A DNA stretch of 64,000 bases from Candidatus Merdivivens pullicola. Its GTDB lineage: Bacteria; Bacteroidota; Bacteroidia; Bacteroidales; UBA932. The notes beneath the pieces were generated by a model that was not told the origin of the DNA, made no database searches, and was given only the letters and a program-made list of their open reading frames with translations. This document shows, piece by piece, positions 1 to 64,000 of the stretch (the first letter of the stretch is position 1; the number at the start of each line of letters is the position of its first letter). The translations under genes were made by a program, and so were the position numbers. Where the stretch lies: contig JADIMA010000040.1 in NCBI GenBank assembly GCA_017694945.1, positions 1-64,000 of the forward strand. The letters are read 5' to 3'.

Positions 1-758
1 TCAATGCCACAAATGGCAAGATTCATTTGTGCCAATTTCCATGTGTTGCTGTTGAGTTCCTGCCCGTAAACAGAAATTTGGTTGATATTACCTCGGTGAC
101 GTTCGATAAACTTACTACTCTGTACAAACATACCTCCCGAACCACAAGCCGGGTCAAAGATTTTTCCTTTGTAGGGTTGAATAACCTCAACAATGGTGCG
201 GACAACACATGATGGAGTGTAGAACTCACCGCCTTTTTTGCCTTCTTCACGAGCGAACTCTCCAAGGAAGTATTCATATACACGCCCGAGCACATCACGG
301 GCCTCTGTTCCTGTGAAATGCAGGTTGTTTTCAAAAATATCAATTACATTGCCCAAGCGGCGTTTGTCGAGTTCTGGACGGGCATAGTTTTTCGGGAGAA
401 TGCTTTTAAGCTGCCTGTTCTCCTGCTCCAACGCTTCCATTGCTGTATCAATGACAACTCCTATTTCAGCAGTAAGCGAAGCCTTGACGATTTTGTCCCA
501 ACGGGAATCTGTAGGAACAAAAAAGATGTTGTCACCGATATACTCATCAGGGTCTTCCTCAAAACCAGCACCCTCTGCTACAAGTTCATCGTGCTTAACT
601 TTGAAGCAATCGTTGATGTATTTTAAGAACACAAGTCCAAGCACTACACTTTTGTATTCGGCAGCATCGAGGTTGCCGCGTAATTCGTTTGCAGAATCCC
701 ACAGAGTTTGCTCGATAGTTTTCTTTGTTCCTTCCTTTGCTTTTACTTTTTTGGCCAT
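1..758 (-). CDS. hsdM: Type I restriction-modification system DNA methyltransferase subunit HsdM (5' part; runs off left edge)
   Basis: Minus-strand reading from ATG at 758: MAKKVKAKEGTKKTIEQTLWDSANELRGNLDAAEYKSVVLGLVFLKYINDCF... and SAM motif region GGEFYTPSCVVRTIVEVIQPYKGKIFDPACGSGGMFVQS, typical of HsdM. Absent from the ORF list because it is open at the edge. Confidence 0.95.
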   Translation of the reverse strand, partial: MAKKVKAKEGTKKTIEQTLWDSANELRGNLDAAEYKSVVLGLVFLKYINDCFKVKHDELVAEGAGFEEDPDEYIGDNIFFVPTDSRWDKIVKASLTAEIGVVIDTAMEALEQENRQLKSILPKNYARPELDKRRLGNVIDIFENNLHFTGTEARDVLGRVYEYFLGEFAREEGKKGGEFYTPSCVVRTIVEVIQPYKGKIFDPACGSGGMFVQSSKFIERHRGNINQISVYGQELNSNTWKLAQMNLAICGI

Positions 759-889
759 TATTATATATAAAAATGAAAACTCCGCCACTATCCCTGCGAG
801 GCTGACCAAAGCCCATAAGACAGCGAAGGAGTTTCGTATGTTATTTTATTCTTATTCTTCAGGTCATTAGCGCAGTTGCTTTTCAATCA

Positions 890-897
890 CAAAGGTA
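890..897 (-). promoter_or_regulatory. Putative Bacteroidota -7 element TACCTTTG upstream of hsdM
   Basis: CAAAGGTA on + strand = TACCTTTG on - strand, matches TAnnTTTG; -33 element not clear. Confidence 0.35.
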
Positions 898-1080
898 ATG
901 CCTTTTCTTGAATTTTCTTGCATAATCCAGAAATAACTATTATTTGAGACTCACGTTTCATCAACTTAACTCAATGATGTATTCGACAATAGAGATTAAT
1001 TACCGACTAATATTACCATAATAAGATTGCCATACATTACAATGAAATAACAGAAATCAGCCTTAGCCCATGTGTGAGAA

Positions 1081-1683
1081 TCATTCTTTTTTATCAGTCC
1101 GCTTCAAATATTCATTAAGAACTTCTCTTGCATAATAATAGCCTCTTTCCTTGAATCTGTTCCATGATATAATCAATAGTACCATCGCAATTGGCCAAAA
1201 CTGCCATTCGTTATAAAAACGAAAAGCACACAGAATGTCTGCAATCAATACAGTTGTAAGCATTGTTCGTGACCAAGCATATTGGGCATTAAAAGCTGGA
1301 ACTCTACAATCTTCACATCCATTGACCTTTCTCATGGCACATCCAAACATTTTCCGTTCAGAGGCATGTTGGTCATTCAATTCTTTTTTCAACGTTACTA
1401 TTGCTTTTTCAGCTTCATAGAATTTAACACGCTTACACCCTGTCCAATTTTGTCCATTCACCAATGTAAGCAGTTTATCTGATGGCATACCATTTATTGT
1501 TTTGTAATAAAAGCCTTCAAGAAGGCTTCCTATAGCATTAATAAAATATCCAGCTAAATAACCTAATGCAAGATATACAACACCATCTATTTCTGTATTT
1601 CCAAGAAAAAGATAATTGATGGCAGCCACAATAGTTACACCGATTATAGTAGTTGATAATAAATCGTAGTATTTTATATCCAT
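1081..1683 (-). CDS. Uncharacterised multi-pass membrane protein (200 aa), apparent partner of upstream MBL-fold gene
   Basis: Hydrophobic segments near the N-terminus (LLSTTIIGVTIVAAINYLFL, VVYLALGYLAGYFINAIGSLL) and C-terminus (TMLTTVLIADILCAF, FWPIAMVLLIISW) flanking a soluble Cys-containing middle; 13 bp from the MBL gene, same strand. Confidence 0.7.
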   Translation of the reverse strand: MDIKYYDLLSTTIIGVTIVAAINYLFLGNTEIDGVVYLALGYLAGYFINAIGSLLEGFYYKTINGMPSDKLLTLVNGQNWTGCKRVKFYEAEKAIVTLKKELNDQHASERKMFGCAMRKVNGCEDCRVPAFNAQYAWSRTMLTTVLIADILCAFRFYNEWQFWPIAMVLLIISWNRFKERGYYYAREVLNEYLKRTDKKE

Positions 1684-1696
1684 AAGTATTTCACCT

Positions 1697-2641
1697 TTAA
1701 ATTGTTAACGTCCCTGCATAATACCAATCTACAATGGGAAATCCATAAACGGTTCGCGTAATATTTCCTTTCCCTTGTTTAGCCTTTAGGCATGTAGGCT
1801 TATTGTTTATTTTATTTTTAGTGTAAATATGCACTTCTTTACCATCATTTTCAAAACATATGTCTCCAGCTGCATTTTGAGTGATAGTCTGCATTGAATC
1901 ACCATAGTCAATATGCTCGGATGGCGCATTACCTATGATGATTAATTTAGGGTTTAATGCCTCTAATAAATCATTAGGAACAGCTCCTGATTTGCGACCA
2001 TGATGTGGCTGAAATAATATGTCTATTAGTGGAATATTATTTTTGTATTCGTCGTAGTATGCTTGTTGCATTTCTGTTTCCAAATCCCCCATCCACATAT
2101 AAGTAGCACCATTTTCTATGCTATATGTAAAAATTGGGCAAATATTATTTATCTCTTTGCCTTCGGAAACAAGTTTAAGTGCCTGCTTAAATTTTTCGTT
2201 TTTTAAATCGGGCCACATAAAATTTATTCCAGAACTCCCATTCTCGTCATTTGTTTCATTGAGCCAAGCACGTCTAATATCACGCTTTATGGCAAAATTT
2301 TTATTAGCAAGTAGCCAATGGTAGCGAGTCAAACTATCATCGCTACTGTCTGTCGGACGATTATTATCTACTGCATAAAAATTTGTAATTTCCCAACTAT
2401 CATCCAAATATTCTATGCCTGCTATATGATCGTTGTCTGGATGTGTTGATATAAAACGACAAACTCTGCCAGCAGACTCATTTTTGATCTCATTTATAAT
2501 TTCATCTTTGCGGGCATTATTCCCATTACCATCTTTCAGATAGCAATCAATAACAGTAAAATTTCGGGAACCATGTTTGATATAGAACATATCCCCTCGA
2601 ATATCTCCCTCTGGGAATGAATAAGACTTTACTATGGGCAT
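1697..2641 (-). CDS. MBL-fold (ComEC-like) metallohydrolase
   Basis: STHPDNDHIAG (HxDxDH), MWMGDLETEM and FQPHHGRKSG motifs, typical of stand-alone ComEC-type metallo-beta-lactamase-fold proteins. Confidence 0.85.
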   Translation of the reverse strand: MPIVKSYSFPEGDIRGDMFYIKHGSRNFTVIDCYLKDGNGNNARKDEIINEIKNESAGRVCRFISTHPDNDHIAGIEYLDDSWEITNFYAVDNNRPTDSSDDSLTRYHWLLANKNFAIKRDIRRAWLNETNDENGSSGINFMWPDLKNEKFKQALKLVSEGKEINNICPIFTYSIENGATYMWMGDLETEMQQAYYDEYKNNIPLIDILFQPHHGRKSGAVPNDLLEALNPKLIIIGNAPSEHIDYGDSMQTITQNAAGDICFENDGKEVHIYTKNKINNKPTCLKAKQGKGNITRTVYGFPIVDWYYAGTLTI

Positions 2642-2753
2642 ACTATTTTAAATCGAAATGTTTATACTTAAAATGGCAAACTATATGCCGAATTTCTTTA
2701 TATAGTCAAAAACTGACAAAAAGTCAGCACTTAGCACATTTTTTCTTATTTGG

Positions 2754-2782
2754 CATAATGGTGAATGTTGTTCATCATTATG
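2754..2782. repeat. 12-bp inverted repeat, 5-nt loop
   Basis: CATAATGGTGAA-TGTTG-TTCATCATTATG (11/12 arms match) in non-coding AT-rich DNA. Confidence 0.6.
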
Positions 2783-2885
2783 TTCTCTGAAACAATATCA
2801 CAACTTTTAAAGAAATATAGTACCATTTGTTATGACTTAAATGGACGAAAGAGAAGTGGAATTCGGGAGCGAACTGCATTGATAG

Positions 2886-2907
2886 AGGGTGTCAGTATTA
2901 ACACCCT
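2886..2907. repeat. 7-bp inverted repeat
   Basis: AGGGTGT-cagtatta-ACACCCT. Confidence 0.45.
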
Positions 2908-3295
2908 AATAAGTTAAGAATTGGCAAAAATGTCAAATCTCTATCTTTTGGAATGTACCATTGAAAGTTACGACCATATATCAGACTTATTACTTCAAAA
3001 TTATTGAGTAATAACCGATTGTAAATACTAATGATGCTAAGATATAGTTTTTACCTCAAAGCACAAAATGTTTCGTCAAAATTCTCTGTGACTTTTCCGA
3101 AATTCTTTTTCTAAGAGAGATCTTTCCTTATCCCATAGCATTAAAAATATTCACATCAAGACAGACGGTTTTGAGAGCATATAAGCGTAAGTTCTCTGTA
3201 AATAAAGGTTAAATACATTAAATTTTACTTCTTCGGAATGCATGTAGAACCCATAAATTCACTTTTCTACCTTTTTAATAGCAAATTATTGATAA

Positions 3296-3715
3296 TCAAT
3301 GAGTAATAGATTCTGTCATTGAAGTCATGAAAATGAATTCGGATTTGCCGTCTATGCCTTTTCTCCATGGGATTTGAGGTTCCTTGCCTTTCAATAGTTT
3401 GCCATATCTGTCAAGGCATTCAGAATAATGATCTGGCAACCAGTCCATTGCTGCGAGAACTCGGTTAAGCCGTTCTCTCCTTAAATGACTTCTTTCAATA
3501 AGTCTTCTCGTACTTCTGAACTTTGTCCTTTCGGTTGTCTGGGATTTTGTATTGCCTTTGTCGAAATCTCCTAATGTGGCTGCATCCATAGGAATAATTC
3601 TGCTTCCGGTGCATTCTATACCTGTCAATGTGTCTTTATCATTGACATTTTCCTGATTAATTACGGCCCAACCAATGGAATTCGTTCCTAAATCCAGTCC
3701 GAGAATCTTTTTCAT
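3296..3715 (-). pseudogene. cas9: Truncated Cas9 (type II-C-like N-terminus: RuvC-I plus bridge helix only, 139 aa)
   Basis: MKKILGLDLGTNSIGWAVINQEN (RuvC-I), arginine-rich ERTKFRSTRRLIERSHLRRERLNRVL (bridge helix), then KGKEPQIPWRKGIDGKSEFIFM; stop shortly after; no HNH/RuvC-II/III/PI. Confidence 0.9.
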
Positions 3716-3768
3716 GGTAAATGAGATTTGTTAATGTCTCAAAATTATTAAAAAAACTTGAAAAATTT

Positions 3769-3892
3769 TGTTGTTTTGATGAAACATCTTATTTTTGAAC
3801 GAAATTTGAAGCGATTCACAATAAGGATTATTCCGTTGTGAAAACATTTAAAGGGGTGCCTATAGACTTTCTATAGAGCATCCCTTTCTTTT
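3769..3892 (+). ncRNA. Putative tracrRNA locus (anti-repeat, nexus-like hairpin, Rho-independent terminator)
   Basis: Anti-repeat-like TGTTGTTTTGATGAAACATCTTATTTTTGAACGAAATTTGAAGCGATTCACAA; hairpin CACAA-TAAGGATTATTCCG-TTGTG (3817-3840); terminator GGGGTGC-CTATAG-ACTTT-CTATAG-a-GCATCCC + TTTCTTTT; promoter-like TTTG-N19-TATTTTTG at 3767-3797; divergent to cas9. Confidence 0.75.
3853..3892 (+). terminator. Strong hairpin terminator of putative tracrRNA (possibly shared with the convergent sulfatase gene)
   Basis: GGGGTGCCTATAGACTTTCTATAGAGCATCCCTTTCTTTT. Confidence 0.8.
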
Positions 3893-3934
3893 GGAACGCT
3901 TGTTTATCTTGCGTGCCCCGTACTCCCTGCACAG

Positions 3935-5395
3935 TTATTCGCCTTGCAGCAGCGGCCAGGCAGGGTCAGGCACATGTTCCCTCTCCATTATCGAACGCAG
4001 TTCTTCGGCGATCCGGAGGTATTCGTCAGTGACATGTTCTTCGTCGAGCAGGTTGACGGTCTCGGACGGGTCGTTTTCCAAATTGTACAGTTCCCATACC
4101 GATGCTTCTCCGGAAGATGCAAAGAGCCTTATGAGTTTCATGTCTCCAGATATGACGGCCTGTTTGCCGCCTTCTTCCTGGAACTCGAAATAAAGCCAGT
4201 CGTGTTCAGGCTGGCTGCCTTTGCCTGTGAGTGCCGGAAGTATGGACATGCCGTCACCGCCTGAAAAGCGTCCCGTATCAGTGTCCGGCCGGGGCTGCAA
4301 TATCTGTCTGAAAGTCGGAAAAATATCCCAGAAAGTCATCGTGTGCCCGTTCTGGCTGCCGGGTTCAATTACGCCTTCCCATGCGGCTATGAATGGCACC
4401 CTTATTCCGCCTTCGTAAAGGTCTCTCTTGTAGCCCCTGAAGATTCCGTTGCTGTTGAAGAAATCGGGATCGGCGCCGCCTTCCATGTGCGGCCCGTTGT
4501 CACTGGCAAAGATGATCAGAGTGTTGCCGAGTATGCCGTTTTCTTTCAACTTGTCGATTACCTGGCCGACATACATGTCGAGTCTGTAAACCATTGCTGC
4601 AAAAGTCGCGCGTGGTTCCGGTTGCGAACAATATCCGCCTTTACGGAACGCCGGGCCTGAATCACAGCCTTTGTAAGGCGTTTCCGGGTACATCCCGCTG
4701 AATTTGGCCAGAATGGAGTCTTTCGGTACGAGCAGTTCCGCGTGAGGCAGTACATACGGAAGGAAAAGGAAAAATGGTTTGTCTGCATTGTCGTCTATGA
4801 ATTCCAGCGCCTTTTCATTTATCAGATCCTGGGAGTATGTCCCGAATCCTCCGTCGGCATTGTCTTCAAGAATGATTTTCCTATCGTTTTCCCAAAGATG
4901 GTCGGGATAGTAATTGTGTGCGAGTAGCTGACAGTTGTATCCGAAAAATTCGTCAATTCCCTGGTTTGAAGGGTCGCCTGTAGTCCCCGGTGCTCCCAGT
5001 CCCCATTTGCCGAACGCTCCTGTAGCGTATCCGTTTTCTTTGAAAAAGAGGAAAATGTTGTCCATTTCCGGCAGAGGATACTGTCCTTCGGGAGGGGTCT
5101 CGATGTTTCCTCTTACGGGAGCATGCCCTGAATGCAGGCCGGTGAGCAGGCAGGCCCGCGATGGCGCGCTGACAGTTGTTCCGGAATAGCATCTTGTGAA
5201 GCGCATCCCGTGTGCGGCGAGGCTGTCGATGTTGGGAGTGTCGAATTTTTCCTGACCATAGCAGCCGACATCTCCGTACCCGAGGTCGTCGGCAAGGATG
5301 AATACTATGTTTGGAGTGCCCGCCTGTTCCGTCTGGCATCCAGCGACCGCTGTGCAGCCGAGTGCCATGCCCGATATCATCAATCCCTTTTTCAT
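3935..5395 (-). CDS. Sulfatase (arylsulfatase family, Ser-type active site), lipoprotein signal
   Basis: NIVFILADDLGYGDVGCYGQ; active site VSAPSRACLLTG (S-x-P-S-R); lipobox-like CTAVAGC. Confidence 0.95.
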   Translation of the reverse strand: MKKGLMISGMALGCTAVAGCQTEQAGTPNIVFILADDLGYGDVGCYGQEKFDTPNIDSLAAHGMRFTRCYSGTTVSAPSRACLLTGLHSGHAPVRGNIETPPEGQYPLPEMDNIFLFFKENGYATGAFGKWGLGAPGTTGDPSNQGIDEFFGYNCQLLAHNYYPDHLWENDRKIILEDNADGGFGTYSQDLINEKALEFIDDNADKPFFLFLPYVLPHAELLVPKDSILAKFSGMYPETPYKGCDSGPAFRKGGYCSQPEPRATFAAMVYRLDMYVGQVIDKLKENGILGNTLIIFASDNGPHMEGGADPDFFNSNGIFRGYKRDLYEGGIRVPFIAAWEGVIEPGSQNGHTMTFWDIFPTFRQILQPRPDTDTGRFSGGDGMSILPALTGKGSQPEHDWLYFEFQEEGGKQAVISGDMKLIRLFASSGEASVWELYNLENDPSETVNLLDEEHVTDEYLRIAEELRSIMEREHVPDPAWPLLQGE

Positions 5396-5458
5396 TGTAA
5401 GTCTGTTTGTTTACGCTACAAAATAAATGAATAAATTGTAGAAAATTCAAAACATTTC

Positions 5459-5466
5459 TATTTTTG
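5459..5466 (+). promoter_or_regulatory. Putative -7 element TATTTTTG for anSME gene
   Basis: TATTTTTG with upstream TTG about 20 nt away in divergent intergenic region. Confidence 0.4.
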
Positions 5467-5513
5467 TTGAAAAAATCTCAACCATTTCTTTGCGGATTAA
5501 CAATTGAACCGTC

Positions 5514-6668
5514 ATGGGAAAAACATTCAATCTTGAGTATATTCTGGAAGACGGGCGTTTTGTACAGTCGCGTCCGTACTCGTTGATGCTTAAACCTGTC
5601 GGCGGCGCCTGCAACCTGAATTGCGCTTATTGTTATTACAAGGGCGGCCATGATGCCGGCAGGATGGATATCCGCCAATTGGAAACAGTATTCCGGGATT
5701 ATGCGGATTCCCAGCCCTCCGGCGCGCCTCTGACTTTTATCTGGCATGGAGGCGAACCACTGTTGGCAGGTGAGAAGTATTTGAGGGAAGCGGTCGGTTT
5801 GCAGAAACGCATGTTTTCTTTACAGGGAGGCGCTTCAAAGGAACCGAGGCAGGTGGCCAATATCCTGCAGACCAATGCGACGGCGGTGACGGAGAGCCTT
5901 GCTTCCTTCCTTGCTGAAAACCATTTTCTTTGCGGTGTGTCGATTGACGGGCCTGAGACTTTGCACGACATTCCGAGGCGCACGGTGGCCGGAGAAGGCT
6001 CGTGGAGGCAGGCCATGCGTGGCGTAGGGTTGCTCCAACGGGCTGGAGTTCAGATTAATGCGATGGTTGCCGTAGGGAAGCACAATGTATCCCGGCCTGA
6101 GTCGGTTTATGGTTTTCTGAAAGATGCAGGCTTTGAATATATACAGTTGCTTCCTGTTGCCGAGGGCCCGTCGGGTTGGCTGGAAGGGGAGGACTGGGGG
6201 GATTTTCTGTGCGGAGTCTTTGATCTGTGGCGGATTTCCGATATAGGAAGGGTGTTTGTCAATTATTTTGACAACACTCTTGCCCTGCATGCCGGAATGG
6301 GGCCGGATTTGTGTGTCCTCGGCAAGAGTTGCCCTCCCTGCCCTTCAGTAGAGGCCGACGGGCGGATATATGCCTGCGATCATGTCTCCCGACCTCTCGG
6401 AGGCAACGTCATTGAAGGTTCGCATCTTGCCGAAATCATGTCGTCTTCCCTGGAATACGGGCACGAGACTGAGAAATTCCAGTCCCTTTCGGGAAAATGC
6501 CTTTCGTGCCGTTATCTGAAACTCTGCAACGGGGACTGTCCGGTTCACAGAACGGTATTGACGGAAACCGGAGAACGCATATCGTCTTTATGTCCTGGAT
6601 ACATGAAGTATTTTGCCCATACGTATGATTTTTTTGCGGAATGGGCGGCGTCGATTATCGTCCGCTGA
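5514..6668 (+). CDS. Anaerobic sulfatase maturase (radical SAM/SPASM, anSME)
   Basis: CNLNCAYCYYKGG (CxxxCxxC) and C-terminal SPASM cysteines CVLGKSCPPCPSVEADGRIYACDHV...KCLSCRYLKLCNGDCPVHR; divergent partner of Ser-type sulfatase. Confidence 0.93.
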   Translation: MGKTFNLEYILEDGRFVQSRPYSLMLKPVGGACNLNCAYCYYKGGHDAGRMDIRQLETVFRDYADSQPSGAPLTFIWHGGEPLLAGEKYLREAVGLQKRMFSLQGGASKEPRQVANILQTNATAVTESLASFLAENHFLCGVSIDGPETLHDIPRRTVAGEGSWRQAMRGVGLLQRAGVQINAMVAVGKHNVSRPESVYGFLKDAGFEYIQLLPVAEGPSGWLEGEDWGDFLCGVFDLWRISDIGRVFVNYFDNTLALHAGMGPDLCVLGKSCPPCPSVEADGRIYACDHVSRPLGGNVIEGSHLAEIMSSSLEYGHETEKFQSLSGKCLSCRYLKLCNGDCPVHRTVLTETGERISSLCPGYMKYFAHTYDFFAEWAASIIVR

Positions 6669-7206
6669 AAGTCTCCGAGATTACTTTGTCCATTAGGATG
6701 TCGTGGGGTTCTTTTGGAACCGATTCGACGAGTTGGAAATCAAAACAGATTCCGGTCTTGAATACGCTGCTTCCTGAAAGCAGCCTGTCGTAGAAGCCTT
6801 TCCCTCTGCCCATGCGGCCTCCTTCGCGGTCAAATGCAACTCCCGGTACTATTACAAGGTCTATTTCATCTATGGATGCTTCGCGTGAGCCTGTCTTTGG
6901 TTCCGGAATAGAGTAGGATTCGCCGTCGTGCATTTCGTCCAGCCCGGTAAACTGTCTGATAATCAAGTCGTCTCCGTTGACCACGGGGAGGAAAACGGTT
7001 TTTCCGGAAGCCGCCGCCCTTGTTACAAGGTCGTGCGTATTGACTTCATCTGGCAGTGACCAGTAACAAAGCACGTTGCGGGCTTCAATGTATTCCGGGC
7101 TGCTTTCAAGGTTGGCTATGACGGTTTTTGACCTGTTGAGCCGTTCTTCCTGAGGACACTGTTTTTTCAGAGAAGATATTGTTTTTCTCAATTCTTTCTT
7201 TTCCAC
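6655..7206 (-). CDS. 5-formyltetrahydrofolate cyclo-ligase
   Basis: N-terminal MEKKELRKTISSLKKQ, VPGVAFDREGGRMGRGKGFYDR motif. Confidence 0.92.
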   Translation of the reverse strand: MEKKELRKTISSLKKQCPQEERLNRSKTVIANLESSPEYIEARNVLCYWSLPDEVNTHDLVTRAAASGKTVFLPVVNGDDLIIRQFTGLDEMHDGESYSIPEPKTGSREASIDEIDLVIVPGVAFDREGGRMGRGKGFYDRLLSGSSVFKTGICFDFQLVESVPKEPHDILMDKVISETFSGR

Positions 7207-7208
7207 GG

Positions 7209-7592
7209 TTATATGCTTATTATATTACGGACGATCCACCATGCGATTACCACGACGAGGACTGTTATTGCTGTTTTCGGGCTGTTTATTGCGGCATGGA
7301 ATTTCGGATGGCTTTTTCTTGTGATTTCGGCTGCACCCAGCACTGCAAGGAACGGGATGGAGGCAACCAGCAGCGCATTATGTCTTAACGCCTCGCCCGG
7401 ATGTCCATGCAGTAAGTCATGTATGGCTCTTTGAGAACCGCAGCCCGGGCATTGCAGGCCGGTAAGGGCGAAAAACGGGCATTTTGGAAACAATGCGTCT
7501 GTTTCCGGGTCAATTGTCGCATAGAGGCAGACTAAAACCACGGCGACAGCAACCACTGCCGCCACAATTGCTTTCCGACCACGTTCTGTCAT
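7209..7592 (-). CDS. DUF2752 domain protein
   Basis: PFFALTGLQCPGCGSQRAIHDLLHG signature plus TM segments. Confidence 0.85.
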   Translation of the reverse strand: MTERGRKAIVAAVVAVAVVLVCLYATIDPETDALFPKCPFFALTGLQCPGCGSQRAIHDLLHGHPGEALRHNALLVASIPFLAVLGAAEITRKSHPKFHAAINSPKTAITVLVVVIAWWIVRNIISI

Positions 7593-7593
7593 C

Positions 7594-7893
7594 CTACATT
7601 CCCATGGAAGCCAGAGAGAATATGCTGATTCCGGCTATGAAGTAGAGCAGAATCCAGAATAGATAATATGCGATTCCGCAGAAAAATGAAATCTTTGTCC
7701 ATTTTCCGGCATTTCCGCTGGCTCTTTGGGCTTCTTCAAAACGCCCTGCATGATAGTTGGAACTTACCTGTGCGGCATAGACGATGCCGACGATACCGAA
7801 CGGCAGGCAGCAGAAAATAGTTGCGAGGATTGATTCGGCCAGCCAGGTCTTAGGGCAAGGCGAATTGTAAGGCGTATTGTTATACACTTCCAT
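7594..7893 (-). CDS. CD225/dispanin (IFITM-like) membrane protein
   Basis: WLAESILATIFCCLPFGIVGIVYAAQVSSNYHAGRFEEAQRASGNAGKW. Confidence 0.88.
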   Translation of the reverse strand: MEVYNNTPYNSPCPKTWLAESILATIFCCLPFGIVGIVYAAQVSSNYHAGRFEEAQRASGNAGKWTKISFFCGIAYYLFWILLYFIAGISIFSLASMGM

Positions 7894-7944
7894 AATAAGA
7901 TAGATTATAGGGTTTAATTTTCCGACTGCTAATTTAAAAATTTG

Positions 7945-8838
7945 TCATGAAATTCCAAAAACGTCTTCAGGGTGGGTGCCTAACGGTTCTACGTGTACCA
8001 CTATGTCATATACTTCCGGTATCGACTCTCGGATATTCTGTTCCACCTGGCTTGCCAGAGCGTGTGCGCGGGCCAGGGTGATATTGCCGTCGGCTTCGAC
8101 ATCGAGGGTAATCATGTATTTCCCGCCTATGCTTCTCGATCTTATGCGGTGTGGATGGCTTACTCCCTGCACTTTGGATGTGGCGTCGGCGATTTTCTGA
8201 TAAACCGATACATCTTTCACTCCGTCCATGAGTTCGATATTGGAATCCATGAAGATTTTAATTGCAGACCATACGATGAAGCAACTTACGATGATGGCTG
8301 TTACGGAGTCGAGTACGGGCATTTTGAGTATAAAGGAGAAAAACAGTCCTGCAAGCACGCTCAGCGATATTATCATGTCGTTCCGCATGTTGATGCCGTT
8401 GGCGATGAGCATGGACGAGCCGGTCTTTTTCCCTATCCTTGTCTGGTACAGCGACAGCAGCAGTTTGCATACGATGGAACCAGCGGTCACATATATCGCA
8501 ATCATTCCGGGCATGACCCTCTGCTCTTCGGAGAAAAGGTGCCTGATGCTGGAGACGAACATTTCGGCTCCGGCGAAAAATATGACCATTGAAAGTATTT
8601 TTGTCGCTATCGATTCGGCCTTGGCATAACCATACACGTATTTGAGGTTCGGCTTTTTCCCCATGATTTTTGCCGTGGCTATCATTACTATGGATATTGC
8701 CACGTCCGACGCCGAATCTATTCCGTCGCCTATCACGGCTACGCTGCCGCTGATGAACCCGGTGATGATTTTCGCGGCTGCCAGTATTCCGTTGCCAGCG
8801 GTGCTGATGTATGAGGCCTTGAGAATCTGTTTTTCCAT
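7945..8838 (-). CDS. Cation diffusion facilitator family transporter (start probably MEKQILKASY at 8838)
   Basis: GNGILAAAKIITGFISGSVAVIGDGIDSASDVAISIVMI and C-terminal cytoplasmic domain. Confidence 0.92.
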   Translation of the reverse strand: MEKQILKASYISTAGNGILAAAKIITGFISGSVAVIGDGIDSASDVAISIVMIATAKIMGKKPNLKYVYGYAKAESIATKILSMVIFFAGAEMFVSSIRHLFSEEQRVMPGMIAIYVTAGSIVCKLLLSLYQTRIGKKTGSSMLIANGINMRNDMIISLSVLAGLFFSFILKMPVLDSVTAIIVSCFIVWSAIKIFMDSNIELMDGVKDVSVYQKIADATSKVQGVSHPHRIRSRSIGGKYMITLDVEADGNITLARAHALASQVEQNIRESIPEVYDIVVHVEPLGTHPEDVFGIS

Positions 8839-8885
8839 GTCGCAAAAATACTCAAACTCGCCCACATGCGGATACATGCGCGGTA

Positions 8886-8912
8886 ATATTTTTTATGATT
8901 GTCCGCAAAGTT
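8886..8912 (-). repeat. Isolated tip of dispersed repeat family (TTTGCGGACAATCATAAAAAATAT)
   Basis: Minus strand TTTGCGGACAATCATAAAAAATATTACC vs TTTGCGGATAATCATAAAAAAATATCCC at 16343. Confidence 0.6.
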
Positions 8913-8923
8913 TTCCCGGACTG

Positions 8924-10576
8924 TCATTCATTTTGAATTTCTTCCGCGCCGCATATTTCCGTCGATATTTCACCTATCCACCCGGCTTTGGCATTCACTC
9001 CTGTGCATATCTTGATGAAATCTATGTAGGCGAGCGATGCCGGCAGGCCGTCGAATGTGACGGCATCGCTTATCCTGAACCTGTTGGTACTCGTCCCTGT
9101 CCTGTCGGATGGGCTGAAGTTATCGGCGTATCCCCAGGCGTATTCATGGTTGACCCAATAGTTCTGGCCCTGCTGTTCGGTGTTGGGGGCAAGCCTGGTG
9201 CCGATGAGTGTGAACGAGTCGTCTTCAATCCACGAAGGATAATAGTAGTCCTGCGTGTGTACCCCGGACATATAGTCGATGGTTCCGCTGTTGCCGAGGT
9301 TGTCAGTCCATTGTACGGCCATCTGGGGCGCTGACGGCCTGTAATATGTCACTTCGTAATCTTCCAGTGTCTCCGCCTTGCCGTATTCGCTGCCTTTAAG
9401 TTCGTACCAGGTGTCGTTAGGCAGTCCGTCTCCGTTTTCATCCTGCATTACCCACACTATACCCGGTTCTGACGAGCCATGATAGGAATTGCCCGTGATG
9501 GCGAAGTCATAATCCCCGGAATTTTCTATGCTGTGGTCGAATCCCAGTACGATGTAGCCGCCGAATCCTCCGAGCGATACATATTGTCCGGCTTTCAGGT
9601 TTTCTTCTGCATGGCGGACTGCTTCTTCCATCGTATCGGCTGAATAGCCTTCGTTAATGAACTGGCCCGGCGCCGGAGTATATTCATATACTTTGTCCCA
9701 CGAGGCATTGCCGGTCTGCGGCCTTCTGAAAGTGCCTTCTGGAGGGCAGACATTGATTGTGAGTGACTTGCTTACAGTGGCATGGCCGTTTTCCATGGTG
9801 ACGGTCGCTTCGTGCGTCCCTTGTTCCGTGGCTGAAAAGACATATTGCGGGTCTTCGGAAGACTGTACTTGTACCCCGTCTATCTTCCAGGTATAGACGG
9901 CTCCTTCTCCGTTCCTGATGCCGTATGGACATATTTTTATGCGCCTGCCTGCAGATACATTGTAAGTGTCGCTGCCGAAAGTCCATTCAAACGGGATTTC
10001 GGAAGGATCGAGTACATTGATTGCGAAGGTTTCCGAGTCGGTGCCGTCTTCGTTGCTTACGGTCAGGGACATGGAATAGTTTCCGAGTTTTTCTCCTTTA
10101 AAGACATAACTTGTTCCGGTAGAAACTTCTTTTCCGTCCAGTATCCATGAATATGAGGCATTGTCCCCGTTTTTCACGACTGGGACTATTTCGACGGAGC
10201 CTCCTTCCGGTATGTTGTATCCTCCATCCGGGACATTCAGCGAAATCACCGGAACAAGCAGGTCTGCGACATCTATGCGGATTTCTTCAGAGTCTGCGCC
10301 GGCCGCATTTGATACGGTAAGGGTAATGTATGTGCTGCCTGCTTCATTGAAAACGTGCCTGAAAACGGGGGCCGTAGAGATTACTCTGTCTTCGGTCTTC
10401 CATTCGTATCCGGCGTTTTCTCCGTTTTCTACCTTCGGATCGATTGATATTTCTTTCCCCGCTTTTGCGACATATATGCTTTCATCGAAGTTTATGACAG
10501 GCGGAAGTCCCCTGTCTTTTGTGCACGAAAGCGTTAGAAAGGATATACTAATGTAAAAAATTGCTTTTTTTGTCAT
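8924..10576 (-). CDS. Surface lipoprotein with PKD-like repeats, likely accessory cobalamin-binding protein (BtuH-like candidate)
   Basis: SFLTLSCTKD lipobox; three PKD/Ig-like repeats (YEWKTEDR..., YSWILDGKEV..., YTWKIDGVQV...); C-terminal sandwich-like domain; last gene of btuB-btuG cluster. Confidence 0.7.
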   Translation of the reverse strand: MTKKAIFYISISFLTLSCTKDRGLPPVINFDESIYVAKAGKEISIDPKVENGENAGYEWKTEDRVISTAPVFRHVFNEAGSTYITLTVSNAAGADSEEIRIDVADLLVPVISLNVPDGGYNIPEGGSVEIVPVVKNGDNASYSWILDGKEVSTGTSYVFKGEKLGNYSMSLTVSNEDGTDSETFAINVLDPSEIPFEWTFGSDTYNVSAGRRIKICPYGIRNGEGAVYTWKIDGVQVQSSEDPQYVFSATEQGTHEATVTMENGHATVSKSLTINVCPPEGTFRRPQTGNASWDKVYEYTPAPGQFINEGYSADTMEEAVRHAEENLKAGQYVSLGGFGGYIVLGFDHSIENSGDYDFAITGNSYHGSSEPGIVWVMQDENGDGLPNDTWYELKGSEYGKAETLEDYEVTYYRPSAPQMAVQWTDNLGNSGTIDYMSGVHTQDYYYPSWIEDDSFTLIGTRLAPNTEQQGQNYWVNHEYAWGYADNFSPSDRTGTSTNRFRISDAVTFDGLPASLAYIDFIKICTGVNAKAGWIGEISTEICGAEEIQNE

Positions 10577-11739
10577 TTTTTAAATGGTTTTGTGGTGAAA
10601 ACTATATGTGCCGGTATGTCTCCGGTTGTAATTGACCATTTGAGGCGTCCGTCCGGACTGAAACAGTGAAGGATTCCCGGACTGATGTAGTCTTTGGCGT
10701 CCGTTACGAAAAATTCGCCGGAGCAGCGGTTCACTGCGATTCCGTATGGAATCTGTATTTTCTTTTCAGTGCCGTCCTTTATGAAATTGCGCGTCACTAT
10801 GCTTTTTGTAGCGGTGTTCCATATCGCGTATGAAATCTCATGCCTTCCGGTAATGTAATTGTATTCGGAACTGAGGACATACAGGGAGTCTCCTGCGAGG
10901 GTCATGGTGCTGTTCGGCAGTAAGTCAAGGGTGTCGGTCACTTTGTCTGTCCTGGTGTCTATTATAAATGTTCGGGACGGAACGGTGTAGTGGTCTCCGC
11001 GCGATGAAACATAAAGATTGCCGTAGTTGTCCGGTTCGATCTTGTCGAGATTGATGCCTACGTCTATCTTGTACATCTCTTCGAACGAGCCGAGGTCTAT
11101 TACGGAAACCGTACTGTCATAGTCCGGAGCACGGTAGCCTCCGGAATTGGCGACATACAGTTTGTTCCCGATGACTGCCATCTCTTCCGGCTGGTATCCT
11201 ACAATGCAGGAATCTACAATCCGGAGCGAGGCCGTGTCTATCTTCGCGATGAAGCCTATTCTTGCATCGCTGTCGATTTCAACGGGGCCGGCGTATGCGC
11301 TCACGTATGCGTAGCCGTCTTTGAATGCAAGGTAGCGGCAATTGGGAACGGCTATCTTGCCGATATGCTCCGCAGTAGATACATCCATGATTTCAACGTA
11401 ATTTGAGCAGTTGATAACCGCCCACAGTTTTCCTCCGTATATTTTAAGGTCATTCCCTACATCGCCGAGATCCTTCACCTCATTGGGATTGCGTTCCCCG
11501 TATATGTTCCTGTAATAAGTCCCGTCTGAATAGTCATAGTAATCAAGGGATGCCTTGTTGCTTCCCATGTTTCCTTCGTTGAGCAGATAAAATCCTGTTA
11601 TGTCGCCGCTTATACTGTCCCACGGGTTGATTACGGTCTCTTCTCCGTCAAGGATATAGTCCTCTTTACGGCATGAAAATGTCGCTACTGACAATGCCAG
11701 TGCCATTGCAATCAATATGAAATCTGTTCTCTTCCGCAT
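10573..11739 (-). CDS. Beta-propeller surface lipoprotein, BtuG-like (start probably MRKRTDF at 11739)
   Basis: Lipobox ATFSC; repeated YncE-like blades (VSVIDLGSFEEMYKIDVG, FIIDTRTDKVTDTLDL); directly downstream of BtuB-like receptor. Confidence 0.78.
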   Translation of the reverse strand: MRKRTDFILIAMALALSVATFSCRKEDYILDGEETVINPWDSISGDITGFYLLNEGNMGSNKASLDYYDYSDGTYYRNIYGERNPNEVKDLGDVGNDLKIYGGKLWAVINCSNYVEIMDVSTAEHIGKIAVPNCRYLAFKDGYAYVSAYAGPVEIDSDARIGFIAKIDTASLRIVDSCIVGYQPEEMAVIGNKLYVANSGGYRAPDYDSTVSVIDLGSFEEMYKIDVGINLDKIEPDNYGNLYVSSRGDHYTVPSRTFIIDTRTDKVTDTLDLLPNSTMTLAGDSLYVLSSEYNYITGRHEISYAIWNTATKSIVTRNFIKDGTEKKIQIPYGIAVNRCSGEFFVTDAKDYISPGILHCFSPDGRLKWSITTGDIPAHIVFTTKPFKK

Positions 11740-11750
11740 TGTTGATGATA

Positions 11751-13850
11751 TTAAAATGTCAGGCTTGCCGTCAGGCGGAAATTGGTTCCGGGCATCGGGT
11801 ACCATTTGACTACTTCGTACTGTTGGTTGAATATGTTGTTTACATCAAGTGTCATTCCGAGTTCCATATCCCGTGGAAGCGCGAATGTCTTTGCCAGGGA
11901 GATGTCGCTGGTGTACCACGGCTGGATGTAGTTTACAGGTATGTTCCCGCCGAGCATCCATCTTTCACCGGTATAGATGAAACTGTAATTCAGACTCCAA
12001 CTGCGATATGTGCAGTTAATCACTGCCGAACCGCTGTGGATGGGAACATAAGGTATCTGGTCTCCGTAGTAGTCTTCCACGGCCGGGCCGAAATCCCCGC
12101 CTTTTTTCTCTTCAGTAAAGTCCTGGGCTTTTTGGAATGTATATGACAGCCTTGTTGTCACCCCGACTTCCCCGAATCTGAATGACGGCGCAAGCATGAT
12201 GTCTATGCCTCTGATTTCGACATAGCCGAGGTTGACCATCGTCCATACCAGTTGGTTGGAAGTGGGAGTGGCGATAATCTTGTCTTTTACAGTGTTGTAA
12301 TATGCGTCGATGCTTGCATCGATGCCGGCGAACCAGTTTTTCTCGAAAGTCTTTTTATATGCCGCTCCGACATTGTACTGGTCGGTATATTCCGGTTTCA
12401 GGTCGCGGCTGCCGGTCTGGACATAGTACAGGTCGTTGAATGTCGGCATGCGGAAGATTTTCTTGTAAAACGCACGGAATGTCAGATTTGTTTTTTCCCA
12501 CGGTCTGTAGGAAAGGATTGCGGCGGGAGCGAAGATGTTCTTGTCCTTGGCCGGTTCAATGTCTTTGCGTTTTCCCATGTCGTGTACATACGTGTATAGC
12601 ATGCTGGCCTGTATGTCCAGTCCGCAGTCAAGGTTGAATGAAGTGGCGAGTGCGGCGAGTGCGGTAATCCTTCTCGGCTGGATGAAGTTGGCATTGAACA
12701 TGTCCGTCCCGGTGGCGTCGAGGCTGTTCCACTGAAAGTCGCCGGCAATGTTTATGTGCCAGAAACTTAGCGGTGAGAACATGTGAGAGGTGGTAAAATA
12801 CAGTTCCTGCTGCCAATAACTGTTGTCCATCGGCTGGACGGTGCTTTCAGGAGGCATTACATAATTCATGTAATCATTGGAATATTTTATCCTGAACCGA
12901 TAACTGTATGCCCTGCCGACGGTCTGTGTGAGCGAGGACTGTATGAAAATGTTCCTGTCTTTCTGCCTGTCTTCGTTCAGGAGAGAAATACCGTAGTCTT
13001 CTTTTACGGCGGCGCCGGGATAACCTCTGTCGGAGTTGTAAAAATATATTTTCGCATCCCAGTCCCCTCCGTTTATTTTTCCGAAAACTGCAGCCTCCGC
13101 CCTTATTGAAAAAACATCTCCGTTGCGGCGCGTTTCAGTCGTATCATAGCCTCCTCCGTCAAGGCCTTTTTTGCTGTAGCGGAATTTGTATTTTCCTGAA
13201 GTGTTCATGACTTCTGCATTCACGGACGTACTGATGTTGTCATTTAATCTGTAATCCCAGGTGAACGTGCCGTCTATCAGATCGAATGAACCGGTCCTTA
13301 CCTTGAAATTAAAGTTGTTCCGTCTGTCATCCGTGAAAACGGGTCTCCTGCTTGTCATGTAGAATGCCGCTGCGGATGCGAAGTCCTTTGCCGACTGGAA
13401 GATGTCGCTTTTCTGCCCGTTATAGACTGAAATCATTTCCATGTTGTCCATGGAAAACCTTCCGAGATCGACGGTTCCGTTCTGTGCGTTTCCAATCTGT
13501 ATCCCGTCGTAGAAAACCCCGACATGCTGGCTTCCGAGGCTTCTTACATTAACTGTCTTAAGGCCCCCAATGCCCCCGTAGTCCTTTATCTGCACGCCGG
13601 AAAAATATCTCAAGGCGTCGGTGACGGAATTTCCGCCGAGTCTTTTCAGTTCTTCGCCGCGCAATGTCTGCGAAGGGATGATTTCAGTCTTTCTGGCGGC
13701 TGAGACAACGGCTATGTCGAGCGTGTCTATGGCCGTATCCAGACTGTCGGCAGCCGTTCCGGGGCGGGATGCAAAAACATGTGCGGCGGTAAGAACCGCC
13801 GCAAAGCATGAAATTATGACCTTTTTCAGTGCTTGTTTCATCTTTGCCAT
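11751..13850 (-). CDS. btuB: TonB-dependent receptor, BtuB-like (vitamin B12)
   Basis: Plug domain ...RGEELKRLGGNSVTDALRYFSGVQIKDYGGIGGLKTVNVRSLGSQHVGVFYDGIQIGN; beta-barrel C-terminus LRLTASLTF-type; riboswitch upstream. Confidence 0.88.
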   Translation of the reverse strand: MAKMKQALKKVIISCFAAVLTAAHVFASRPGTAADSLDTAIDTLDIAVVSAARKTEIIPSQTLRGEELKRLGGNSVTDALRYFSGVQIKDYGGIGGLKTVNVRSLGSQHVGVFYDGIQIGNAQNGTVDLGRFSMDNMEMISVYNGQKSDIFQSAKDFASAAAFYMTSRRPVFTDDRRNNFNFKVRTGSFDLIDGTFTWDYRLNDNISTSVNAEVMNTSGKYKFRYSKKGLDGGGYDTTETRRNGDVFSIRAEAAVFGKINGGDWDAKIYFYNSDRGYPGAAVKEDYGISLLNEDRQKDRNIFIQSSLTQTVGRAYSYRFRIKYSNDYMNYVMPPESTVQPMDNSYWQQELYFTTSHMFSPLSFWHINIAGDFQWNSLDATGTDMFNANFIQPRRITALAALATSFNLDCGLDIQASMLYTYVHDMGKRKDIEPAKDKNIFAPAAILSYRPWEKTNLTFRAFYKKIFRMPTFNDLYYVQTGSRDLKPEYTDQYNVGAAYKKTFEKNWFAGIDASIDAYYNTVKDKIIATPTSNQLVWTMVNLGYVEIRGIDIMLAPSFRFGEVGVTTRLSYTFQKAQDFTEEKKGGDFGPAVEDYYGDQIPYVPIHSGSAVINCTYRSWSLNYSFIYTGERWMLGGNIPVNYIQPWYTSDISLAKTFALPRDMELGMTLDVNNIFNQQYEVVKWYPMPGTNFRLTASLTF

Positions 13851-13911
13851 TATCCTTTTCCCATTCTCCGCAGGAATTCCGAAACCTCATGGTTTGCGGA
13901 TAAAAACATAA

Positions 13912-14100
13912 CGGCAGGTCTCCTGGCTCGTTCCGGCCGCAACGCCTTCCCATTATCCTGTCATTGCTGACATGTTAACAGTGGCAGTCGAATGTGCGGT
14001 CTTGCCCGTTTAATGGCGGAACTTACAGTAGCGGGAACTGCATCCGGTTTTCACGGATTTCCCTTTTATTTTCCTGTCCCGGACGGAACAGGAAAAACCG
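13912..14100 (-). promoter_or_regulatory. Cobalamin riboswitch
   Basis: Minus strand: AAGGGAAATCCGTGAAAACCGGATGCAGTTCCCGCTACTGTAAG ... GAGCCAGGAGACCTGCC, hallmark B12-box/aptamer sequences. Confidence 0.93.
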
Positions 14101-14110
14101 TTACAGTCGG

Positions 14111-14118
14111 CAAAGATA
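14111..14118 (-). promoter_or_regulatory. -7 element TATCTTTG driving riboswitch-btuB transcript
   Basis: CAAAGATA on + strand just upstream of the aptamer. Confidence 0.5.
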
Positions 14119-14211
14119 AGCAAAAAACGGATTTAAAAGCATTGCGATGGAAAAAACATCCGATTTATGTGTATGATTGTTCCTACCATCCTCATTAATG
14201 CGTCCCTGATT

Positions 14212-14970
14212 TCATCCCACCACATCGACAATTGTCAGAAATTCAAATTTTTTCACGGGATAATTGCCGTGTTCGTCAATGCCAATGAAAATGACCGCTA
14301 AATACATTGATCCGTCGGCCCAAGGCTGAATAGTCACCGGTACAGTGAATTCACCGTAGTTTTCGATTTGATACATGTAATCCTCGAGATGGATAATATT
14401 GTTGTTGTCCCCGGCAAGTAATTCACATATATGGCCTGGGGAACTTGACCAGACTGTAGAAATATTTGCAAACCCCAGTCCGAAATCCGCAGTGTCTTCT
14501 CCTAATTCTATTTCAAGAGGAATGTCTGCTTCCCCGTATTCCATTGCTTCTTTCCATATTTCCCGCATTGATTTTGTGCAAGTAACGTATATCGTCGGAT
14601 ATGCGTTCTGTGATACCACGAAGTCAAAAGAACCTCCGTCGTCGAAGTTCACATGCAGTGTAGCCGTACGGTGTTCCGCGGTTTCGTTTTGCTCTATTTC
14701 CAGCCTGAGTCTCCCGTCTCCCCGGGCTATCGTCGAAATCCAGTCCGCATCGGATTCCACGGATGATATCTCTCTGTCGCCGATGATGTCGAGCGTGTCG
14801 ATGCATTCAAGGAATGCCGCATCGATGCGTGATGTTTCAAAAGGATATGAAGTATCTGTCGTGTCTCCTGTGACGGGTCCTGGAGGTGTCGGGGATGGCT
14901 TGTCGCAGGCTTGTAACGCGGAAATAATAAATAATGTTATAGACAAATATAAAACTAATGAATTTTTCAT
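14212..14970 (-). CDS. BACON-like lipoprotein (copy 1 of tandem pair)
   Basis: Lipobox ALQAC; DADWISTIARGDGRLRLEIEQNETAEHRTATLHVNFDDGGSFDFVVSQNAYP resembles BACON/Ig-like repeats. Confidence 0.7.
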   Translation of the reverse strand: MKNSLVLYLSITLFIISALQACDKPSPTPPGPVTGDTTDTSYPFETSRIDAAFLECIDTLDIIGDREISSVESDADWISTIARGDGRLRLEIEQNETAEHRTATLHVNFDDGGSFDFVVSQNAYPTIYVTCTKSMREIWKEAMEYGEADIPLEIELGEDTADFGLGFANISTVWSSSPGHICELLAGDNNNIIHLEDYMYQIENYGEFTVPVTIQPWADGSMYLAVIFIGIDEHGNYPVKKFEFLTIVDVVG

Positions 14971-15035
14971 GGCATTGCAGTAGTAAAGTGTTTATAATAA
15001 TTGGTTTTAAGATTCATCAACATTTACGGAACTTA

Positions 15036-15746
15036 TTAAACATATTGAACAATCATGCAAAATTCATATTCCATAGGATAATTGCCGTTTCCGTCAATAG
15101 CAAGGTAAATGACACCCAAATAAATTTGGTTATCGTAACTGTCGTAGGCTACAGGTATTGTGAATTCCCCCGAGTTTTCAATCTGGTACATGTAATCATC
15201 AAGATGTATAACACTGTCATTGTCTCCGGCGAGGATTTCACATAACGTAGATTTATCATTCAACAGGGTATTGGCGGTTGCAAACGCCAGTCCGAAATCC
15301 GCAGTGTCTTCTCCTAATTCTATTTCAAGAGGAATGTCGGCTTTCCCGTATTCGAAAATCTCTGTTGCTATTTCAGCAGGGTCTTTTGTGTAAGTAACAT
15401 ATATCATCGGATATGCGTTCTGTGATACCACTAAGTCAAAAGAGCCTCCGTCGTCGAAGTTCACATGCAGTGTATCCGTACGGTGTTCCGCGGTTTCGTT
15501 CTGCTTTATTTCCAGCCTTAGGCTCCCGTTTTCCTGAGCCATCGTCGAAATCCAGTCCGCATCGGATTCCACGGATGATATTTCTCTGTCGCCGATGATG
15601 TCGAGTGTGTCGATGCATTCAAGGAATGCCGCATCGATGCGTGAAGTTTCAAAAGGATATGAAGTATCTGTCGAATTTGGCTGAACAGGTTTCGTGCATG
15701 CCGAGAGCAGGCACAGTGAAAATATTATTAATATCGCTTTTTTCAT
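15036..15746 (-). CDS. BACON-like lipoprotein (copy 2 of tandem pair)
   Basis: Near-identical N-terminal half to 14212-14970 (DTSYPFETSRIDAAFLECIDTLDIIGDREISSVESDADWIST). Confidence 0.7.
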   Translation of the reverse strand: MKKAILIIFSLCLLSACTKPVQPNSTDTSYPFETSRIDAAFLECIDTLDIIGDREISSVESDADWISTMAQENGSLRLEIKQNETAEHRTDTLHVNFDDGGSFDLVVSQNAYPMIYVTYTKDPAEIATEIFEYGKADIPLEIELGEDTADFGLAFATANTLLNDKSTLCEILAGDNDSVIHLDDYMYQIENSGEFTIPVAYDSYDNQIYLGVIYLAIDGNGNYPMEYEFCMIVQYV

Positions 15747-15930
15747 GACGTTGCAGTAGTAAAGTGTTTATAATATTTGGTTTTAAGATTTGGGAGCAGG
15801 CGGATGTGAACACATCGTGCGGATGGCAGAGGTCATCCGCTTTAAAAAATGAAATCGTTTTTCCCGATATATGCGAGCCATCGGGAGGCGCGTTTGACAG
15901 ACATCGTCTTACTCTCAAATTTACGACATC

Positions 15931-15938
15931 CAAATATA
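15931..15938 (-). promoter_or_regulatory. -7 element TATATTTG for BACON-like lipoprotein copy 2
   Basis: CAAATATA on + strand about 190 bp upstream of start. Confidence 0.4.
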
Positions 15939-15970
15939 CGAAATATTTTAATGTTTTCTGCTTTTTAACC

Positions 15971-16354
15971 TATTATTCGCAAAAATACCCCTTGAAGAAT
16001 AACCGGGTACGCCTTCTTTGGGCCGCGCCACGACTTAATTTAAAAATATTGCAATATATTGATATATAGTGAATTGCTATTGTAACAATATTTTATAAGT
16101 GTGGATTCTGAGGGGTTCGGAAGCCCTTGAAATCCACACTAATTTTTCGTGATGTATGTTGTTTTCCTCTGATTTACAATGTGTTGTGTAAACAAAAGTT
16201 AGGTCGGGGCGTGGCCTTGAGTGCACGACACCGCATTGCTCGGCGCAACCGTTCCGCAATGTGATAAGAGTTTCGGGAAAGTGCCCGTGATTCCGGCAAA
16301 TCCTTGGCACTTTTCCCTCATCCGCACACATAAGGGGTATTTTTGCGGATAATC
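15971..16354. repeat. Dispersed palindromic repeat element, copy A (MITE/BIME-like)
   Basis: TIRs TATTATTCGCAAAAATACCCCTTG (15971) and GGGGTATTTTTGCGGATAATC (to 16354); inner 43-nt near-palindrome 16098-16140; reverse-complement homolog at 25621-25967. Confidence 0.85.
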
Positions 16355-16476
16355 ATAAAAAAATATCCCTTCTTGCATCGTCGCCTGCGCCATTTGCCCT
16401 GCGGGCCGGAAATGGCAGGTCACATCCCGGCAATACAATATTGAATAAATCCGTTTGCAATGCTCCATGCTTTTCG

Positions 16477-16484
16477 TATATTTG
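16477..16484 (+). promoter_or_regulatory. argF promoter: TTTG(16454)-N19-TATATTTG
   Basis: Exact match to Bacteroidota -33/-7 consensus spacing. Confidence 0.65.
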
Positions 16485-16513
16485 CATTCCAAGATTTATT
16501 TCAAGTTTGACGA

Positions 16514-17518
16514 ATGGTTGACAATATGGGAAACAGACATTTTCTGAAATTGCTGGATGTTACTCCGGAACAGATCATGCATCTTGTGGATCTGGCCGCA
16601 AAGTTCAAGAAGGACAAGGCGGACGGTATTATGCCGAGGCATCTTGAGGGCAGGAATTTCGCCCTTGTTTTTGAAAAGGATTCCACGAGGACGCGCTGCT
16701 CGTTTGAAGTTGCTGCTGCCGACCTGGGCGCTCATACCACTTATCTCGGTCCGTCGGGTTCGCAGATCGGCAAGAAGGAAAGCATCCCTGATACTGCAAG
16801 GGTGCTTGGCAGCATATACGATGGCATAGCATACCGCGGTTTCGGGCAGGAAAGGGTCGAGGCCCTCGCCAGGTATGCCGGTGTGCCTGTATGGAATGCA
16901 CTTACCAATGAATCGCATCCAACCCAGATACTTGCCGACCTGCTTACCATGAGGGAGTGTTCGGACAAGCCGTTCGGCGCGATGAAGTTCTGCTATCTCG
17001 GTGATGCCCGTTACAATATGGCCAATTCGCTCATGGTGGGAATGGCCAAGATGGGGGTGGATTTCCGTATTGCGGCCCCGAAAGACTTTTTCCCGGAGGC
17101 GGGACTGACCGGCATGTGCCGCGAGATAGCGGCATCCACGGGTGCGAAGATAATGATTGCCGACAAAGTGGACGAGGCCGTCGAGGGCTGTGATTTCATA
17201 TATACCGATGTCTGGGTTTCAATGGGAGAGCCGTGGGAGGCCTGGGAGGAGCGTATATCCAAGATGCTACCTTATCAGGTGAACGCTTCGGTCATGGAAA
17301 AATGCAAAAATCCCGATGTGAAGTTCATGCATTGCCTTCCTGCTTTTCATAACCTTGAAACTGAAACGGGATGCAAGGTTTTTGAAAAATTCGGAATTGC
17401 CGAACTCGAAGTTACGGATGAAGTGTTTGAAAGCCATGCGTCCGTTGTATTTCAGGAAGCCGGAAACCGGATGCATACCATAAAGGCTGTAATGGCAGCC
17501 TCGATAGCCGGGTTGTAA
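16514..17518 (+). CDS. argF: Ornithine carbamoyltransferase
   Basis: [42 protein letters not shown]. Confidence 0.93.
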
Positions 17519-17549
17519 GTAAGAAACAGTTGAGAAATTGCCGTTTTTT

Positions 17550-17580
17550 ATGGATGCCCGCTGATTCGGGCATCCATTTT
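17550..17580 (+). terminator. argF terminator hairpin
   Basis: ATGGATGCCCG-CTGATT-CGGGCATCCAT-TTTG, 11-bp perfect stem. Confidence 0.75.
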
Positions 17581-17608
17581 GTTTGTTGTACAGACCTGTT
17601 TTTGAAAT

Positions 17609-19624
17609 ATGGATTTTAAGATTAATTCTGCATATAAGCCGGCAGGAGACCAGCCGGAGGCTATTGGCCGGATTTCACAACTGCTTGAAAGCGGGGTGGA
17701 TGCCGTGACTTTGCTCGGAGTGACAGGCTCCGGCAAGACTTTCACAATGGCGAATGTGATAGAGAAGATGCAGCGTCCCGCGCTTGTTCTCAGCCACAAC
17801 AAGACACTGGCGGCGCAGTTGTACGGCGAGTTCAAGTCTTTTTTCCCGGACAACGCAGTGGAATATTTCGTCTCCTATTATGATTATTACCAGCCTGAAG
17901 CATATATTCCGACAACGGATACATATATTGAGAAAGATTTGAGTATCAACGAAGAGATTGAAAAACTCCGCCTTTCGGCCACCTCGGCCCTGCTTTCCGG
18001 AAGGAGGGACGTGATTGTGATTTCCAGCGTGTCTTGCCTGTACGGAATAGGAAATCCTGAAGATTTCCATGCCCAGATGGTTTCTGTCCGCAGAGGCGAT
18101 ACTGTTTCCCGGAACAAACTGCTGTATTCATTGGTCGATGCCCTTTACAACCGTACCGAAGGAGAGTTTACCCGTGGAAGTTTCAGGGTAAAGGGAGATG
18201 TGGTGGATATTTTCCCTGCATACGGCGATTATGCATACAGGATAGAGTTTTTCGGTGACGAGGTGGAGGAGATAAGCATGATAGAGCCGGTAACGGCGAT
18301 GAAACTGGATACCCTTGAACAGGCGATAATCTTTCCGGCAAACAATTTCGTTACGACAAGAGAGCGTTCGGTAAAGGCTGTTTCACAGATTCAGGACGAC
18401 CTTCACAAGCGTTACGAGTATTTCATGGAAATTGGCAGGACTCAGGAGGCCAACAGGCTCAAGCAGAGAGTTGAATACGATCTGGAGATGATAAAGGAGA
18501 TGGGGTACTGCCCCGGCATTGAGAACTATTCCCGTTATTTCGACGGGCGGGCGGAAGGAATGCGCCCTTTCTGTCTTATCGATTATTTCCCTGACGATTT
18601 TCTTACGTTCATTGATGAATCCCACGTGACTCTGCCGCAGATAAGGGCCATGTTCGGAGGGGATCATTCGCGGAAAAACATATTGATAGACTACGGGTTC
18701 AGATTACCTGCCGCTGCCGACAACAGGCCTTTGAAGTTTGATGAATTCGAGGAGATAACGGGGCAGACCGTATATGTGAGCGCAACTCCCGGCGATTATG
18801 AACTGGAAAAGACCGGAGGGGAGATTGTGGAACAGGTCGTAAGGCCGACCGGGCTTCTTGATCCTCCGATAGAGGTAAGGCCTGTAAAGAACCAGATAGA
18901 CGATCTCATGGAGGAAGTCCAGTTGCGCATTGAAAGGAACGAAAGAGTGCTTGTCACTACCCTGACAAAGAGGATGGCTGAAGAACTGGACAAATATCTG
19001 AACCGTGCAGGGGTGCGCTCCAGATATATACATTCTGATGTGGACACACTTGAAAGGGTTGAAATCATAGAGGATTTCAAGGCCGGAAGTTTTGATGTGC
19101 TGGTTGGAGTGAACCTTCTCAGGGAGGGGCTCGATATCCCGTCGGTGTCTCTTGTCGCGATACTTGATGCCGACAAGGAGGGCTTTCTACGCAGCGGCCG
19201 CTCTCTTACCCAGACGGCCGGAAGGGCGGCAAGGAACGTTAACGGATTGGTAATCATGTATGCAGATACTGTTACCAAATCCATGCAGGAGACTATTGAC
19301 GAGACCAACCGCCGTCGCGAGAAGCAGATGGCATACAACAGGGAACACGGCATAGTTCCCAAGCAGGTTGAGACGAAGATGAATACCCTGGTGCCTGCTT
19401 CCGGCAAGTCGCAGCGTCCTTACAGTCAACATGATGCACCACCGGCTGCATTGAATGATCCCGTACTGTCGAAGATGAACCGCAGTGAACTGGAAGACGC
19501 CATGCAGGATGCCCGGCAGAGGATGGAGGAAGCGGCCCGCAATCTGGATTTCGTGAATGCGGCCAGGTACAGGGATGAAATGTGGGAGATAAAAGATGTC
19601 ATTCTTGACAGATTCAAAAACTGA
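17609..19624 (+). CDS. uvrB: Excinuclease ABC subunit B
   Basis: GVTGSGKTFTMANVI, full-length UvrB helicase motifs and C-terminal UVR motif. Confidence 0.98.
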   Translation: MDFKINSAYKPAGDQPEAIGRISQLLESGVDAVTLLGVTGSGKTFTMANVIEKMQRPALVLSHNKTLAAQLYGEFKSFFPDNAVEYFVSYYDYYQPEAYIPTTDTYIEKDLSINEEIEKLRLSATSALLSGRRDVIVISSVSCLYGIGNPEDFHAQMVSVRRGDTVSRNKLLYSLVDALYNRTEGEFTRGSFRVKGDVVDIFPAYGDYAYRIEFFGDEVEEISMIEPVTAMKLDTLEQAIIFPANNFVTTRERSVKAVSQIQDDLHKRYEYFMEIGRTQEANRLKQRVEYDLEMIKEMGYCPGIENYSRYFDGRAEGMRPFCLIDYFPDDFLTFIDESHVTLPQIRAMFGGDHSRKNILIDYGFRLPAAADNRPLKFDEFEEITGQTVYVSATPGDYELEKTGGEIVEQVVRPTGLLDPPIEVRPVKNQIDDLMEEVQLRIERNERVLVTTLTKRMAEELDKYLNRAGVRSRYIHSDVDTLERVEIIEDFKAGSFDVLVGVNLLREGLDIPSVSLVAILDADKEGFLRSGRSLTQTAGRAARNVNGLVIMYADTVTKSMQETIDETNRRREKQMAYNREHGIVPKQVETKMNTLVPASGKSQRPYSQHDAPPAALNDPVLSKMNRSELEDAMQDARQRMEEAARNLDFVNAARYRDEMWEIKDVILDRFKN

Positions 19625-19636
19625 AAAATTTAGTTT

Positions 19637-21739
19637 ATGGAAGATATTTTTGTCGAAAAAGCATATAAGATAGCGGAAAAGGCTCTTGAAGGCATGAAGA
19701 GAGGCAACAATGCCCCTTTTATAACCCATCCGGTGGGAGTGGCGAAAATCGTATGCGATGAAATCGGGATGGGAAAGGACTGCGCTGCAGCCGTGTTCCT
19801 TCACGAGGCAACGCGTTTCCGTCCCGAAATACTTGAAAGCGAGGATTTCCTTTCTTTTCCACAGGATATAAGGAACATTGCAGTAAGCCTCAATAGGATT
19901 TCTACTATCCGGCCTAAAGACACGAGACTTGAGGCCGATACATACAGGAGGCTGATTATCAGTTATTCACGCGACCCTCGTGTAACTCTGATAAAACTGG
20001 CGGATCGTTTGGAGGTAATGCGTAACATCCGGTTGCTTCCGAAGTCTTCGCGCGAGATGAAGGTTGTCGAGAGCCAGATGCTGTATGTCCCTATTGCGCA
20101 TCAGATAGGCCTGTATTCATTAAAGGGGGAGCTTGAAGACATATATCTGAAATATACGGAACCTGCCATATACAATTCCATTACCAACAAACTCCGTCTT
20201 ACGGCCAAGGACAGGGAAGAGCAGATGTCCAGATTTATCGAGCCTCTGAAACAGAGACTTTCGGATGCCGGAATAAGTTACCAGTTGAAAGCCAGGACAA
20301 AGACCGCCTATTCGATATGGCGTAAGATGGTCAAGCAGGATGTCCCGTTTGAAAAGGTATATGATGTATATGCCATACGGTTTATCATAGATTGCCCTCC
20401 GGACAGAAAGACGGAACACGAAATGTGCTGGAATGTGTTTTCTTACGTGACAAGCGAGTACAAATACGATACTTCCCGTCTGAGAGACTGGCTGTCAAAG
20501 CCTAAACCGAACGGATACGAGTCTTTGCACGTTACGATCGAGTTTGAGGACAAGGTTCCTCTCGAGGTACAGATCAGGACAAGGAGGATGGATATTGTCG
20601 CCGAGTCGGGAGGTGCTTCCCACTGGTCGTACAAAGGGGTCAGAATGGAGCAATACATGCAGGAATGGCTGGCTTCGGTGCGTAATGTGATGTCGCAGCA
20701 GGAGCGGTTTTCATATGACAACATGCCCGACAATATATGTAACGATGTGTTTGTATATACGCCTTCCGGCGAGTTGAAGCAACTTCGTTACGGGGCGACC
20801 CTGCTTGACTTTGCGTTTGCGATACATACTAACATTGGCCTGAAATGCAGCGGAGGCATGGTCAACGGCAAACGCGTGTCCATAAGGGAGAAACTTGCTA
20901 CGGGCGATGTCGTGGAGGCGGTGACTAACAAGAACCAGCGTCCGAATCTCGGGTGGCTCGATATCGCGGTGACATCCAAGGCGAGGACGAAGATACGCCA
21001 GAAACTTGCCGAAGATGAGTTCAAAAAGGCTTCAGAAGGCAAGGAACTCATGTCAAGGAGGCTGAAAAACTGGAAACTTGAACTGACGGACGAGGATTTG
21101 GGGTTCCTGATCAAAAAATATTCGCTCAAAAGCATAAATGAGTTTTATTGCGCTGTAGCGGAGAACAAAATTGATATTTTTGAAATAAAATCTTATCTTT
21201 CGGGCAAAGATATGCCGCAGGAGTTGCGCCATCCGTCATCCAGGGCAGTTGAAGATACTCCCAAAGAGCCTTCCGGGAATATAAAAAGCGACGTGCTTGT
21301 CATCGGAGGGAATATCAACAATATAGGCTACAGGATGGCCAAATGCTGCAATCCGGTATATGGAGACGATGTGTTCGGGTTCATCTCCGTAAAAGACGGG
21401 ATTACCATACACAGGGTATCATGTCCGAATGCTGCAAGGCTTATAGAAAGGTACCCGTACCGGATTCAGCGTGTGCGTTGGAGCGGCAGTTCTGCTTCCA
21501 CTTCCTTTCAGGTGACGCTGAAGGTGCTTTGCCGTGGTGAAAAGAACCTGGGCGCCCCTGTGATGGAGGCTGTCTCGCAGTACAAGGCATCTGTAAGGTC
21601 GATGGTAGTGAACGAACGCAATTCCAGGGATGTGACCCATGAAATCGAACTGAAACTGTCCGTCCCGAACAATCTGGAACTGGACAAAGTCATATCGGCG
21701 GTAAAGAAGGTCAAGGATGTTACAAATGTTCTCAGATGA
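19637..21739 (+). CDS. RelA/SpoT family (p)ppGpp synthetase (HD domain appears degenerate)
   Basis: Synthetase motifs [39 protein letters not shown] domain [30 protein letters not shown] motif reads [11 protein letters not shown]. Confidence 0.93.
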
Positions 21740-24576
21740 GTATGGAGAAAAATATAGTCATAAAAGGAGCAAGGGTAAATAACCTTAAAAATATCGATGT
21801 GGAGATTCCACGGGGGGAACTCACTGTCATAACGGGCATTTCGGGTTCCGGAAAATCTTCGCTTGCTTTCGACACCCTGTTCGCCGAAGGCCAGCGGCGT
21901 TTTGCTGAAAGCCTTTCTTCGTATGCCAGGCAGTTTCTGGGGCGAATGTCCAAGCCGGATGTGGATTCGGTTGACGGGATTCCGCCCGCGATAGCCATCG
22001 AACAGAAAGTCAACAGCCGCAATCCCCGCTCTACGGTAGGGACATCGACAGAGATATATGACTTGCTCCGTACAGTGTTTGCAAAGATAGGGAGGACATT
22101 TTCTCCGGTGTCGGGCCGGGAGGTGAAAAAGGAAGGCATGGCGGATGTCGCTTCTTTTGTCTGTTCCATGCCGGGAACATATTATGTTCTTGCCGATTTC
22201 GGCTGGAAAGACAAGGGACACAGAATCGAAATGCTGCTTGCCCTGAAGGAGGAGGGGTTTTCCCGTCTTTTCAAAGACGGCGCTCCGGTAAGGATAGACG
22301 AGTTGCTGTCGGATGAATCCGGACTTGACGGGGACGAGGTGTATCTGCTGGTTGACAGGCTCAGGGTGGAAGACCGGCGGATGGATTCCGACGACGAACT
22401 CAGGGACAGGATATATGACTCTTCAAAGACTGCATTTGAAAAAGGGGGAGGATATATGAAAGTGGCCCGGGACAGTGGAGACGGGCTGGTTTTCAGAGAG
22501 TTTTCCAGCCGTTTTGAGGCGGATGGCATCAAGTTCGAAGAGCCGTCCGAACTCCTGTTCAGTTTCAACAATCCTCTCGGGGCATGTCCGAGATGCGGGG
22601 GATTCGGCAAAGTGGAAGGCATAGATGAAGACCTTGTCGTTCCTGACAAGAGCCTTTCCGTCTATGAAGGGGCTGTCGTATGCTGGCGAGGGGAGGTTAT
22701 GAAATATTTTTATGACAACTGCATCCTGAATGCTGAAAAATACGGTCTCCCCATCCATGTCCCTTATTCGGAACTGACACGCCGTCAGCGCAATGTCCTG
22801 TGGAAAGGTGAGGGCGACCTGATAGGGATAGACGGTTTTTTCAAATGGGTGGAGAGCAACCGTTATAAAATACAGTACAGATATATGCTGAGCCGTTTCA
22901 CAGGCCGGACGGTCTGCCCTGAATGCGAAGGAAGCAGGCTCAGGAAAGAGGCCCTGTATGTGAAAGTCGCCGGTAAGAACATAAATGAAATGCTGTCTAT
23001 GAGCATAGGTGGGCTGTATGATTTCCTTGACGGTATCAGCCTTGATGCCTATGAACTCAAAGTCGCCGGAAAAGTCATCGATGAAATCAGGCAGAGACTT
23101 TCGTATATAGTCAAGGTCGGCCTTTCGTATCTGACTCTCGACAGGCTGAGCAATTCTCTTTCCGGCGGTGAAAGCCAGCGTATCAATCTTGTGAGCGCTC
23201 TCGGTAGTTCTCTTGTCGGTTCCCTCTATGTGCTCGACGAACCGAGCATAGGCCTGCATCCTCGCGATACCCGCCGGCTCATATCCGTACTTAAAGATTT
23301 GAGGGATCTTGGAAATACCGTAGTCGTTGTAGAGCATGACAGGGAGATAATCGAGGCTGCCGACTGCCTGATCGACATGGGCCCCTATGCCGGTATTTAC
23401 GGAGGACAGGTCATGTACTCCGGCCCGATTCCGGAAAAATTTCCCGAAGGCTCGGAGTCGCTGACCATGCAGTTCCTGTTCGGGCGCAGGAGCGTGGCTT
23501 CCGAAAGGAATAAGCGCGGCTGGTCGGAATCCCTGAGGATTTCCGGCGTTTCGCACCACAATCTCAAGAACATATCTGTTGAAATTCCTCTCGGGGTAAT
23601 GACGGCTGTTACCGGAGTCAGCGGCAGCGGCAAGTCCTCTCTCGTCGGGGATGTGCTTTATCCGGCCCTTATGAGGCATTTCAACAGGGTGGCCGAGAAG
23701 CCGGGCACATACCGCGAACTCGGGGGCGACCTGTCGTCCATAACTTCCGTGGAGTATATCGATCAGAACCCGATAGGGAAGAGTTCCCGTTCCAATGCAG
23801 TGACATATCTGAAAATATACGACGATATCAGAAAATTGTATGCTTCGCAGAAGTATGCGCAGATGAACGGCTTCACTCCTTCGTTTTTCTCATTCAACGG
23901 AGGTGACGGGCGTTGTCCCGAATGTCTCGGCGAAGGTGTTGTGCGCATAGGCATGCAGTTCATGGCCGATGTTACCATGGTTTGCGAAAGTTGCGGAGGA
24001 AAACGTTTCAAACCCGAAATACTGGAGGTCAAGTACAAGGACAAATCCATAAATGAGATTCTGGACATGAGTGTTGCCGAGGCGATAGAGTTTTTCTCCG
24101 ACAGCAGCGATCCGCTTTCCGTAAGGATAGCGAAACGGCTTCAGCCTCTTGTGGATGTCGGCCTTTCGTATATCCGTCTCGGGCAAAGCAGCAGTACGCT
24201 TTCCGGCGGGGAGAGCCAGAGGGTGAAACTTGCGGCCTTTCTTGCCTGCGGCGGATATTCTTCGGATGAGCAGGTTACGCGCGCCGGTACGAAGGATGAA
24301 AGGATACTGTTCATTTTCGACGAACCTACGACGGGGCTGCATTTCTATGATGTTGAAAAACTCCTGAAGTCTTTCGACGCCCTGCTTTCACTCGGACATT
24401 CGATTCTTGTAGTCGAACACAATCTTGATGTCATTTCGGCAGCCGACTGGGTGATAGACCTTGGCCCTGACGGAGGAGAGGCCGGGGGAGAGATAGTGTT
24501 TGCAGGGAAGCCGGAGGTTCTGCGCCGGAGGACGGATCTTTTTACGGGGGCGGCCCTGGCAGGACTTATCTTGTAA
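21736..24576 (+). CDS. uvrA: Excinuclease ABC subunit A
   Basis: [47 protein letters not shown](N/V), zinc motifs; overlaps rsh stop by 4 bp. Confidence 0.98.
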
Positions 24577-25558
24577 GTCTTTCAATGAACAGATAGATAT
24601 ATTTTGCTCTCATTTCCAGTGCTTTCCTGTCAATGTTGGCGATTGTGTCGCTGGTCTTGTAAGTGTGTTTGTTTATTCCGGAAGTAAACATAAGGGAGAC
24701 AATTCCGTTGTCTATGAAGTTCACCTGGTCTGAAAGCCGCAGGAACAGGTCGGAAAATTTTTTGCTTCCGTAGTAGTCGAAACCTATGCCGAGATCAGGA
24801 ATGAAATATCTTCCCGTTACTTCAAGGACGGTTCTGTCGTATTCTTCAAGTGCTTCGCTTCCGAGAACCATCAGGTATTCCCGGTGGTATGGATCAATGG
24901 GTTCGAGAATCGAGCCTAACTGGTCGATGTTCGCCATGAATGCTATCTTGTCTCTGCTGATTTTCTCTCCAGATACAGGGTCGGCTATCCCTTCCTGTGA
25001 CAGCAGGGAGTCCACGAAAGCCCTTGAGCCGGCCATGCTGTATTCTTTGGCGTCAAAGGCTACGAGGATGACGGAGCGGCTTGCAGTGTCTTTCAGGAAA
25101 CGGTTCATTGCGAACTGGCGGGCCAGATACCCCAGTGCGGCCACTCCCGAGGCGTTGTCATCCGCTCCCGGATAAATCTTTCCGTCGAGTTTCCCGAGAT
25201 GGTCGTAGTGCGCTCCGATTATTATATATGGTTTTTCGTATTTTTCATGATTGTTGCCCCTGATGATTCCTGCAAGATTCCTGCATACTGCCGTGCCGCC
25301 AGCGGTCTTTGTCGTGAAAGGCTGTGCGTACCCGTCTTTGAAAAGCGGGGTGAGGCGTGCGTTTTCAAAAATGCTTTCAATATATACTGCCGCTTCAAAG
25401 GAGCCTGTTGTTCCGCTGGAACGCCCTCCGCATGTCTGTGAGGAAAGGAATTCCACGGCATACATCATGTCGGCGTTGTAGGGCGGCTGGGAATGTGATG
25501 TGCCGAGGCTGAGTACGAAACAGAGGACGATGGATATTGTCAGGCGGGTATATGTCAT
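24566..25558 (-). CDS. M28-family peptidase (secreted aminopeptidase-like); start probably MTYTRLTISI at 25558
   Basis: IIIGAHYDHLG, YPGADDNASGVAALGYLAR zinc-peptidase motifs; signal peptide follows the revised start. Confidence 0.88.
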   Translation of the reverse strand: MTYTRLTISIVLCFVLSLGTSHSQPPYNADMMYAVEFLSSQTCGGRSSGTTGSFEAAVYIESIFENARLTPLFKDGYAQPFTTKTAGGTAVCRNLAGIIRGNNHEKYEKPYIIIGAHYDHLGKLDGKIYPGADDNASGVAALGYLARQFAMNRFLKDTASRSVILVAFDAKEYSMAGSRAFVDSLLSQEGIADPVSGEKISRDKIAFMANIDQLGSILEPIDPYHREYLMVLGSEALEEYDRTVLEVTGRYFIPDLGIGFDYYGSKKFSDLFLRLSDQVNFIDNGIVSLMFTSGINKHTYKTSDTIANIDRKALEMRAKYIYLFIERLTR

Positions 25559-25620
25559 TTTACAGTTAAATTTAGCGGCTGCAAAGTTAGGAACTGTTTC
25601 GATTTTTTCTAAAAAAATAC

Positions 25621-25967
25621 GATTATCCGCAAAAATATCCCCTTGTATGGGAGAAAGTGCCTTCCGGCAGTATGCTCCGGGCATGGTGGCCTGAATCGTG
25701 CAACGGCATGAAGCGCACCAATGCCACGCCCCGACTTAATTTTTGTTTATACAACCCATTGTAAATCAGTAATAAACAACACGCACCACGAAAAATAAGT
25801 GTGGATTTCAAGGGCTTCCGAACCCCTCAGAATCCACACTTATAAAATATTGTTACAATAGTAATTCGCTATATATCAATATATTGTAATATCTTTGAAT
25901 TAAGTCGGGGCGTGGCCCAAAGAAGGCGTATCCGCTTATTCTTCAAGAGGTATTTTTGCGGATAATC
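25621..25967. repeat. Dispersed palindromic repeat element, copy B (inverted relative to copy A)
   Basis: TIRs GATTATCCGCAAAAATATCCCCTTG / AAGAGGTATTTTTGCGGATAATC; nested IRs GCCACGCCCCGACTTAATT...AATTAAGTCGGGGCGTGGC; 43-nt near-palindrome 25798-25840 identical to copy A. Confidence 0.88.
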
Positions 25968-26018
25968 ATAAAAAAAAATTATTTTTGCAATCCGGCTTGT
26001 GTGTTGCCGGTTAAAAAT

Positions 26019-28052
26019 ATGGATTCGGTTTGGAAATATATCATAGTCGCTTTCGCCGTGCTTTTTGCCGTGTGTCCGGAAGTGTCGGGGCAATATGATA
26101 CCGACAGGTTTTATCTGCGGGGTCGGCAGGCACTCATAGAAGGCAAGTATTCGACGGCGATAGAAAACTTCAATATTCTCGTCCGCCTTGATCCGGACAG
26201 TTACGAGACGTTTTTTTTCCGTGGCATAGCGAAATACAATCTTGGGGATTTCCGCGGGGCGCTGGATGACTTCGACATGGCTGTCGAAATCAATCCCGTC
26301 TATACGGATGCATATCATTATAAGGGCATTACCCTTAGCCGTATAGGCAAGTATGACGAGGCTCTTGAAAACATAAACGAGGCCGTTTCGCTCCGCCCTG
26401 GCTTTATTCCGCTGTATTTCAGCCGCGGTGTGACTTATTTCCTATCCCAGAGGTTTGAAGATGCGGTGCGGGATTTCAACCGTTTTATTGCGCAGGAACC
26501 GGACGAGGCGACGGCGTATCTCAACAGAGGGGCTTCCTATCTGTATCTCGGGGACACACTCAAGGCTTTGGATGATTATGACATGGCCATCAGGCTGGAC
26601 AGGTTCGATCCTGAAGGATATATCCGCAGAGGCAGGCTGTATGCAATGTCCGGACGGCAGCAGGACGCGCTGTCCGATATGGACAGGGCGATTTCACTCG
26701 ATACTTCCAATACTTTCGCGTATTTCAACAGGGCTATTCTCCGTTATGACAACAGGGACATACGCGGGGCAATGTCGGATTTGAACAGGGTTCTGGAGGA
26801 TGAACCGGGCAATGCACTGACGCTTTACAACCGCGGGCTTATCCGCGCCCAGGTGATGGATTACGAGGGGGCGTTGGACGATCTTGACAGGGTCATCGCC
26901 ATCAATCCCCGGAATGTGCTGGCTTATTTCAACAGGGCTTCGGTTTTCATTGAAATGGGCAGGTACTGGGATGCGATACACGATTATGACAAGGCGATAG
27001 AACTTTATCCGGATTTTGCCAAGGCGTACATGAACAGGTCTTACCTTAAGAACCTTATGGGGTTTGCCGCTGAATCAAGGAAAGATTACGAGACGGCCCA
27101 GAGCAAGATTGAAGAGTACCAGAAGAAGGTGAGTACCGCCGAAGGCGCTTCGGCTTTCGCAGATACGGCAAGGCAGTACAGTTCTTTGCTGAGTCTCGAT
27201 GCCGAGTTCGCGCAGCACGATTTCAATGACGAACTTTTGCAGTACAGGGACATCGATGTAAGGCTGAGGCCGATGTACAAGATAACCCCGGGGCAGAAAG
27301 CCCCATGGTCACGGTTGGACAAAGGCTATGAGAACCCGTCTGCTGATTCGTTGCTTGCCAGCCTGCCTTTCTCGGCAATAGTGTCCAATGGGGAGGACGG
27401 CGTCGGTGAGGCCGGTGAGAGATATTCCGATTTTCTTGAAGTCATCTCCAAAGATCTTTCTGAAAACAGGGGCGACCAGGCAATGGAACTTTTTGCGAAG
27501 GGGATACTGGAGTCGGAAGAACAGCAATTCAATTCCGCAATGGAAGACTATACCTCGGCAATAGAGTCGTCTTCGGATGCCTCAAACATCCTGCAGGCGA
27601 TGATTTACATGAACCGTGGCGCGCTCCAGGCGGATATGATAGAGTTCATTTCTTCCATGCAGCACAATGTGCAGGTGCTTACATTGGACAACAGCCGCAG
27701 CACGACTACGGCCCGGGTTCAGGATCAGACGATGAACAGGTATGATTACAGTGAGGCCATCGGGGACATGATCAAGGCGTCGATGCTTTATGGAGAATAT
27801 CCTTACATATTTTTCAATCTCGGCAATCTTTTCGTACTGTCGTCCGAACATACTGAGGCCATTGACAATTACACGCGGGCCATCGAACTCTTCCCTTATT
27901 TCGGAGATGCGTTCTTCAACCGCGGCCTTGTTCTGATATATCTGAAGGACAAGGAAAAAGGCTGCATCGACCTGTCAAAGGCAGGCGAACTCGGGATTGA
28001 CGATGCTTACAGCGTAATCAATAAATATTGCGAAGAGGAGCAACTGTTATAG
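26019..28052 (+). CDS. Exported tetratricopeptide-repeat protein (start probably MDSVWKY at 26019)
   Basis: Signal peptide then many TPR units (e.g. YFNRAILRYDNRDIRGAMSDLNRVLEDEPGNALTLYNRGL). Confidence 0.88.
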   Translation: MDSVWKYIIVAFAVLFAVCPEVSGQYDTDRFYLRGRQALIEGKYSTAIENFNILVRLDPDSYETFFFRGIAKYNLGDFRGALDDFDMAVEINPVYTDAYHYKGITLSRIGKYDEALENINEAVSLRPGFIPLYFSRGVTYFLSQRFEDAVRDFNRFIAQEPDEATAYLNRGASYLYLGDTLKALDDYDMAIRLDRFDPEGYIRRGRLYAMSGRQQDALSDMDRAISLDTSNTFAYFNRAILRYDNRDIRGAMSDLNRVLEDEPGNALTLYNRGLIRAQVMDYEGALDDLDRVIAINPRNVLAYFNRASVFIEMGRYWDAIHDYDKAIELYPDFAKAYMNRSYLKNLMGFAAESRKDYETAQSKIEEYQKKVSTAEGASAFADTARQYSSLLSLDAEFAQHDFNDELLQYRDIDVRLRPMYKITPGQKAPWSRLDKGYENPSADSLLASLPFSAIVSNGEDGVGEAGERYSDFLEVISKDLSENRGDQAMELFAKGILESEEQQFNSAMEDYTSAIESSSDASNILQAMIYMNRGALQADMIEFISSMQHNVQVLTLDNSRSTTTARVQDQTMNRYDYSEAIGDMIKASMLYGEYPYIFFNLGNLFVLSSEHTEAIDNYTRAIELFPYFGDAFFNRGLVLIYLKDKEKGCIDLSKAGELGIDDAYSVINKYCEEEQLL

Positions 28053-29993
28053 CCATTCGTCCGGGGAGGCATCGCTCGGCATCCTCCAGTCTCCACGTGG
28101 AGAGAGGGCTACCGAACCCACTTTAGGTGAATCGGGCATGCAGTTGCGTTTGAACTGCTGGGTGAAGAACCTTCTGATGAAGGTGCGCAGCCATTTTTCA
28201 ATGGTTTCGCTGTCGTATTTTCCGGAAAATGCGTGAACAGCGGTGTAGAGGATTTTTTCAGGGGTCTCTCCGAGACGCATGAAGTGGTAAAGGAAGAAAT
28301 CGTGCAGTTCGTAAGGCCCTATGATATCTTCGGTCTTCTGGCTTATTTCGCCTTTATCGCTTGCCGGAAGCAGTTCGGGGCTTATGGGAGTGTCGATGAT
28401 GTCGTAAATGATTTTACGGGCTTCCTGTTGTTTTCCGGGGATGGCTATGGATGCCATTCTGTTGTCGGCAATCCATTTTACCAGATGTATGACCAGGGTC
28501 TTCGGTATGCTTCCGTTGATGTTGTACATGGACATGTGGTCGCCGTTATATGTACACCATCCCAAGGCCGATTCGGACAAGTCTCCTGTTCCGATGACAA
28601 TGCCTCCGGTAAGATTGGCGATGTCCATGATGATCTGGGTCCTTTCCCGTGCCTGGGAGTTCTCGTATGCCGTGCCGCGATAGTCCTTTTCAAGTCCGAT
28701 GTCGGAAAAATGCTGTTCTACGGCGGAGGCTATGGGTATTTCCCTGGAGGAGATTCCCAGTGCCGCCATGAGGTCTGTAGCGTTGTTCTTCGTCCTTCCT
28801 GTCGTTCCGGGGCCCGGCATCGTCACTCCGATGATGTCTTTTCTGTCTTTTCCGAGAAAATCGTATGTGAGTGCCGTAATGAGCAGCGCGAGCGTACTGT
28901 CGAGTCCGCCGGATATGCCTATTACGGAAGTACGCGATTTGATTTTGTCTATTCTTGTCGCAAGACCGCAGACCTGGATTCCGATTATTTCCTCCATGCG
29001 TCTGTCCATTTCTTTGCCCGAAGGTATGAAAGGATGCTGGTCGATATGCCTTGAGAGACTTTGAGGATAGGCCGGGATTCCGAGTTCGATTGTTTCGTAC
29101 CCCTCCGTGAGCCTTGCGGTTACGCTGTCTTCCATATTGAATGACCCGGTTTTGCTCCGCATTGAAGATAGGAGTTCCAGGTCGGTGTCGGCGTAGGTTA
29201 TGGTTCCATTTTTATTGAAACGTTCGCCCGTGGCGATGATTTTTCCGTTTTCGGCTATCACGGTGTCGCCTGCAAATACCAGGTCGGAGGTGGACTCCCC
29301 GAAACCTGCCGATGCATAAATGTAGGATGATATGCAGCGTCCCGACTGCTGGGCAATCAGTTGCATCCTGTAATCGTGCTTGCCGGCAAGTTCGTTGCTT
29401 GCGGACGGGTTGGCGATGATGTCGGCGCCTGCCATGCATAAAATGGTCGAAGGCGGCAGGGGAGCCCACAGGTCTTCGCATATTTCCACGCCTATCGTGG
29501 CCTTGTCCAGACGGAAAAGGAATCCGGTGCCGAAGGGAATGCCTTCATTGCCGGCGTAAAATATCCTCTTGTTGGCGCTTAATCCTGCCGAGAACCATCT
29601 TTTTTCGTAGAATTCGCCATAATTCGGGATGTTGGACTTCGGTACTATTCCGGCAATCTTTCCGTTGAATATTACGATTGCGCAATTGAACAGCCGGTCG
29701 CAATATTTTACAGGCGCCCCGACTATTACGGCCGTTTTCATGCCGGATGTCGAGGCTGCTATTTCTGCTACTGACTTTTCCGCCGCGTCAAGCAGCCTTT
29801 TCTGATGGAACAGGTCTCCGCACGTGTAGCCTGTGACGGACAATTCGGGGAAAACCACAATGGCCGCATCGTTGGATGCTGCTTCATTGACGACGGCGAT
29901 TATCCTTTCGGCATTTTTTCCGCAATTGCCGAGTTCAACCGCCGGGGCGGCAGCCGCCACCCTGATATAACCGTGTCCGCCTATGTTTTCCAT
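28047..29993 (-). CDS. nadE: Glutamine-dependent NAD+ synthetase
   Basis: N-terminal nitrilase-like glutaminase domain plus SGGLDSTLALLI PP-loop, GTGDLSESALGWCTYNGDHMSMYN. Confidence 0.96.
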   Translation of the reverse strand: MENIGGHGYIRVAAAAPAVELGNCGKNAERIIAVVNEAASNDAAIVVFPELSVTGYTCGDLFHQKRLLDAAEKSVAEIAASTSGMKTAVIVGAPVKYCDRLFNCAIVIFNGKIAGIVPKSNIPNYGEFYEKRWFSAGLSANKRIFYAGNEGIPFGTGFLFRLDKATIGVEICEDLWAPLPPSTILCMAGADIIANPSASNELAGKHDYRMQLIAQQSGRCISSYIYASAGFGESTSDLVFAGDTVIAENGKIIATGERFNKNGTITYADTDLELLSSMRSKTGSFNMEDSVTARLTEGYETIELGIPAYPQSLSRHIDQHPFIPSGKEMDRRMEEIIGIQVCGLATRIDKIKSRTSVIGISGGLDSTLALLITALTYDFLGKDRKDIIGVTMPGPGTTGRTKNNATDLMAALGISSREIPIASAVEQHFSDIGLEKDYRGTAYENSQARERTQIIMDIANLTGGIVIGTGDLSESALGWCTYNGDHMSMYNINGSIPKTLVIHLVKWIADNRMASIAIPGKQQEARKIIYDIIDTPISPELLPASDKGEISQKTEDIIGPYELHDFFLYHFMRLGETPEKILYTAVHAFSGKYDSETIEKWLRTFIRRFFTQQFKRNCMPDSPKVGSVALSPRGDWRMPSDASPDEWL

Positions 29994-30005
29994 TACGCAG
30001 AAGTG

Positions 30006-30347
30006 CTACAGTTCGTCGAAATCGACATTTGAAAAATCATTCCCCTGTTCTTCCTTGGTTTCCGGGGCGAGATTCCTGATATATTCTATCACTTCTTCCA
30101 GTCCCTGGGCGAATTTTTCAAAATCTTCCTTGTACAGGAAAATCTTGTGTTTGTCGTAAGTGGCCCTTCCTCCGAAGTCCATTTTCCGTTTGCTTTCGGT
30201 GATGGTGATGTAATAATCATTTCCTTTCGTGGCCTTGACATCAAAGAAATATGTGCGTTTTCCGGCCCTTATAGGTTTTGAAAAAACATCGTCGCTTCCA
30301 CGTTCTGTCGCCGCAGTATTATCGGTCTCGTCAAAATACATTTTCAA
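30006..30347 (-). CDS. DUF3276 / PUR-alpha-like nucleic-acid-binding protein
   Basis: SKPIRAGKRTYFFDVKATKGNDYYITITESKRK...HKIFLYKEDFEKF. Confidence 0.88.
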   Translation of the reverse strand: MKMYFDETDNTAATERGSDDVFSKPIRAGKRTYFFDVKATKGNDYYITITESKRKMDFGGRATYDKHKIFLYKEDFEKFAQGLEEVIEYIRNLAPETKEEQGNDFSNVDFDEL

Positions 30348-30398
30348 AAAAATTTATTAAATCTTCGCGAAGATAAATTATTTTCTTGATAAGAGTGC

Positions 30399-30406
30399 TA
30401 TATTTG
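30399..30406 (+). promoter_or_regulatory. -7 element TATATTTG for nusB operon
   Basis: TATATTTG about 20 nt before the start codon. Confidence 0.5.
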
Positions 30407-30426
30407 CAAAAATTTATTGACAAGAA

Positions 30427-31386
30427 ATGCTAAACAGACGTATTTTGCGCGTTAAAGCCTTCAAAGTGTTGTATGGCAATGTATATTCGGGCTCGAAATC
30501 TATCGTCGCCGCAGAAAAGGAATTGCTCATGTCGTGTGAGAAATGCAGGGATCTTTATCTGTTTATGCTTAATCTTTCAAGGGCATTGAGGGCGGCCGAA
30601 GGCGAGTCTCTTACATCGAGGAAGAACAAACTGGTGCCTACCGAAGAAGACCTGAATCCGAATACGAAATTTTTCGACAACCGTTTTACCGAAATACTTG
30701 GAAACAACGTGGATTTCGTCAAGATCTGCGAAAAGAAAGGGCTTGTCTGGACGGAGTACGACTCTTTTGTGCGCCGTCTGCTGAAAACCGTGTCGGGGCG
30801 TGATTATTTCCGGGAATACATGGATTCCGAGGTCTGCTCGCTTGCCGAGGACTGCGACCTTTTCGTGAAGATTTATGAAAACGAGTTGGAGGACAATGAA
30901 GACTTGCAGCAGATTCTTGAAGACATGTCGGTGTATTGGATAGATGATCTGGGCTATGTCCTCGGGATGATTATCCGGACTCTGAAGTCTCTGAAGAAAG
31001 GTGAAACCTTTTCCGTTCCTCCCGTTTTCCAGGGCGTCGGCGGTGTCGATGAGGATGTCGAGGACGACAGGGCCTATGCCTTGAAACTGATTGATTATGC
31101 AATGGCCAATTACGACACTCTTTTCAGGCAGATTTCGGAAAGCACGAAAAACTGGGATTCAGACAGGCTGGTGTCCACCGACATAGTTCTGATCGTCACA
31201 GGTCTTTCAGAGGCCATCGCCTTTCCGAGCATCCCCGTAAAGGTGACGATTAACGAATATGTGGAGATATCCAAATATTACAGTACCTCCAACAGCCGCG
31301 TGTTTGTGAACGGCCTTCTGGACAGGCTTATCCAGAAAGGGCTCGAGGATGGCACCATAGTGAAAAGCGGCAAGGGGCTTTTGTAA
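30427..31386 (+). CDS. nusB: Transcription antitermination protein NusB
   Basis: MLNRRILRVKAFKVLYG ... NRVFVNGLLDRLIQK-type C-terminus as in long Bacteroidota NusB. Confidence 0.9.
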   Translation: MLNRRILRVKAFKVLYGNVYSGSKSIVAAEKELLMSCEKCRDLYLFMLNLSRALRAAEGESLTSRKNKLVPTEEDLNPNTKFFDNRFTEILGNNVDFVKICEKKGLVWTEYDSFVRRLLKTVSGRDYFREYMDSEVCSLAEDCDLFVKIYENELEDNEDLQQILEDMSVYWIDDLGYVLGMIIRTLKSLKKGETFSVPPVFQGVGGVDEDVEDDRAYALKLIDYAMANYDTLFRQISESTKNWDSDRLVSTDIVLIVTGLSEAIAFPSIPVKVTINEYVEISKYYSTSNSRVFVNGLLDRLIQKGLEDGTIVKSGKGLL

Positions 31387-31426
31387 ACGAAGAGCAATTG
31401 ATTATTAACTTAATATTATTTTTAAA

Positions 31427-31738
31427 ATGAATTTTTTGACATTACTTCAGGCGTCATCCGGACAAAGCGGCAGCGGTTGGATGTCCATAGCCATGATCGT
31501 ACTCATTTTCGTAGTGATGTATTTCTTCATGATTCGTCCGCAGCAGAAAAAACAGAAGGAGCTCAACCAGTTCCGTGCTTCCTTGAAAAAAGGTGACAAG
31601 ATTGTGACCGTGGGCGGCATCTATGGCGTGGTTTCAGAAGTCAGGGATGACAAACTGGTCGTGGAAATTGACTCTAACGTGAAAATCCTTGTGGACAAGT
31701 CGGCGGTCGTAAAGGATATGGCCGACACTCAGAGATAA
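31427..31738 (+). CDS. yajC: Preprotein translocase subunit YajC
   Basis: VVMYFFMIRPQQKKQKELNQFRASLKKGDKIVTVGGIYGVV. Confidence 0.95.
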   Translation: MNFLTLLQASSGQSGSGWMSIAMIVLIFVVMYFFMIRPQQKKQKELNQFRASLKKGDKIVTVGGIYGVVSEVRDDKLVVEIDSNVKILVDKSAVVKDMADTQR

Positions 31739-31748
31739 TTGCAGGGAA

Positions 31749-32717
31749 ATGTTCAGGAATCTCATAAGAAGATTCAAAAATAGAGAGAGGAGGGATTGGC
31801 ATGTATTGTTGTTGTCCCTCCTTTTGGCCTTTTTCGTGTGGCTGATTTATACTTTGTCCGGGGAATATTCGGCTTTTCTCGAATACGAACTTGTTGCACG
31901 TTCGGAAATCCCGGGCCATTCTGACAAGTCTTCTACTTCGGCCACCATGATTATAAGAGGGAAGGCGAACGGTTTCTATATAATTCGCCGCAGGATTTAC
32001 AAGTCGGTGCCGATGGAGATTCAGGTGTCCCCTGAATTGTGGAAGAAATCGGAAACAGACGATGAACTGTATTATCTTACGGAAGACGCCTTGAGGGAAC
32101 TCATGCCGTCGATAGGCCTGCAGAATATAGAACTCGAATATTTCGTGACGAGCCGTCTTGAATTCCGCTTCATGGAGGAGGAGTACAAAAAAGTCCCGGT
32201 TATACCCAATGTAATGGCTACTTTCCGTCCTCAGTACATGCAGACAGGGGATGTAAGGGTGGAGCCGGATTCCGTCCTGGTATATGGCGCGGCGGCTGAT
32301 TTGTCAAGGGTGAACTATGTGAATACGGAGGCGGTTTATGCCGACAACCTCAATGCCGATGAGGACGGGGTCACTTCTCTGATATCTCCGAACGGCCTCA
32401 GACTGTCGGAAAAACTCGTGCATTATTCCATTTCTGTTTCCAGATATGTCGAGATGAAGACCCAGGTGCAACTGTCGGTAGCCAATCTTCCGGCAGGGGA
32501 GAGGGCGCTTCTGCTCCCTTCGCGTGTTACAGTCATTTATCGCGTACCGTTCCCTTATCAGAATCCGGATGATCTCGGTTTTTCTGCAGGCATAGACTAT
32601 AACGATGTTTCGAGAATGAGCGGGATGGAGATGCCCGTAAGGCTTTTCAGTGCGCCGGAAGGTGTGCTTTCCTACAGATTCGAGCCGGCCACAGTTGATT
32701 TTATCGAACATGAATAG
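31749..32717 (+). CDS. YbbR-like domain protein (CdaR-like)
   Basis: N-terminal TM then YbbR-like repeats; located between yajC and coaE. Confidence 0.75.
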   Translation: MFRNLIRRFKNRERRDWHVLLLSLLLAFFVWLIYTLSGEYSAFLEYELVARSEIPGHSDKSSTSATMIIRGKANGFYIIRRRIYKSVPMEIQVSPELWKKSETDDELYYLTEDALRELMPSIGLQNIELEYFVTSRLEFRFMEEEYKKVPVIPNVMATFRPQYMQTGDVRVEPDSVLVYGAAADLSRVNYVNTEAVYADNLNADEDGVTSLISPNGLRLSEKLVHYSISVSRYVEMKTQVQLSVANLPAGERALLLPSRVTVIYRVPFPYQNPDDLGFSAGIDYNDVSRMSGMEMPVRLFSAPEGVLSYRFEPATVDFIEHE

Positions 32718-33309
32718 CGGGTGCAGCGTGCTTGCCGTGACTGGCGGGATAGGAGCCGGGAAAAGTCACGTGTGCCGGATTTTTTCTTCAAGGCACGGTA
32801 TTCCGGTATATGATTCGGATTCGCATGCCAAATCTTTGTACGATACTGATCCAGTCCTGTTGGACAAGGTCAGGATGATTGCCGGCAATGACATAATTTC
32901 CGGCGACGGGAAACTTCTGCGTTCCGTGCTTGCAGCAAAGATATTCAATGACGCTTCCATGCTTTCGCGTGTGGAGGCGGAGGTGTTTCCCGCCGTGATG
33001 CGGGATTTTTACAACTGGAAGGCCCGTGTGGAAGGCTCAGTGCGTTTTGTCATAATAGAGTCGGCCATCTTCCTTGCAAAGCCTATTCTTTATCCCATGG
33101 CGGATAAAGTGCTTTACGTTGACGCCCCTTTGGAATTGAGGATAGCGCGTGTAATGCGTCGCGACGGCGTCGCGCGTGATGCGGTATTCGAGCGGATTTC
33201 AAACCAGCCTCCGGTCGATCTGTCGAATGCTTCCTGGATTATTGATACTTCTCTCGGACAGGAAAGCATAGAAAAATCAGTCGAGGACATAGTGGCTTCC
33301 TTTTCATGA
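32710..33309 (+). CDS. coaE: Dephospho-CoA kinase (start probably MNSGCS at 32710, overlapping ybbR)
   Basis: LAVTGGIGAGKSHVCRIFSSRHGIPVYDSDSHAKSLY. Confidence 0.93.
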   Translation: MNSGCSVLAVTGGIGAGKSHVCRIFSSRHGIPVYDSDSHAKSLYDTDPVLLDKVRMIAGNDIISGDGKLLRSVLAAKIFNDASMLSRVEAEVFPAVMRDFYNWKARVEGSVRFVIIESAIFLAKPILYPMADKVLYVDAPLELRIARVMRRDGVARDAVFERISNQPPVDLSNASWIIDTSLGQESIEKSVEDIVASFS

Positions 33310-33390
33310 AGAATAGCCGGATATGCCTTATTCGGGACACGGCACGGCTATGGAAATATCGGGGTGATTTTGCGGATAATCAATAAAAAA
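33305..33390. repeat. Internally deleted copy C of the dispersed palindromic repeat
   Basis: GAAGAATAGCCGGATATGCCTTATTCGGGACACG aligns to arm GAAGAATAAGCGGATACGCCTTCTTTGGGCCACG of copy B (reverse complement), followed by tip GGGGTGATTTTGCGGATAATCAATAAAAAAA. Confidence 0.7.
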
Positions 33391-33429
33391 ACACTGTTCC
33401 ATGCGGAGCCGCCCGGAACAGTGTTTTTT
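33385..33429. terminator. Bidirectional terminator between convergent coaE and nuoN
   Basis: AAAAAACACTGTTCC-atgcggagccgccc-GGAACAGTGTTTTTT, 15-bp perfect stem. Confidence 0.88.
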
Positions 33430-33443
33430 ATGCGATGTCGTGG

Positions 33444-34883
33444 TTACATCCCGAATGAGAACATGTTGATGCAGTCATATACCGAACTTACTATACCAAG
33501 CGCAAGTACGCCGCAAAGGCAGATTGCCAGGCCGATTCGGGTGCTGCAATCGCTTTTGAACGCTGCTATCGGGCTGTCGTTCTTGTTAATGAACATTGCT
33601 TTCACAACAAGCAGGTAGTAGTAGAGTGAAATCACCGTGTTGATAAGGGCGATGAAGACAAGTACGTGGAAGCCCTGTTCGAATGCGGCTGCAAATATGA
33701 AGAATTTTGAGAAGAACCCGGCGAATGGAGGTATTCCGGCCAATGAGAACAATGCAAGCATCATGATGACTGCAAGTTTCGGGTTGGTCTTGTAGAGTCC
33801 GTTGTAGTCGTCCATTCCCACCTTTCCGCCGCTGTTCTGCTCTACCGTGCCGATTACTCCGAACGCGGCAAGATTTGCAGCAAGATATACAAGTACGTAG
33901 AATATGAGAGATGTCATGCCGATCGCACTGCCGCTTATTACGGCGAGCATGATGTATCCTGCCTGGGAAATGGATGAAAACGCAAGGAAGCGTTTAAGGT
34001 TTTTCTGCCGTATGGCGAAGAGGTTGGCTACAGTGATACTGAGGACAATCACTATCCAAAGCATCAGTTGCCAGTCCTTGACCATCGGTGCGAATACCTT
34101 CATCAGCACCACCATCAGTGCGAAGGATGCTGCTCCTTTGGATATTACCGACAGGTATGATGTCACCGATGTAGGGGCTCCCTGGTATGTGTCGGCTGTC
34201 CAGAGATGGAAAGGCACAAGCGAAATCTTGAAGCCCAGGCCGGAGAAGAAGAACACCATTGCCATTATCTGGAGCGCGCTGCCGTCTATCTTTGAAACCA
34301 TGTCGTCGAAATACAGGGTTCCGCATGTGCCGTAGAAAAACGATATGCCGAAGAGCATCAGTCCGCTTGCGAACAGTGCGCTTAGGATGTATTTGGCACC
34401 TGCTTCGGCCGAGTTGTTCTTGTACTTGTCAAAGGCTACAAGGCAGGCCATAGGTACCGACGCCAGTTCCATCCCTATGAAAAACATCAGGAAATGTCCT
34501 GCGCTTATCATGAAATACATGCCGAGGAGGGTGGACAGCGTAAGCACATAGAACTCCCCTCTCTTGAACTCGGTGTCTTCGCGCCTGAGCCAACTGTCAG
34601 CCTGTAGAAAGACAATCAGGGTTCCTGCGGCGAGTATGCCTTTTACTATGTTGAATATCGGCGTATATACGAACATGCCGCCGAAGATTTCACCTTCGCC
34701 GCTGTTGTACGGAACTATTGTGGCGGCAACGAAAACAGCCATCAGCACGCACATCAGAGGATGGAAAAAGCGGCGTCCGCGTTTTCCGGCAATCAAATCA
34801 TAAAGGAAAGCCAGTATTATGACCGCTATTAGGGCGATTTCCGCATACATGTATGTGAATATCTGTGAAAGGTCTATATTCAT
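33444..34883 (-). CDS. nuoN: NADH-quinone oxidoreductase subunit N
   Basis: Proton-pump antiporter-like subunit at the end of the nuo operon. Confidence 0.93.
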
Positions 34884-34884
34884 T

Positions 34885-36369
34885 TTAATTCAGGATATGA
34901 GAGATTATACTTGTTACGCTGCTGCTTATCATGTCGTTCATCCAGATAGGGTAGAGGCCGAGGCCTGCAATGGCTATCACCAGAACCGTGACGGCTATCC
35001 TTTCGTCCCATGTGGCATCCTTGAGTTTGAGATGCTCTGGGTTGCTGCATGTGCCGTAAAGGATTTTGCCTACAAGACGGAGGATATAAACGGCTGTAAT
35101 CACAATCAAGGTGCAGGCGATTATCGTCACCACCCTGTGGAAAGTGTCATGGTTCATGAATGCTCCGTTGAAGATGGTCATTTCAGCAACGAAACCGCTG
35201 AAGCCAGGAAGTCCGAGGTTCGCAAGTCCGGCGATGACATAGCCGACTGAAAGGAACGGCATTATCTTCATTAGGCCGCTCAGTTCCCTTATGTCCCTTG
35301 TGTGTGTTCTGCCGTATATCATTCCGATGAGGGCGAAAAACAGCGCCGTCATCAGGCCGTGGCTGAGCATCTGAAGTACGGCTCCGGTTGCTGCCGTAGT
35401 GTTCATCATGAGTATCGCGAACAGTACAAGTCCGCAGTGGGATACCGACGAATAGGCGTTGATGTACTTGAGGTCGGTCTGCACGCATGCCGAAAACGCC
35501 CCATATACCACTGAAATCGTCGTAAGTATGATGAATATCCAACTGAGTTGCTGTGAGGCTTCGGGAAGCAGATACATCGCTACGCGGAAGCATCCGTAGC
35601 CTCCGAGTTTCATCAACACTCCGGCGTGGAGCATCGAGACTGCCGTAGGCGCCGATGCGTGGCCGTCCGGACTCCATGTGTGGAACGGGAACAGGGCGCC
35701 GAGTACTCCGAAACCGATAAAGACGATCGGGAACCATATTCTCTGGAGAGAAAGCGGTATATTGTGCAACTGGGCTATTTCGTTAATGTTCATCGTGCTC
35801 GCACCCGAACCGAAATATATTCCGAGTATGCTTATCAATATCAGTGCAGAACCTCCCATGAGCATCAGAGTCAGTTTCATTGCCGAATATTCTTTCTTGC
35901 CGCTTCCCCATACTCCGATGAGCAGGTACATCGGTATCAATGCGACTTCGTAGAACATGAACATCGTGAAGAGGTCGAGCGATATGAAAAATCCGAAAAC
36001 GCCTACGCTGAGCAGGCAGAACCACATGAAAAACTCTTTTACCTGGGATTCCATGCGCCATGAGGCGAATGTGCCGGTGAACACTATGATGGTTGAAAGC
36101 AGTATCATTGCCACCGATATGCCGTCCACGCCGACCGAATAGTGTATGTTGAGCGGTTCGTACCACATCATGCTGTCCGTGAACAGCATTTCCGCCGTCT
36201 GCCCGTCGGCCCTCATCCCGAGATAGGCGAAAACCAGATATACGGCAAGAGCCAGCAATATGGACGAACCGGCTACCATGACCGTGCGTATCTGCTTGAG
36301 ATTTTTAGATATCCACAATCCGAGCATCATCAACAGGGGGATTGCCGGAAAAAGTGACAAAATATTCAT
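34885..36369 (-). CDS. nuoM: NADH-quinone oxidoreductase subunit M
   Basis: [31 protein letters not shown]. Confidence 0.95.
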
Positions 36370-36391
36370 AGTCCAATGTCAGTTTTATCAG

Positions 36392-38281
36392 TTAAAATAA
36401 TAACAGGATGACCGTAAGTCCGAGTGCTCCGCCCAGGAACCAGATCGTATATTTCTGGATGTTTCCGCTCTGCATCTGGCGTATGGCCCGGGATGCGGAC
36501 TCTGTTCCTTTGCCCAGCAGGTTCATGAAGCCGTCAACGACATGCCTGTCGAACCAGGCGATAGGGGTTGAGATGCAGGCGAAGATAATCCTGTGGGTTA
36601 TGAACTGGTATATCTCGTCTATGTAGAACCTGTTGTATGCGGCCTTGTGGAGTCCGCTGAAATGCGAGGCAAGGCCGTCCGCGACCTTCCTGTCTTCTCT
36701 CAGGTACATCCATGTGGCAAGTGCTATTCCGATGACGGCGACGCAGAGGCTGATGCCGGCCACTGTCCAGTCGATGTGGATATGATAGGCCTGGCCGCTG
36801 CTGCTGATGAATTCCCCGAAAGGTATCCAGCCGGCCACCAAGGTGACTGCTGCAAGGAATATCAGCGGTATGGTCATGGAGAACGGCGCTTCGTGAGGCC
36901 TGTGCTCTGCATGCAGTTCCTTGTTCTCCTTTCCCCAGAATATGCTGTAATAAAGCCTGAACATGTAAAATGCGGTAAGACCTGCAATGAATGTCATCAG
37001 CGCACCCATCCACGGGCTGAATTGGAAGCAGGCGGCAAGTATCTCGTCTTTGGAGAAGAAGCCGCTCAGCGGCCATATCCCGGCGATTGCAAGGCATGCT
37101 ATCAGGAAGGTGACATGAGTTACGGGCATGTATTTCCTCAGGCCTCCCATGGCCGACATTTCGTTGGAATGCACGGCGTGGATGATGCAGCCTGCACCGA
37201 GGAAGAGCAGGGCCTTGAACATTGCATGTGTGAAAAGATGGAACATGGAAGCCATGTATCCGAGCCCGCCTTCATGAGGGTCTGCCGATGTGCAGACTCC
37301 CAGTGCGACTATCATGAAACCTATCTGGGAAATGGTACTGAAGGCCAGCACCCTTTTTATGTCGCTTTGGACACAGGCTACGATGGCTGCATACAAGGCT
37401 GTGAATGCGCCTACATACGCTGTAATGTGCAGGACATCGGGTGCGTATCCTATGAACAGAGGGAACATCCTTGCAACCAGATAGACTCCTGCAACAACCA
37501 TTGTTGCTGCGTGGATGAGTGCCGAAACCGGCGTAGGGCCTTCCATTGCGTCAGGCAGCCAGATATGCAGCGGGAACATGGCGCTCTTTCCGGCGCCTCC
37601 GATGAACATCAGGCCGAGAGCGAGGGGAAGCATGGTTTTGGCAATGCCGTATGCTTCCGTGTCGGCTGTGAATGAGAATGTGCCTGTATAATATCCGAAA
37701 ATCAGTATTCCTATCAGGAAGCCGAGGTCTGCGAACCTTGTTACGATGAAGGCTTTCTTCGAAGCGGCTATCGCTTCTTTCTTTGTATAGTAGAAGCCTA
37801 TCAGCAGGTAGGAACTGACACCGACGAGTTCCCAGAATATGTACATCTGGAATATGTTGGTTGCGACAACGAGGCCCAGCATGCTCATAGTGAACAGGGA
37901 AAGGAATGCGTAGTATCTTTGGAATCCGCGCTCTCCTTTCATGTAGCCGAACGAATATATGTGAACCATCAATGAGACTGTGGAAATGACAATCAGCATC
38001 ATCACAGATATAGGGTCGAGCATGAAGCCTATGTCTATGTGGAGGCTTTCAGTAAAAGGCAGCCAGACGGTGTTCCATGCAATCTCTGTCGGGAATACCC
38101 CCGATGCGTCACGCCCTGCGCCGAAATACGATACGGCAGTCCAGTAACTGAGTGCCGCAACCGCTGCCGTTACAATCGTACCGATCCACCCGGCGACGGA
38201 AGGTTTGAGTTTGGTCCCGAGCAGGCCGATGAGGATGAAGCTCAGAAACGGAAGTAAAAGTATCAGAATCGTATATTCCAT
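36392..38281 (-). CDS. nuoL: NADH-quinone oxidoreductase subunit L
   Basis: FPLHIWLPDAMEGPTPVSALIHAATMVVAGVYLVARM. Confidence 0.96.
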   Translation of the reverse strand: MEYTILILLLPFLSFILIGLLGTKLKPSVAGWIGTIVTAAVAALSYWTAVSYFGAGRDASGVFPTEIAWNTVWLPFTESLHIDIGFMLDPISVMMLIVISTVSLMVHIYSFGYMKGERGFQRYYAFLSLFTMSMLGLVVATNIFQMYIFWELVGVSSYLLIGFYYTKKEAIAASKKAFIVTRFADLGFLIGILIFGYYTGTFSFTADTEAYGIAKTMLPLALGLMFIGGAGKSAMFPLHIWLPDAMEGPTPVSALIHAATMVVAGVYLVARMFPLFIGYAPDVLHITAYVGAFTALYAAIVACVQSDIKRVLAFSTISQIGFMIVALGVCTSADPHEGGLGYMASMFHLFTHAMFKALLFLGAGCIIHAVHSNEMSAMGGLRKYMPVTHVTFLIACLAIAGIWPLSGFFSKDEILAACFQFSPWMGALMTFIAGLTAFYMFRLYYSIFWGKENKELHAEHRPHEAPFSMTIPLIFLAAVTLVAGWIPFGEFISSSGQAYHIHIDWTVAGISLCVAVIGIALATWMYLREDRKVADGLASHFSGLHKAAYNRFYIDEIYQFITHRIIFACISTPIAWFDRHVVDGFMNLLGKGTESASRAIRQMQSGNIQKYTIWFLGGALGLTVILLLF

Positions 38282-38305
38282 AATATCGTTTTTCCTTTGT
38301 TGACG

Positions 38306-38614
38306 TTACCACTTCATGTTTTTCAGGTTCTTTACCTGAATGTTGCGCACGTTGCGGTAAATATTGATGATGATGGCTATCGCTACAGCCGTTTCTGCCG
38401 CGCTTATTCCGATGGCGAACATGGTGAAGAAAAATCCTTCAAGTTGTCCGGGGAAGAGGAATTTGTTGAAAACCGCGAAATTGATATCGACGGAGTTCAG
38501 CATGAGTTCCACCGAAATCAGCATGGCCAGCAGGTTGCGCCTGGTGAAAAAACCGTATATTCCGACAAACATCATTATCGTCGAGACTATCAGGTAATAT
38601 TCCATTGGTATCAT
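38306..38614 (-). CDS. nuoK: NADH-quinone oxidoreductase subunit K
   Basis: 102-aa subunit, RRNLLAMLISVELMLNSVDINF, AAETAVAIAIII. Confidence 0.95.
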   Translation of the reverse strand: MIPMEYYLIVSTIMMFVGIYGFFTRRNLLAMLISVELMLNSVDINFAVFNKFLFPGQLEGFFFTMFAIGISAAETAVAIAIIINIYRNVRNIQVKNLKNMKW

Positions 38615-38638
38615 AATGAATCCTATTTTTATCTGTTT

Positions 38639-39148
38639 TTAACGTTTCCTTGCTATCATTATACCTCCTATGATGCAGGCGAGGAGCAGGATGCTTATCA
38701 CTTCGAACGGAAGCACGTAGCCGTTCTTGCCGCTTTCCATCAGGGCAAGCCCTACAGTCCTGACCGGAAGTTCGCCGTGTTCGAACTGCGAAGGCAGGAA
38801 CTGGTGCTTGAGCATTACGAACAGGCAAATGGCCAGGCCCGCCGCGCTTGCCGCGAAGCCTGCCGCAAAACGGCTTTTTTTCAGTTTTTCCGCCTTGTCC
38901 CCTTCGCTGGAAGTAAGCAGGATGGAGAACACATATAGTACGGTGATGCCTCCTGCATATATGAGCAGTTGGACTGCGCCGAGGAAGGAATAGTTGAGTT
39001 GGAAATAAATCCCTGCCGTTCCGAAAAGCACGAAAAGCAGGTAGGTGGCCGCCCTCAGTATCCGTTTTGTCGTTACGGCCAGTATCGCGCTCACCGTGAT
39101 GAACAGTGCCAGTATGGCAAATACTATCAAATCGAGTGTTATGTTCAT
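38639..39148 (-). CDS. nuoJ: NADH-quinone oxidoreductase subunit J
   Basis: YLLFVLFGTAGIYFQLNYSFLGAVQLLIYAGGITVLYVF. Confidence 0.94.
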   Translation of the reverse strand: MNITLDLIVFAILALFITVSAILAVTTKRILRAATYLLFVLFGTAGIYFQLNYSFLGAVQLLIYAGGITVLYVFSILLTSSEGDKAEKLKKSRFAAGFAASAAGLAICLFVMLKHQFLPSQFEHGELPVRTVGLALMESGKNGYVLPFEVISILLLACIIGGIMIARKR

Positions 39149-39150
39149 GG

Positions 39151-39591
39151 CTATTGCTTATTCAGGATTTTGACGAGTTTTTCCCGTGTAAAGACCGAAT
39201 TTTCAAATTCGGTGGAAAATTTTATGGCATCGTGCGGGCACACGTTGACGCAGAGATGGCAGAACATGCACGAACCGAGGTCGTATTCGTATTTCACCAG
39301 TTTTTTTCTGGATTTTCCCGTCTCTGGGTCTGTGACGGTCTCGGTCGTAATCCGGATAGTCCCGTTCGGACAGTTCATTTGGCAAAGCCCGCATGCAATG
39401 CACCTGTTGTTCCCGTTTTCATCGTGGGGCATTGTCAGTTCCCCGCAATACCGGTCGTACATTTTGAGCGTTGCCCTGTTTTCGGGATACTGTTCTGTTA
39501 TCTTTTTAGTGAAAAATTCTTTCCACGTGACTTTCATTCCCGTGAGAAGGGTGCCCAAACCGTGGAAAAGTCCTTTTATATAATTACTCAT
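39151..39591 (-). CDS. nuoI: NADH-quinone oxidoreductase subunit I (two 4Fe-4S)
   Basis: CIACGLCQMNCPNG and CMFCHLCVNVCPHDA. Confidence 0.95.
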   Translation of the reverse strand: MSNYIKGLFHGLGTLLTGMKVTWKEFFTKKITEQYPENRATLKMYDRYCGELTMPHDENGNNRCIACGLCQMNCPNGTIRITTETVTDPETGKSRKKLVKYEYDLGSCMFCHLCVNVCPHDAIKFSTEFENSVFTREKLVKILNKQ

Positions 39592-39594
39592 GGT

Positions 39595-40671
39595 CTAAAA
39601 ATGCAAATTGAATACAACTATTATCACCATTAGCAGCAGGTTCACCAGTCCTATAGGCACGAGATACTTCCATTCGAGTGTAAGTATCTGGTCGATTCTG
39701 AGCCTCGGGAACGTCCACTTGATCCACATCAGCAGCCATACTACGAAAAACGCCTTTGCGAAGAACCATACGAACCCCGGAATGTAGTCCATGACCTGGT
39801 TGAATCCGTCCAGCCCGGGAATGTGTAGCGGCATCCAGCCTCCGAGGAAAATGGTGGCTGCTATGCTGGAGACGATGAAAAGGTTGACGAATTCGGCCAC
39901 GTAGAACAGACCGAAGTGCATTCCCGAATATTCGGTATGGTATCCGGCTGTCAGTTCGGATTCGGCTTCCGGCAGGTCGAACGGCCCCCTGTTCACTTCC
40001 GCGTTTCCCGCTATGAGGTAAATCACGAAGGCTATGATTGCCGGTATGTGTCCCTTGAATATGAACCAGCCGTCAGCCTGGCGGGCTACTATCTCGGAGA
40101 ACTGCATTGTATCGGTAAGTACGACTACGGTCAGTATCGAAAGTCCGATTGAAAGTTCGTAACTTATCATCTGTGCTCCGCTTCGCATCGCGCCGATAAG
40201 CGAGAACTTGCTGTTGGAACTCCAACCGGCCAGCAATATGCCGACGACTCCGATTGAAGAGGCGGCGATGAAAAACAGGACTCCCACGTTGAAGTCCAGA
40301 ATCTCCATGCCCTTATTGATAGGTATGCATGAAAATGCCATTACGGAGGCGAGTATGACGATGTACGGAGCAAGGTTGTACAGGAACTTGTCCGAGTGCC
40401 TTATCGTAATGATTTCCTTTGTCAGCATCTTGAAGACATCGCAGAATACCTGGAGCGAGCCCCATTTGCCGACCCTGTTGGGGCCGAGGCGGCATTGGAA
40501 GGAAGCGCAGACCTTGCGTTCCATGTATATCATGATGATGGCTATGATTACATACAGCAGCAGAAGGCCTATGCCGATTGCCAGGCATTCAATGAATATG
40601 GCGAGCGCTTCCGGCATTACCGAAGTCAACTGCCCGTGTATCCAACTTGTTACAACACCGAAATCAAACAT
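39595..40671 (-). CDS. nuoH: NADH-quinone oxidoreductase subunit H
   Basis: YMERKVCASFQCRLGPNRVG, RGPFDLPEAESELTAGYHTEYSGMHFGLFYVAEF. Confidence 0.97.
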   Translation of the reverse strand: MFDFGVVTSWIHGQLTSVMPEALAIFIECLAIGIGLLLLYVIIAIIMIYMERKVCASFQCRLGPNRVGKWGSLQVFCDVFKMLTKEIITIRHSDKFLYNLAPYIVILASVMAFSCIPINKGMEILDFNVGVLFFIAASSIGVVGILLAGWSSNSKFSLIGAMRSGAQMISYELSIGLSILTVVVLTDTMQFSEIVARQADGWFIFKGHIPAIIAFVIYLIAGNAEVNRGPFDLPEAESELTAGYHTEYSGMHFGLFYVAEFVNLFIVSSIAATIFLGGWMPLHIPGLDGFNQVMDYIPGFVWFFAKAFFVVWLLMWIKWTFPRLRIDQILTLEWKYLVPIGLVNLLLMVIIVVFNLHF

Positions 40672-40705
40672 ATTTCCAGTTTTATTGTGTTTTCCATTTT
40701 GTTTT

Positions 40706-42325
40706 CTACCTGTCTATGTCCGGCACCACATAGTCGAGCGTGCCGCCTATCGCTATCAGGTCGGCAATCTTGGCGTTTCTTGAAATCGTGTCCACGCACG
40801 AGACCAGAGGAAGGCCGGTCGAACGGAACTTGAGCCTGTATGGGAAACGGTCTCCTTTGCTTTCAAGGAAGACCCCGAATTCGCCCCTGCTGCCTTCCAC
40901 CGCCGAATACCAGCTTCCGACAGGCAGTTTTATTACAGGCTTTACTTTCATCTGCCACTCTCCCTGAGGAATGTTGTCGATGAGTTGGCCTATGATCTTG
41001 AGGCTCTCTTCTATTTCCTTGAGCCTTACCATGTAGCGTGCGAAACAGTCGCCTTCTGTAAATGTGATTTCCTTGAAATCCGTTTTGCCGTACATGGCGT
41101 ACGGATGCCTTTTCCTTACATCGCACGCCCATCCTGACGCCCTGCCCGTACCTCCTGTGGCTCCGAAGGAAATGGCGTCTTCACGGCTGAGCACCCCCGT
41201 GCCTACGAGTCTGTTGCGTGCTATGACATTGCCTGTGAATATCTCGTGGTATTCTTTCAGCATGGGAGGGAGGTATTTCAGAAGTTTCTTGACATTTTCC
41301 ACGAAATCGGGATGGATGTCGGCCTGTACGCCTCCGATTGTATTATAAGTCTGTATCAGGCGTCCTCCGGTAGTCTGTTCAAGTATGTCCAGTACCTTTT
41401 CCCTGTCCCTGAAACCGTAAATGAATGCTGTGAGGGCTCCCATGTCCATGCACAGGCACGAGAAGAAAAGCAGGTGGGAGTCTATCCTCTGCAATTCGTC
41501 CATGATTGTACGGATGTATTGTATCCTTTCCGAAACCTCGAGTCCCAGGGCCTTTTCTATGCACATGCACAGGGCGTGCCTGTTCTGGGATGCCCCGAGA
41601 TAGTCCAGCCTGTCGGTGAGGGCAAGAGTCTGCTGATATGTGAGCGATTCGCACATTTTTTCGATTCCCCTGTGGATGTATCCGCAGTGGACATCTATTT
41701 TCTTTATGATTTCGCCCTCAAGCGAAACACAGAACCTGAGCACCCCGTGTGTCGCCGGATGCTGTGGCCCGATGTTTATCACGTATTCTTCATCCTCAAA
41801 AAGCGGTTTGCGCTTGAGTATGAAACTGCCGTCTTTGGTAAGTTCGTATTCCGGAGCGTCCTGTACGTCGTCTTCGTTTTCCATGTTGAGCGGGTTGGAA
41901 GACATGTCGTAGTCTTTGCGGAGGGGATATCCTTTCCAGTCATCCCTGAGATACAGGCGCCTCAAATCCGGGTTGCCGGTGAATTTGATGCCATAGAAGT
42001 CGTATGCTTCACGTTCGTTGAACTGTGCGCCTTTCCACAGGTCGCTGACTGTAGGAATGCTGGCGTTGTCCCTGTCCGGATCGGCGGTTTTTATTACAAC
42101 GTTTTCCCCGGTGGAGGTGTTTTCCAGATGATAAACGCAACCGAGGCCTTCTTCGCCCCAGTCCATGCCGGTGAGGCTGCGGAGAAAATCGAAACCGTGC
42201 CCGTTCCTGAGTTTTTCGGCGACATTCCTGAATGAACGGATCGGAATGCAGAACATTCCGTCTCCGGCATCAGACAGCACGGCCGACGGTTCAATGGCGG
42301 TTATAATGTCTTTTATATTGTCCAT
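40706..42325 (-). CDS. nuoCD: NADH-quinone oxidoreductase fused subunits C/D
   Basis: N-terminal NuoC (KGAQFNEREAYDFYGIKFTGNPDLRRLYL) fused to NuoD (NIGPQHPATHGVLRF). Confidence 0.96.
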   Translation of the reverse strand: MDNIKDIITAIEPSAVLSDAGDGMFCIPIRSFRNVAEKLRNGHGFDFLRSLTGMDWGEEGLGCVYHLENTSTGENVVIKTADPDRDNASIPTVSDLWKGAQFNEREAYDFYGIKFTGNPDLRRLYLRDDWKGYPLRKDYDMSSNPLNMENEDDVQDAPEYELTKDGSFILKRKPLFEDEEYVINIGPQHPATHGVLRFCVSLEGEIIKKIDVHCGYIHRGIEKMCESLTYQQTLALTDRLDYLGASQNRHALCMCIEKALGLEVSERIQYIRTIMDELQRIDSHLLFFSCLCMDMGALTAFIYGFRDREKVLDILEQTTGGRLIQTYNTIGGVQADIHPDFVENVKKLLKYLPPMLKEYHEIFTGNVIARNRLVGTGVLSREDAISFGATGGTGRASGWACDVRKRHPYAMYGKTDFKEITFTEGDCFARYMVRLKEIEESLKIIGQLIDNIPQGEWQMKVKPVIKLPVGSWYSAVEGSRGEFGVFLESKGDRFPYRLKFRSTGLPLVSCVDTISRNAKIADLIAIGGTLDYVVPDIDR

Positions 42326-42332
42326 CGTTTTA

Positions 42333-42983
42333 CTATGCTAATCCTGATTCGTCGTAGTCTTTCGGCTGTTCGGGGCGGTTGGTCTCTTCCCTCATCAGCT
42401 TTTCGTATTGTTTTTCGCTTATGCCTTTGTTGATTCCTCCGAGGAACCGCTGGGCCTTGACCTTTCTTTGGAGCTGCATCAGTCCGTACAGCATTGCTTC
42501 CGGACGCGGAGGGCAGCCCGGGATATATACGTCCACCGGCAGTATCTTATCGACTCCCTGGACTACGTGGTAGGACTTTTTGAAAGGCCCTCCGCTTATG
42601 GCGCACCCCCCGGTGGCCACTACATATTTAGGGTCGGCCATCTGGTCGTAAAGGCGTTTCAGTACCGGGGCCATCTTGTAGGTGATGGTGCCGGCCACCA
42701 TGATGAAGTCAGCCTGCCTCGGAGAGGCCCTTGTCACTTCAAACCCGAAACGGGCGAAATCGTATCTTGCGGCGCCGACGGCCATGAATTCTATACCGCA
42801 GCAGCTTGTGGCGAATGTAAGAGGCCACAGACTATTGCTGCGGCCCCATTCTATCACATCGTCAAGACAACCTATGATAACGTTGGTTCCGTTATCGCGG
42901 AGTTCCTTGAGCATGCTTTCGATATATTCGTTGTCTTTGAAATCCTCGTATTTCATTGACTTTATCTTGACACTTCTTTTCAT
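42333..42983 (-). CDS. nuoB: NADH-quinone oxidoreductase subunit B
   Basis: [51 protein letters not shown]. Confidence 0.97.
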
Positions 42984-43012
42984 ATCAGATTATCCTTTAA
43001 AATTTTGAAATG

Positions 43013-43363
43013 TCATTTCCATTCGAGTGCGCCTTTCTTCCATGCGTAGGCCAGCCCGAGTACGAGTACGGCCAGGAAAAACAGTACGCTTGCAAGTCCG
43101 TATGTTCCCAGATCCTGTACGACTACCGCCCATGCGAAAAGGAATACGGTCTCTACATCGAACATCAGGAAAAGGATGGCGAAAAGGTAATATCCGACCT
43201 TGAACTGCATCCATGATTTGCCTCTTGTCGGGATTCCGCATTCGTATGCCTCTCCTTTCTGAGGGTTGTACGATCTGGGGGCAATTGCTTTCGCAATTCC
43301 AATCGCCAGGGCCACGAGACCTATGGCAATCAGTATTACAACTACCAATAGTGTGAAATTCAT
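43013..43363 (-). CDS. nuoA: NADH-quinone oxidoreductase subunit A
   Basis: KGEAYECGIPTRGKSWMQFKVGYYLFAILFLMFDVETVFLFAWA. Confidence 0.95.
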   Translation of the reverse strand: MNFTLLVVVILIAIGLVALAIGIAKAIAPRSYNPQKGEAYECGIPTRGKSWMQFKVGYYLFAILFLMFDVETVFLFAWAVVVQDLGTYGLASVLFFLAVLVLGLAYAWKKGALEWK

Positions 43364-43429
43364 ACCAATGCTTTTTTATTTCCAAAACCCTGCAAAATTA
43401 CATAAATTTTTCTCATCAAAAAATTTTTT

Positions 43430-43437
43430 TATTTTTG
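43430..43437 (+). promoter_or_regulatory. -7 element TATTTTTG for DUF5606-rimO
   Basis: TATTTTTG in divergent nuoA/DUF5606 spacer. Confidence 0.4.
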
Positions 43438-43478
43438 CGCTGATTATTGAAAAAACGAAGAATTTTAATTGAAAAAAC

Positions 43479-43886
43479 ATGAAAACAGATTTGTCGAAAA
43501 TCCTTTCAATTTCAGGCATGAGCGGCCTTTATACTTATTTGTCGCAGGCAAAATCCGGTGCCGTAGTGGAGAACGTAGAGACTAAGAAAAGGACTTGCGT
43601 GGCAATGAACAACAAGATCAGTTCGCTTGAAGACATATCAATCTATACGGATGGGGGTGAAGTGAAACTTTCGGAGGTGCTTCTTAAAATGAAAGAGCAT
43701 CTCGGAGATTCCCCGGCGCCTTCGCACAAATCCGAGCCGGCAGTCCTCAAGGCCCTGTTCGAGGAAGTGCTTCCCGATTATGACAGGGATCGTTTTTATG
43801 TTTCCCACATGAAGAAAGTGGTGGATTGGTATAATATCATAGCGCAGAACGCCTCTTTTGATTTCGGAAAAGAGGATGAGCAGTAG
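43479..43886 (+). CDS. DUF5606-like conserved Bacteroidota protein
   Basis: DLSKILSISGMSGLYTYLSQAKSGAVVENVETKKRT. Confidence 0.75.
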   Translation: MKTDLSKILSISGMSGLYTYLSQAKSGAVVENVETKKRTCVAMNNKISSLEDISIYTDGGEVKLSEVLLKMKEHLGDSPAPSHKSEPAVLKALFEEVLPDYDRDRFYVSHMKKVVDWYNIIAQNASFDFGKEDEQ

Positions 43887-45195
43887 TGTAAAGGTGATAA
43901 CGCTCGGCTGTTCCAAGAACCGTGTGGATTCCGAGCACCTTATGAGGCAGTTGGAGGCGGCTTCGTTTGAAATCGTTCCCGAAGACAGCGATGAGCCGTG
44001 CGATGCGGTCGTGCTGAATACCTGTTCCTTTATCAACGATGCGAAGGAGGAGTCGATTGCGGCTATCTTCGATGCGGTTGACAGGAAGAACAGGGGAGAG
44101 GTTTCCCGTATTTTCGTTTTCGGCTGCCTGTCGCAGCGTTATGCGAAGGAATTGCCGGAGATGATTCCTGAAGTGGACGGTTTTTTCGGAGCATCTTCCG
44201 GCGACCTGGTTTCACTTGCGGCGGCTTTGGGTGCGGAGTTCCGCCCGGAACTGTCGTTGCAGCGTTATCTTACTACGCCCCGTCATTATGCTTATCTGAA
44301 AATTTCCGAGGGTTGCGACCGCAAATGCGCATATTGTGCGATTCCCGGTATCCGAGGCCGTCACGTGTCGGTTCCCATTGACGACCTTGTGGAAGAGGCG
44401 GAAATGCTTGCCGCAAAAGGCGTGCGTGAATTGATAGTCATAGCCCAGGATACCACTTATTACGGACTGGATCTCTATGGAAAGAGGATGATTGCGCCTT
44501 TGTTGCGCAGGCTTTCCGAAATCGACGGCATAAAGTGGATACGGTTACATTATTCTTATCCTAACGGTTTTCCCGACGATCTTCTGGAAGAGATGGCCGG
44601 CAATCCCAAGATATGCAAGTACCTGGACATCCCTTTGCAGCACTGTTCCACCAAAGTGCTCGACAAGATGCGCAGGAATATTACCGGTGAGGAGACGGTC
44701 GCTTTTGTGAAAAGGCTCCGTTCCATGATTCCGGGCATAGCGTTGCGCACCACCCTGATTGTAGGCCATCCCGGTGAGGGTTTGAAAGAGTTCGGGGAGT
44801 TGCTGGACTTCGTCCGTGAAATGCGTTTCGAGAGGCTCGGAGCCTTTGCCTATTCGGAAGAGGAGGGGACTTACGGCGCGGAGAATTACCGTGACTCGGT
44901 TTCCAGGAAGGAAAAACGCCGCCGTCTGGAGGAACTGATGTCCGTTCAGCGGGGAATATCTGCTTCCTGCAATGCCTCCCGCGTGGGTTCGGCCGTCGAA
45001 GTCGTGGCGGATTCGGTCATGGACGGATATTATGTCTGCCGTTCTATGTATGAAAGTCCAGAAGTCGATGGGGAAATATTGGTCAGGATACCTGAAAATG
45101 AAGATGAAGCCGCCGTCAATGAAAGGATAGGCAAGTTTTTTGAAGTGAAAATCAGCCGTGCGGGCGACTATGACCTGTACGGGGAAATCATTTAA
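43876..45195 (+). CDS. rimO: Ribosomal protein S12 methylthiotransferase RimO (start probably MSSSVKV at 43876)
   Basis: VITLGCSKNRVDSEHLMRQL; radical SAM EGCDRKCAYCAIPGIRGRHVS. Confidence 0.95.
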   Translation: MSSSVKVITLGCSKNRVDSEHLMRQLEAASFEIVPEDSDEPCDAVVLNTCSFINDAKEESIAAIFDAVDRKNRGEVSRIFVFGCLSQRYAKELPEMIPEVDGFFGASSGDLVSLAAALGAEFRPELSLQRYLTTPRHYAYLKISEGCDRKCAYCAIPGIRGRHVSVPIDDLVEEAEMLAAKGVRELIVIAQDTTYYGLDLYGKRMIAPLLRRLSEIDGIKWIRLHYSYPNGFPDDLLEEMAGNPKICKYLDIPLQHCSTKVLDKMRRNITGEETVAFVKRLRSMIPGIALRTTLIVGHPGEGLKEFGELLDFVREMRFERLGAFAYSEEEGTYGAENYRDSVSRKEKRRRLEELMSVQRGISASCNASRVGSAVEVVADSVMDGYYVCRSMYESPEVDGEILVRIPENEDEAAVNERIGKFFEVKISRAGDYDLYGEII

Positions 45196-45205
45196 TCAGA
45201 TAAAT

Positions 45206-46114
45206 ATGAAAAATATGATATTCCGGTCTTTTATCCCGGTTTTTGCACTGCTCGTCTTGACCGCTTCGTGCTCTCCTGTCTCTTACCGCTTCGCCTTGGA
45301 ACGGAGCAAGCCTTCTTCTTCGGGTCTCGATTTGTCGGGGAAAAGCATTGCGGCTGTCTATGCCTATCCTTCCTCGCCGGAGGATTCCCTGATGGCAGCC
45401 GAAATCGCCCAGGGCTTTGTCTCGGTTATGGAGGAGGATTATTTCCTGGGTGCGGACGCGATGCCTCTTTACAATATCGCTTATGATTCTTCGGCGGATT
45501 ATGCCGACAAGGATACGCTTGTGGGAATGATCGTTGACAGCGGGGCGGATGTCGTTTTCCTCTTCCATTCGTTTGCCTCGGGCAGTCTTGCTGTCTCTTC
45601 GGCCAATATCGTCGAACTCCCTTTTACAGCGAAACTTTCATTGTATGACTCGATGTCTTCCGAAGATACCGTCAAGGTTTATGATTACAGCGATTCGTTT
45701 TTGTGGAGCGTGCCTGGCGGGATGGAAAAAAAGGATGTTTCCGCGGCGGTTTCGGAAGATCTTCCGAATGCCGCTTTCAAGTACGGGGGAGAGGTAGCCT
45801 CGGTATTCGCTCCCGAATGGTCGGAAGAAAGTTATACGATAATCCTTTATGAAAACGATTCCGAATGGATGAACGCGGCCGAACTTGCAGTGTTTGACAT
45901 GGACTGGGCGGCTGCAATCAGGATATGGATGGAAAAGGCGGATACCGGGGATGTCAGAAAAAGTTCTTCGGCGGCGTACAACTGCGCCCTCGGATGTTAT
46001 GTCCTCGGTGAATACGGGCTCGCCGAAAAATGGCTTGACTACAGCGATTCGCTGTACAGGTTCAGCAGTTCTTCGACTTTAAGAAACAGGATTTCCGCAT
46101 CGAAAGTAAGGTAA
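45206..46114 (+). CDS. Lipoprotein, DUF6340-like (start probably MKNMIFRS at 45206)
   Basis: Lipobox LVLTASC; C-terminal single TPR-like segment. Confidence 0.55.
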   Translation: MKNMIFRSFIPVFALLVLTASCSPVSYRFALERSKPSSSGLDLSGKSIAAVYAYPSSPEDSLMAAEIAQGFVSVMEEDYFLGADAMPLYNIAYDSSADYADKDTLVGMIVDSGADVVFLFHSFASGSLAVSSANIVELPFTAKLSLYDSMSSEDTVKVYDYSDSFLWSVPGGMEKKDVSAAVSEDLPNAAFKYGGEVASVFAPEWSEESYTIILYENDSEWMNAAELAVFDMDWAAAIRIWMEKADTGDVRKSSSAAYNCALGCYVLGEYGLAEKWLDYSDSLYRFSSSSTLRNRISASKVR

Positions 46115-47002
46115 TCAGAGCGTGTTCAGCGTCTGTTCCTTGATCTTTTCGAGTTCGTCCTTCATGCGTACTACGATTTTCTGTATTTCCGCATGGTTGG
46201 CTTTTGAGCCCATCGTGTTTATTTCACGTCCCATTTCCTGGGCGATGAATGCGAGTTTCTTTCCGGGATTTTCCTCGGCGAAAGTCTCAAGGAAATATTT
46301 GCAGTGCTGGCGCAGGCGTACTTTTTCTTCGTTTATGTCCAGTTTCTCTATATAATATATGAGTTCCTGCTCGAGCCTGTTGCGGTCATAATCCACAGGA
46401 AGGTCTGCAAGTTTTGAGACTATGCGTTCGCGTATCATGGAGATGCGCTCCTGCTCGTGGCTTTCCACTTCATCAATGTAGTTCAGGATGTTTCCGGTTC
46501 TCGTCCTGAAATCCTTTTCAATGGAAATGCCTTCTTCGCAGCGGTATTCGTCAAGGCGGTCGGTGGCCTGCATGATGCATTCAACCAGGACTTTTTTGCC
46601 TTCGTCGTCAAGGTCGGATTTTCTGGATTCCACGACATCCGGCATCTTCAGCAGTGTCTGCAGGAGTATTCCTCCTCCGATGTTTTCCGAAAAGACGGAT
46701 TTCAGGTCGTCTCTTTCGGCGAGTTTCTGCAATTGCGCGAGGTATGCGGCCATTATGTCCCCGTTTATTTCCTTGGCTTCTGTTTCGGCGGACTGTTCGG
46801 CGGTCACGAACAAATCGATGTTGCCCCGGTACAGTTTTCCGGATATGAGGGAGCGTATTTCCGTTTCCTTGTCTTTCGGGATTATCTGGGATTTAAGGCT
46901 GATGTCCGCGCTTTTCCCGTTCACGCTTCTAATCTCCGCCGTGAATTTCTGTCCGTTGATTGTACATTCGGATTTTCCGTATCCGGTCATCGATTTTATC
47001 AT
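46115..47002 (-). CDS. YicC-family endoribonuclease-like protein
   Basis: MIKSMTGYGKSE N-terminus and C-terminal FIAQEMGREINTMGSKANHAEIQKIVVRMKDELEKIKEQTLN. Confidence 0.95.
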   Translation of the reverse strand: MIKSMTGYGKSECTINGQKFTAEIRSVNGKSADISLKSQIIPKDKETEIRSLISGKLYRGNIDLFVTAEQSAETEAKEINGDIMAAYLAQLQKLAERDDLKSVFSENIGGGILLQTLLKMPDVVESRKSDLDDEGKKVLVECIMQATDRLDEYRCEEGISIEKDFRTRTGNILNYIDEVESHEQERISMIRERIVSKLADLPVDYDRNRLEQELIYYIEKLDINEEKVRLRQHCKYFLETFAEENPGKKLAFIAQEMGREINTMGSKANHAEIQKIVVRMKDELEKIKEQTLNTL

Positions 47003-47044
47003 AGTCCAAGTTTTTAAAAACGCACAAAATTAAGAAACAATCGC

Positions 47045-47052
47045 TATATTTG
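47045..47052 (+). promoter_or_regulatory. -7 element TATATTTG for glnS
   Basis: TATATTTG 26 bp upstream of the start codon. Confidence 0.5.
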
Positions 47053-47077
47053 CATGTTTTTTATAAAATATTCGATT

Positions 47078-48763
47078 ATGACTGCTGAAACTGCCGACAG
47101 GAGTGCGAACGATCCCCGCAACCTGAATTTCATTGAAGAAATCATTGAAAACGACCTTGCTTCCGGAAAATACAAGGAAATAGTTACGAGGTTCCCTCCG
47201 GAGCCGAACGGCTATCTGCATATCGGGCATGCCAAGAGCATCTGCCTGAATTTCGGTCTTGCAAAGAAGTACGGCGGTCATACCAATCTGCGCTTCGACG
47301 ATACCAATCCCGTCAAGGAGGATACGGAATATGTCGATTCTATCAAGGAAGACATAAAGTGGCTGGGTTTCGACTGGGCCGGAGAGTACTATGCTTCGGA
47401 TTATTTCGAACAGTTGTACCAGTGGGCGGAGGAACTTATAAAGAAAGGACTCGCCTATGTCGATGACCAGTCCCAGGAAGAAATCCGTATCGGCAGGGGC
47501 ACTGTCAGCACTCCCGGTATCGAAAGTCCGTACAGGAACCGTTCCGTGGAAGAGAACCTGCGCCTTTTCAGGGAGATGCGTGAAGGAAAATATGCCGACG
47601 GAGAAAAGGTGTTGCGTGCAAAAATAGATATGGCGCACCCTAATATGTTGTTCCGCGATCCGCTGATGTACAGGATTATCCATGCTTCGCACCACCGTAC
47701 CGGCGACAAATGGTGCATATATCCCATGTATGATTACGCCCACGGACAGTGCGATTCGATAGAGAACATAACCCATTCGATATGTACGTTGGAGTTTGAT
47801 GTCCACAGGCCGTTGTACGACTGGTTCATCGAGAAACTGGGCATCTTTCCGTCGCATCAGTACGAATTTGCACGTCTGAACCTTACATATACTGTCATGA
47901 GCAAGCGCAAGTTGCTTGAACTCGTCAGGAACGGCTACGTGAGCGGATGGGACGATCCGCGCATGCCGACCATCTGCGGTATCCGCCGTCGCGGTTATAC
48001 CCCTGAAAGCATCAGGATGTTCGCGGACAAGGTCGGTGTGGCCAAAAGGGAGAATATCATAGATCTTCAATTAATGGAGTGGTGCGTAAGGCAGGATCTT
48101 AACGAACGTTCCAACCGTTACATGGCGGTGCTCGATCCTGTCAGGCTGGTTCTTACGGACTGGGAAGAAGGACGGGTCGAGTGGTTTGACGCCCCTTTGA
48201 ATCCGGCCGCTCCGGAAGGCCCGTCGCGCCGGGTTCCGTTTACGGGACAACTCTATATCGACAGGGATGATTTCATGGAGGAGCCTCCGAAGAAATATTT
48301 CCGTCTCCGCCCTGGCGGGGAGGTGCGGCTGAAATATGCCTACATCGTCAAATGCGAGGAAGTCGTAAAGGACGACCGGGGCAATATAGTCGAACTCAGA
48401 TGTACGCATGATCCGGCATCCAGGCCGGGTGGAGGCGAATGGCGTAAAGTGAAAGGAACCATTCACTGGGTGTCAATACCTCATGCAGTTACTGTGGAGG
48501 CCCGTATTTATGACAGACTCTTCACTGAAGAACAGATGGGGCAGATTCCTGAAGGAAAGGATTACAAGGATTACCTCAACCCGGATTCGCTCAAGGTACA
48601 GGATGCTTATGCCGAGCCGGCGTTGCTTGAGGACAATTCCGGCATAGCCGTACAGTTCGAACGACTCGGGTATTTTTTCAAGGATCCCGATTCCACTCCT
48701 GAAAGGGCGGTGTTCAACAAGACTACTTCCCTGAAAGATTCGTTCAAGGTGTTCAACGATTAA
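47078..48763 (+). CDS. glnS: Glutaminyl-tRNA synthetase (start probably MTAETADRSAND at 47078)
   Basis: RFPPEPNGYLHIGHAKSICLNFGLA, TVMSKRKL. Confidence 0.97.
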   Translation: MTAETADRSANDPRNLNFIEEIIENDLASGKYKEIVTRFPPEPNGYLHIGHAKSICLNFGLAKKYGGHTNLRFDDTNPVKEDTEYVDSIKEDIKWLGFDWAGEYYASDYFEQLYQWAEELIKKGLAYVDDQSQEEIRIGRGTVSTPGIESPYRNRSVEENLRLFREMREGKYADGEKVLRAKIDMAHPNMLFRDPLMYRIIHASHHRTGDKWCIYPMYDYAHGQCDSIENITHSICTLEFDVHRPLYDWFIEKLGIFPSHQYEFARLNLTYTVMSKRKLLELVRNGYVSGWDDPRMPTICGIRRRGYTPESIRMFADKVGVAKRENIIDLQLMEWCVRQDLNERSNRYMAVLDPVRLVLTDWEEGRVEWFDAPLNPAAPEGPSRRVPFTGQLYIDRDDFMEEPPKKYFRLRPGGEVRLKYAYIVKCEEVVKDDRGNIVELRCTHDPASRPGGGEWRKVKGTIHWVSIPHAVTVEARIYDRLFTEEQMGQIPEGKDYKDYLNPDSLKVQDAYAEPALLEDNSGIAVQFERLGYFFKDPDSTPERAVFNKTTSLKDSFKVFND

Positions 48764-49397
48764 GAAATTCCCTGCAATAGTCTGCTATCCCGCATTCGGA
48801 ACATTTCGGTTTGCGGGCGGTGCAGACATAGCGTCCGTGCAGGATGAGCCAGTGATGGGCATCGGCGCGGATGGCTTCAGGAAAGCCGGCGGTCAGGTCG
48901 TTTTCTACCTCTTCCACGTTTTTGCCGTCGGAAAGTCCTATCCGGCGCGCTACCCGGAATACATGGGTGTCAACGGCTATTACAGGTTTATGGTAAATGA
49001 TGGAGGCCACTACGTTGGCGGTCTTGCGTCCTACTCCTGGAAGTTGCTGCATCGTCTCTACATCATCAGGAATGACTCCCCCGAAACGCCCGGTGAGCAT
49101 TTCTGCCATGCCTATGAGGTGGCGTGCCTTGTTGTTGGGAAAGGATATTGAACTTATCAGTTGCAGTACTTCATCGAAATCCGCCGAGGCAAGTGAGGCG
49201 GCATCCGGAAATCTTTTGAAAAACGCGGGTGTCACCATGTTTACGCGTTTGTCCGTGCATTGGGCGGAAAGAATTACCGCTACAAGGAGTTCGTATCCGC
49301 TTTTATAGTCAAGTTCGGACTTGGCATCCGGCATGTTTTCGCGAAACCATCGCGTGATTCCTTCATATCTTTCTTTGCGCTCCGTTTCTGCTGTCAT
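48753..49397 (-). CDS. nth: Endonuclease III
   Basis: LPGVGRKTANVV, VDTHVFRVARRIGL, C-x6-C-x2-C-x5-C iron-sulfur motif CTARKPKCSECGIADYC. Confidence 0.96.
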   Translation of the reverse strand: MTAETERKERYEGITRWFRENMPDAKSELDYKSGYELLVAVILSAQCTDKRVNMVTPAFFKRFPDAASLASADFDEVLQLISSISFPNNKARHLIGMAEMLTGRFGGVIPDDVETMQQLPGVGRKTANVVASIIYHKPVIAVDTHVFRVARRIGLSDGKNVEEVENDLTAGFPEAIRADAHHWLILHGRYVCTARKPKCSECGIADYCREFLNR

Positions 49398-50107
49398 AGT
49401 ATTTCAAAATCTATTTCGCGACTGGATTCGAGTTCGTGGCAACTTTCGTTTTCGCATATCATCATCTTTGCCGGAAAGTCGTCGCACAGATATCTGTTGT
49501 GTGTTACGAGAAGTACTGCCGTGTCGAGGTCTTCATTGAGTTTTCTCAGCAGCAGCATGATGCCGTTGGCGGTTTCACTGTCCAGGTTGGCTGTGGGCTC
49601 GTCGGCGAGTATTATTTCAGGATTGTTGAGGATGGCGCGTGCGATGCAGACCCTTTGCTGTTCCCCTCCGGAGAGTTGGTGAGGCATCTTGTGCATCTTG
49701 CTGGACATGCCTACCGCGTCGAGGACTTCGGCAATCCGCCTTTCCTTTTTTCTCCTGTCCTTCCAGCCCGTGGCTTCCAGGACGAAAAGCAGGTTTTCCT
49801 CGACGTTGCGATCCATGAGAAGTTGGAAATCCTGGAAAACCACTCCCATTTTCCTTCTGAGCATCGGAATTTCTTTCTGGCTGATTTTGCGCAGGTCGAA
49901 TCCGAGTACTGTGGCCCTGCCTTTATTGACGGGGTTGTCGGCTATGATGGTTTTGATGATGGAAGTTTTCCCGCTTCCGACTTTCCCGAGGAGATAAAGA
50001 AATTCACCCGGGCGGATGTCGAGGTTGAGGTCGTGTATTACTGTCATGCCTCCGTTGGATATGTCCGCGTGGGCGAAACTTATTATAGGTTCTCTGATTT
50101 CTGCCAT
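49394..50107 (-). CDS. ABC transporter ATP-binding protein, FtsE-like
   Basis: GKVGSGKTSIIK, LSGGEQQRVCIARAILNNPEIILADEPTANLD. Confidence 0.85.
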   Translation of the reverse strand: MAEIREPIISFAHADISNGGMTVIHDLNLDIRPGEFLYLLGKVGSGKTSIIKTIIADNPVNKGRATVLGFDLRKISQKEIPMLRRKMGVVFQDFQLLMDRNVEENLLFVLEATGWKDRRKKERRIAEVLDAVGMSSKMHKMPHQLSGGEQQRVCIARAILNNPEIILADEPTANLDSETANGIMLLLRKLNEDLDTAVLLVTHNRYLCDDFPAKMMICENESCHELESSREIDFEIL

Positions 50108-50186
50108 AAAAATCCTGAAAGTGTTTTTGCTGCTGACAAATGTAGTAATATTTTTCTATTTTTGTCATTTGGAATATAATGGTTTT

Positions 50187-53100
50187 ATGGACAATCGTGT
50201 TGTAAGATGGATTTTCACTGCCGTCCTGTCGCTGGCGGCCATGTCTTCAGTCCAGTATGCGTATGCCGGAACTCCGGACGGAAGGCAGTACCGCAGGGCG
50301 GTCAAATTATATGAAAAAGGCGCGTATGCCGCTGCAAGGGCCGAATTCGGGGATTTGTTGAAGGAATGTCCCGGAAACGAAGATCTTGCGGCTTACCATG
50401 CACTCAGTTCGGTGAGGGCCGGGGGAGATGCCGCCATCCAGGATGCCGAGGCCTTTTTTGAGGCGTTTCCGGCTTCAAAGTCCGTGCATCTGGTCAATTA
50501 CCATATTGCCTGCAATTATTTTGACGAAAGGGATTATGTTTCGTGCATGAAGGTTCTTGAAAGACTTGATTGCGGCAAATTGCCGGAGAAGGACAGGCCC
50601 GGATGCGGCTTCAGGCTTGCATATTCATATATGATGGAGGAATATTATGCCGAATCTTCGTCCCTGTTTCTTGAACTGGCCGCGCTTGGCAGGAAGAAAC
50701 TCGGAAGCCTGTACGCTCCTGTATATTATTCAGCCGGCTATCTGTTGTACAGGGACGGGAAATTCTCGGAGGCGATGCCTTATTTTGAAGCCGGCATGTC
50801 TGATTTGCGTTTCCGTGAACTTTCCATGTTTTATCTCATGGAATGCAACTACATGCTGAAGGATTACGGGAAAGTCGTGGAGATAGGGAGAGGGAATTTT
50901 TCATCTTTGCAAGGCAGTTATAAGAAAAACGCTGCAAGAATGCTGTCTGAGGCATACATGCTGTTGGGAAAAAAACGCGAGGCCGGTGAATTTTATGAAA
51001 AATTTTCCGAAGCGGAGGAAGGATTCGCAAGGGAGGATTATTATTTTGCCGGAATGGTGGCGTACAGTCTCGGAAAATATTCCGACGCCGTGTCGGATTT
51101 TTCAAAAGTGGTGGACGTAAAGGATTCCATAACCCAGTCGGCATATTATTACCAAGGATATTCCCATATCCAGACCGGAAACAAACTTGCGGCTCTCGCT
51201 TCCTTGAAAGAGGCAGCGGCCATGGACTATGACGCCGGAATGAAAGAAGATGCCATGTTCAATTATGCGAAACTTGTTTTTGATGTGAACGAGGACTTGT
51301 CGGGTTTTTCGGACTATCTTGCGCAGTATGGTTCTTCGACAAGGTCTGACGAAGTGTATTCGTACATAGCATCCGCATATTCCGCCGAGGGGGACTATGC
51401 TTCGGCCATTGACGCCTATATGAAAATAGGCAAGTTGTCTTATTCGGCCAGGGAGGATTTCCGCCGCGCCCTTTTCATGCGTTCGATGCAGTTGATTTCA
51501 TCGGGTTCATATAGCCGTACCATCCCGCTTCTCAAGCGCATTACGGCATTGCACGGAGGAGACAGGATGGCCTTTCTCGCGGATTACTGGCTGGCCGAGG
51601 CATATTACAGGAACGACGAGTTTGAAAAGGCCATTGAAATCAATTCGGCCTTGAAGGCCGATGCGGCAAATGCTTCTGTTCCTGAATACGGAATGCTCGA
51701 TTACAATCTCGGATACGATTATTTCAAACTCGGCGATTACGGATCGTCAGAAAAATATTTCCGGCGTTTCCTTTCTTCGTCTCCGTCTTCCGGCAGGAGA
51801 GAGGCGATGATGAGGCTTGCCGACTGCCTGTTTATGCAGGGGAAATATCCTGAGGCGGCCGGGCTGTATGAAGACTGTTCGGATTCGTTTTATGACAGGT
51901 CGGACATCTATCCTCTGTATCAGGCTGCCCTGGCTTACGGGCTTGTCCCGATGGAAGCCAAGAAGATAGCCATGCTTGAAAGGGCCAGGGAGTTCTCTCC
52001 CGATGTGAAATACTATGATTATGCGATGTTCGAACTCGGGCGTTCGTATATTAAGATCGACGACGATGTCCGCGCGGAAGAAGTTTTCCTGAATCTCAAG
52101 GACAATTCAAAAGACAGTGCGGTCATAGCGGTTTCATGTATTGAGCTGGGTTCTTTATACAGGAACAGGCTTGAATACGACAGGGCCTTGAAATATTACA
52201 AGGAAGTCGTTTCGCAAATGCCTTCTTCCATATATTGCCAGGACGCCCTTGCCGCAATAGAGGCCATATATACGGCATCCGGTAATCCGCAGGCCTATCT
52301 TGCCTACATAGACAGTATAGGGAAATCCTATCTTAAGTCCGAGGATGAAAAGGAGGACATGATTTTCAATGCTGCCGAGCAGCAGTTCCTTAAAAACGAT
52401 TATCAGGCGGCCATTCTGGCTCTTGAAGCATATCTGGAAAAATATCCGTCCGCGTCAAAACGTTCACAGGCCTATTTTTATATTGCCGAATCGCAGAAGG
52501 CGCTTGGACGGTATGAAAAGGCTGTGAATGCTTATTATAAAGTTATGGAGATAGGAGAGGGCGCCTTTGCCGAATCGGCGATTCTGAATTATGCGGAACT
52601 GTCATACAAACTCGAACGTTACATGCAGGCCTACGAAGGCTATACGACCCTTGCCGGCATGGCTTTGCTTGACAACAACAGGTATGTCGGACTGCTGGGC
52701 ATCATGAGATCCGAATACAAGATGAAGGAGTACGCCGCTGCCATCGAAGCGGCGGACAGTCTCGAAGCCTCGCCGTTCTGTGATGAAAATGCCTTGAGGG
52801 AACTCAGGTATGTGAAGGCGAAGAGTTATATAGCCTTGTCGGACAGGGAACAGGCTGCCTCCCTTCTTGCGGTTCTGGCGGAAGAGCCGGCGACGCCAGA
52901 AGGAGCAGAAGCCAATTACCTGATTATACAGGAGACGTACGATTCCGGACGATTCGAGGATGTGGAAAACCTGGTGTATGATTTTTCAGCTTCTGCTTCT
53001 CCGCAGACATATTTTCTGGCAAAGGCTTTTATCGTCCTGGGGGATTCATTCGCCGAACGTGACGAATGGGAACAGGCCAAGGCCACTTTTGAAAGCATCC

Positions 53101-53189
53101 TGCAGAATTACGCTTCCCCTGAGGAAGGCGACGATATAGTGCCGCAGGTGAAGATGAGGCTTGAAAAAATGGCTGAAATGGGATTGTGA
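50187..53189 (+). CDS. Long exported tetratricopeptide-repeat protein (~1000 aa; start probably MDNRVVRW at 50187)
   Basis: Signal peptide plus many TPR units throughout. Confidence 0.88.
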   Translation: MDNRVVRWIFTAVLSLAAMSSVQYAYAGTPDGRQYRRAVKLYEKGAYAAARAEFGDLLKECPGNEDLAAYHALSSVRAGGDAAIQDAEAFFEAFPASKSVHLVNYHIACNYFDERDYVSCMKVLERLDCGKLPEKDRPGCGFRLAYSYMMEEYYAESSSLFLELAALGRKKLGSLYAPVYYSAGYLLYRDGKFSEAMPYFEAGMSDLRFRELSMFYLMECNYMLKDYGKVVEIGRGNFSSLQGSYKKNAARMLSEAYMLLGKKREAGEFYEKFSEAEEGFAREDYYFAGMVAYSLGKYSDAVSDFSKVVDVKDSITQSAYYYQGYSHIQTGNKLAALASLKEAAAMDYDAGMKEDAMFNYAKLVFDVNEDLSGFSDYLAQYGSSTRSDEVYSYIASAYSAEGDYASAIDAYMKIGKLSYSAREDFRRALFMRSMQLISSGSYSRTIPLLKRITALHGGDRMAFLADYWLAEAYYRNDEFEKAIEINSALKADAANASVPEYGMLDYNLGYDYFKLGDYGSSEKYFRRFLSSSPSSGRREAMMRLADCLFMQGKYPEAAGLYEDCSDSFYDRSDIYPLYQAALAYGLVPMEAKKIAMLERAREFSPDVKYYDYAMFELGRSYIKIDDDVRAEEVFLNLKDNSKDSAVIAVSCIELGSLYRNRLEYDRALKYYKEVVSQMPSSIYCQDALAAIEAIYTASGNPQAYLAYIDSIGKSYLKSEDEKEDMIFNAAEQQFLKNDYQAAILALEAYLEKYPSASKRSQAYFYIAESQKALGRYEKAVNAYYKVMEIGEGAFAESAILNYAELSYKLERYMQAYEGYTTLAGMALLDNNRYVGLLGIMRSEYKMKEYAAAIEAADSLEASPFCDENALRELRYVKAKSYIALSDREQAASLLAVLAEEPATPEGAEANYLIIQETYDSGRFEDVENLVYDFSASASPQTYFLAKAFIVLGDSFAERDEWEQAKATFESILQNYASPEEGDDIVPQVKMRLEKMAEMGL

Positions 53190-53206
53190 TTATTAAATGG
53201 TTGATT

Positions 53207-56912
<3,706 letters not shown>

Positions 56913-56946
56913 TCGATAGATTATTAATCCTTAATATTGTTGTATT

Positions 56947-58209
56947 ATGACAGATATTTTCGATAGGATCGAGAAGGACTCGGGAGGGCCTCTCGGACAA
57001 TATAGGAAAAAAGCCTTCGGCTATTTCATGTATCCGAAACTTGAGGGGGAAATCGGCCCCCACATGCGTTTCAACGGCAAAGAAGTCCTTTGCTGGAGTC
57101 TTAACAACTATCTCGGTCTTGCCAATCACCCGGCTATCCGCAAGATAGACGGCGAGGCGGCTGTCAGATGGGGGCTTGCATACCCGATGGGAAGCCGCAT
57201 GATGAGCGGACAAACCTCCCTTCATGAACGGATGGAACGCGAACTTGCTGACTTTGAAAAGAAAGAAGATGCTTTCCTTTTCAATTTCGGTTACCAGGGA
57301 ATCATTTCCACAATCGACGCGCTCTGTACGAGGCACGATGTAATCGTATATGATTCGGAAGCGCATGCATGTCTTATAGACGGCTGCCGTCTCCATCAGG
57401 GCAAAAGAATGGTTTATCCGCATAATGACATAGAAAAATGCGAAAAGACCATACAGCGCGCCCTCAAGGTATGTGAAGAGACCGGCGGAGGCGTTCTGCT
57501 GATTACCGAAGGTGTCTATGGAATGACCGGCGCCCTCGGGATTCTCGACCAGATTGTCGCCTTGAAGAAAAAATACAAGTTCCGCATTCTCATCGACGAC
57601 GCCCACGGCTTCGGCGTAATGGGTGAACACGGGCGCGGTACATCGGAACATTTCGGCTGCATGGACGGCATAGACCTCTATATAGGCGCCTTTGCAAAAT
57701 CAATGGCAATCATCGGCGGTTTCGTGGCCGGCCCTCATTCGATTATAGATTATTTAAGGTATAATCTCCGTTCACAGATTTATGCTAAATCTCTCCCTAT
57801 GCCTATAGTTGAAGGATGCCTCAAGCGTCTGGAAATCATAAGGGGGCCTGAAGGGGACGAACTCCGCAGCAAACTGTGGACTGTTACCAGGGCGCTTCAG
57901 GACGGTTTCAGGAACCTCGGGTTCGATATCGGTCTTGCACAGGCATGCGTGACTCCGGTATTCATACACGGAACCATCCCGCAGGCGACCAACATAGTGG
58001 TTGACCTCAGGGAAAATTACGGAATATTCTGTTCGGTGGTCACTTATCCGGTGATACCGAAGGGTCTTCTGATGTTCAGGATCATACCTACTGCCGTACA
58101 TACCCTGGAAGATGTTGACCGTACGCTCAAGGCTTTCTCAGAAGTAAGGGAGAAACTGGCCAAAGGGTTTTACGATGCCGACGATATCCAGGACAGAGCG
58201 ATACAATAA
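56947..58209 (+). CDS. PLP-dependent alpha-oxoamine synthase (serine palmitoyltransferase / cysteate fatty-acyltransferase-like)
   Basis: SLNNYLGLANHPAIR, GSRMMSGQTSLHERMERELADF, ILIDDAHGFGVMGEHGRG, FAKSMAIIGGF (PLP Lys). Confidence 0.85.
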   Translation: MTDIFDRIEKDSGGPLGQYRKKAFGYFMYPKLEGEIGPHMRFNGKEVLCWSLNNYLGLANHPAIRKIDGEAAVRWGLAYPMGSRMMSGQTSLHERMERELADFEKKEDAFLFNFGYQGIISTIDALCTRHDVIVYDSEAHACLIDGCRLHQGKRMVYPHNDIEKCEKTIQRALKVCEETGGGVLLITEGVYGMTGALGILDQIVALKKKYKFRILIDDAHGFGVMGEHGRGTSEHFGCMDGIDLYIGAFAKSMAIIGGFVAGPHSIIDYLRYNLRSQIYAKSLPMPIVEGCLKRLEIIRGPEGDELRSKLWTVTRALQDGFRNLGFDIGLAQACVTPVFIHGTIPQATNIVVDLRENYGIFCSVVTYPVIPKGLLMFRIIPTAVHTLEDVDRTLKAFSEVREKLAKGFYDADDIQDRAIQ

Positions 58210-59027
58210 TGGATACTGAAGGTAAAGTTGTGATAATAACGGGAGCCAGCTCTGGTATAGGGTTGGCTTCTTCAAAATTATACGCTTCAAGGGGCTATAG
58301 GGTGGTAATGGCCGCGCGTTCGGTTGACAAACTGGCCGCCGAGGCCGCATCTTTCGGCTGCAATGCCGACAATGTACTCTGTGTCAAGACCGATGTCAGC
58401 ATAGAGGAAGATTGCCGCAATCTGATAGAGAAGGCTGTTGAAAAATTCGGAAGAATCGACATACTTATCAATAATGCCGGCATTTCGATGCGTGCCATGT
58501 TCCGGGATTTGGATTTGTCCGTGTTGAAGCGTCTGATGGACGTTAATTTCTGGGGGACGGTGTATTGTACCAAGTACGCCCTTCCTTATCTGCTTCAGTC
58601 GAAGGGTTCGGTAGTCGGGGTAATCAGCATTGCGGGATATTCCGCACTGCCGGCGCGTTCCGGCTATTCGGCGTCCAAATACGCGATAAGGGGTTTTCTT
58701 GACACTTTGAGGATAGAACACCTTTATGACGGTTTGCATGTTCTTGTCATGGCTCCGGGCTTCACTGCTTCGAACATACGGAATACCGCCCTTGCCGCCG
58801 ACGGTTCGCAGCAGGGAGAATCCCCGAGGGACGAAGGCAAGATGATGACTGCCGAGAAGGTGGCCGAAATCATGGCCAGAGGAATAGACAGGAGGAAATC
58901 GCGGATAACACTGACTCCGATAGGAAAACTCACCGTGCTTATGCACAGGCTGTTCCCGTCTTTGACGGACAGGCTTACGTTTTCTTATATGGCCAAGGAG
59001 CCGGATTCTCCTTTTAAGAAAAAATAG
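58209..59027 (+). CDS. SDR-family oxidoreductase (candidate 3-keto-sphinganine/3-keto-capnine reductase)
   Basis: VVIITGASSGIGLASSKLYASRG, NNAG, YSASKYAIRGF; start overlaps the upstream stop region. Confidence 0.88.
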   Translation: MDTEGKVVIITGASSGIGLASSKLYASRGYRVVMAARSVDKLAAEAASFGCNADNVLCVKTDVSIEEDCRNLIEKAVEKFGRIDILINNAGISMRAMFRDLDLSVLKRLMDVNFWGTVYCTKYALPYLLQSKGSVVGVISIAGYSALPARSGYSASKYAIRGFLDTLRIEHLYDGLHVLVMAPGFTASNIRNTALAADGSQQGESPRDEGKMMTAEKVAEIMARGIDRRKSRITLTPIGKLTVLMHRLFPSLTDRLTFSYMAKEPDSPFKKK

Positions 59028-59032
59028 ATTTT

Positions 59033-61072
59033 ATGGATAAAGAGTTTTTCCCGAAAGGCTGGAAGGTTTACCTGCCTCTGATAATCGTTTATGTAGTGCT
59101 GCTGTTCTTTTTTCCGAATGTGGGAAAGTTCAAGTACCATTACCAGCTCGGGCGTCCGTGGATGTACGAGACCCTCATTTCGCCTATAGATTTTCCTATC
59201 CTGAAGACGGAAAGCGAACTTCTGGAAGAAAAGGAGGCGCGTTCATCGTCCGTGATTCCGTATTTCAGGCTTGATGAGAATATCAAGAACGAGGTTGACA
59301 GGAGCCTTTCATCGCTCGAAATCCCCGGAGATTCGTCTTTGATAAGCCAGGATTTCATAATGTCCCTGTTCGATACCGTATATGATTACGGGGTCGTTTC
59401 CCTTCTGTCCGAGCAGGAAATAGAGAACGGGATGGTCTTTGTCCAGAAAAACCGCAGGGCCGCAGAGGTGCCTGTGGAAAATATTTTCGATATCTCTCAT
59501 GCGGAGTCTTATATAAGGGACAGGCTTGCCGCCGAGACAGGGAAGAGCCAGGCCGATTCATTGTACGAAGCCCTGTCGCTGTCTCAGTATCTTAAGCCGA
59601 ATCTCATATTCGACCAGGCGACGACTGACATGATTCACAAGGAGGCTACGGATTATGTGTCCCCTACGAAGGGCATCATATATACGGGCCAGTTGATAGT
59701 GTCCAACGGAGAGATAATAACGGCGGAAATAGAGCAGTTGCTCGATTCCTACAAAGCGGAATATCTTTCAAGCATGGGTATTTCCGGCAGTACTGCCTTG
59801 ATTGCGATAGGAAACGCACTTTTGCTGCTTTTCACCCTGATGTCGTTTTATGCTGCCATACTTTTTGTGGACAAGGGCGTTTTCAAGGATGGCCGCAAAT
59901 ATCTTTTCCTGCTCACGCTTTATGCCATCTCCACTCTGATAATCGAACTTGTCGGAAACATGGAGGATGCTTCCTACATGTTCCTCGTCCCGTTCCCGCT
60001 GTTCGCCCTGTACATGCTGGCTTTTTTCAAGAGAAGGTTCGTTTTCCCGATTTATACCGTGATACTTTCGCCGCTTCTTGTGGTGGCTCAGGAAGGCACG
60101 GAACTTTTCTTTATGAATATGCTTGCCGGGATCGTCGCCATAATATCATATACGAGGTTCAACAGGGGGTGGCTCCAGTTCGTCAACGCCCTGTTCATAT
60201 TTTTGACTCTTACGCTTTCATATACGGCTTTCGTCATGTTGCAGAATGAGGATCTCAGCCGTTACGGGGATTACGGGGATGTGTTCTATCTGGGGCTGGC
60301 CAGTCTTTTCTGTGTGGCCGGCTATCCGCTCGTGTTCCTGTTCGAGAGGGTTTTCATGCTTGTCTCCAATTCCAGGCTTGTCGAACTTGCAGACACCAAC
60401 AACAGGTTGTTGCGCCTTATGGCTGAAAAGGCTCCGGGAACCTTCCAGCATGTATTGCAGGTAATGAACATATCCGATGCCTGCGCGCGCGCCATAGGGG
60501 CCGAAGTCCAGTTGGTGAGGACGGGCTCGCTGTACCATGACATAGGCAAGACGGCCAATCCGCAGTGTTTTGTTGAAAATGCAGTTCCGGGAGTAAACTA
60601 TCATGAAGGCCTTTCGCCTGAGGAAAGCGCGAGGGATATCATAAAGCATGTGGATGACGGAGTCGCGCTTGCGAAGAAATACAAGATTCCGCAGGTAGTT
60701 GTGGATTTCATACTTTCACATCACGGGACTACCAGGACGGAGTATTTTTACAATGTTTTCGTCAATAACGGAGGCGATCCGGAGAGGGTGTCCGAGTTCC
60801 AGTATCACGGGTTCAAACCCAAGACAAAAGAACAGGTGATAGTGATGTTTGCGGATACCGTCGAGGCGGCCTCGCGTTCTCTGAAAAATTATTCCGAGCA
60901 GAGCGTAAGGGAACTTGTTGACAATGTAGTGAAGATGAAGATAGACGACGGACAACTGCTTGACGCGGATATTTCGCTCAAGGAAATATCCGTGCTTAAA
61001 TCGGTGCTTGTGGAGTATTTGATGCAAATCAACCACGCGCGGATAGCATATCCTAAGCGGCAGCAAAAATAG
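59033..61072 (+). CDS. 7TM-HD (PgpH-like) HDIG-domain phosphohydrolase
   Basis: VRTGSLYHDIGKTANP, LSHHGTTRTEYFYN; multi-TM region before HD domain. Confidence 0.92.
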   Translation: MDKEFFPKGWKVYLPLIIVYVVLLFFFPNVGKFKYHYQLGRPWMYETLISPIDFPILKTESELLEEKEARSSSVIPYFRLDENIKNEVDRSLSSLEIPGDSSLISQDFIMSLFDTVYDYGVVSLLSEQEIENGMVFVQKNRRAAEVPVENIFDISHAESYIRDRLAAETGKSQADSLYEALSLSQYLKPNLIFDQATTDMIHKEATDYVSPTKGIIYTGQLIVSNGEIITAEIEQLLDSYKAEYLSSMGISGSTALIAIGNALLLLFTLMSFYAAILFVDKGVFKDGRKYLFLLTLYAISTLIIELVGNMEDASYMFLVPFPLFALYMLAFFKRRFVFPIYTVILSPLLVVAQEGTELFFMNMLAGIVAIISYTRFNRGWLQFVNALFIFLTLTLSYTAFVMLQNEDLSRYGDYGDVFYLGLASLFCVAGYPLVFLFERVFMLVSNSRLVELADTNNRLLRLMAEKAPGTFQHVLQVMNISDACARAIGAEVQLVRTGSLYHDIGKTANPQCFVENAVPGVNYHEGLSPEESARDIIKHVDDGVALAKKYKIPQVVVDFILSHHGTTRTEYFYNVFVNNGGDPERVSEFQYHGFKPKTKEQVIVMFADTVEAASRSLKNYSEQSVRELVDNVVKMKIDDGQLLDADISLKEISVLKSVLVEYLMQINHARIAYPKRQQK

Positions 61073-61096
61073 GTTGTGTATTTGCCGCATTTTCAC

Positions 61097-61104
61097 TATA
61101 TTTG
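61097..61104 (+). promoter_or_regulatory. -7 element TATATTTG for tig
   Basis: TATATTTG about 38 bp upstream of ATG. Confidence 0.5.
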
Positions 61105-61142
61105 CGCCCTATTGCGAAATTTGAAAAAGTATTATACAGATT

Positions 61143-62462
61143 ATGGAAATTAAAAGCAACAAAATCGATGAACTCAACATCGCTTTGAGTATTGAAATCA
61201 AGGAAGACGACTATGCGGAGGATCTGAAAAAGAAACTCTCCGCCTACAGGCGCAAGGCTGATATAAAAGGTTTCAGGAAAGGCATGGCTCCGGCTGCCCT
61301 TATACAGAAACTTTACGGCGTGCAGGCCCGCAGCGAGGCCGTCAATGACATGCTCGCAAAATCGCTTCAGGATTATATTAGCGACAACAAACTCAATATC
61401 ATAGGCGAACCGCTTCCTTCCGAGGACAAGAAGTCCATTGACTGGGAGAACGACAAGGATTTCGAATTTGATTTCGATATAGCGCTTTCCCCTGAAATCG
61501 ACCTCGAAGTGTCGAAGGAAGACAGCGTGGCATATTACAACGTTTCAGTGGATGAGAAGGCCAAAGAATCCATGCGTGCAAGCCTGCTGGGACAGTACGG
61601 TTCCCTTGAAGATGCGGAGTCCATAGAAGACGACTATTTCTTCACGGCTGATTTTGTCCAGGGAGACTTCAAGGTGGAAGACACTTATGTCGCCGTAAGG
61701 AGCATGACCGAGGCCGGAAAGAAAGGGATAGCAGGAAAGAAAATAGGGGATGTCGTGGATGTGGATGTCAACGCCTGGTTTGAAAACGAGACGGATCGCG
61801 CTTCCATGCTGAAACTTTCAAAAGAGGAACTTGCAGGCATGCAACCGGTGTTCCAGATGACAGTCAAGACTATCAAGCACTTCGTGCCTGCCAAGGCAGA
61901 CCAGGATACCTTCGACAGGATATACGGGAAAGATGTCGTAAAGAGCGAAGAGGAGTTCGATGCCAAGATAGAAGAGCGTCTCCGTGAAGAATATGACCGC
62001 GAACGCGATTACCGCTTCATGCTTGATGTCAAGGAATACCTTCTTGCAAAGGCTGCAATCTCCCTTCCTGAAAACTTCATGAAGAGATGGATTTATTATG
62101 CGAACGACGGCAAGTTCACTATGGAAGACATAGAGAAGGAGTTCGACCTCTTCCTGAAAGATTATCGCTGGCAGATGCTGCGCGGATATTTCATGAAGAA
62201 ATTCGATGTAAAGGTTTCACGTGAGGATCTTCTTGCGACCGCCAGGGAATTCGCCGTTTATCAGTTCGCAATGTACGGAATCAACAATGCTCCGAAAGAG
62301 CAGTTGGATAAATTTGCTGAAAACATGCTGTCCCAGGAAAGGGAGGCTTCCCGCATATACGACAAGACTGAAGACGACAAGTGCATAGCAGCGATAAAGG
62401 AGCACATAACCCTTAAATCCGAAGATATCACCATAGAGAAACTTCGTGAATTGAACGGATAG
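61143..62462 (+). CDS. tig: Trigger factor
   Basis: [44 protein letters not shown]; followed by clpP-clpX. Confidence 0.92.
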
Positions 62463-62466
62463 TATC

Positions 62467-63132
62467 ATGGAATCGGAGTTTGAAAAATACGCCAGGGGGC
62501 ATTGCGGAATCAGTTCGCTGAACCTGCACCGCTACCGTTCGATATGCGACGACTACATCAATCCGACGATTATAGAGGAGAGAAAACTCAATGTCGCCCA
62601 GATGGATGTCTTCAGCCGTCTGATGATGGATCGCATCATCTTCCTCGGTGTGCCTATTTATGACGATGTCGCCAATATCATACAGGCGCAACTGCTGTTT
62701 CTGGATTCAAGCGATTCCTCGGATATACAGTTGTATATCAACTCTCCGGGCGGTTCAGTAAGCAGCGGGCTCGGCATATACGACACAATGCAGCTGATAA
62801 GGTCGGACGTATCGACGATAAATACGGCCATGTGCGCAAGCATGGCTTCGGTGCTGTTGTGCGCGGGGGCGAAAGGCAAGCGTTTTGCCCTGCCTCATTC
62901 AAGGACGATGATACACCAGCCTTTGGGCGGCGCGCAGGGCCAGGCTTCGGATATAGAGATAGCGGCGAGGGAGATAGCCAAGACCAAGCACGAACTTTAT
63001 AAGATAATTTCCGAGCATACGGGGCAGACGATAAAGAAGATAACGTCCGATAGCGACCGGGATTACTGGATGACATCGCAGGAAGCCCTTGATTACGGAA
63101 TGATAGACGAGATTTTGGTAAAGAAAAAGTAA
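62467..63132 (+). CDS. clpP: ATP-dependent Clp protease proteolytic subunit
   Basis: [56 protein letters not shown]. Confidence 0.97.
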
Positions 63133-63137
63133 TTCAG

Positions 63138-63166
63138 GAGGCATGCCGGCTCTGCCGGTCTGCCTC
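63138..63166. repeat. Stem-loop in the clpP-clpX spacer
   Basis: GAGGCA-tg-CCGGC-TCT-GCCGG-tc-TGCCTC followed by TTTCAGATTTT. Confidence 0.7.
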
Positions 63167-63180
63167 TTTCAGATTTTAAT

Positions 63181-64000
63181 ATGGCTAAAAGGACTACTTC
63201 AACAGGAAACGCTAATGAACCGCGTTGTTTTTTCTGCGGTCGCAGTCAGGACGACGGGGCAATGCTGTTGCAGGGGCAGAAAGGATATATATGTACGGAT
63301 TGCATATATACGGCTGCCGATTATCTCAAGCAGATGGGCGTTCCCAATCCAGGAGCATACGAGGACGAGGAACAGAAAGGCCCCGGAATAGACAAGGACA
63401 AAGGCCTTCAACTGCTTCGTCCGAAAGAGATTAATGATTTTCTTGACCAGTATGTAATAGGGCAGGAAAGGGCGAAGAAACTGCTTTCCGTCGCCGTTTA
63501 CAATCATTATAAAAGGATCAAGTACAATGAAAGCCACCAGGGAACCGGCAAAAAGGGAAGCAAGCGCCTTCGCGAGATTTCAGATGTCGAAGGTGTGGAG
63601 ATTGAAAAATCCAACATCCTGCTTGTCGGCCCTACGGGTACAGGAAAAACATTGCTCGCAAGGACGATAGCGCGGCTTCTCAATGTGCCTTTCGCCATTG
63701 TGGATGCAACGGTTCTGACCGAGGCCGGCTACGTGGGCGAAGATGTCGAAAACATACTGACCCGTCTGTTGCAGGATGCGGATTATGATGTGGCTATGGC
63801 TGAAAAGGGTATCGTCTTCGTTGACGAGATAGACAAGATAGCCCGCAAGGGTGACAATCCGTCCATCACACGCGACGTTTCAGGAGAAGGGGTGCAGCAG
63901 GCAATGCTGAAACTGCTCGAGGGTACTGTCGTCAATGTGCCTCCGAAAGGCGGCAGGAAGCATCCCGAGCAGGCCATGGTTCCGGTGAATACGAAAGACA
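63181..64000 (+). CDS. clpX: ATP-dependent Clp protease ATP-binding subunit ClpX (partial; runs off right edge)
   Basis: [25 protein letters not shown]...CTDCI zinc domain, [21 protein letters not shown] Walker [15 protein letters not shown]. Confidence 0.97.

Follow-up and report, generated by a model that had tools for sequence, protein, structure and literature searches.

A remnant type II-C CRISPR-Cas locus with cas9 broken at a mobile-element terminus beside a complete-looking tracrRNA gene

Degraded CRISPR/Cas9 loci are known from Mollicutes, and in Mycoplasma cynos the CRISPR/Cas9 locus of one strain corresponds to a type III restriction-modification (R-M) system in another (PMC6882279). 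Among small RNAs, the RNA anti-CRISPRs (Racr) are repeat mimics that block a Cas system which is present (PMC10651486), and work on scaRNAs deals with CRISPR-associated RNAs of genomes that have type II systems (PMC6199352, PMC13431127). A literature search on orphan tracrRNAs found no direct study, and an earlier description may exist. The locus analysed here lies in a window of 64,000 nucleotides, bases 1-64000 of contig C26, from a draft genome of 1.89 Mb in 87 contigs that is 93.7% complete and that, judged by its relatives, belongs to a gut-type family of the Bacteroidales kind. It is read, with a probability of roughly 0.83, as a remnant type II-C locus in a slot of defence turnover, where cas9 was split by a mobile element and the tracrRNA was spared.

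The truncated cas9 (3299..3715, minus strand) retains Cas9-homologous codons 1 to about 135, roughly a tenth of the gene, after which the frame runs through a handful of foreign codons to a stop at 3296-3298. Its product of 139 residues comprises the RuvC-I start and the arginine-rich bridge helix and matches Pfam Cas9-BH with 35.6 bits against a cut-off of 26.3. The match to TIGR01865 covers positions 2-67, within the first 67 of 1070, and scores 62.5 bits, below the cut-off of 100 as expected because the query is only a fragment. The reference used throughout is the congener G002, which carries on contig C9 an intact cas9 followed by cas1, cas2 and an array with a 48-nt repeat, and to which the cas9/tracrRNA region of the window is 78.5% alignable. 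Over the first 137 residues of the 1501-aa G002 Cas9 the fragment shows 74% identity, and both proteins start at the same residue. The sequence-only reading was thus right in calling the 139-aa ORF a Cas9 N-terminus, and mistaken in ending it right after EFIFM, as ten further residues follow and codon alignment puts the end of Cas9 homology at codon 135, bases 3311-3313.

Synonymous sites between the fragment and the G002 gene are near saturation (dN 0.16, dS about 1.6). A fragment released from constraint long ago would be expected to have gathered additional amino-acid changes. With four outgroups, the amino-acid changes in the fragment against those in the intact G002 Cas9 were 5 v 11, 7 v 9, 9 v 7 and 3 v 6, giving no excess of protein change in the fragment, in a test that is weak because it rests on about 130 codons. 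Since no such excess is seen, the cas9 break looks recent, and the label 'fossil' given earlier overstates the age of a fragment that has undergone no accelerated protein change relative to the intact Cas9.

The break itself coincides with foreign sequence. A mobile-element terminus of a type here called class B occupies 3197..3311 with 73-74% identity to its relatives, and its end GAGTAATAGAT (3301-3311) directly abuts cas9 codon 135, so that homology to the element ends at 3311, exactly where Cas9 homology stops (3311-3313). The stretch 3197-3314 aligns over 118 bases with a conjugative plasmid of B. xylanisolvens (NZ_CP045613.1; 73%, E 4e-8), and the terminus is 74% identical to the faecal viral-type contig MT836633.1. 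These two copies are alike up to ...AATAGAT (...AATAATAGAT) and wholly different beyond, while in the window GAGTAATAGAT is followed by cas9. A related terminus, class A, is found at 2912..3028 and has 74% identity to a stretch of MT839915.1 that neighbours hsdM and a tyrosine recombinase. Its identity is 77-78% to stretches near cfxA on plasmids of B. thetaiotaomicron and B. fragilis, two copies that match each other as far as ...GTAAATAC and no further. The cfxA-bearing element is presumably Tn4555-like. The termini are thus kept across unrelated insertion sites and diverge at a fixed point, the pattern by which an integrative element is recognised. To the left of the class A terminus lie, all on the minus strand, an MBL-fold protein gene of the PADLOC candidate defence family PDC-M48B (1697..2641; 1.6e-99), a hydrophobic protein with no family matches (1081..1683) and hsdM of a type I R-M system (3..758), interrupted by the contig start. 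The PDC-M48B gene adjoins the hydrophobic protein, which is small, and hsdM. Since the contig ends inside hsdM at position 1, the window side of the element shows no integrase, and neither the far end of the element nor the rest of cas9 was found in the assembly, in which one junction is seen.

A false join at 3311 that makes a whole cas9 look cut was weighed against this evidence. The assembly is a draft of many contigs, and a junction-spanning 35-mer is absent from IMG/VR, which leaves the join without an independent copy. The terminal segment is single-copy in the assembly and hence not a repeat that causes mis-joins, the rest of cas9 is on no other contig, and the join falls exactly at the element terminus, all of which makes an assembly artefact very unlikely.

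On the right the locus is bounded by a sulfatase gene (3935..5395, minus strand), the first gene of a block that is syntenic in both congeners G001 and G002, and the edge of a variable slot whose left side differs in each genome. The slot holds a C5 methyltransferase and an MvaI/BcnI-type endonuclease, a type II R-M system, in G001, no recognised defence genes in G002, which has its CRISPR locus on a different contig, and the cas9/tracrRNA relic with the type I R-M system in the window. As the content left of the sulfatase differs among the three, the slot is, by this gene-order comparison, a site of defence-gene turnover. With an element terminus abutting cas9 and an R-M system in the slot of a congener, a mobile element is the most likely cause of the split in cas9, and this cause is the new point beyond the earlier reading.

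The missing parts of the system were sought in the whole assembly. The G002 residues beyond the fragment gave no matches at E = 1, in a search that had no positive control of its own, although the 139-aa query found its target in the same assembly. There was no Cas1 match, no match to the G002 repeat at up to three mismatches, no set of three GTTGTGA copies at CRISPR spacing and no second Cas9. Accordingly, none of the parts of a functional type II-C system, namely a Cas9 with full RuvC and HNH, cas1 and a repeat-matched array, was detected. The proposal that effector and adaptation genes were lost from the locus is borne out by these searches, and the suggested genome-wide check for an intact cas9 and a GTTGTGA-type array found neither in the 93.7% complete assembly. 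They also bear on the idea that the window tracrRNA has as its partner a Cas9 encoded by another locus in the cell. Such an arrangement has a parallel in G042, where tracrRNA and cas9 are on different contigs and no tracrRNA occurs within 450 bp upstream of cas9. In the window's own assembly neither a second Cas9 nor a Cas9 C-terminal part, Cas1 or matching repeats were present, so a partner elsewhere in this genome is unsupported and highly improbable.

The tracrRNA gene is divergent from cas9. Its body (3796..3897, plus strand) consists of an anti-repeat, a CACAA/TTGTG hairpin, a tail, a terminator stem and a T-rich tract, and it is preceded by a predicted Bacteroidota-type promoter, TTTG-N19-TATTTTTG (3766..3796, plus strand), whose spacing had been given correctly before and whose TAnnTTTG box is found at the same place in relatives. 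The anti-repeat (about 3798..3822, plus strand) forms a duplex of -26.7 kcal/mol with the 5' half of the G002 repeat, compared with a mean of -6.3 and a best value of -17.7 for 500 shuffles. Similarity to a related type II-C repeat, proposed earlier as a check, is thereby confirmed; the anti-repeat placed at 3769-3822 is present as well, with a span that had taken in the promoter, the anti-repeat proper being at about 3798-3821. The 24-base core CACAATAAGGATTATTCCGTTGTG (3817..3840, plus strand) is nearly invariant in the family. When 450 bases upstream of cas9 were extracted from each of 29 Cas9 loci, the window's own left out, the tracrRNA was found to adjoin cas9 in 26. About 55 nt from the anti-repeat to the terminator start (AATTTGAAGCG...AAAGGGGTG) are identical between the window and G002, and the RNA folds at -33.3 kcal/mol (z = -5.2) with a hairpin and a strong terminator. 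Together with the core in the surveyed loci, these values leave the divergent tracrRNA proposed earlier as real. An anti-repeat complementary to the type II repeat of a congener, with hairpin and terminator downstream, is what characterises a type II tracrRNA, and with promoter-like boxes, fold and pairing all present there is no sequence sign of a broken RNA. Bases 3796-3897 are hence, to judge by sequence, a complete-looking type II-C tracrRNA gene, which is probably still transcribed without a Cas9 or crRNA partner. A scan of the window with Rfam at gathering cut-offs gave a single match, a cobalamin riboswitch (RF00174) at 13896-14117 on the minus strand with 94.9 bits.

The proposed history would start from an ordinary Bacteroidales type II-C CRISPR-Cas locus, into whose cas9 a mobile element, apparently of a type known to bring restriction genes along, probably integrated at about codon 135. 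The remaining cas9, cas1, cas2 and the array would have been lost from the locus, as their absence from the assembly suggests, and the slot would have come to hold mobile-element ends, a candidate defence gene and a type I R-M system. The divergent tracrRNA gene, being upstream of the break, would have survived untouched. This order of events, like the integration as its cause, is probable.

Solitary tracrRNAs were also found elsewhere in the family. With up to three mismatches allowed, 50 of the 200 genomes of the family carry the 24-base core: 55 copies are perfect, four have one mismatch, none has two and two have three. The reversed pattern used as control gave one match. By a hand count based on positions and the lengths of the contigs, some 14 copies lack a Cas9 in reach though the contig goes on at that side, and for most solitary copies a Cas9 is found elsewhere in the genome. 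In four species of another genus, g15, a solitary tracrRNA lies just upstream of tRNA-Leu(TAA) (L089/G105, L093/G051, L084/G016 and L095/G141, with 24-mer starts at 1122, 302, 5798 and 190), conserved from promoter box to terminator, divergent farther upstream and with no adjoining Cas9, the contig of the G016 copy ending 250 bp past the tracrRNA on the Cas9 side. G158 (L120, C17:48043-48066), a 98% complete genome without Cas9 or Cas1 matches, has a solitary tracrRNA whose core is perfect and which includes promoter and anti-repeat. In three species of one genus (L121, L122 and L096 in G122, G056 and G177) the core is upstream of a gene that is adenylosuccinate-lyase-like by reading of its translation, and the G056 copy is a decayed orthologue of the intact one in G122, with its anti-repeat gone and hairpin and terminator mostly left. 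An all-against-all comparison of flanking proteins found no gene family shared beside solitary tracrRNAs across genera, the few matches linking loci from one genome or from genomes that are related.

Some further loci deserve mention in their own right. In G007 (L081, contig C2, 24-mer at 4705-4728 of the locus) a tracrRNA-like tail with one mismatch follows an apparent single II-C repeat (ttgtgaattgcattcaattttg...agacaac); this genome, 99% complete, gave no Cas9 or Cas1 matches. Locus L092 (G144:C297, 2518-4962) has tracrRNA, cas1, cas2 and repeats, and in the place of cas9 it encodes a 259-aa protein whose start is C2H2-like (CPFCGKTFAKAGINRHLITH) and which matches no Pfam family. An intergenic element near the integrase of Riemerella phage PJR4 (L116, PQ820060.1:43183-43221), also seen in PJL1 and PJX6, is 87% identical to the tracrRNA core over 39 nt and is possibly a phage-borne tracrRNA mimic. 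The hosts of these phages are known for type II-C systems. Cut Cas9 matches in G022, G055, G021, G027, G044, G074, G016 and G084 were weighed as possible parallels and set aside, those checked being near contig ends and uninformative, such as the G044 match at position 3 of its contig.

Selection for another function was considered at two levels. For the window, selection would have kept the tracrRNA, alone or together with the 139-aa fragment, in a regulatory or other non-defence role once Cas9 was gone. The roughly 55 nt shared with G002 are identical although the neighbouring cas9 fragment has a dS of about 1.6, and solitary perfect-core tracrRNAs recur in the family, some in genomes without Cas9 or Cas1 matches (G158 and G038, and G007 with one mismatch). 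However, as the break looks recent, conservation of the tracrRNA can predate it, the Cas9 encoded elsewhere in most relatives with solitary copies may be served in trans, the G056 copy, in a genome without Cas9 or Cas1 matches, has lost its anti-repeat, and no targets were identified. After a recent break an intact tracrRNA is expected by inheritance and does not point to a new role; the repurposed regulator suggested earlier, having no positive evidence, is quite improbable. At the level of the family, solitary tracrRNAs would be kept as stand-alone RNAs after loss of Cas9, with the window freshly orphaned and the copies at tRNA-Leu in g15, in G158 and in G007 selected for a role that needs no resident Cas9, a reading that is unlikely. 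On the simplest reading, the solitary copies serve a Cas9 in trans in certain species, and other species show decay or deletion; a role of their own is possible but unsupported. Their recurrence is nevertheless more interesting than the window locus, and with solitary tracrRNAs at fixed places it becomes testable whether tracrRNAs outlast Cas9 for a reason.

For the window the preferred reading is still a remnant split by a mobile element, and it means that an immune system can be turned off in one step when an element enters the effector gene and the guide-RNA partner stays complete. A tracrRNA in a genome is no proof of a working Cas9.

Compared with the intact Bacteroidales type II-C system of G002, the window has the same Cas9 family, the same divergent tracrRNA and an anti-repeat fitting the 48-nt repeat, and lacks Cas9 past codon 135 or so, Cas1, Cas2 and the array. 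With Bacteroides integrative elements (the cfxA element, NZ_CP103154.1 and CP103278.1, and the hsdM/tyrosine-recombinase cluster, MT839915.1) it has in common a terminus of about 117 bp, 73-78% identical, whose copies diverge at one fixed point; unlike them it shows this terminus without integrase or far end, as the contig ends. Racr and scaRNA-type regulators are, like the window RNA, small RNAs from CRISPR parts acting outside arrays, whereas in the window genome no Cas9 was detected with or against which such an RNA could act. The degraded CRISPR/Cas9 loci of Mollicutes resemble the window in their inactivated Cas9, leftover parts and R-M at the site, and differ in that their changes include frameshifts and replacement of the whole locus (PMC6882279), while in the window the break is at an element terminus and the tracrRNA is complete. 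The locus is an ordinary degraded type II-C system and a further example of its kind, with an unusually clear cause.

Follow-up and report, generated by a model that had tools for sequence, protein, structure and literature searches.

A dispersed repeat of Candidatus Merdivivens pullicola is probably a RAYT-associated palindromic unit housed in an IS1595-family MITE

A noncoding repeat with two copies in the 64-kb stretch of Candidatus Merdivivens pullicola DNA analyzed here (the window) is very probably a composite, in which a RAYT-associated, REP-like core lies, at this locus, inside an IS1595-family MITE; mobilization of the core by the RAYT is presumed. RAYTs (REP-associated tyrosine transposases) are Y1/HUH single-strand transposases. 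They are widespread domesticated transposases, and little has been described of what they act on in Bacteroidetes. The genomes examined here contain a RAYT together with its presumed substrate and dozens of dispersed copies of the latter. The nesting of the units, together with the bracketing of RAYT genes, points to an atypical REP-like family hitchhiking in a MITE and documents one mobile element carrying the presumed substrate of another. A preliminary description of this DNA had called the repeat MITE/BIME-like, a term that proved right twice over, for the IS1595-family MITE shell and for the RAYT-associated, REP/BIME-like core nested within it.

Two nested units in the window

The window belongs to a 1.89-Mb genome of 87 contigs (G000); all assemblies used were drafts, and genes were called simply as longest open reading frames. 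A direct sequence check showed that copies A and B are both present in the window as reverse-complement homologs. The outer inverted repeats of ~24 bp, an inner inverted pair of copy B (GCCACGCCCCGACTTAATT/AATTAAGTCGGGGCGTGGC), and a 43-nt near-palindrome common to both copies, all described previously, were confirmed in the sequence. What had been taken for a single repeat unit, however, consists of one unit nested in another, with an inner unit of exactly 192 bp in A as well as B. The arm that had appeared to diverge between copies is a mosaic stretch connecting the outer left end to the core.

Copy B, first delimited as 25621 to 25967, is a real repeat, but its outer element runs from 25619 to 25969 (351 bp, plus strand), with ends ACGATTATCCGC.../...GCGGATAATCAT, and an A-rich repeat, AAAAAAAT, flanking this shell is compatible with a target duplication. 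The 192-bp palindromic core occupies 25724 to 25915 (plus strand; covariance model match of 212.5 bits). Sequence and family pairing define its terminal inverted repeats at 25724 to 25740 (plus) and 25899 to 25915 (minus), and a central hairpin at 25797 to 25841, centered on the unit midpoint, is supported by pairing of core positions 74 to 91 with 101 to 118 across 57 copies and by changes on both sides of the stem. Next to the hairpin is an A-run (25791 to 25795, minus strand; columns 69, 70, and 72 invariant and 71 nearly so). The left arm carries the motif TTGTAAATCA(A/G) at 25759 to 25769 (plus; conserved positions 36 to 46), and a TTGTATATCAA-like motif, diverged in copy B, occupies the mirrored positions 147 to 157 in the right arm (25870 to 25880, plus). 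The core is separated from the outer ends by the mosaic left filler, which varies between copies (25645 to 25723), and by a right filler, CCCAAAGAAGGCGTAYCC... (25916 to 25943), whose length varies between copies while that of the core does not.

Copy A has its shell at 15971 to 16356 (minus strand; one end degenerate and no target duplication seen), its 192-bp core at 16023 to 16214 (minus; 187.7 bits), and its central hairpin, again from sequence and family pairing, at 16097 to 16141. A solo remnant consisting of an outer MITE end and right-filler sequence was matched by the outer-end pattern at 33306 to 33383 (minus) and is followed by a strong hairpin. This pattern had five matches in the window, compared with 0.00 expected from shuffles. 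According to the simple ORF calls, copy B separates two divergent open reading frames, and copy A is intergenic as well. Neither copy had been credited with a plausible ORF, and we likewise found no reading frame open across copies; stop codons in all six frames of the core units rule out a coding role. A stem that had been noted in copy B, TTGTTTAT/ATAAACAA, does form there, but the family as a whole does not conserve it, and the same holds for the cloverleaf side-arm stems of that copy. Two other structured features of the window are a recurrent hairpin at 16275 to 16316 (GGGAAAGTGCC...GGCACTTTCCC), which serves as filler in copy A and recurs in the loci of many relatives, beside cores in one congener (G002), and a cobalamin riboswitch at 13896 to 14117 (minus; 94.9 bits).

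Distribution of the repeat

A search of G000 with positions 25615 to 25975 found ~40 places, many of them at contig ends; the units break metagenome assemblies. With further copies in two congeners, Candidatus Merdivivens pullistercoris (G001) and "Muribaculum sp. An289" (G002), the family is real. Both congeners share only the central ~200 bp with the window repeat. Core units are dispersed in intergenic DNA. Among 84,980 species genomes scanned, the core pattern occurred outside Merdivivens only on two ~3-kb contigs of one Candidatus Onthomorpha MAG; these units (L086 and L094) are close to the G001 copies, and the contigs are probably misbinned. Genome-wide pattern matches in Cylindrospermum, Alistipes, Mucilaginibacter, and others were attributed to chance. 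No relative of the core was found in plasmid and phage collections, and in viral contigs the single pattern match is not the unit, while the outer ends and the units of genus g6 (see below) are absent.

The outer shell is an IS1595-family MITE

The terminal inverted repeat of the shell is AYGATTATCCGCAAARATACCCC. Ends beginning GATTATCCGC... were also found in elements that lack the core (L064, of 140 bp, and L072, of 108 bp), and in further genera of the family they enclose unrelated noncoding sequence. Shared flanks of 8 to 10 bp, taken as target duplications, were present in 12 of 25 two-ended shell elements, and the mean shared stretch was 6.52 nt versus 4.58 ± 0.28 nt in shuffled pairs (0 of 1,000 shuffles as high). 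A transposase with matching ends exists in related genera: a 7.6-kb segment in G200 (L138; G200:C6:5579-13163) has perfect ends and a 9-bp duplication and encodes an IS1595-family transposase (PF12762, 8e-20) plus other genes. Among the cargo of this IS1595-type transposon are genes for a radical-SAM/SPASM and a WG-repeat protein. In other genomes, homologous transposases also show this end ~100 bp upstream of the start codon, with two and three mismatches in 23, and a complete 1,022-bp IS has ends AATGATTACTAAATKTTATACCTAA. Shared terminal inverted repeats, duplications of 8 to 10 bp (~8 bp being that of the family), and matching transposase ends together identify the outer shell as an IS1595-family MITE. 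The three Merdivivens genomes (G000 to G002) yielded no IS1595 transposase, so that mobility of the shell there is extinct or the assemblies miss the transposase.

The same observations—outer ends, 8- to 10-bp duplications, transposases with matching ends, and a shell on most copies in G000—would be expected if the whole repeat were an IS1595-family MITE with the core as passive internal filler. We consider this very improbable, since the core occurs without a shell in G002 and beside a RAYT gene in G000, its length is fixed while the filler of the same copies varies, and analogous units stand beside RAYTs in a related genus. Bare cores also differ from the shell in lacking a target duplication of the DDE type (shared flank of 4.0 nt observed versus 4.24 nt shuffled), as is expected of RAYT-associated repeats. 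We observed no movement of units and, for bare ones, came upon no pair of filled and empty sites. IS4/IS231-like ends were considered for the core and rejected, no PF01609 transposase with matching ends being found.

The core has a nearly fixed length

Core candidates were defined as two terminal repeats (≤4 and ≤5 mismatches) 170 to 215 nt apart in loci of G000, G001, G002, and Onthomorpha. Sixty-six were found, and 63 of these scored >140 against copy B: 57 measured 192 nt, and the others 191 nt (three), 193 nt (one), 174 nt (one), and 213 nt (one, in which a 192-nt copy was read to an alternative right end). Thus, 61 of 63 span 191 to 193 nt, within a search window that misses indels leaving it or destroying an end; two copies (L028 and L030) have large internal deletions. 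Conservation, pairing, and tree analyses used only 192-nt sequences scoring >150 with duplicates removed (57 distinct sequences), a set that is uniform in length by construction, so the evidence for a fixed length is the distribution before filtering. This set has a lowest pairwise identity of 0.52 (in G002), and its tree holds about 1,700 substitutions.

The fillers provide a control, one that was designed once we were already aware of the fixed length. In 18 G000 copies with a recognizable right filler (52 nt), this filler differed from 52 nt in 9, although, with filler ends matched at ≤3 mismatches, individual lengths may be one base out; all 18 cores were 192 nt. With indels proportional to length, the chance of zero core indels is 9e-7, or 3e-5 when the two large deletions are counted. 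Vertical inheritance tells a similar story. Four copies occupy the same locus in both G001 and G002; in one orthologous pair the cores are 82% identical without an indel beside an indel-rich upstream flank, and in a second the cores are 68% identical, both 191 nt, with the hairpin nearly unchanged. RAYT action does not by itself explain the exact length of such old, vertically inherited copies. A geometric requirement of the RAYT fits new copies better than old ones, and a host-level or continuing selective role is therefore possible. A sister unit (L156, L157, L159, and L173) with ends CCGGGAACGCCCCGACTTAAC and a different center (TCCACGTGGA) is only near-fixed in length, at 193 to 196 nt plus one unit of 212 nt with an expanded A-run.

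Two conserved helices and what they imply

On either strand, two helices are conserved across copies: a terminal stem (1 to 18 with 175 to 192) and the hairpin (74 to 91 with 101 to 118), whose center is the midpoint of the 192-nt unit. The layout is thus a terminal stem of 16 to 18 bp, a midpoint hairpin, and equal arms of ~55 nt. Across 21 diverse copies, 89.3% of cells pair, versus 87.2 ± 0.6% when shuffled and ≤45% when slid, and changes on both sides occur at 8 pairs, versus 6.6 ± 1.4 in shuffles. Covariation is real but modest. Among stem mismatches, G-U is no more frequent than A-C, whichever strand is read; with the modest covariation, this balance makes no case for selection on RNA. 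Rfam yielded nothing over any family's gathering threshold, its subthreshold miRNA and leader matches being chance, and the earlier suggestion of a mobile structured RNA finds no support on these grounds.

Positions 69 to 72 (AAAA) are almost invariant, so that the minus strand reads as a hairpin followed by T's, as in a terminator, and 38 of 57 right-hand neighboring genes read into the element (simple longest-ORF calls). Copies are also kept at orthologous sites, and palindromic candidate RNAs were mostly predicted terminators in one survey (PMC8040213). The core might accordingly be read as mainly a cis-acting RNA or terminator for host gene control whose link to a RAYT is incidental. That is very improbable in our view: termination needs neither a 16- to 18-bp terminal stem nor a fixed length of 192 nt, the stems have no G-U bias, and RAYT genes are bracketed by units in two genera. 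Another reading of the inverted repeats around ~160 bp is an invertible segment, that is, a phase-variable promoter between recombinase sites, and one core, in L016 (G000:C35:8190-8381), is indeed flipped relative to its fillers. It is the sole such case seen (about 1 in 28), orthologous copies keep their orientation, and the right-hand gene usually points toward the element rather than away from it, all of which makes inversion extremely improbable.

A RAYT gene lies between core units

In G000, a 283-aa RAYT gene (L300, contig C76) lies between two core-family units at 837 to 1027 (191 nt, 154 bits, 1.2e-23) and 1969 to 2161 (193 nt, 110 bits, 1.9e-16), which are part of 205-nt inverted repeats on both sides of the gene that the covariance model assigns to the 192-bp family. 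Orthologues have units on both sides in G002 (80% identical) and at least on one side, downstream, in G001 (92% identical). Core units do not flank the remaining RAYT genes of Merdivivens. The L300 RAYT falls below the Pfam Y1_Tnp threshold and was found only with a relative's protein, the G001 RAYT, as the query; it matches NCBIfam REP_Tyr_transpos at 2.5e-7, with 30.7 bits against an NCBIfam cutoff of 80. The protein nevertheless has the HUH motif and the catalytic tyrosine with NP that mark a RAYT, and HxH, Y104, and NP are invariant in 13 homologues. The best PDB match of its predicted structure (pLDDT of 82.5) is 4er8 (E value of 2.3e-4), a RAYT bound to a REP hairpin.

We infer that the core is a nonautonomous, REP-like unit of a RAYT encoded elsewhere in the same genome. 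The RAYT would recognize the unit folded as single-stranded DNA, through the terminal stem and central hairpin with the arms as spacers, and would cut it and copy it to new sites, as proposed for REPs and REPINs. Transposition of the shell, presumably mobilized in trans, may have spread the composite to most of the ~40 sites in the window's species. Inserted units would persist with their length nearly fixed, and the hairpin with its A/T-run probably acts also as a transcription terminator at gene ends.

Parallel units in a related genus

We built a covariance model from 21 units and searched 148 relatives with it; the model matched the genus Merdivivens and, weakly, two sequences in G098, of genus g6. 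The latter are 177-nt palindromes with ends CACGWTGCTTTTTAGTT (L190:579-755). A pattern allowing 164 to 184 nt found units in 10 of 19 g6 genomes, all 177 or 176 nt long, and the 177-nt units, on which pairing was computed, have a stem of 1 to 18 with 160 to 177 and a hairpin centered on position 89. Two such units bracket a 316-aa gene in three species (G070, G110, and G132), and one is left beside it in G143, G154, and G174. The gene product is a weak match to Y1_Tnp (0.002) and reaches 1.6e-6 against REP_Tyr_transpos. An inverted-repeat scan revealed more g6 RAYT paralogues (L307, L298, and L309) lying between units that have terminal inverted repeats of their own; the remaining g6 RAYTs had short hairpin arrays or nothing obvious. 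L302, L301, and L293 are among those in which arrays of short REP-like hairpins take the place of the long units. Sequence homology of the 192- and 177-nt units was not established, the two having in common their architecture and the weak covariance model match.

Considering both genera, we tentatively propose that these may represent a distinct kind of long RAYT substrate, with pairing ends, a centered hairpin, and equal arms serving as a ruler, in which length rather than sequence is selected. At least two Bacteroidales genera would then have such substrates in parallel, in different sizes (192, 177, and 173 nt), and the units would repeatedly have boarded IS1595-type MITEs. With a design rule of near-fixed length and a centered hairpin, a geometric model of recognition can be put directly to the test.

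Comparison with known systems

The preliminary description recognized no named family, which is correct as far as the sequence goes. The kind, however, has been described before: genes for TnpA_REP in Bacteroidetes have been reported to be flanked by "atypical secondary structures" (PMC6006769). The units fit the published description of these structures in kind. TnpA_REP subclass 2.6 (Bertels group 5) belongs to the same phylum and likewise combines a RAYT flanked by unusual palindromes with copies elsewhere in the genome, but its tyrosine motif is YIH[QN]NP and its median length 179 aa (PMC6006769), compared with YVLRNP, in all three Merdivivens orthologues, and 283 aa here.

Canonical REPs have hairpins of 20 to 40 nt. 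Our unit, at 192 nt with a central hairpin of ~45 nt, is far longer than the REPs we found described in the literature, and the canonical GT[AG]G was not found 5′ of the hairpin foot, GTGG occurring within the stem of the central hairpin and at the 3′ terminus. We found no literature precedent for the unit length, the single centered hairpin, the parallel families of 192, 177, and 173 nt, or the residence in an IS1595-type MITE. Closer in organization are the REPINs of Pseudomonas (PMC3116915), which are also symmetric, dispersed, nonautonomous, and found next to a RAYT, with a fixed end-to-end distance and conserved ends around a looser spacer. However, REPIN ends are REP hairpins ~71 bp apart (PMC3116915), whereas here the ends pair mutually and a single hairpin stands in the middle of 192 nt.

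The shell has its own relatives. Like other IS1595-family MITEs, it has a terminal inverted repeat, an 8- to 10-bp duplication, and transposases with matching ends in related genera; it differs in carrying a RAYT-type unit as cargo and in a host genus where no transposase was found. The Porphyromonas gingivalis MITEs (MITE239 and BrickBuilt; PMC4596501) are, like the composite described here, intergenic MITEs of Bacteroidales with internal repeats, but they have IS5-type ends and an unrelated sequence.
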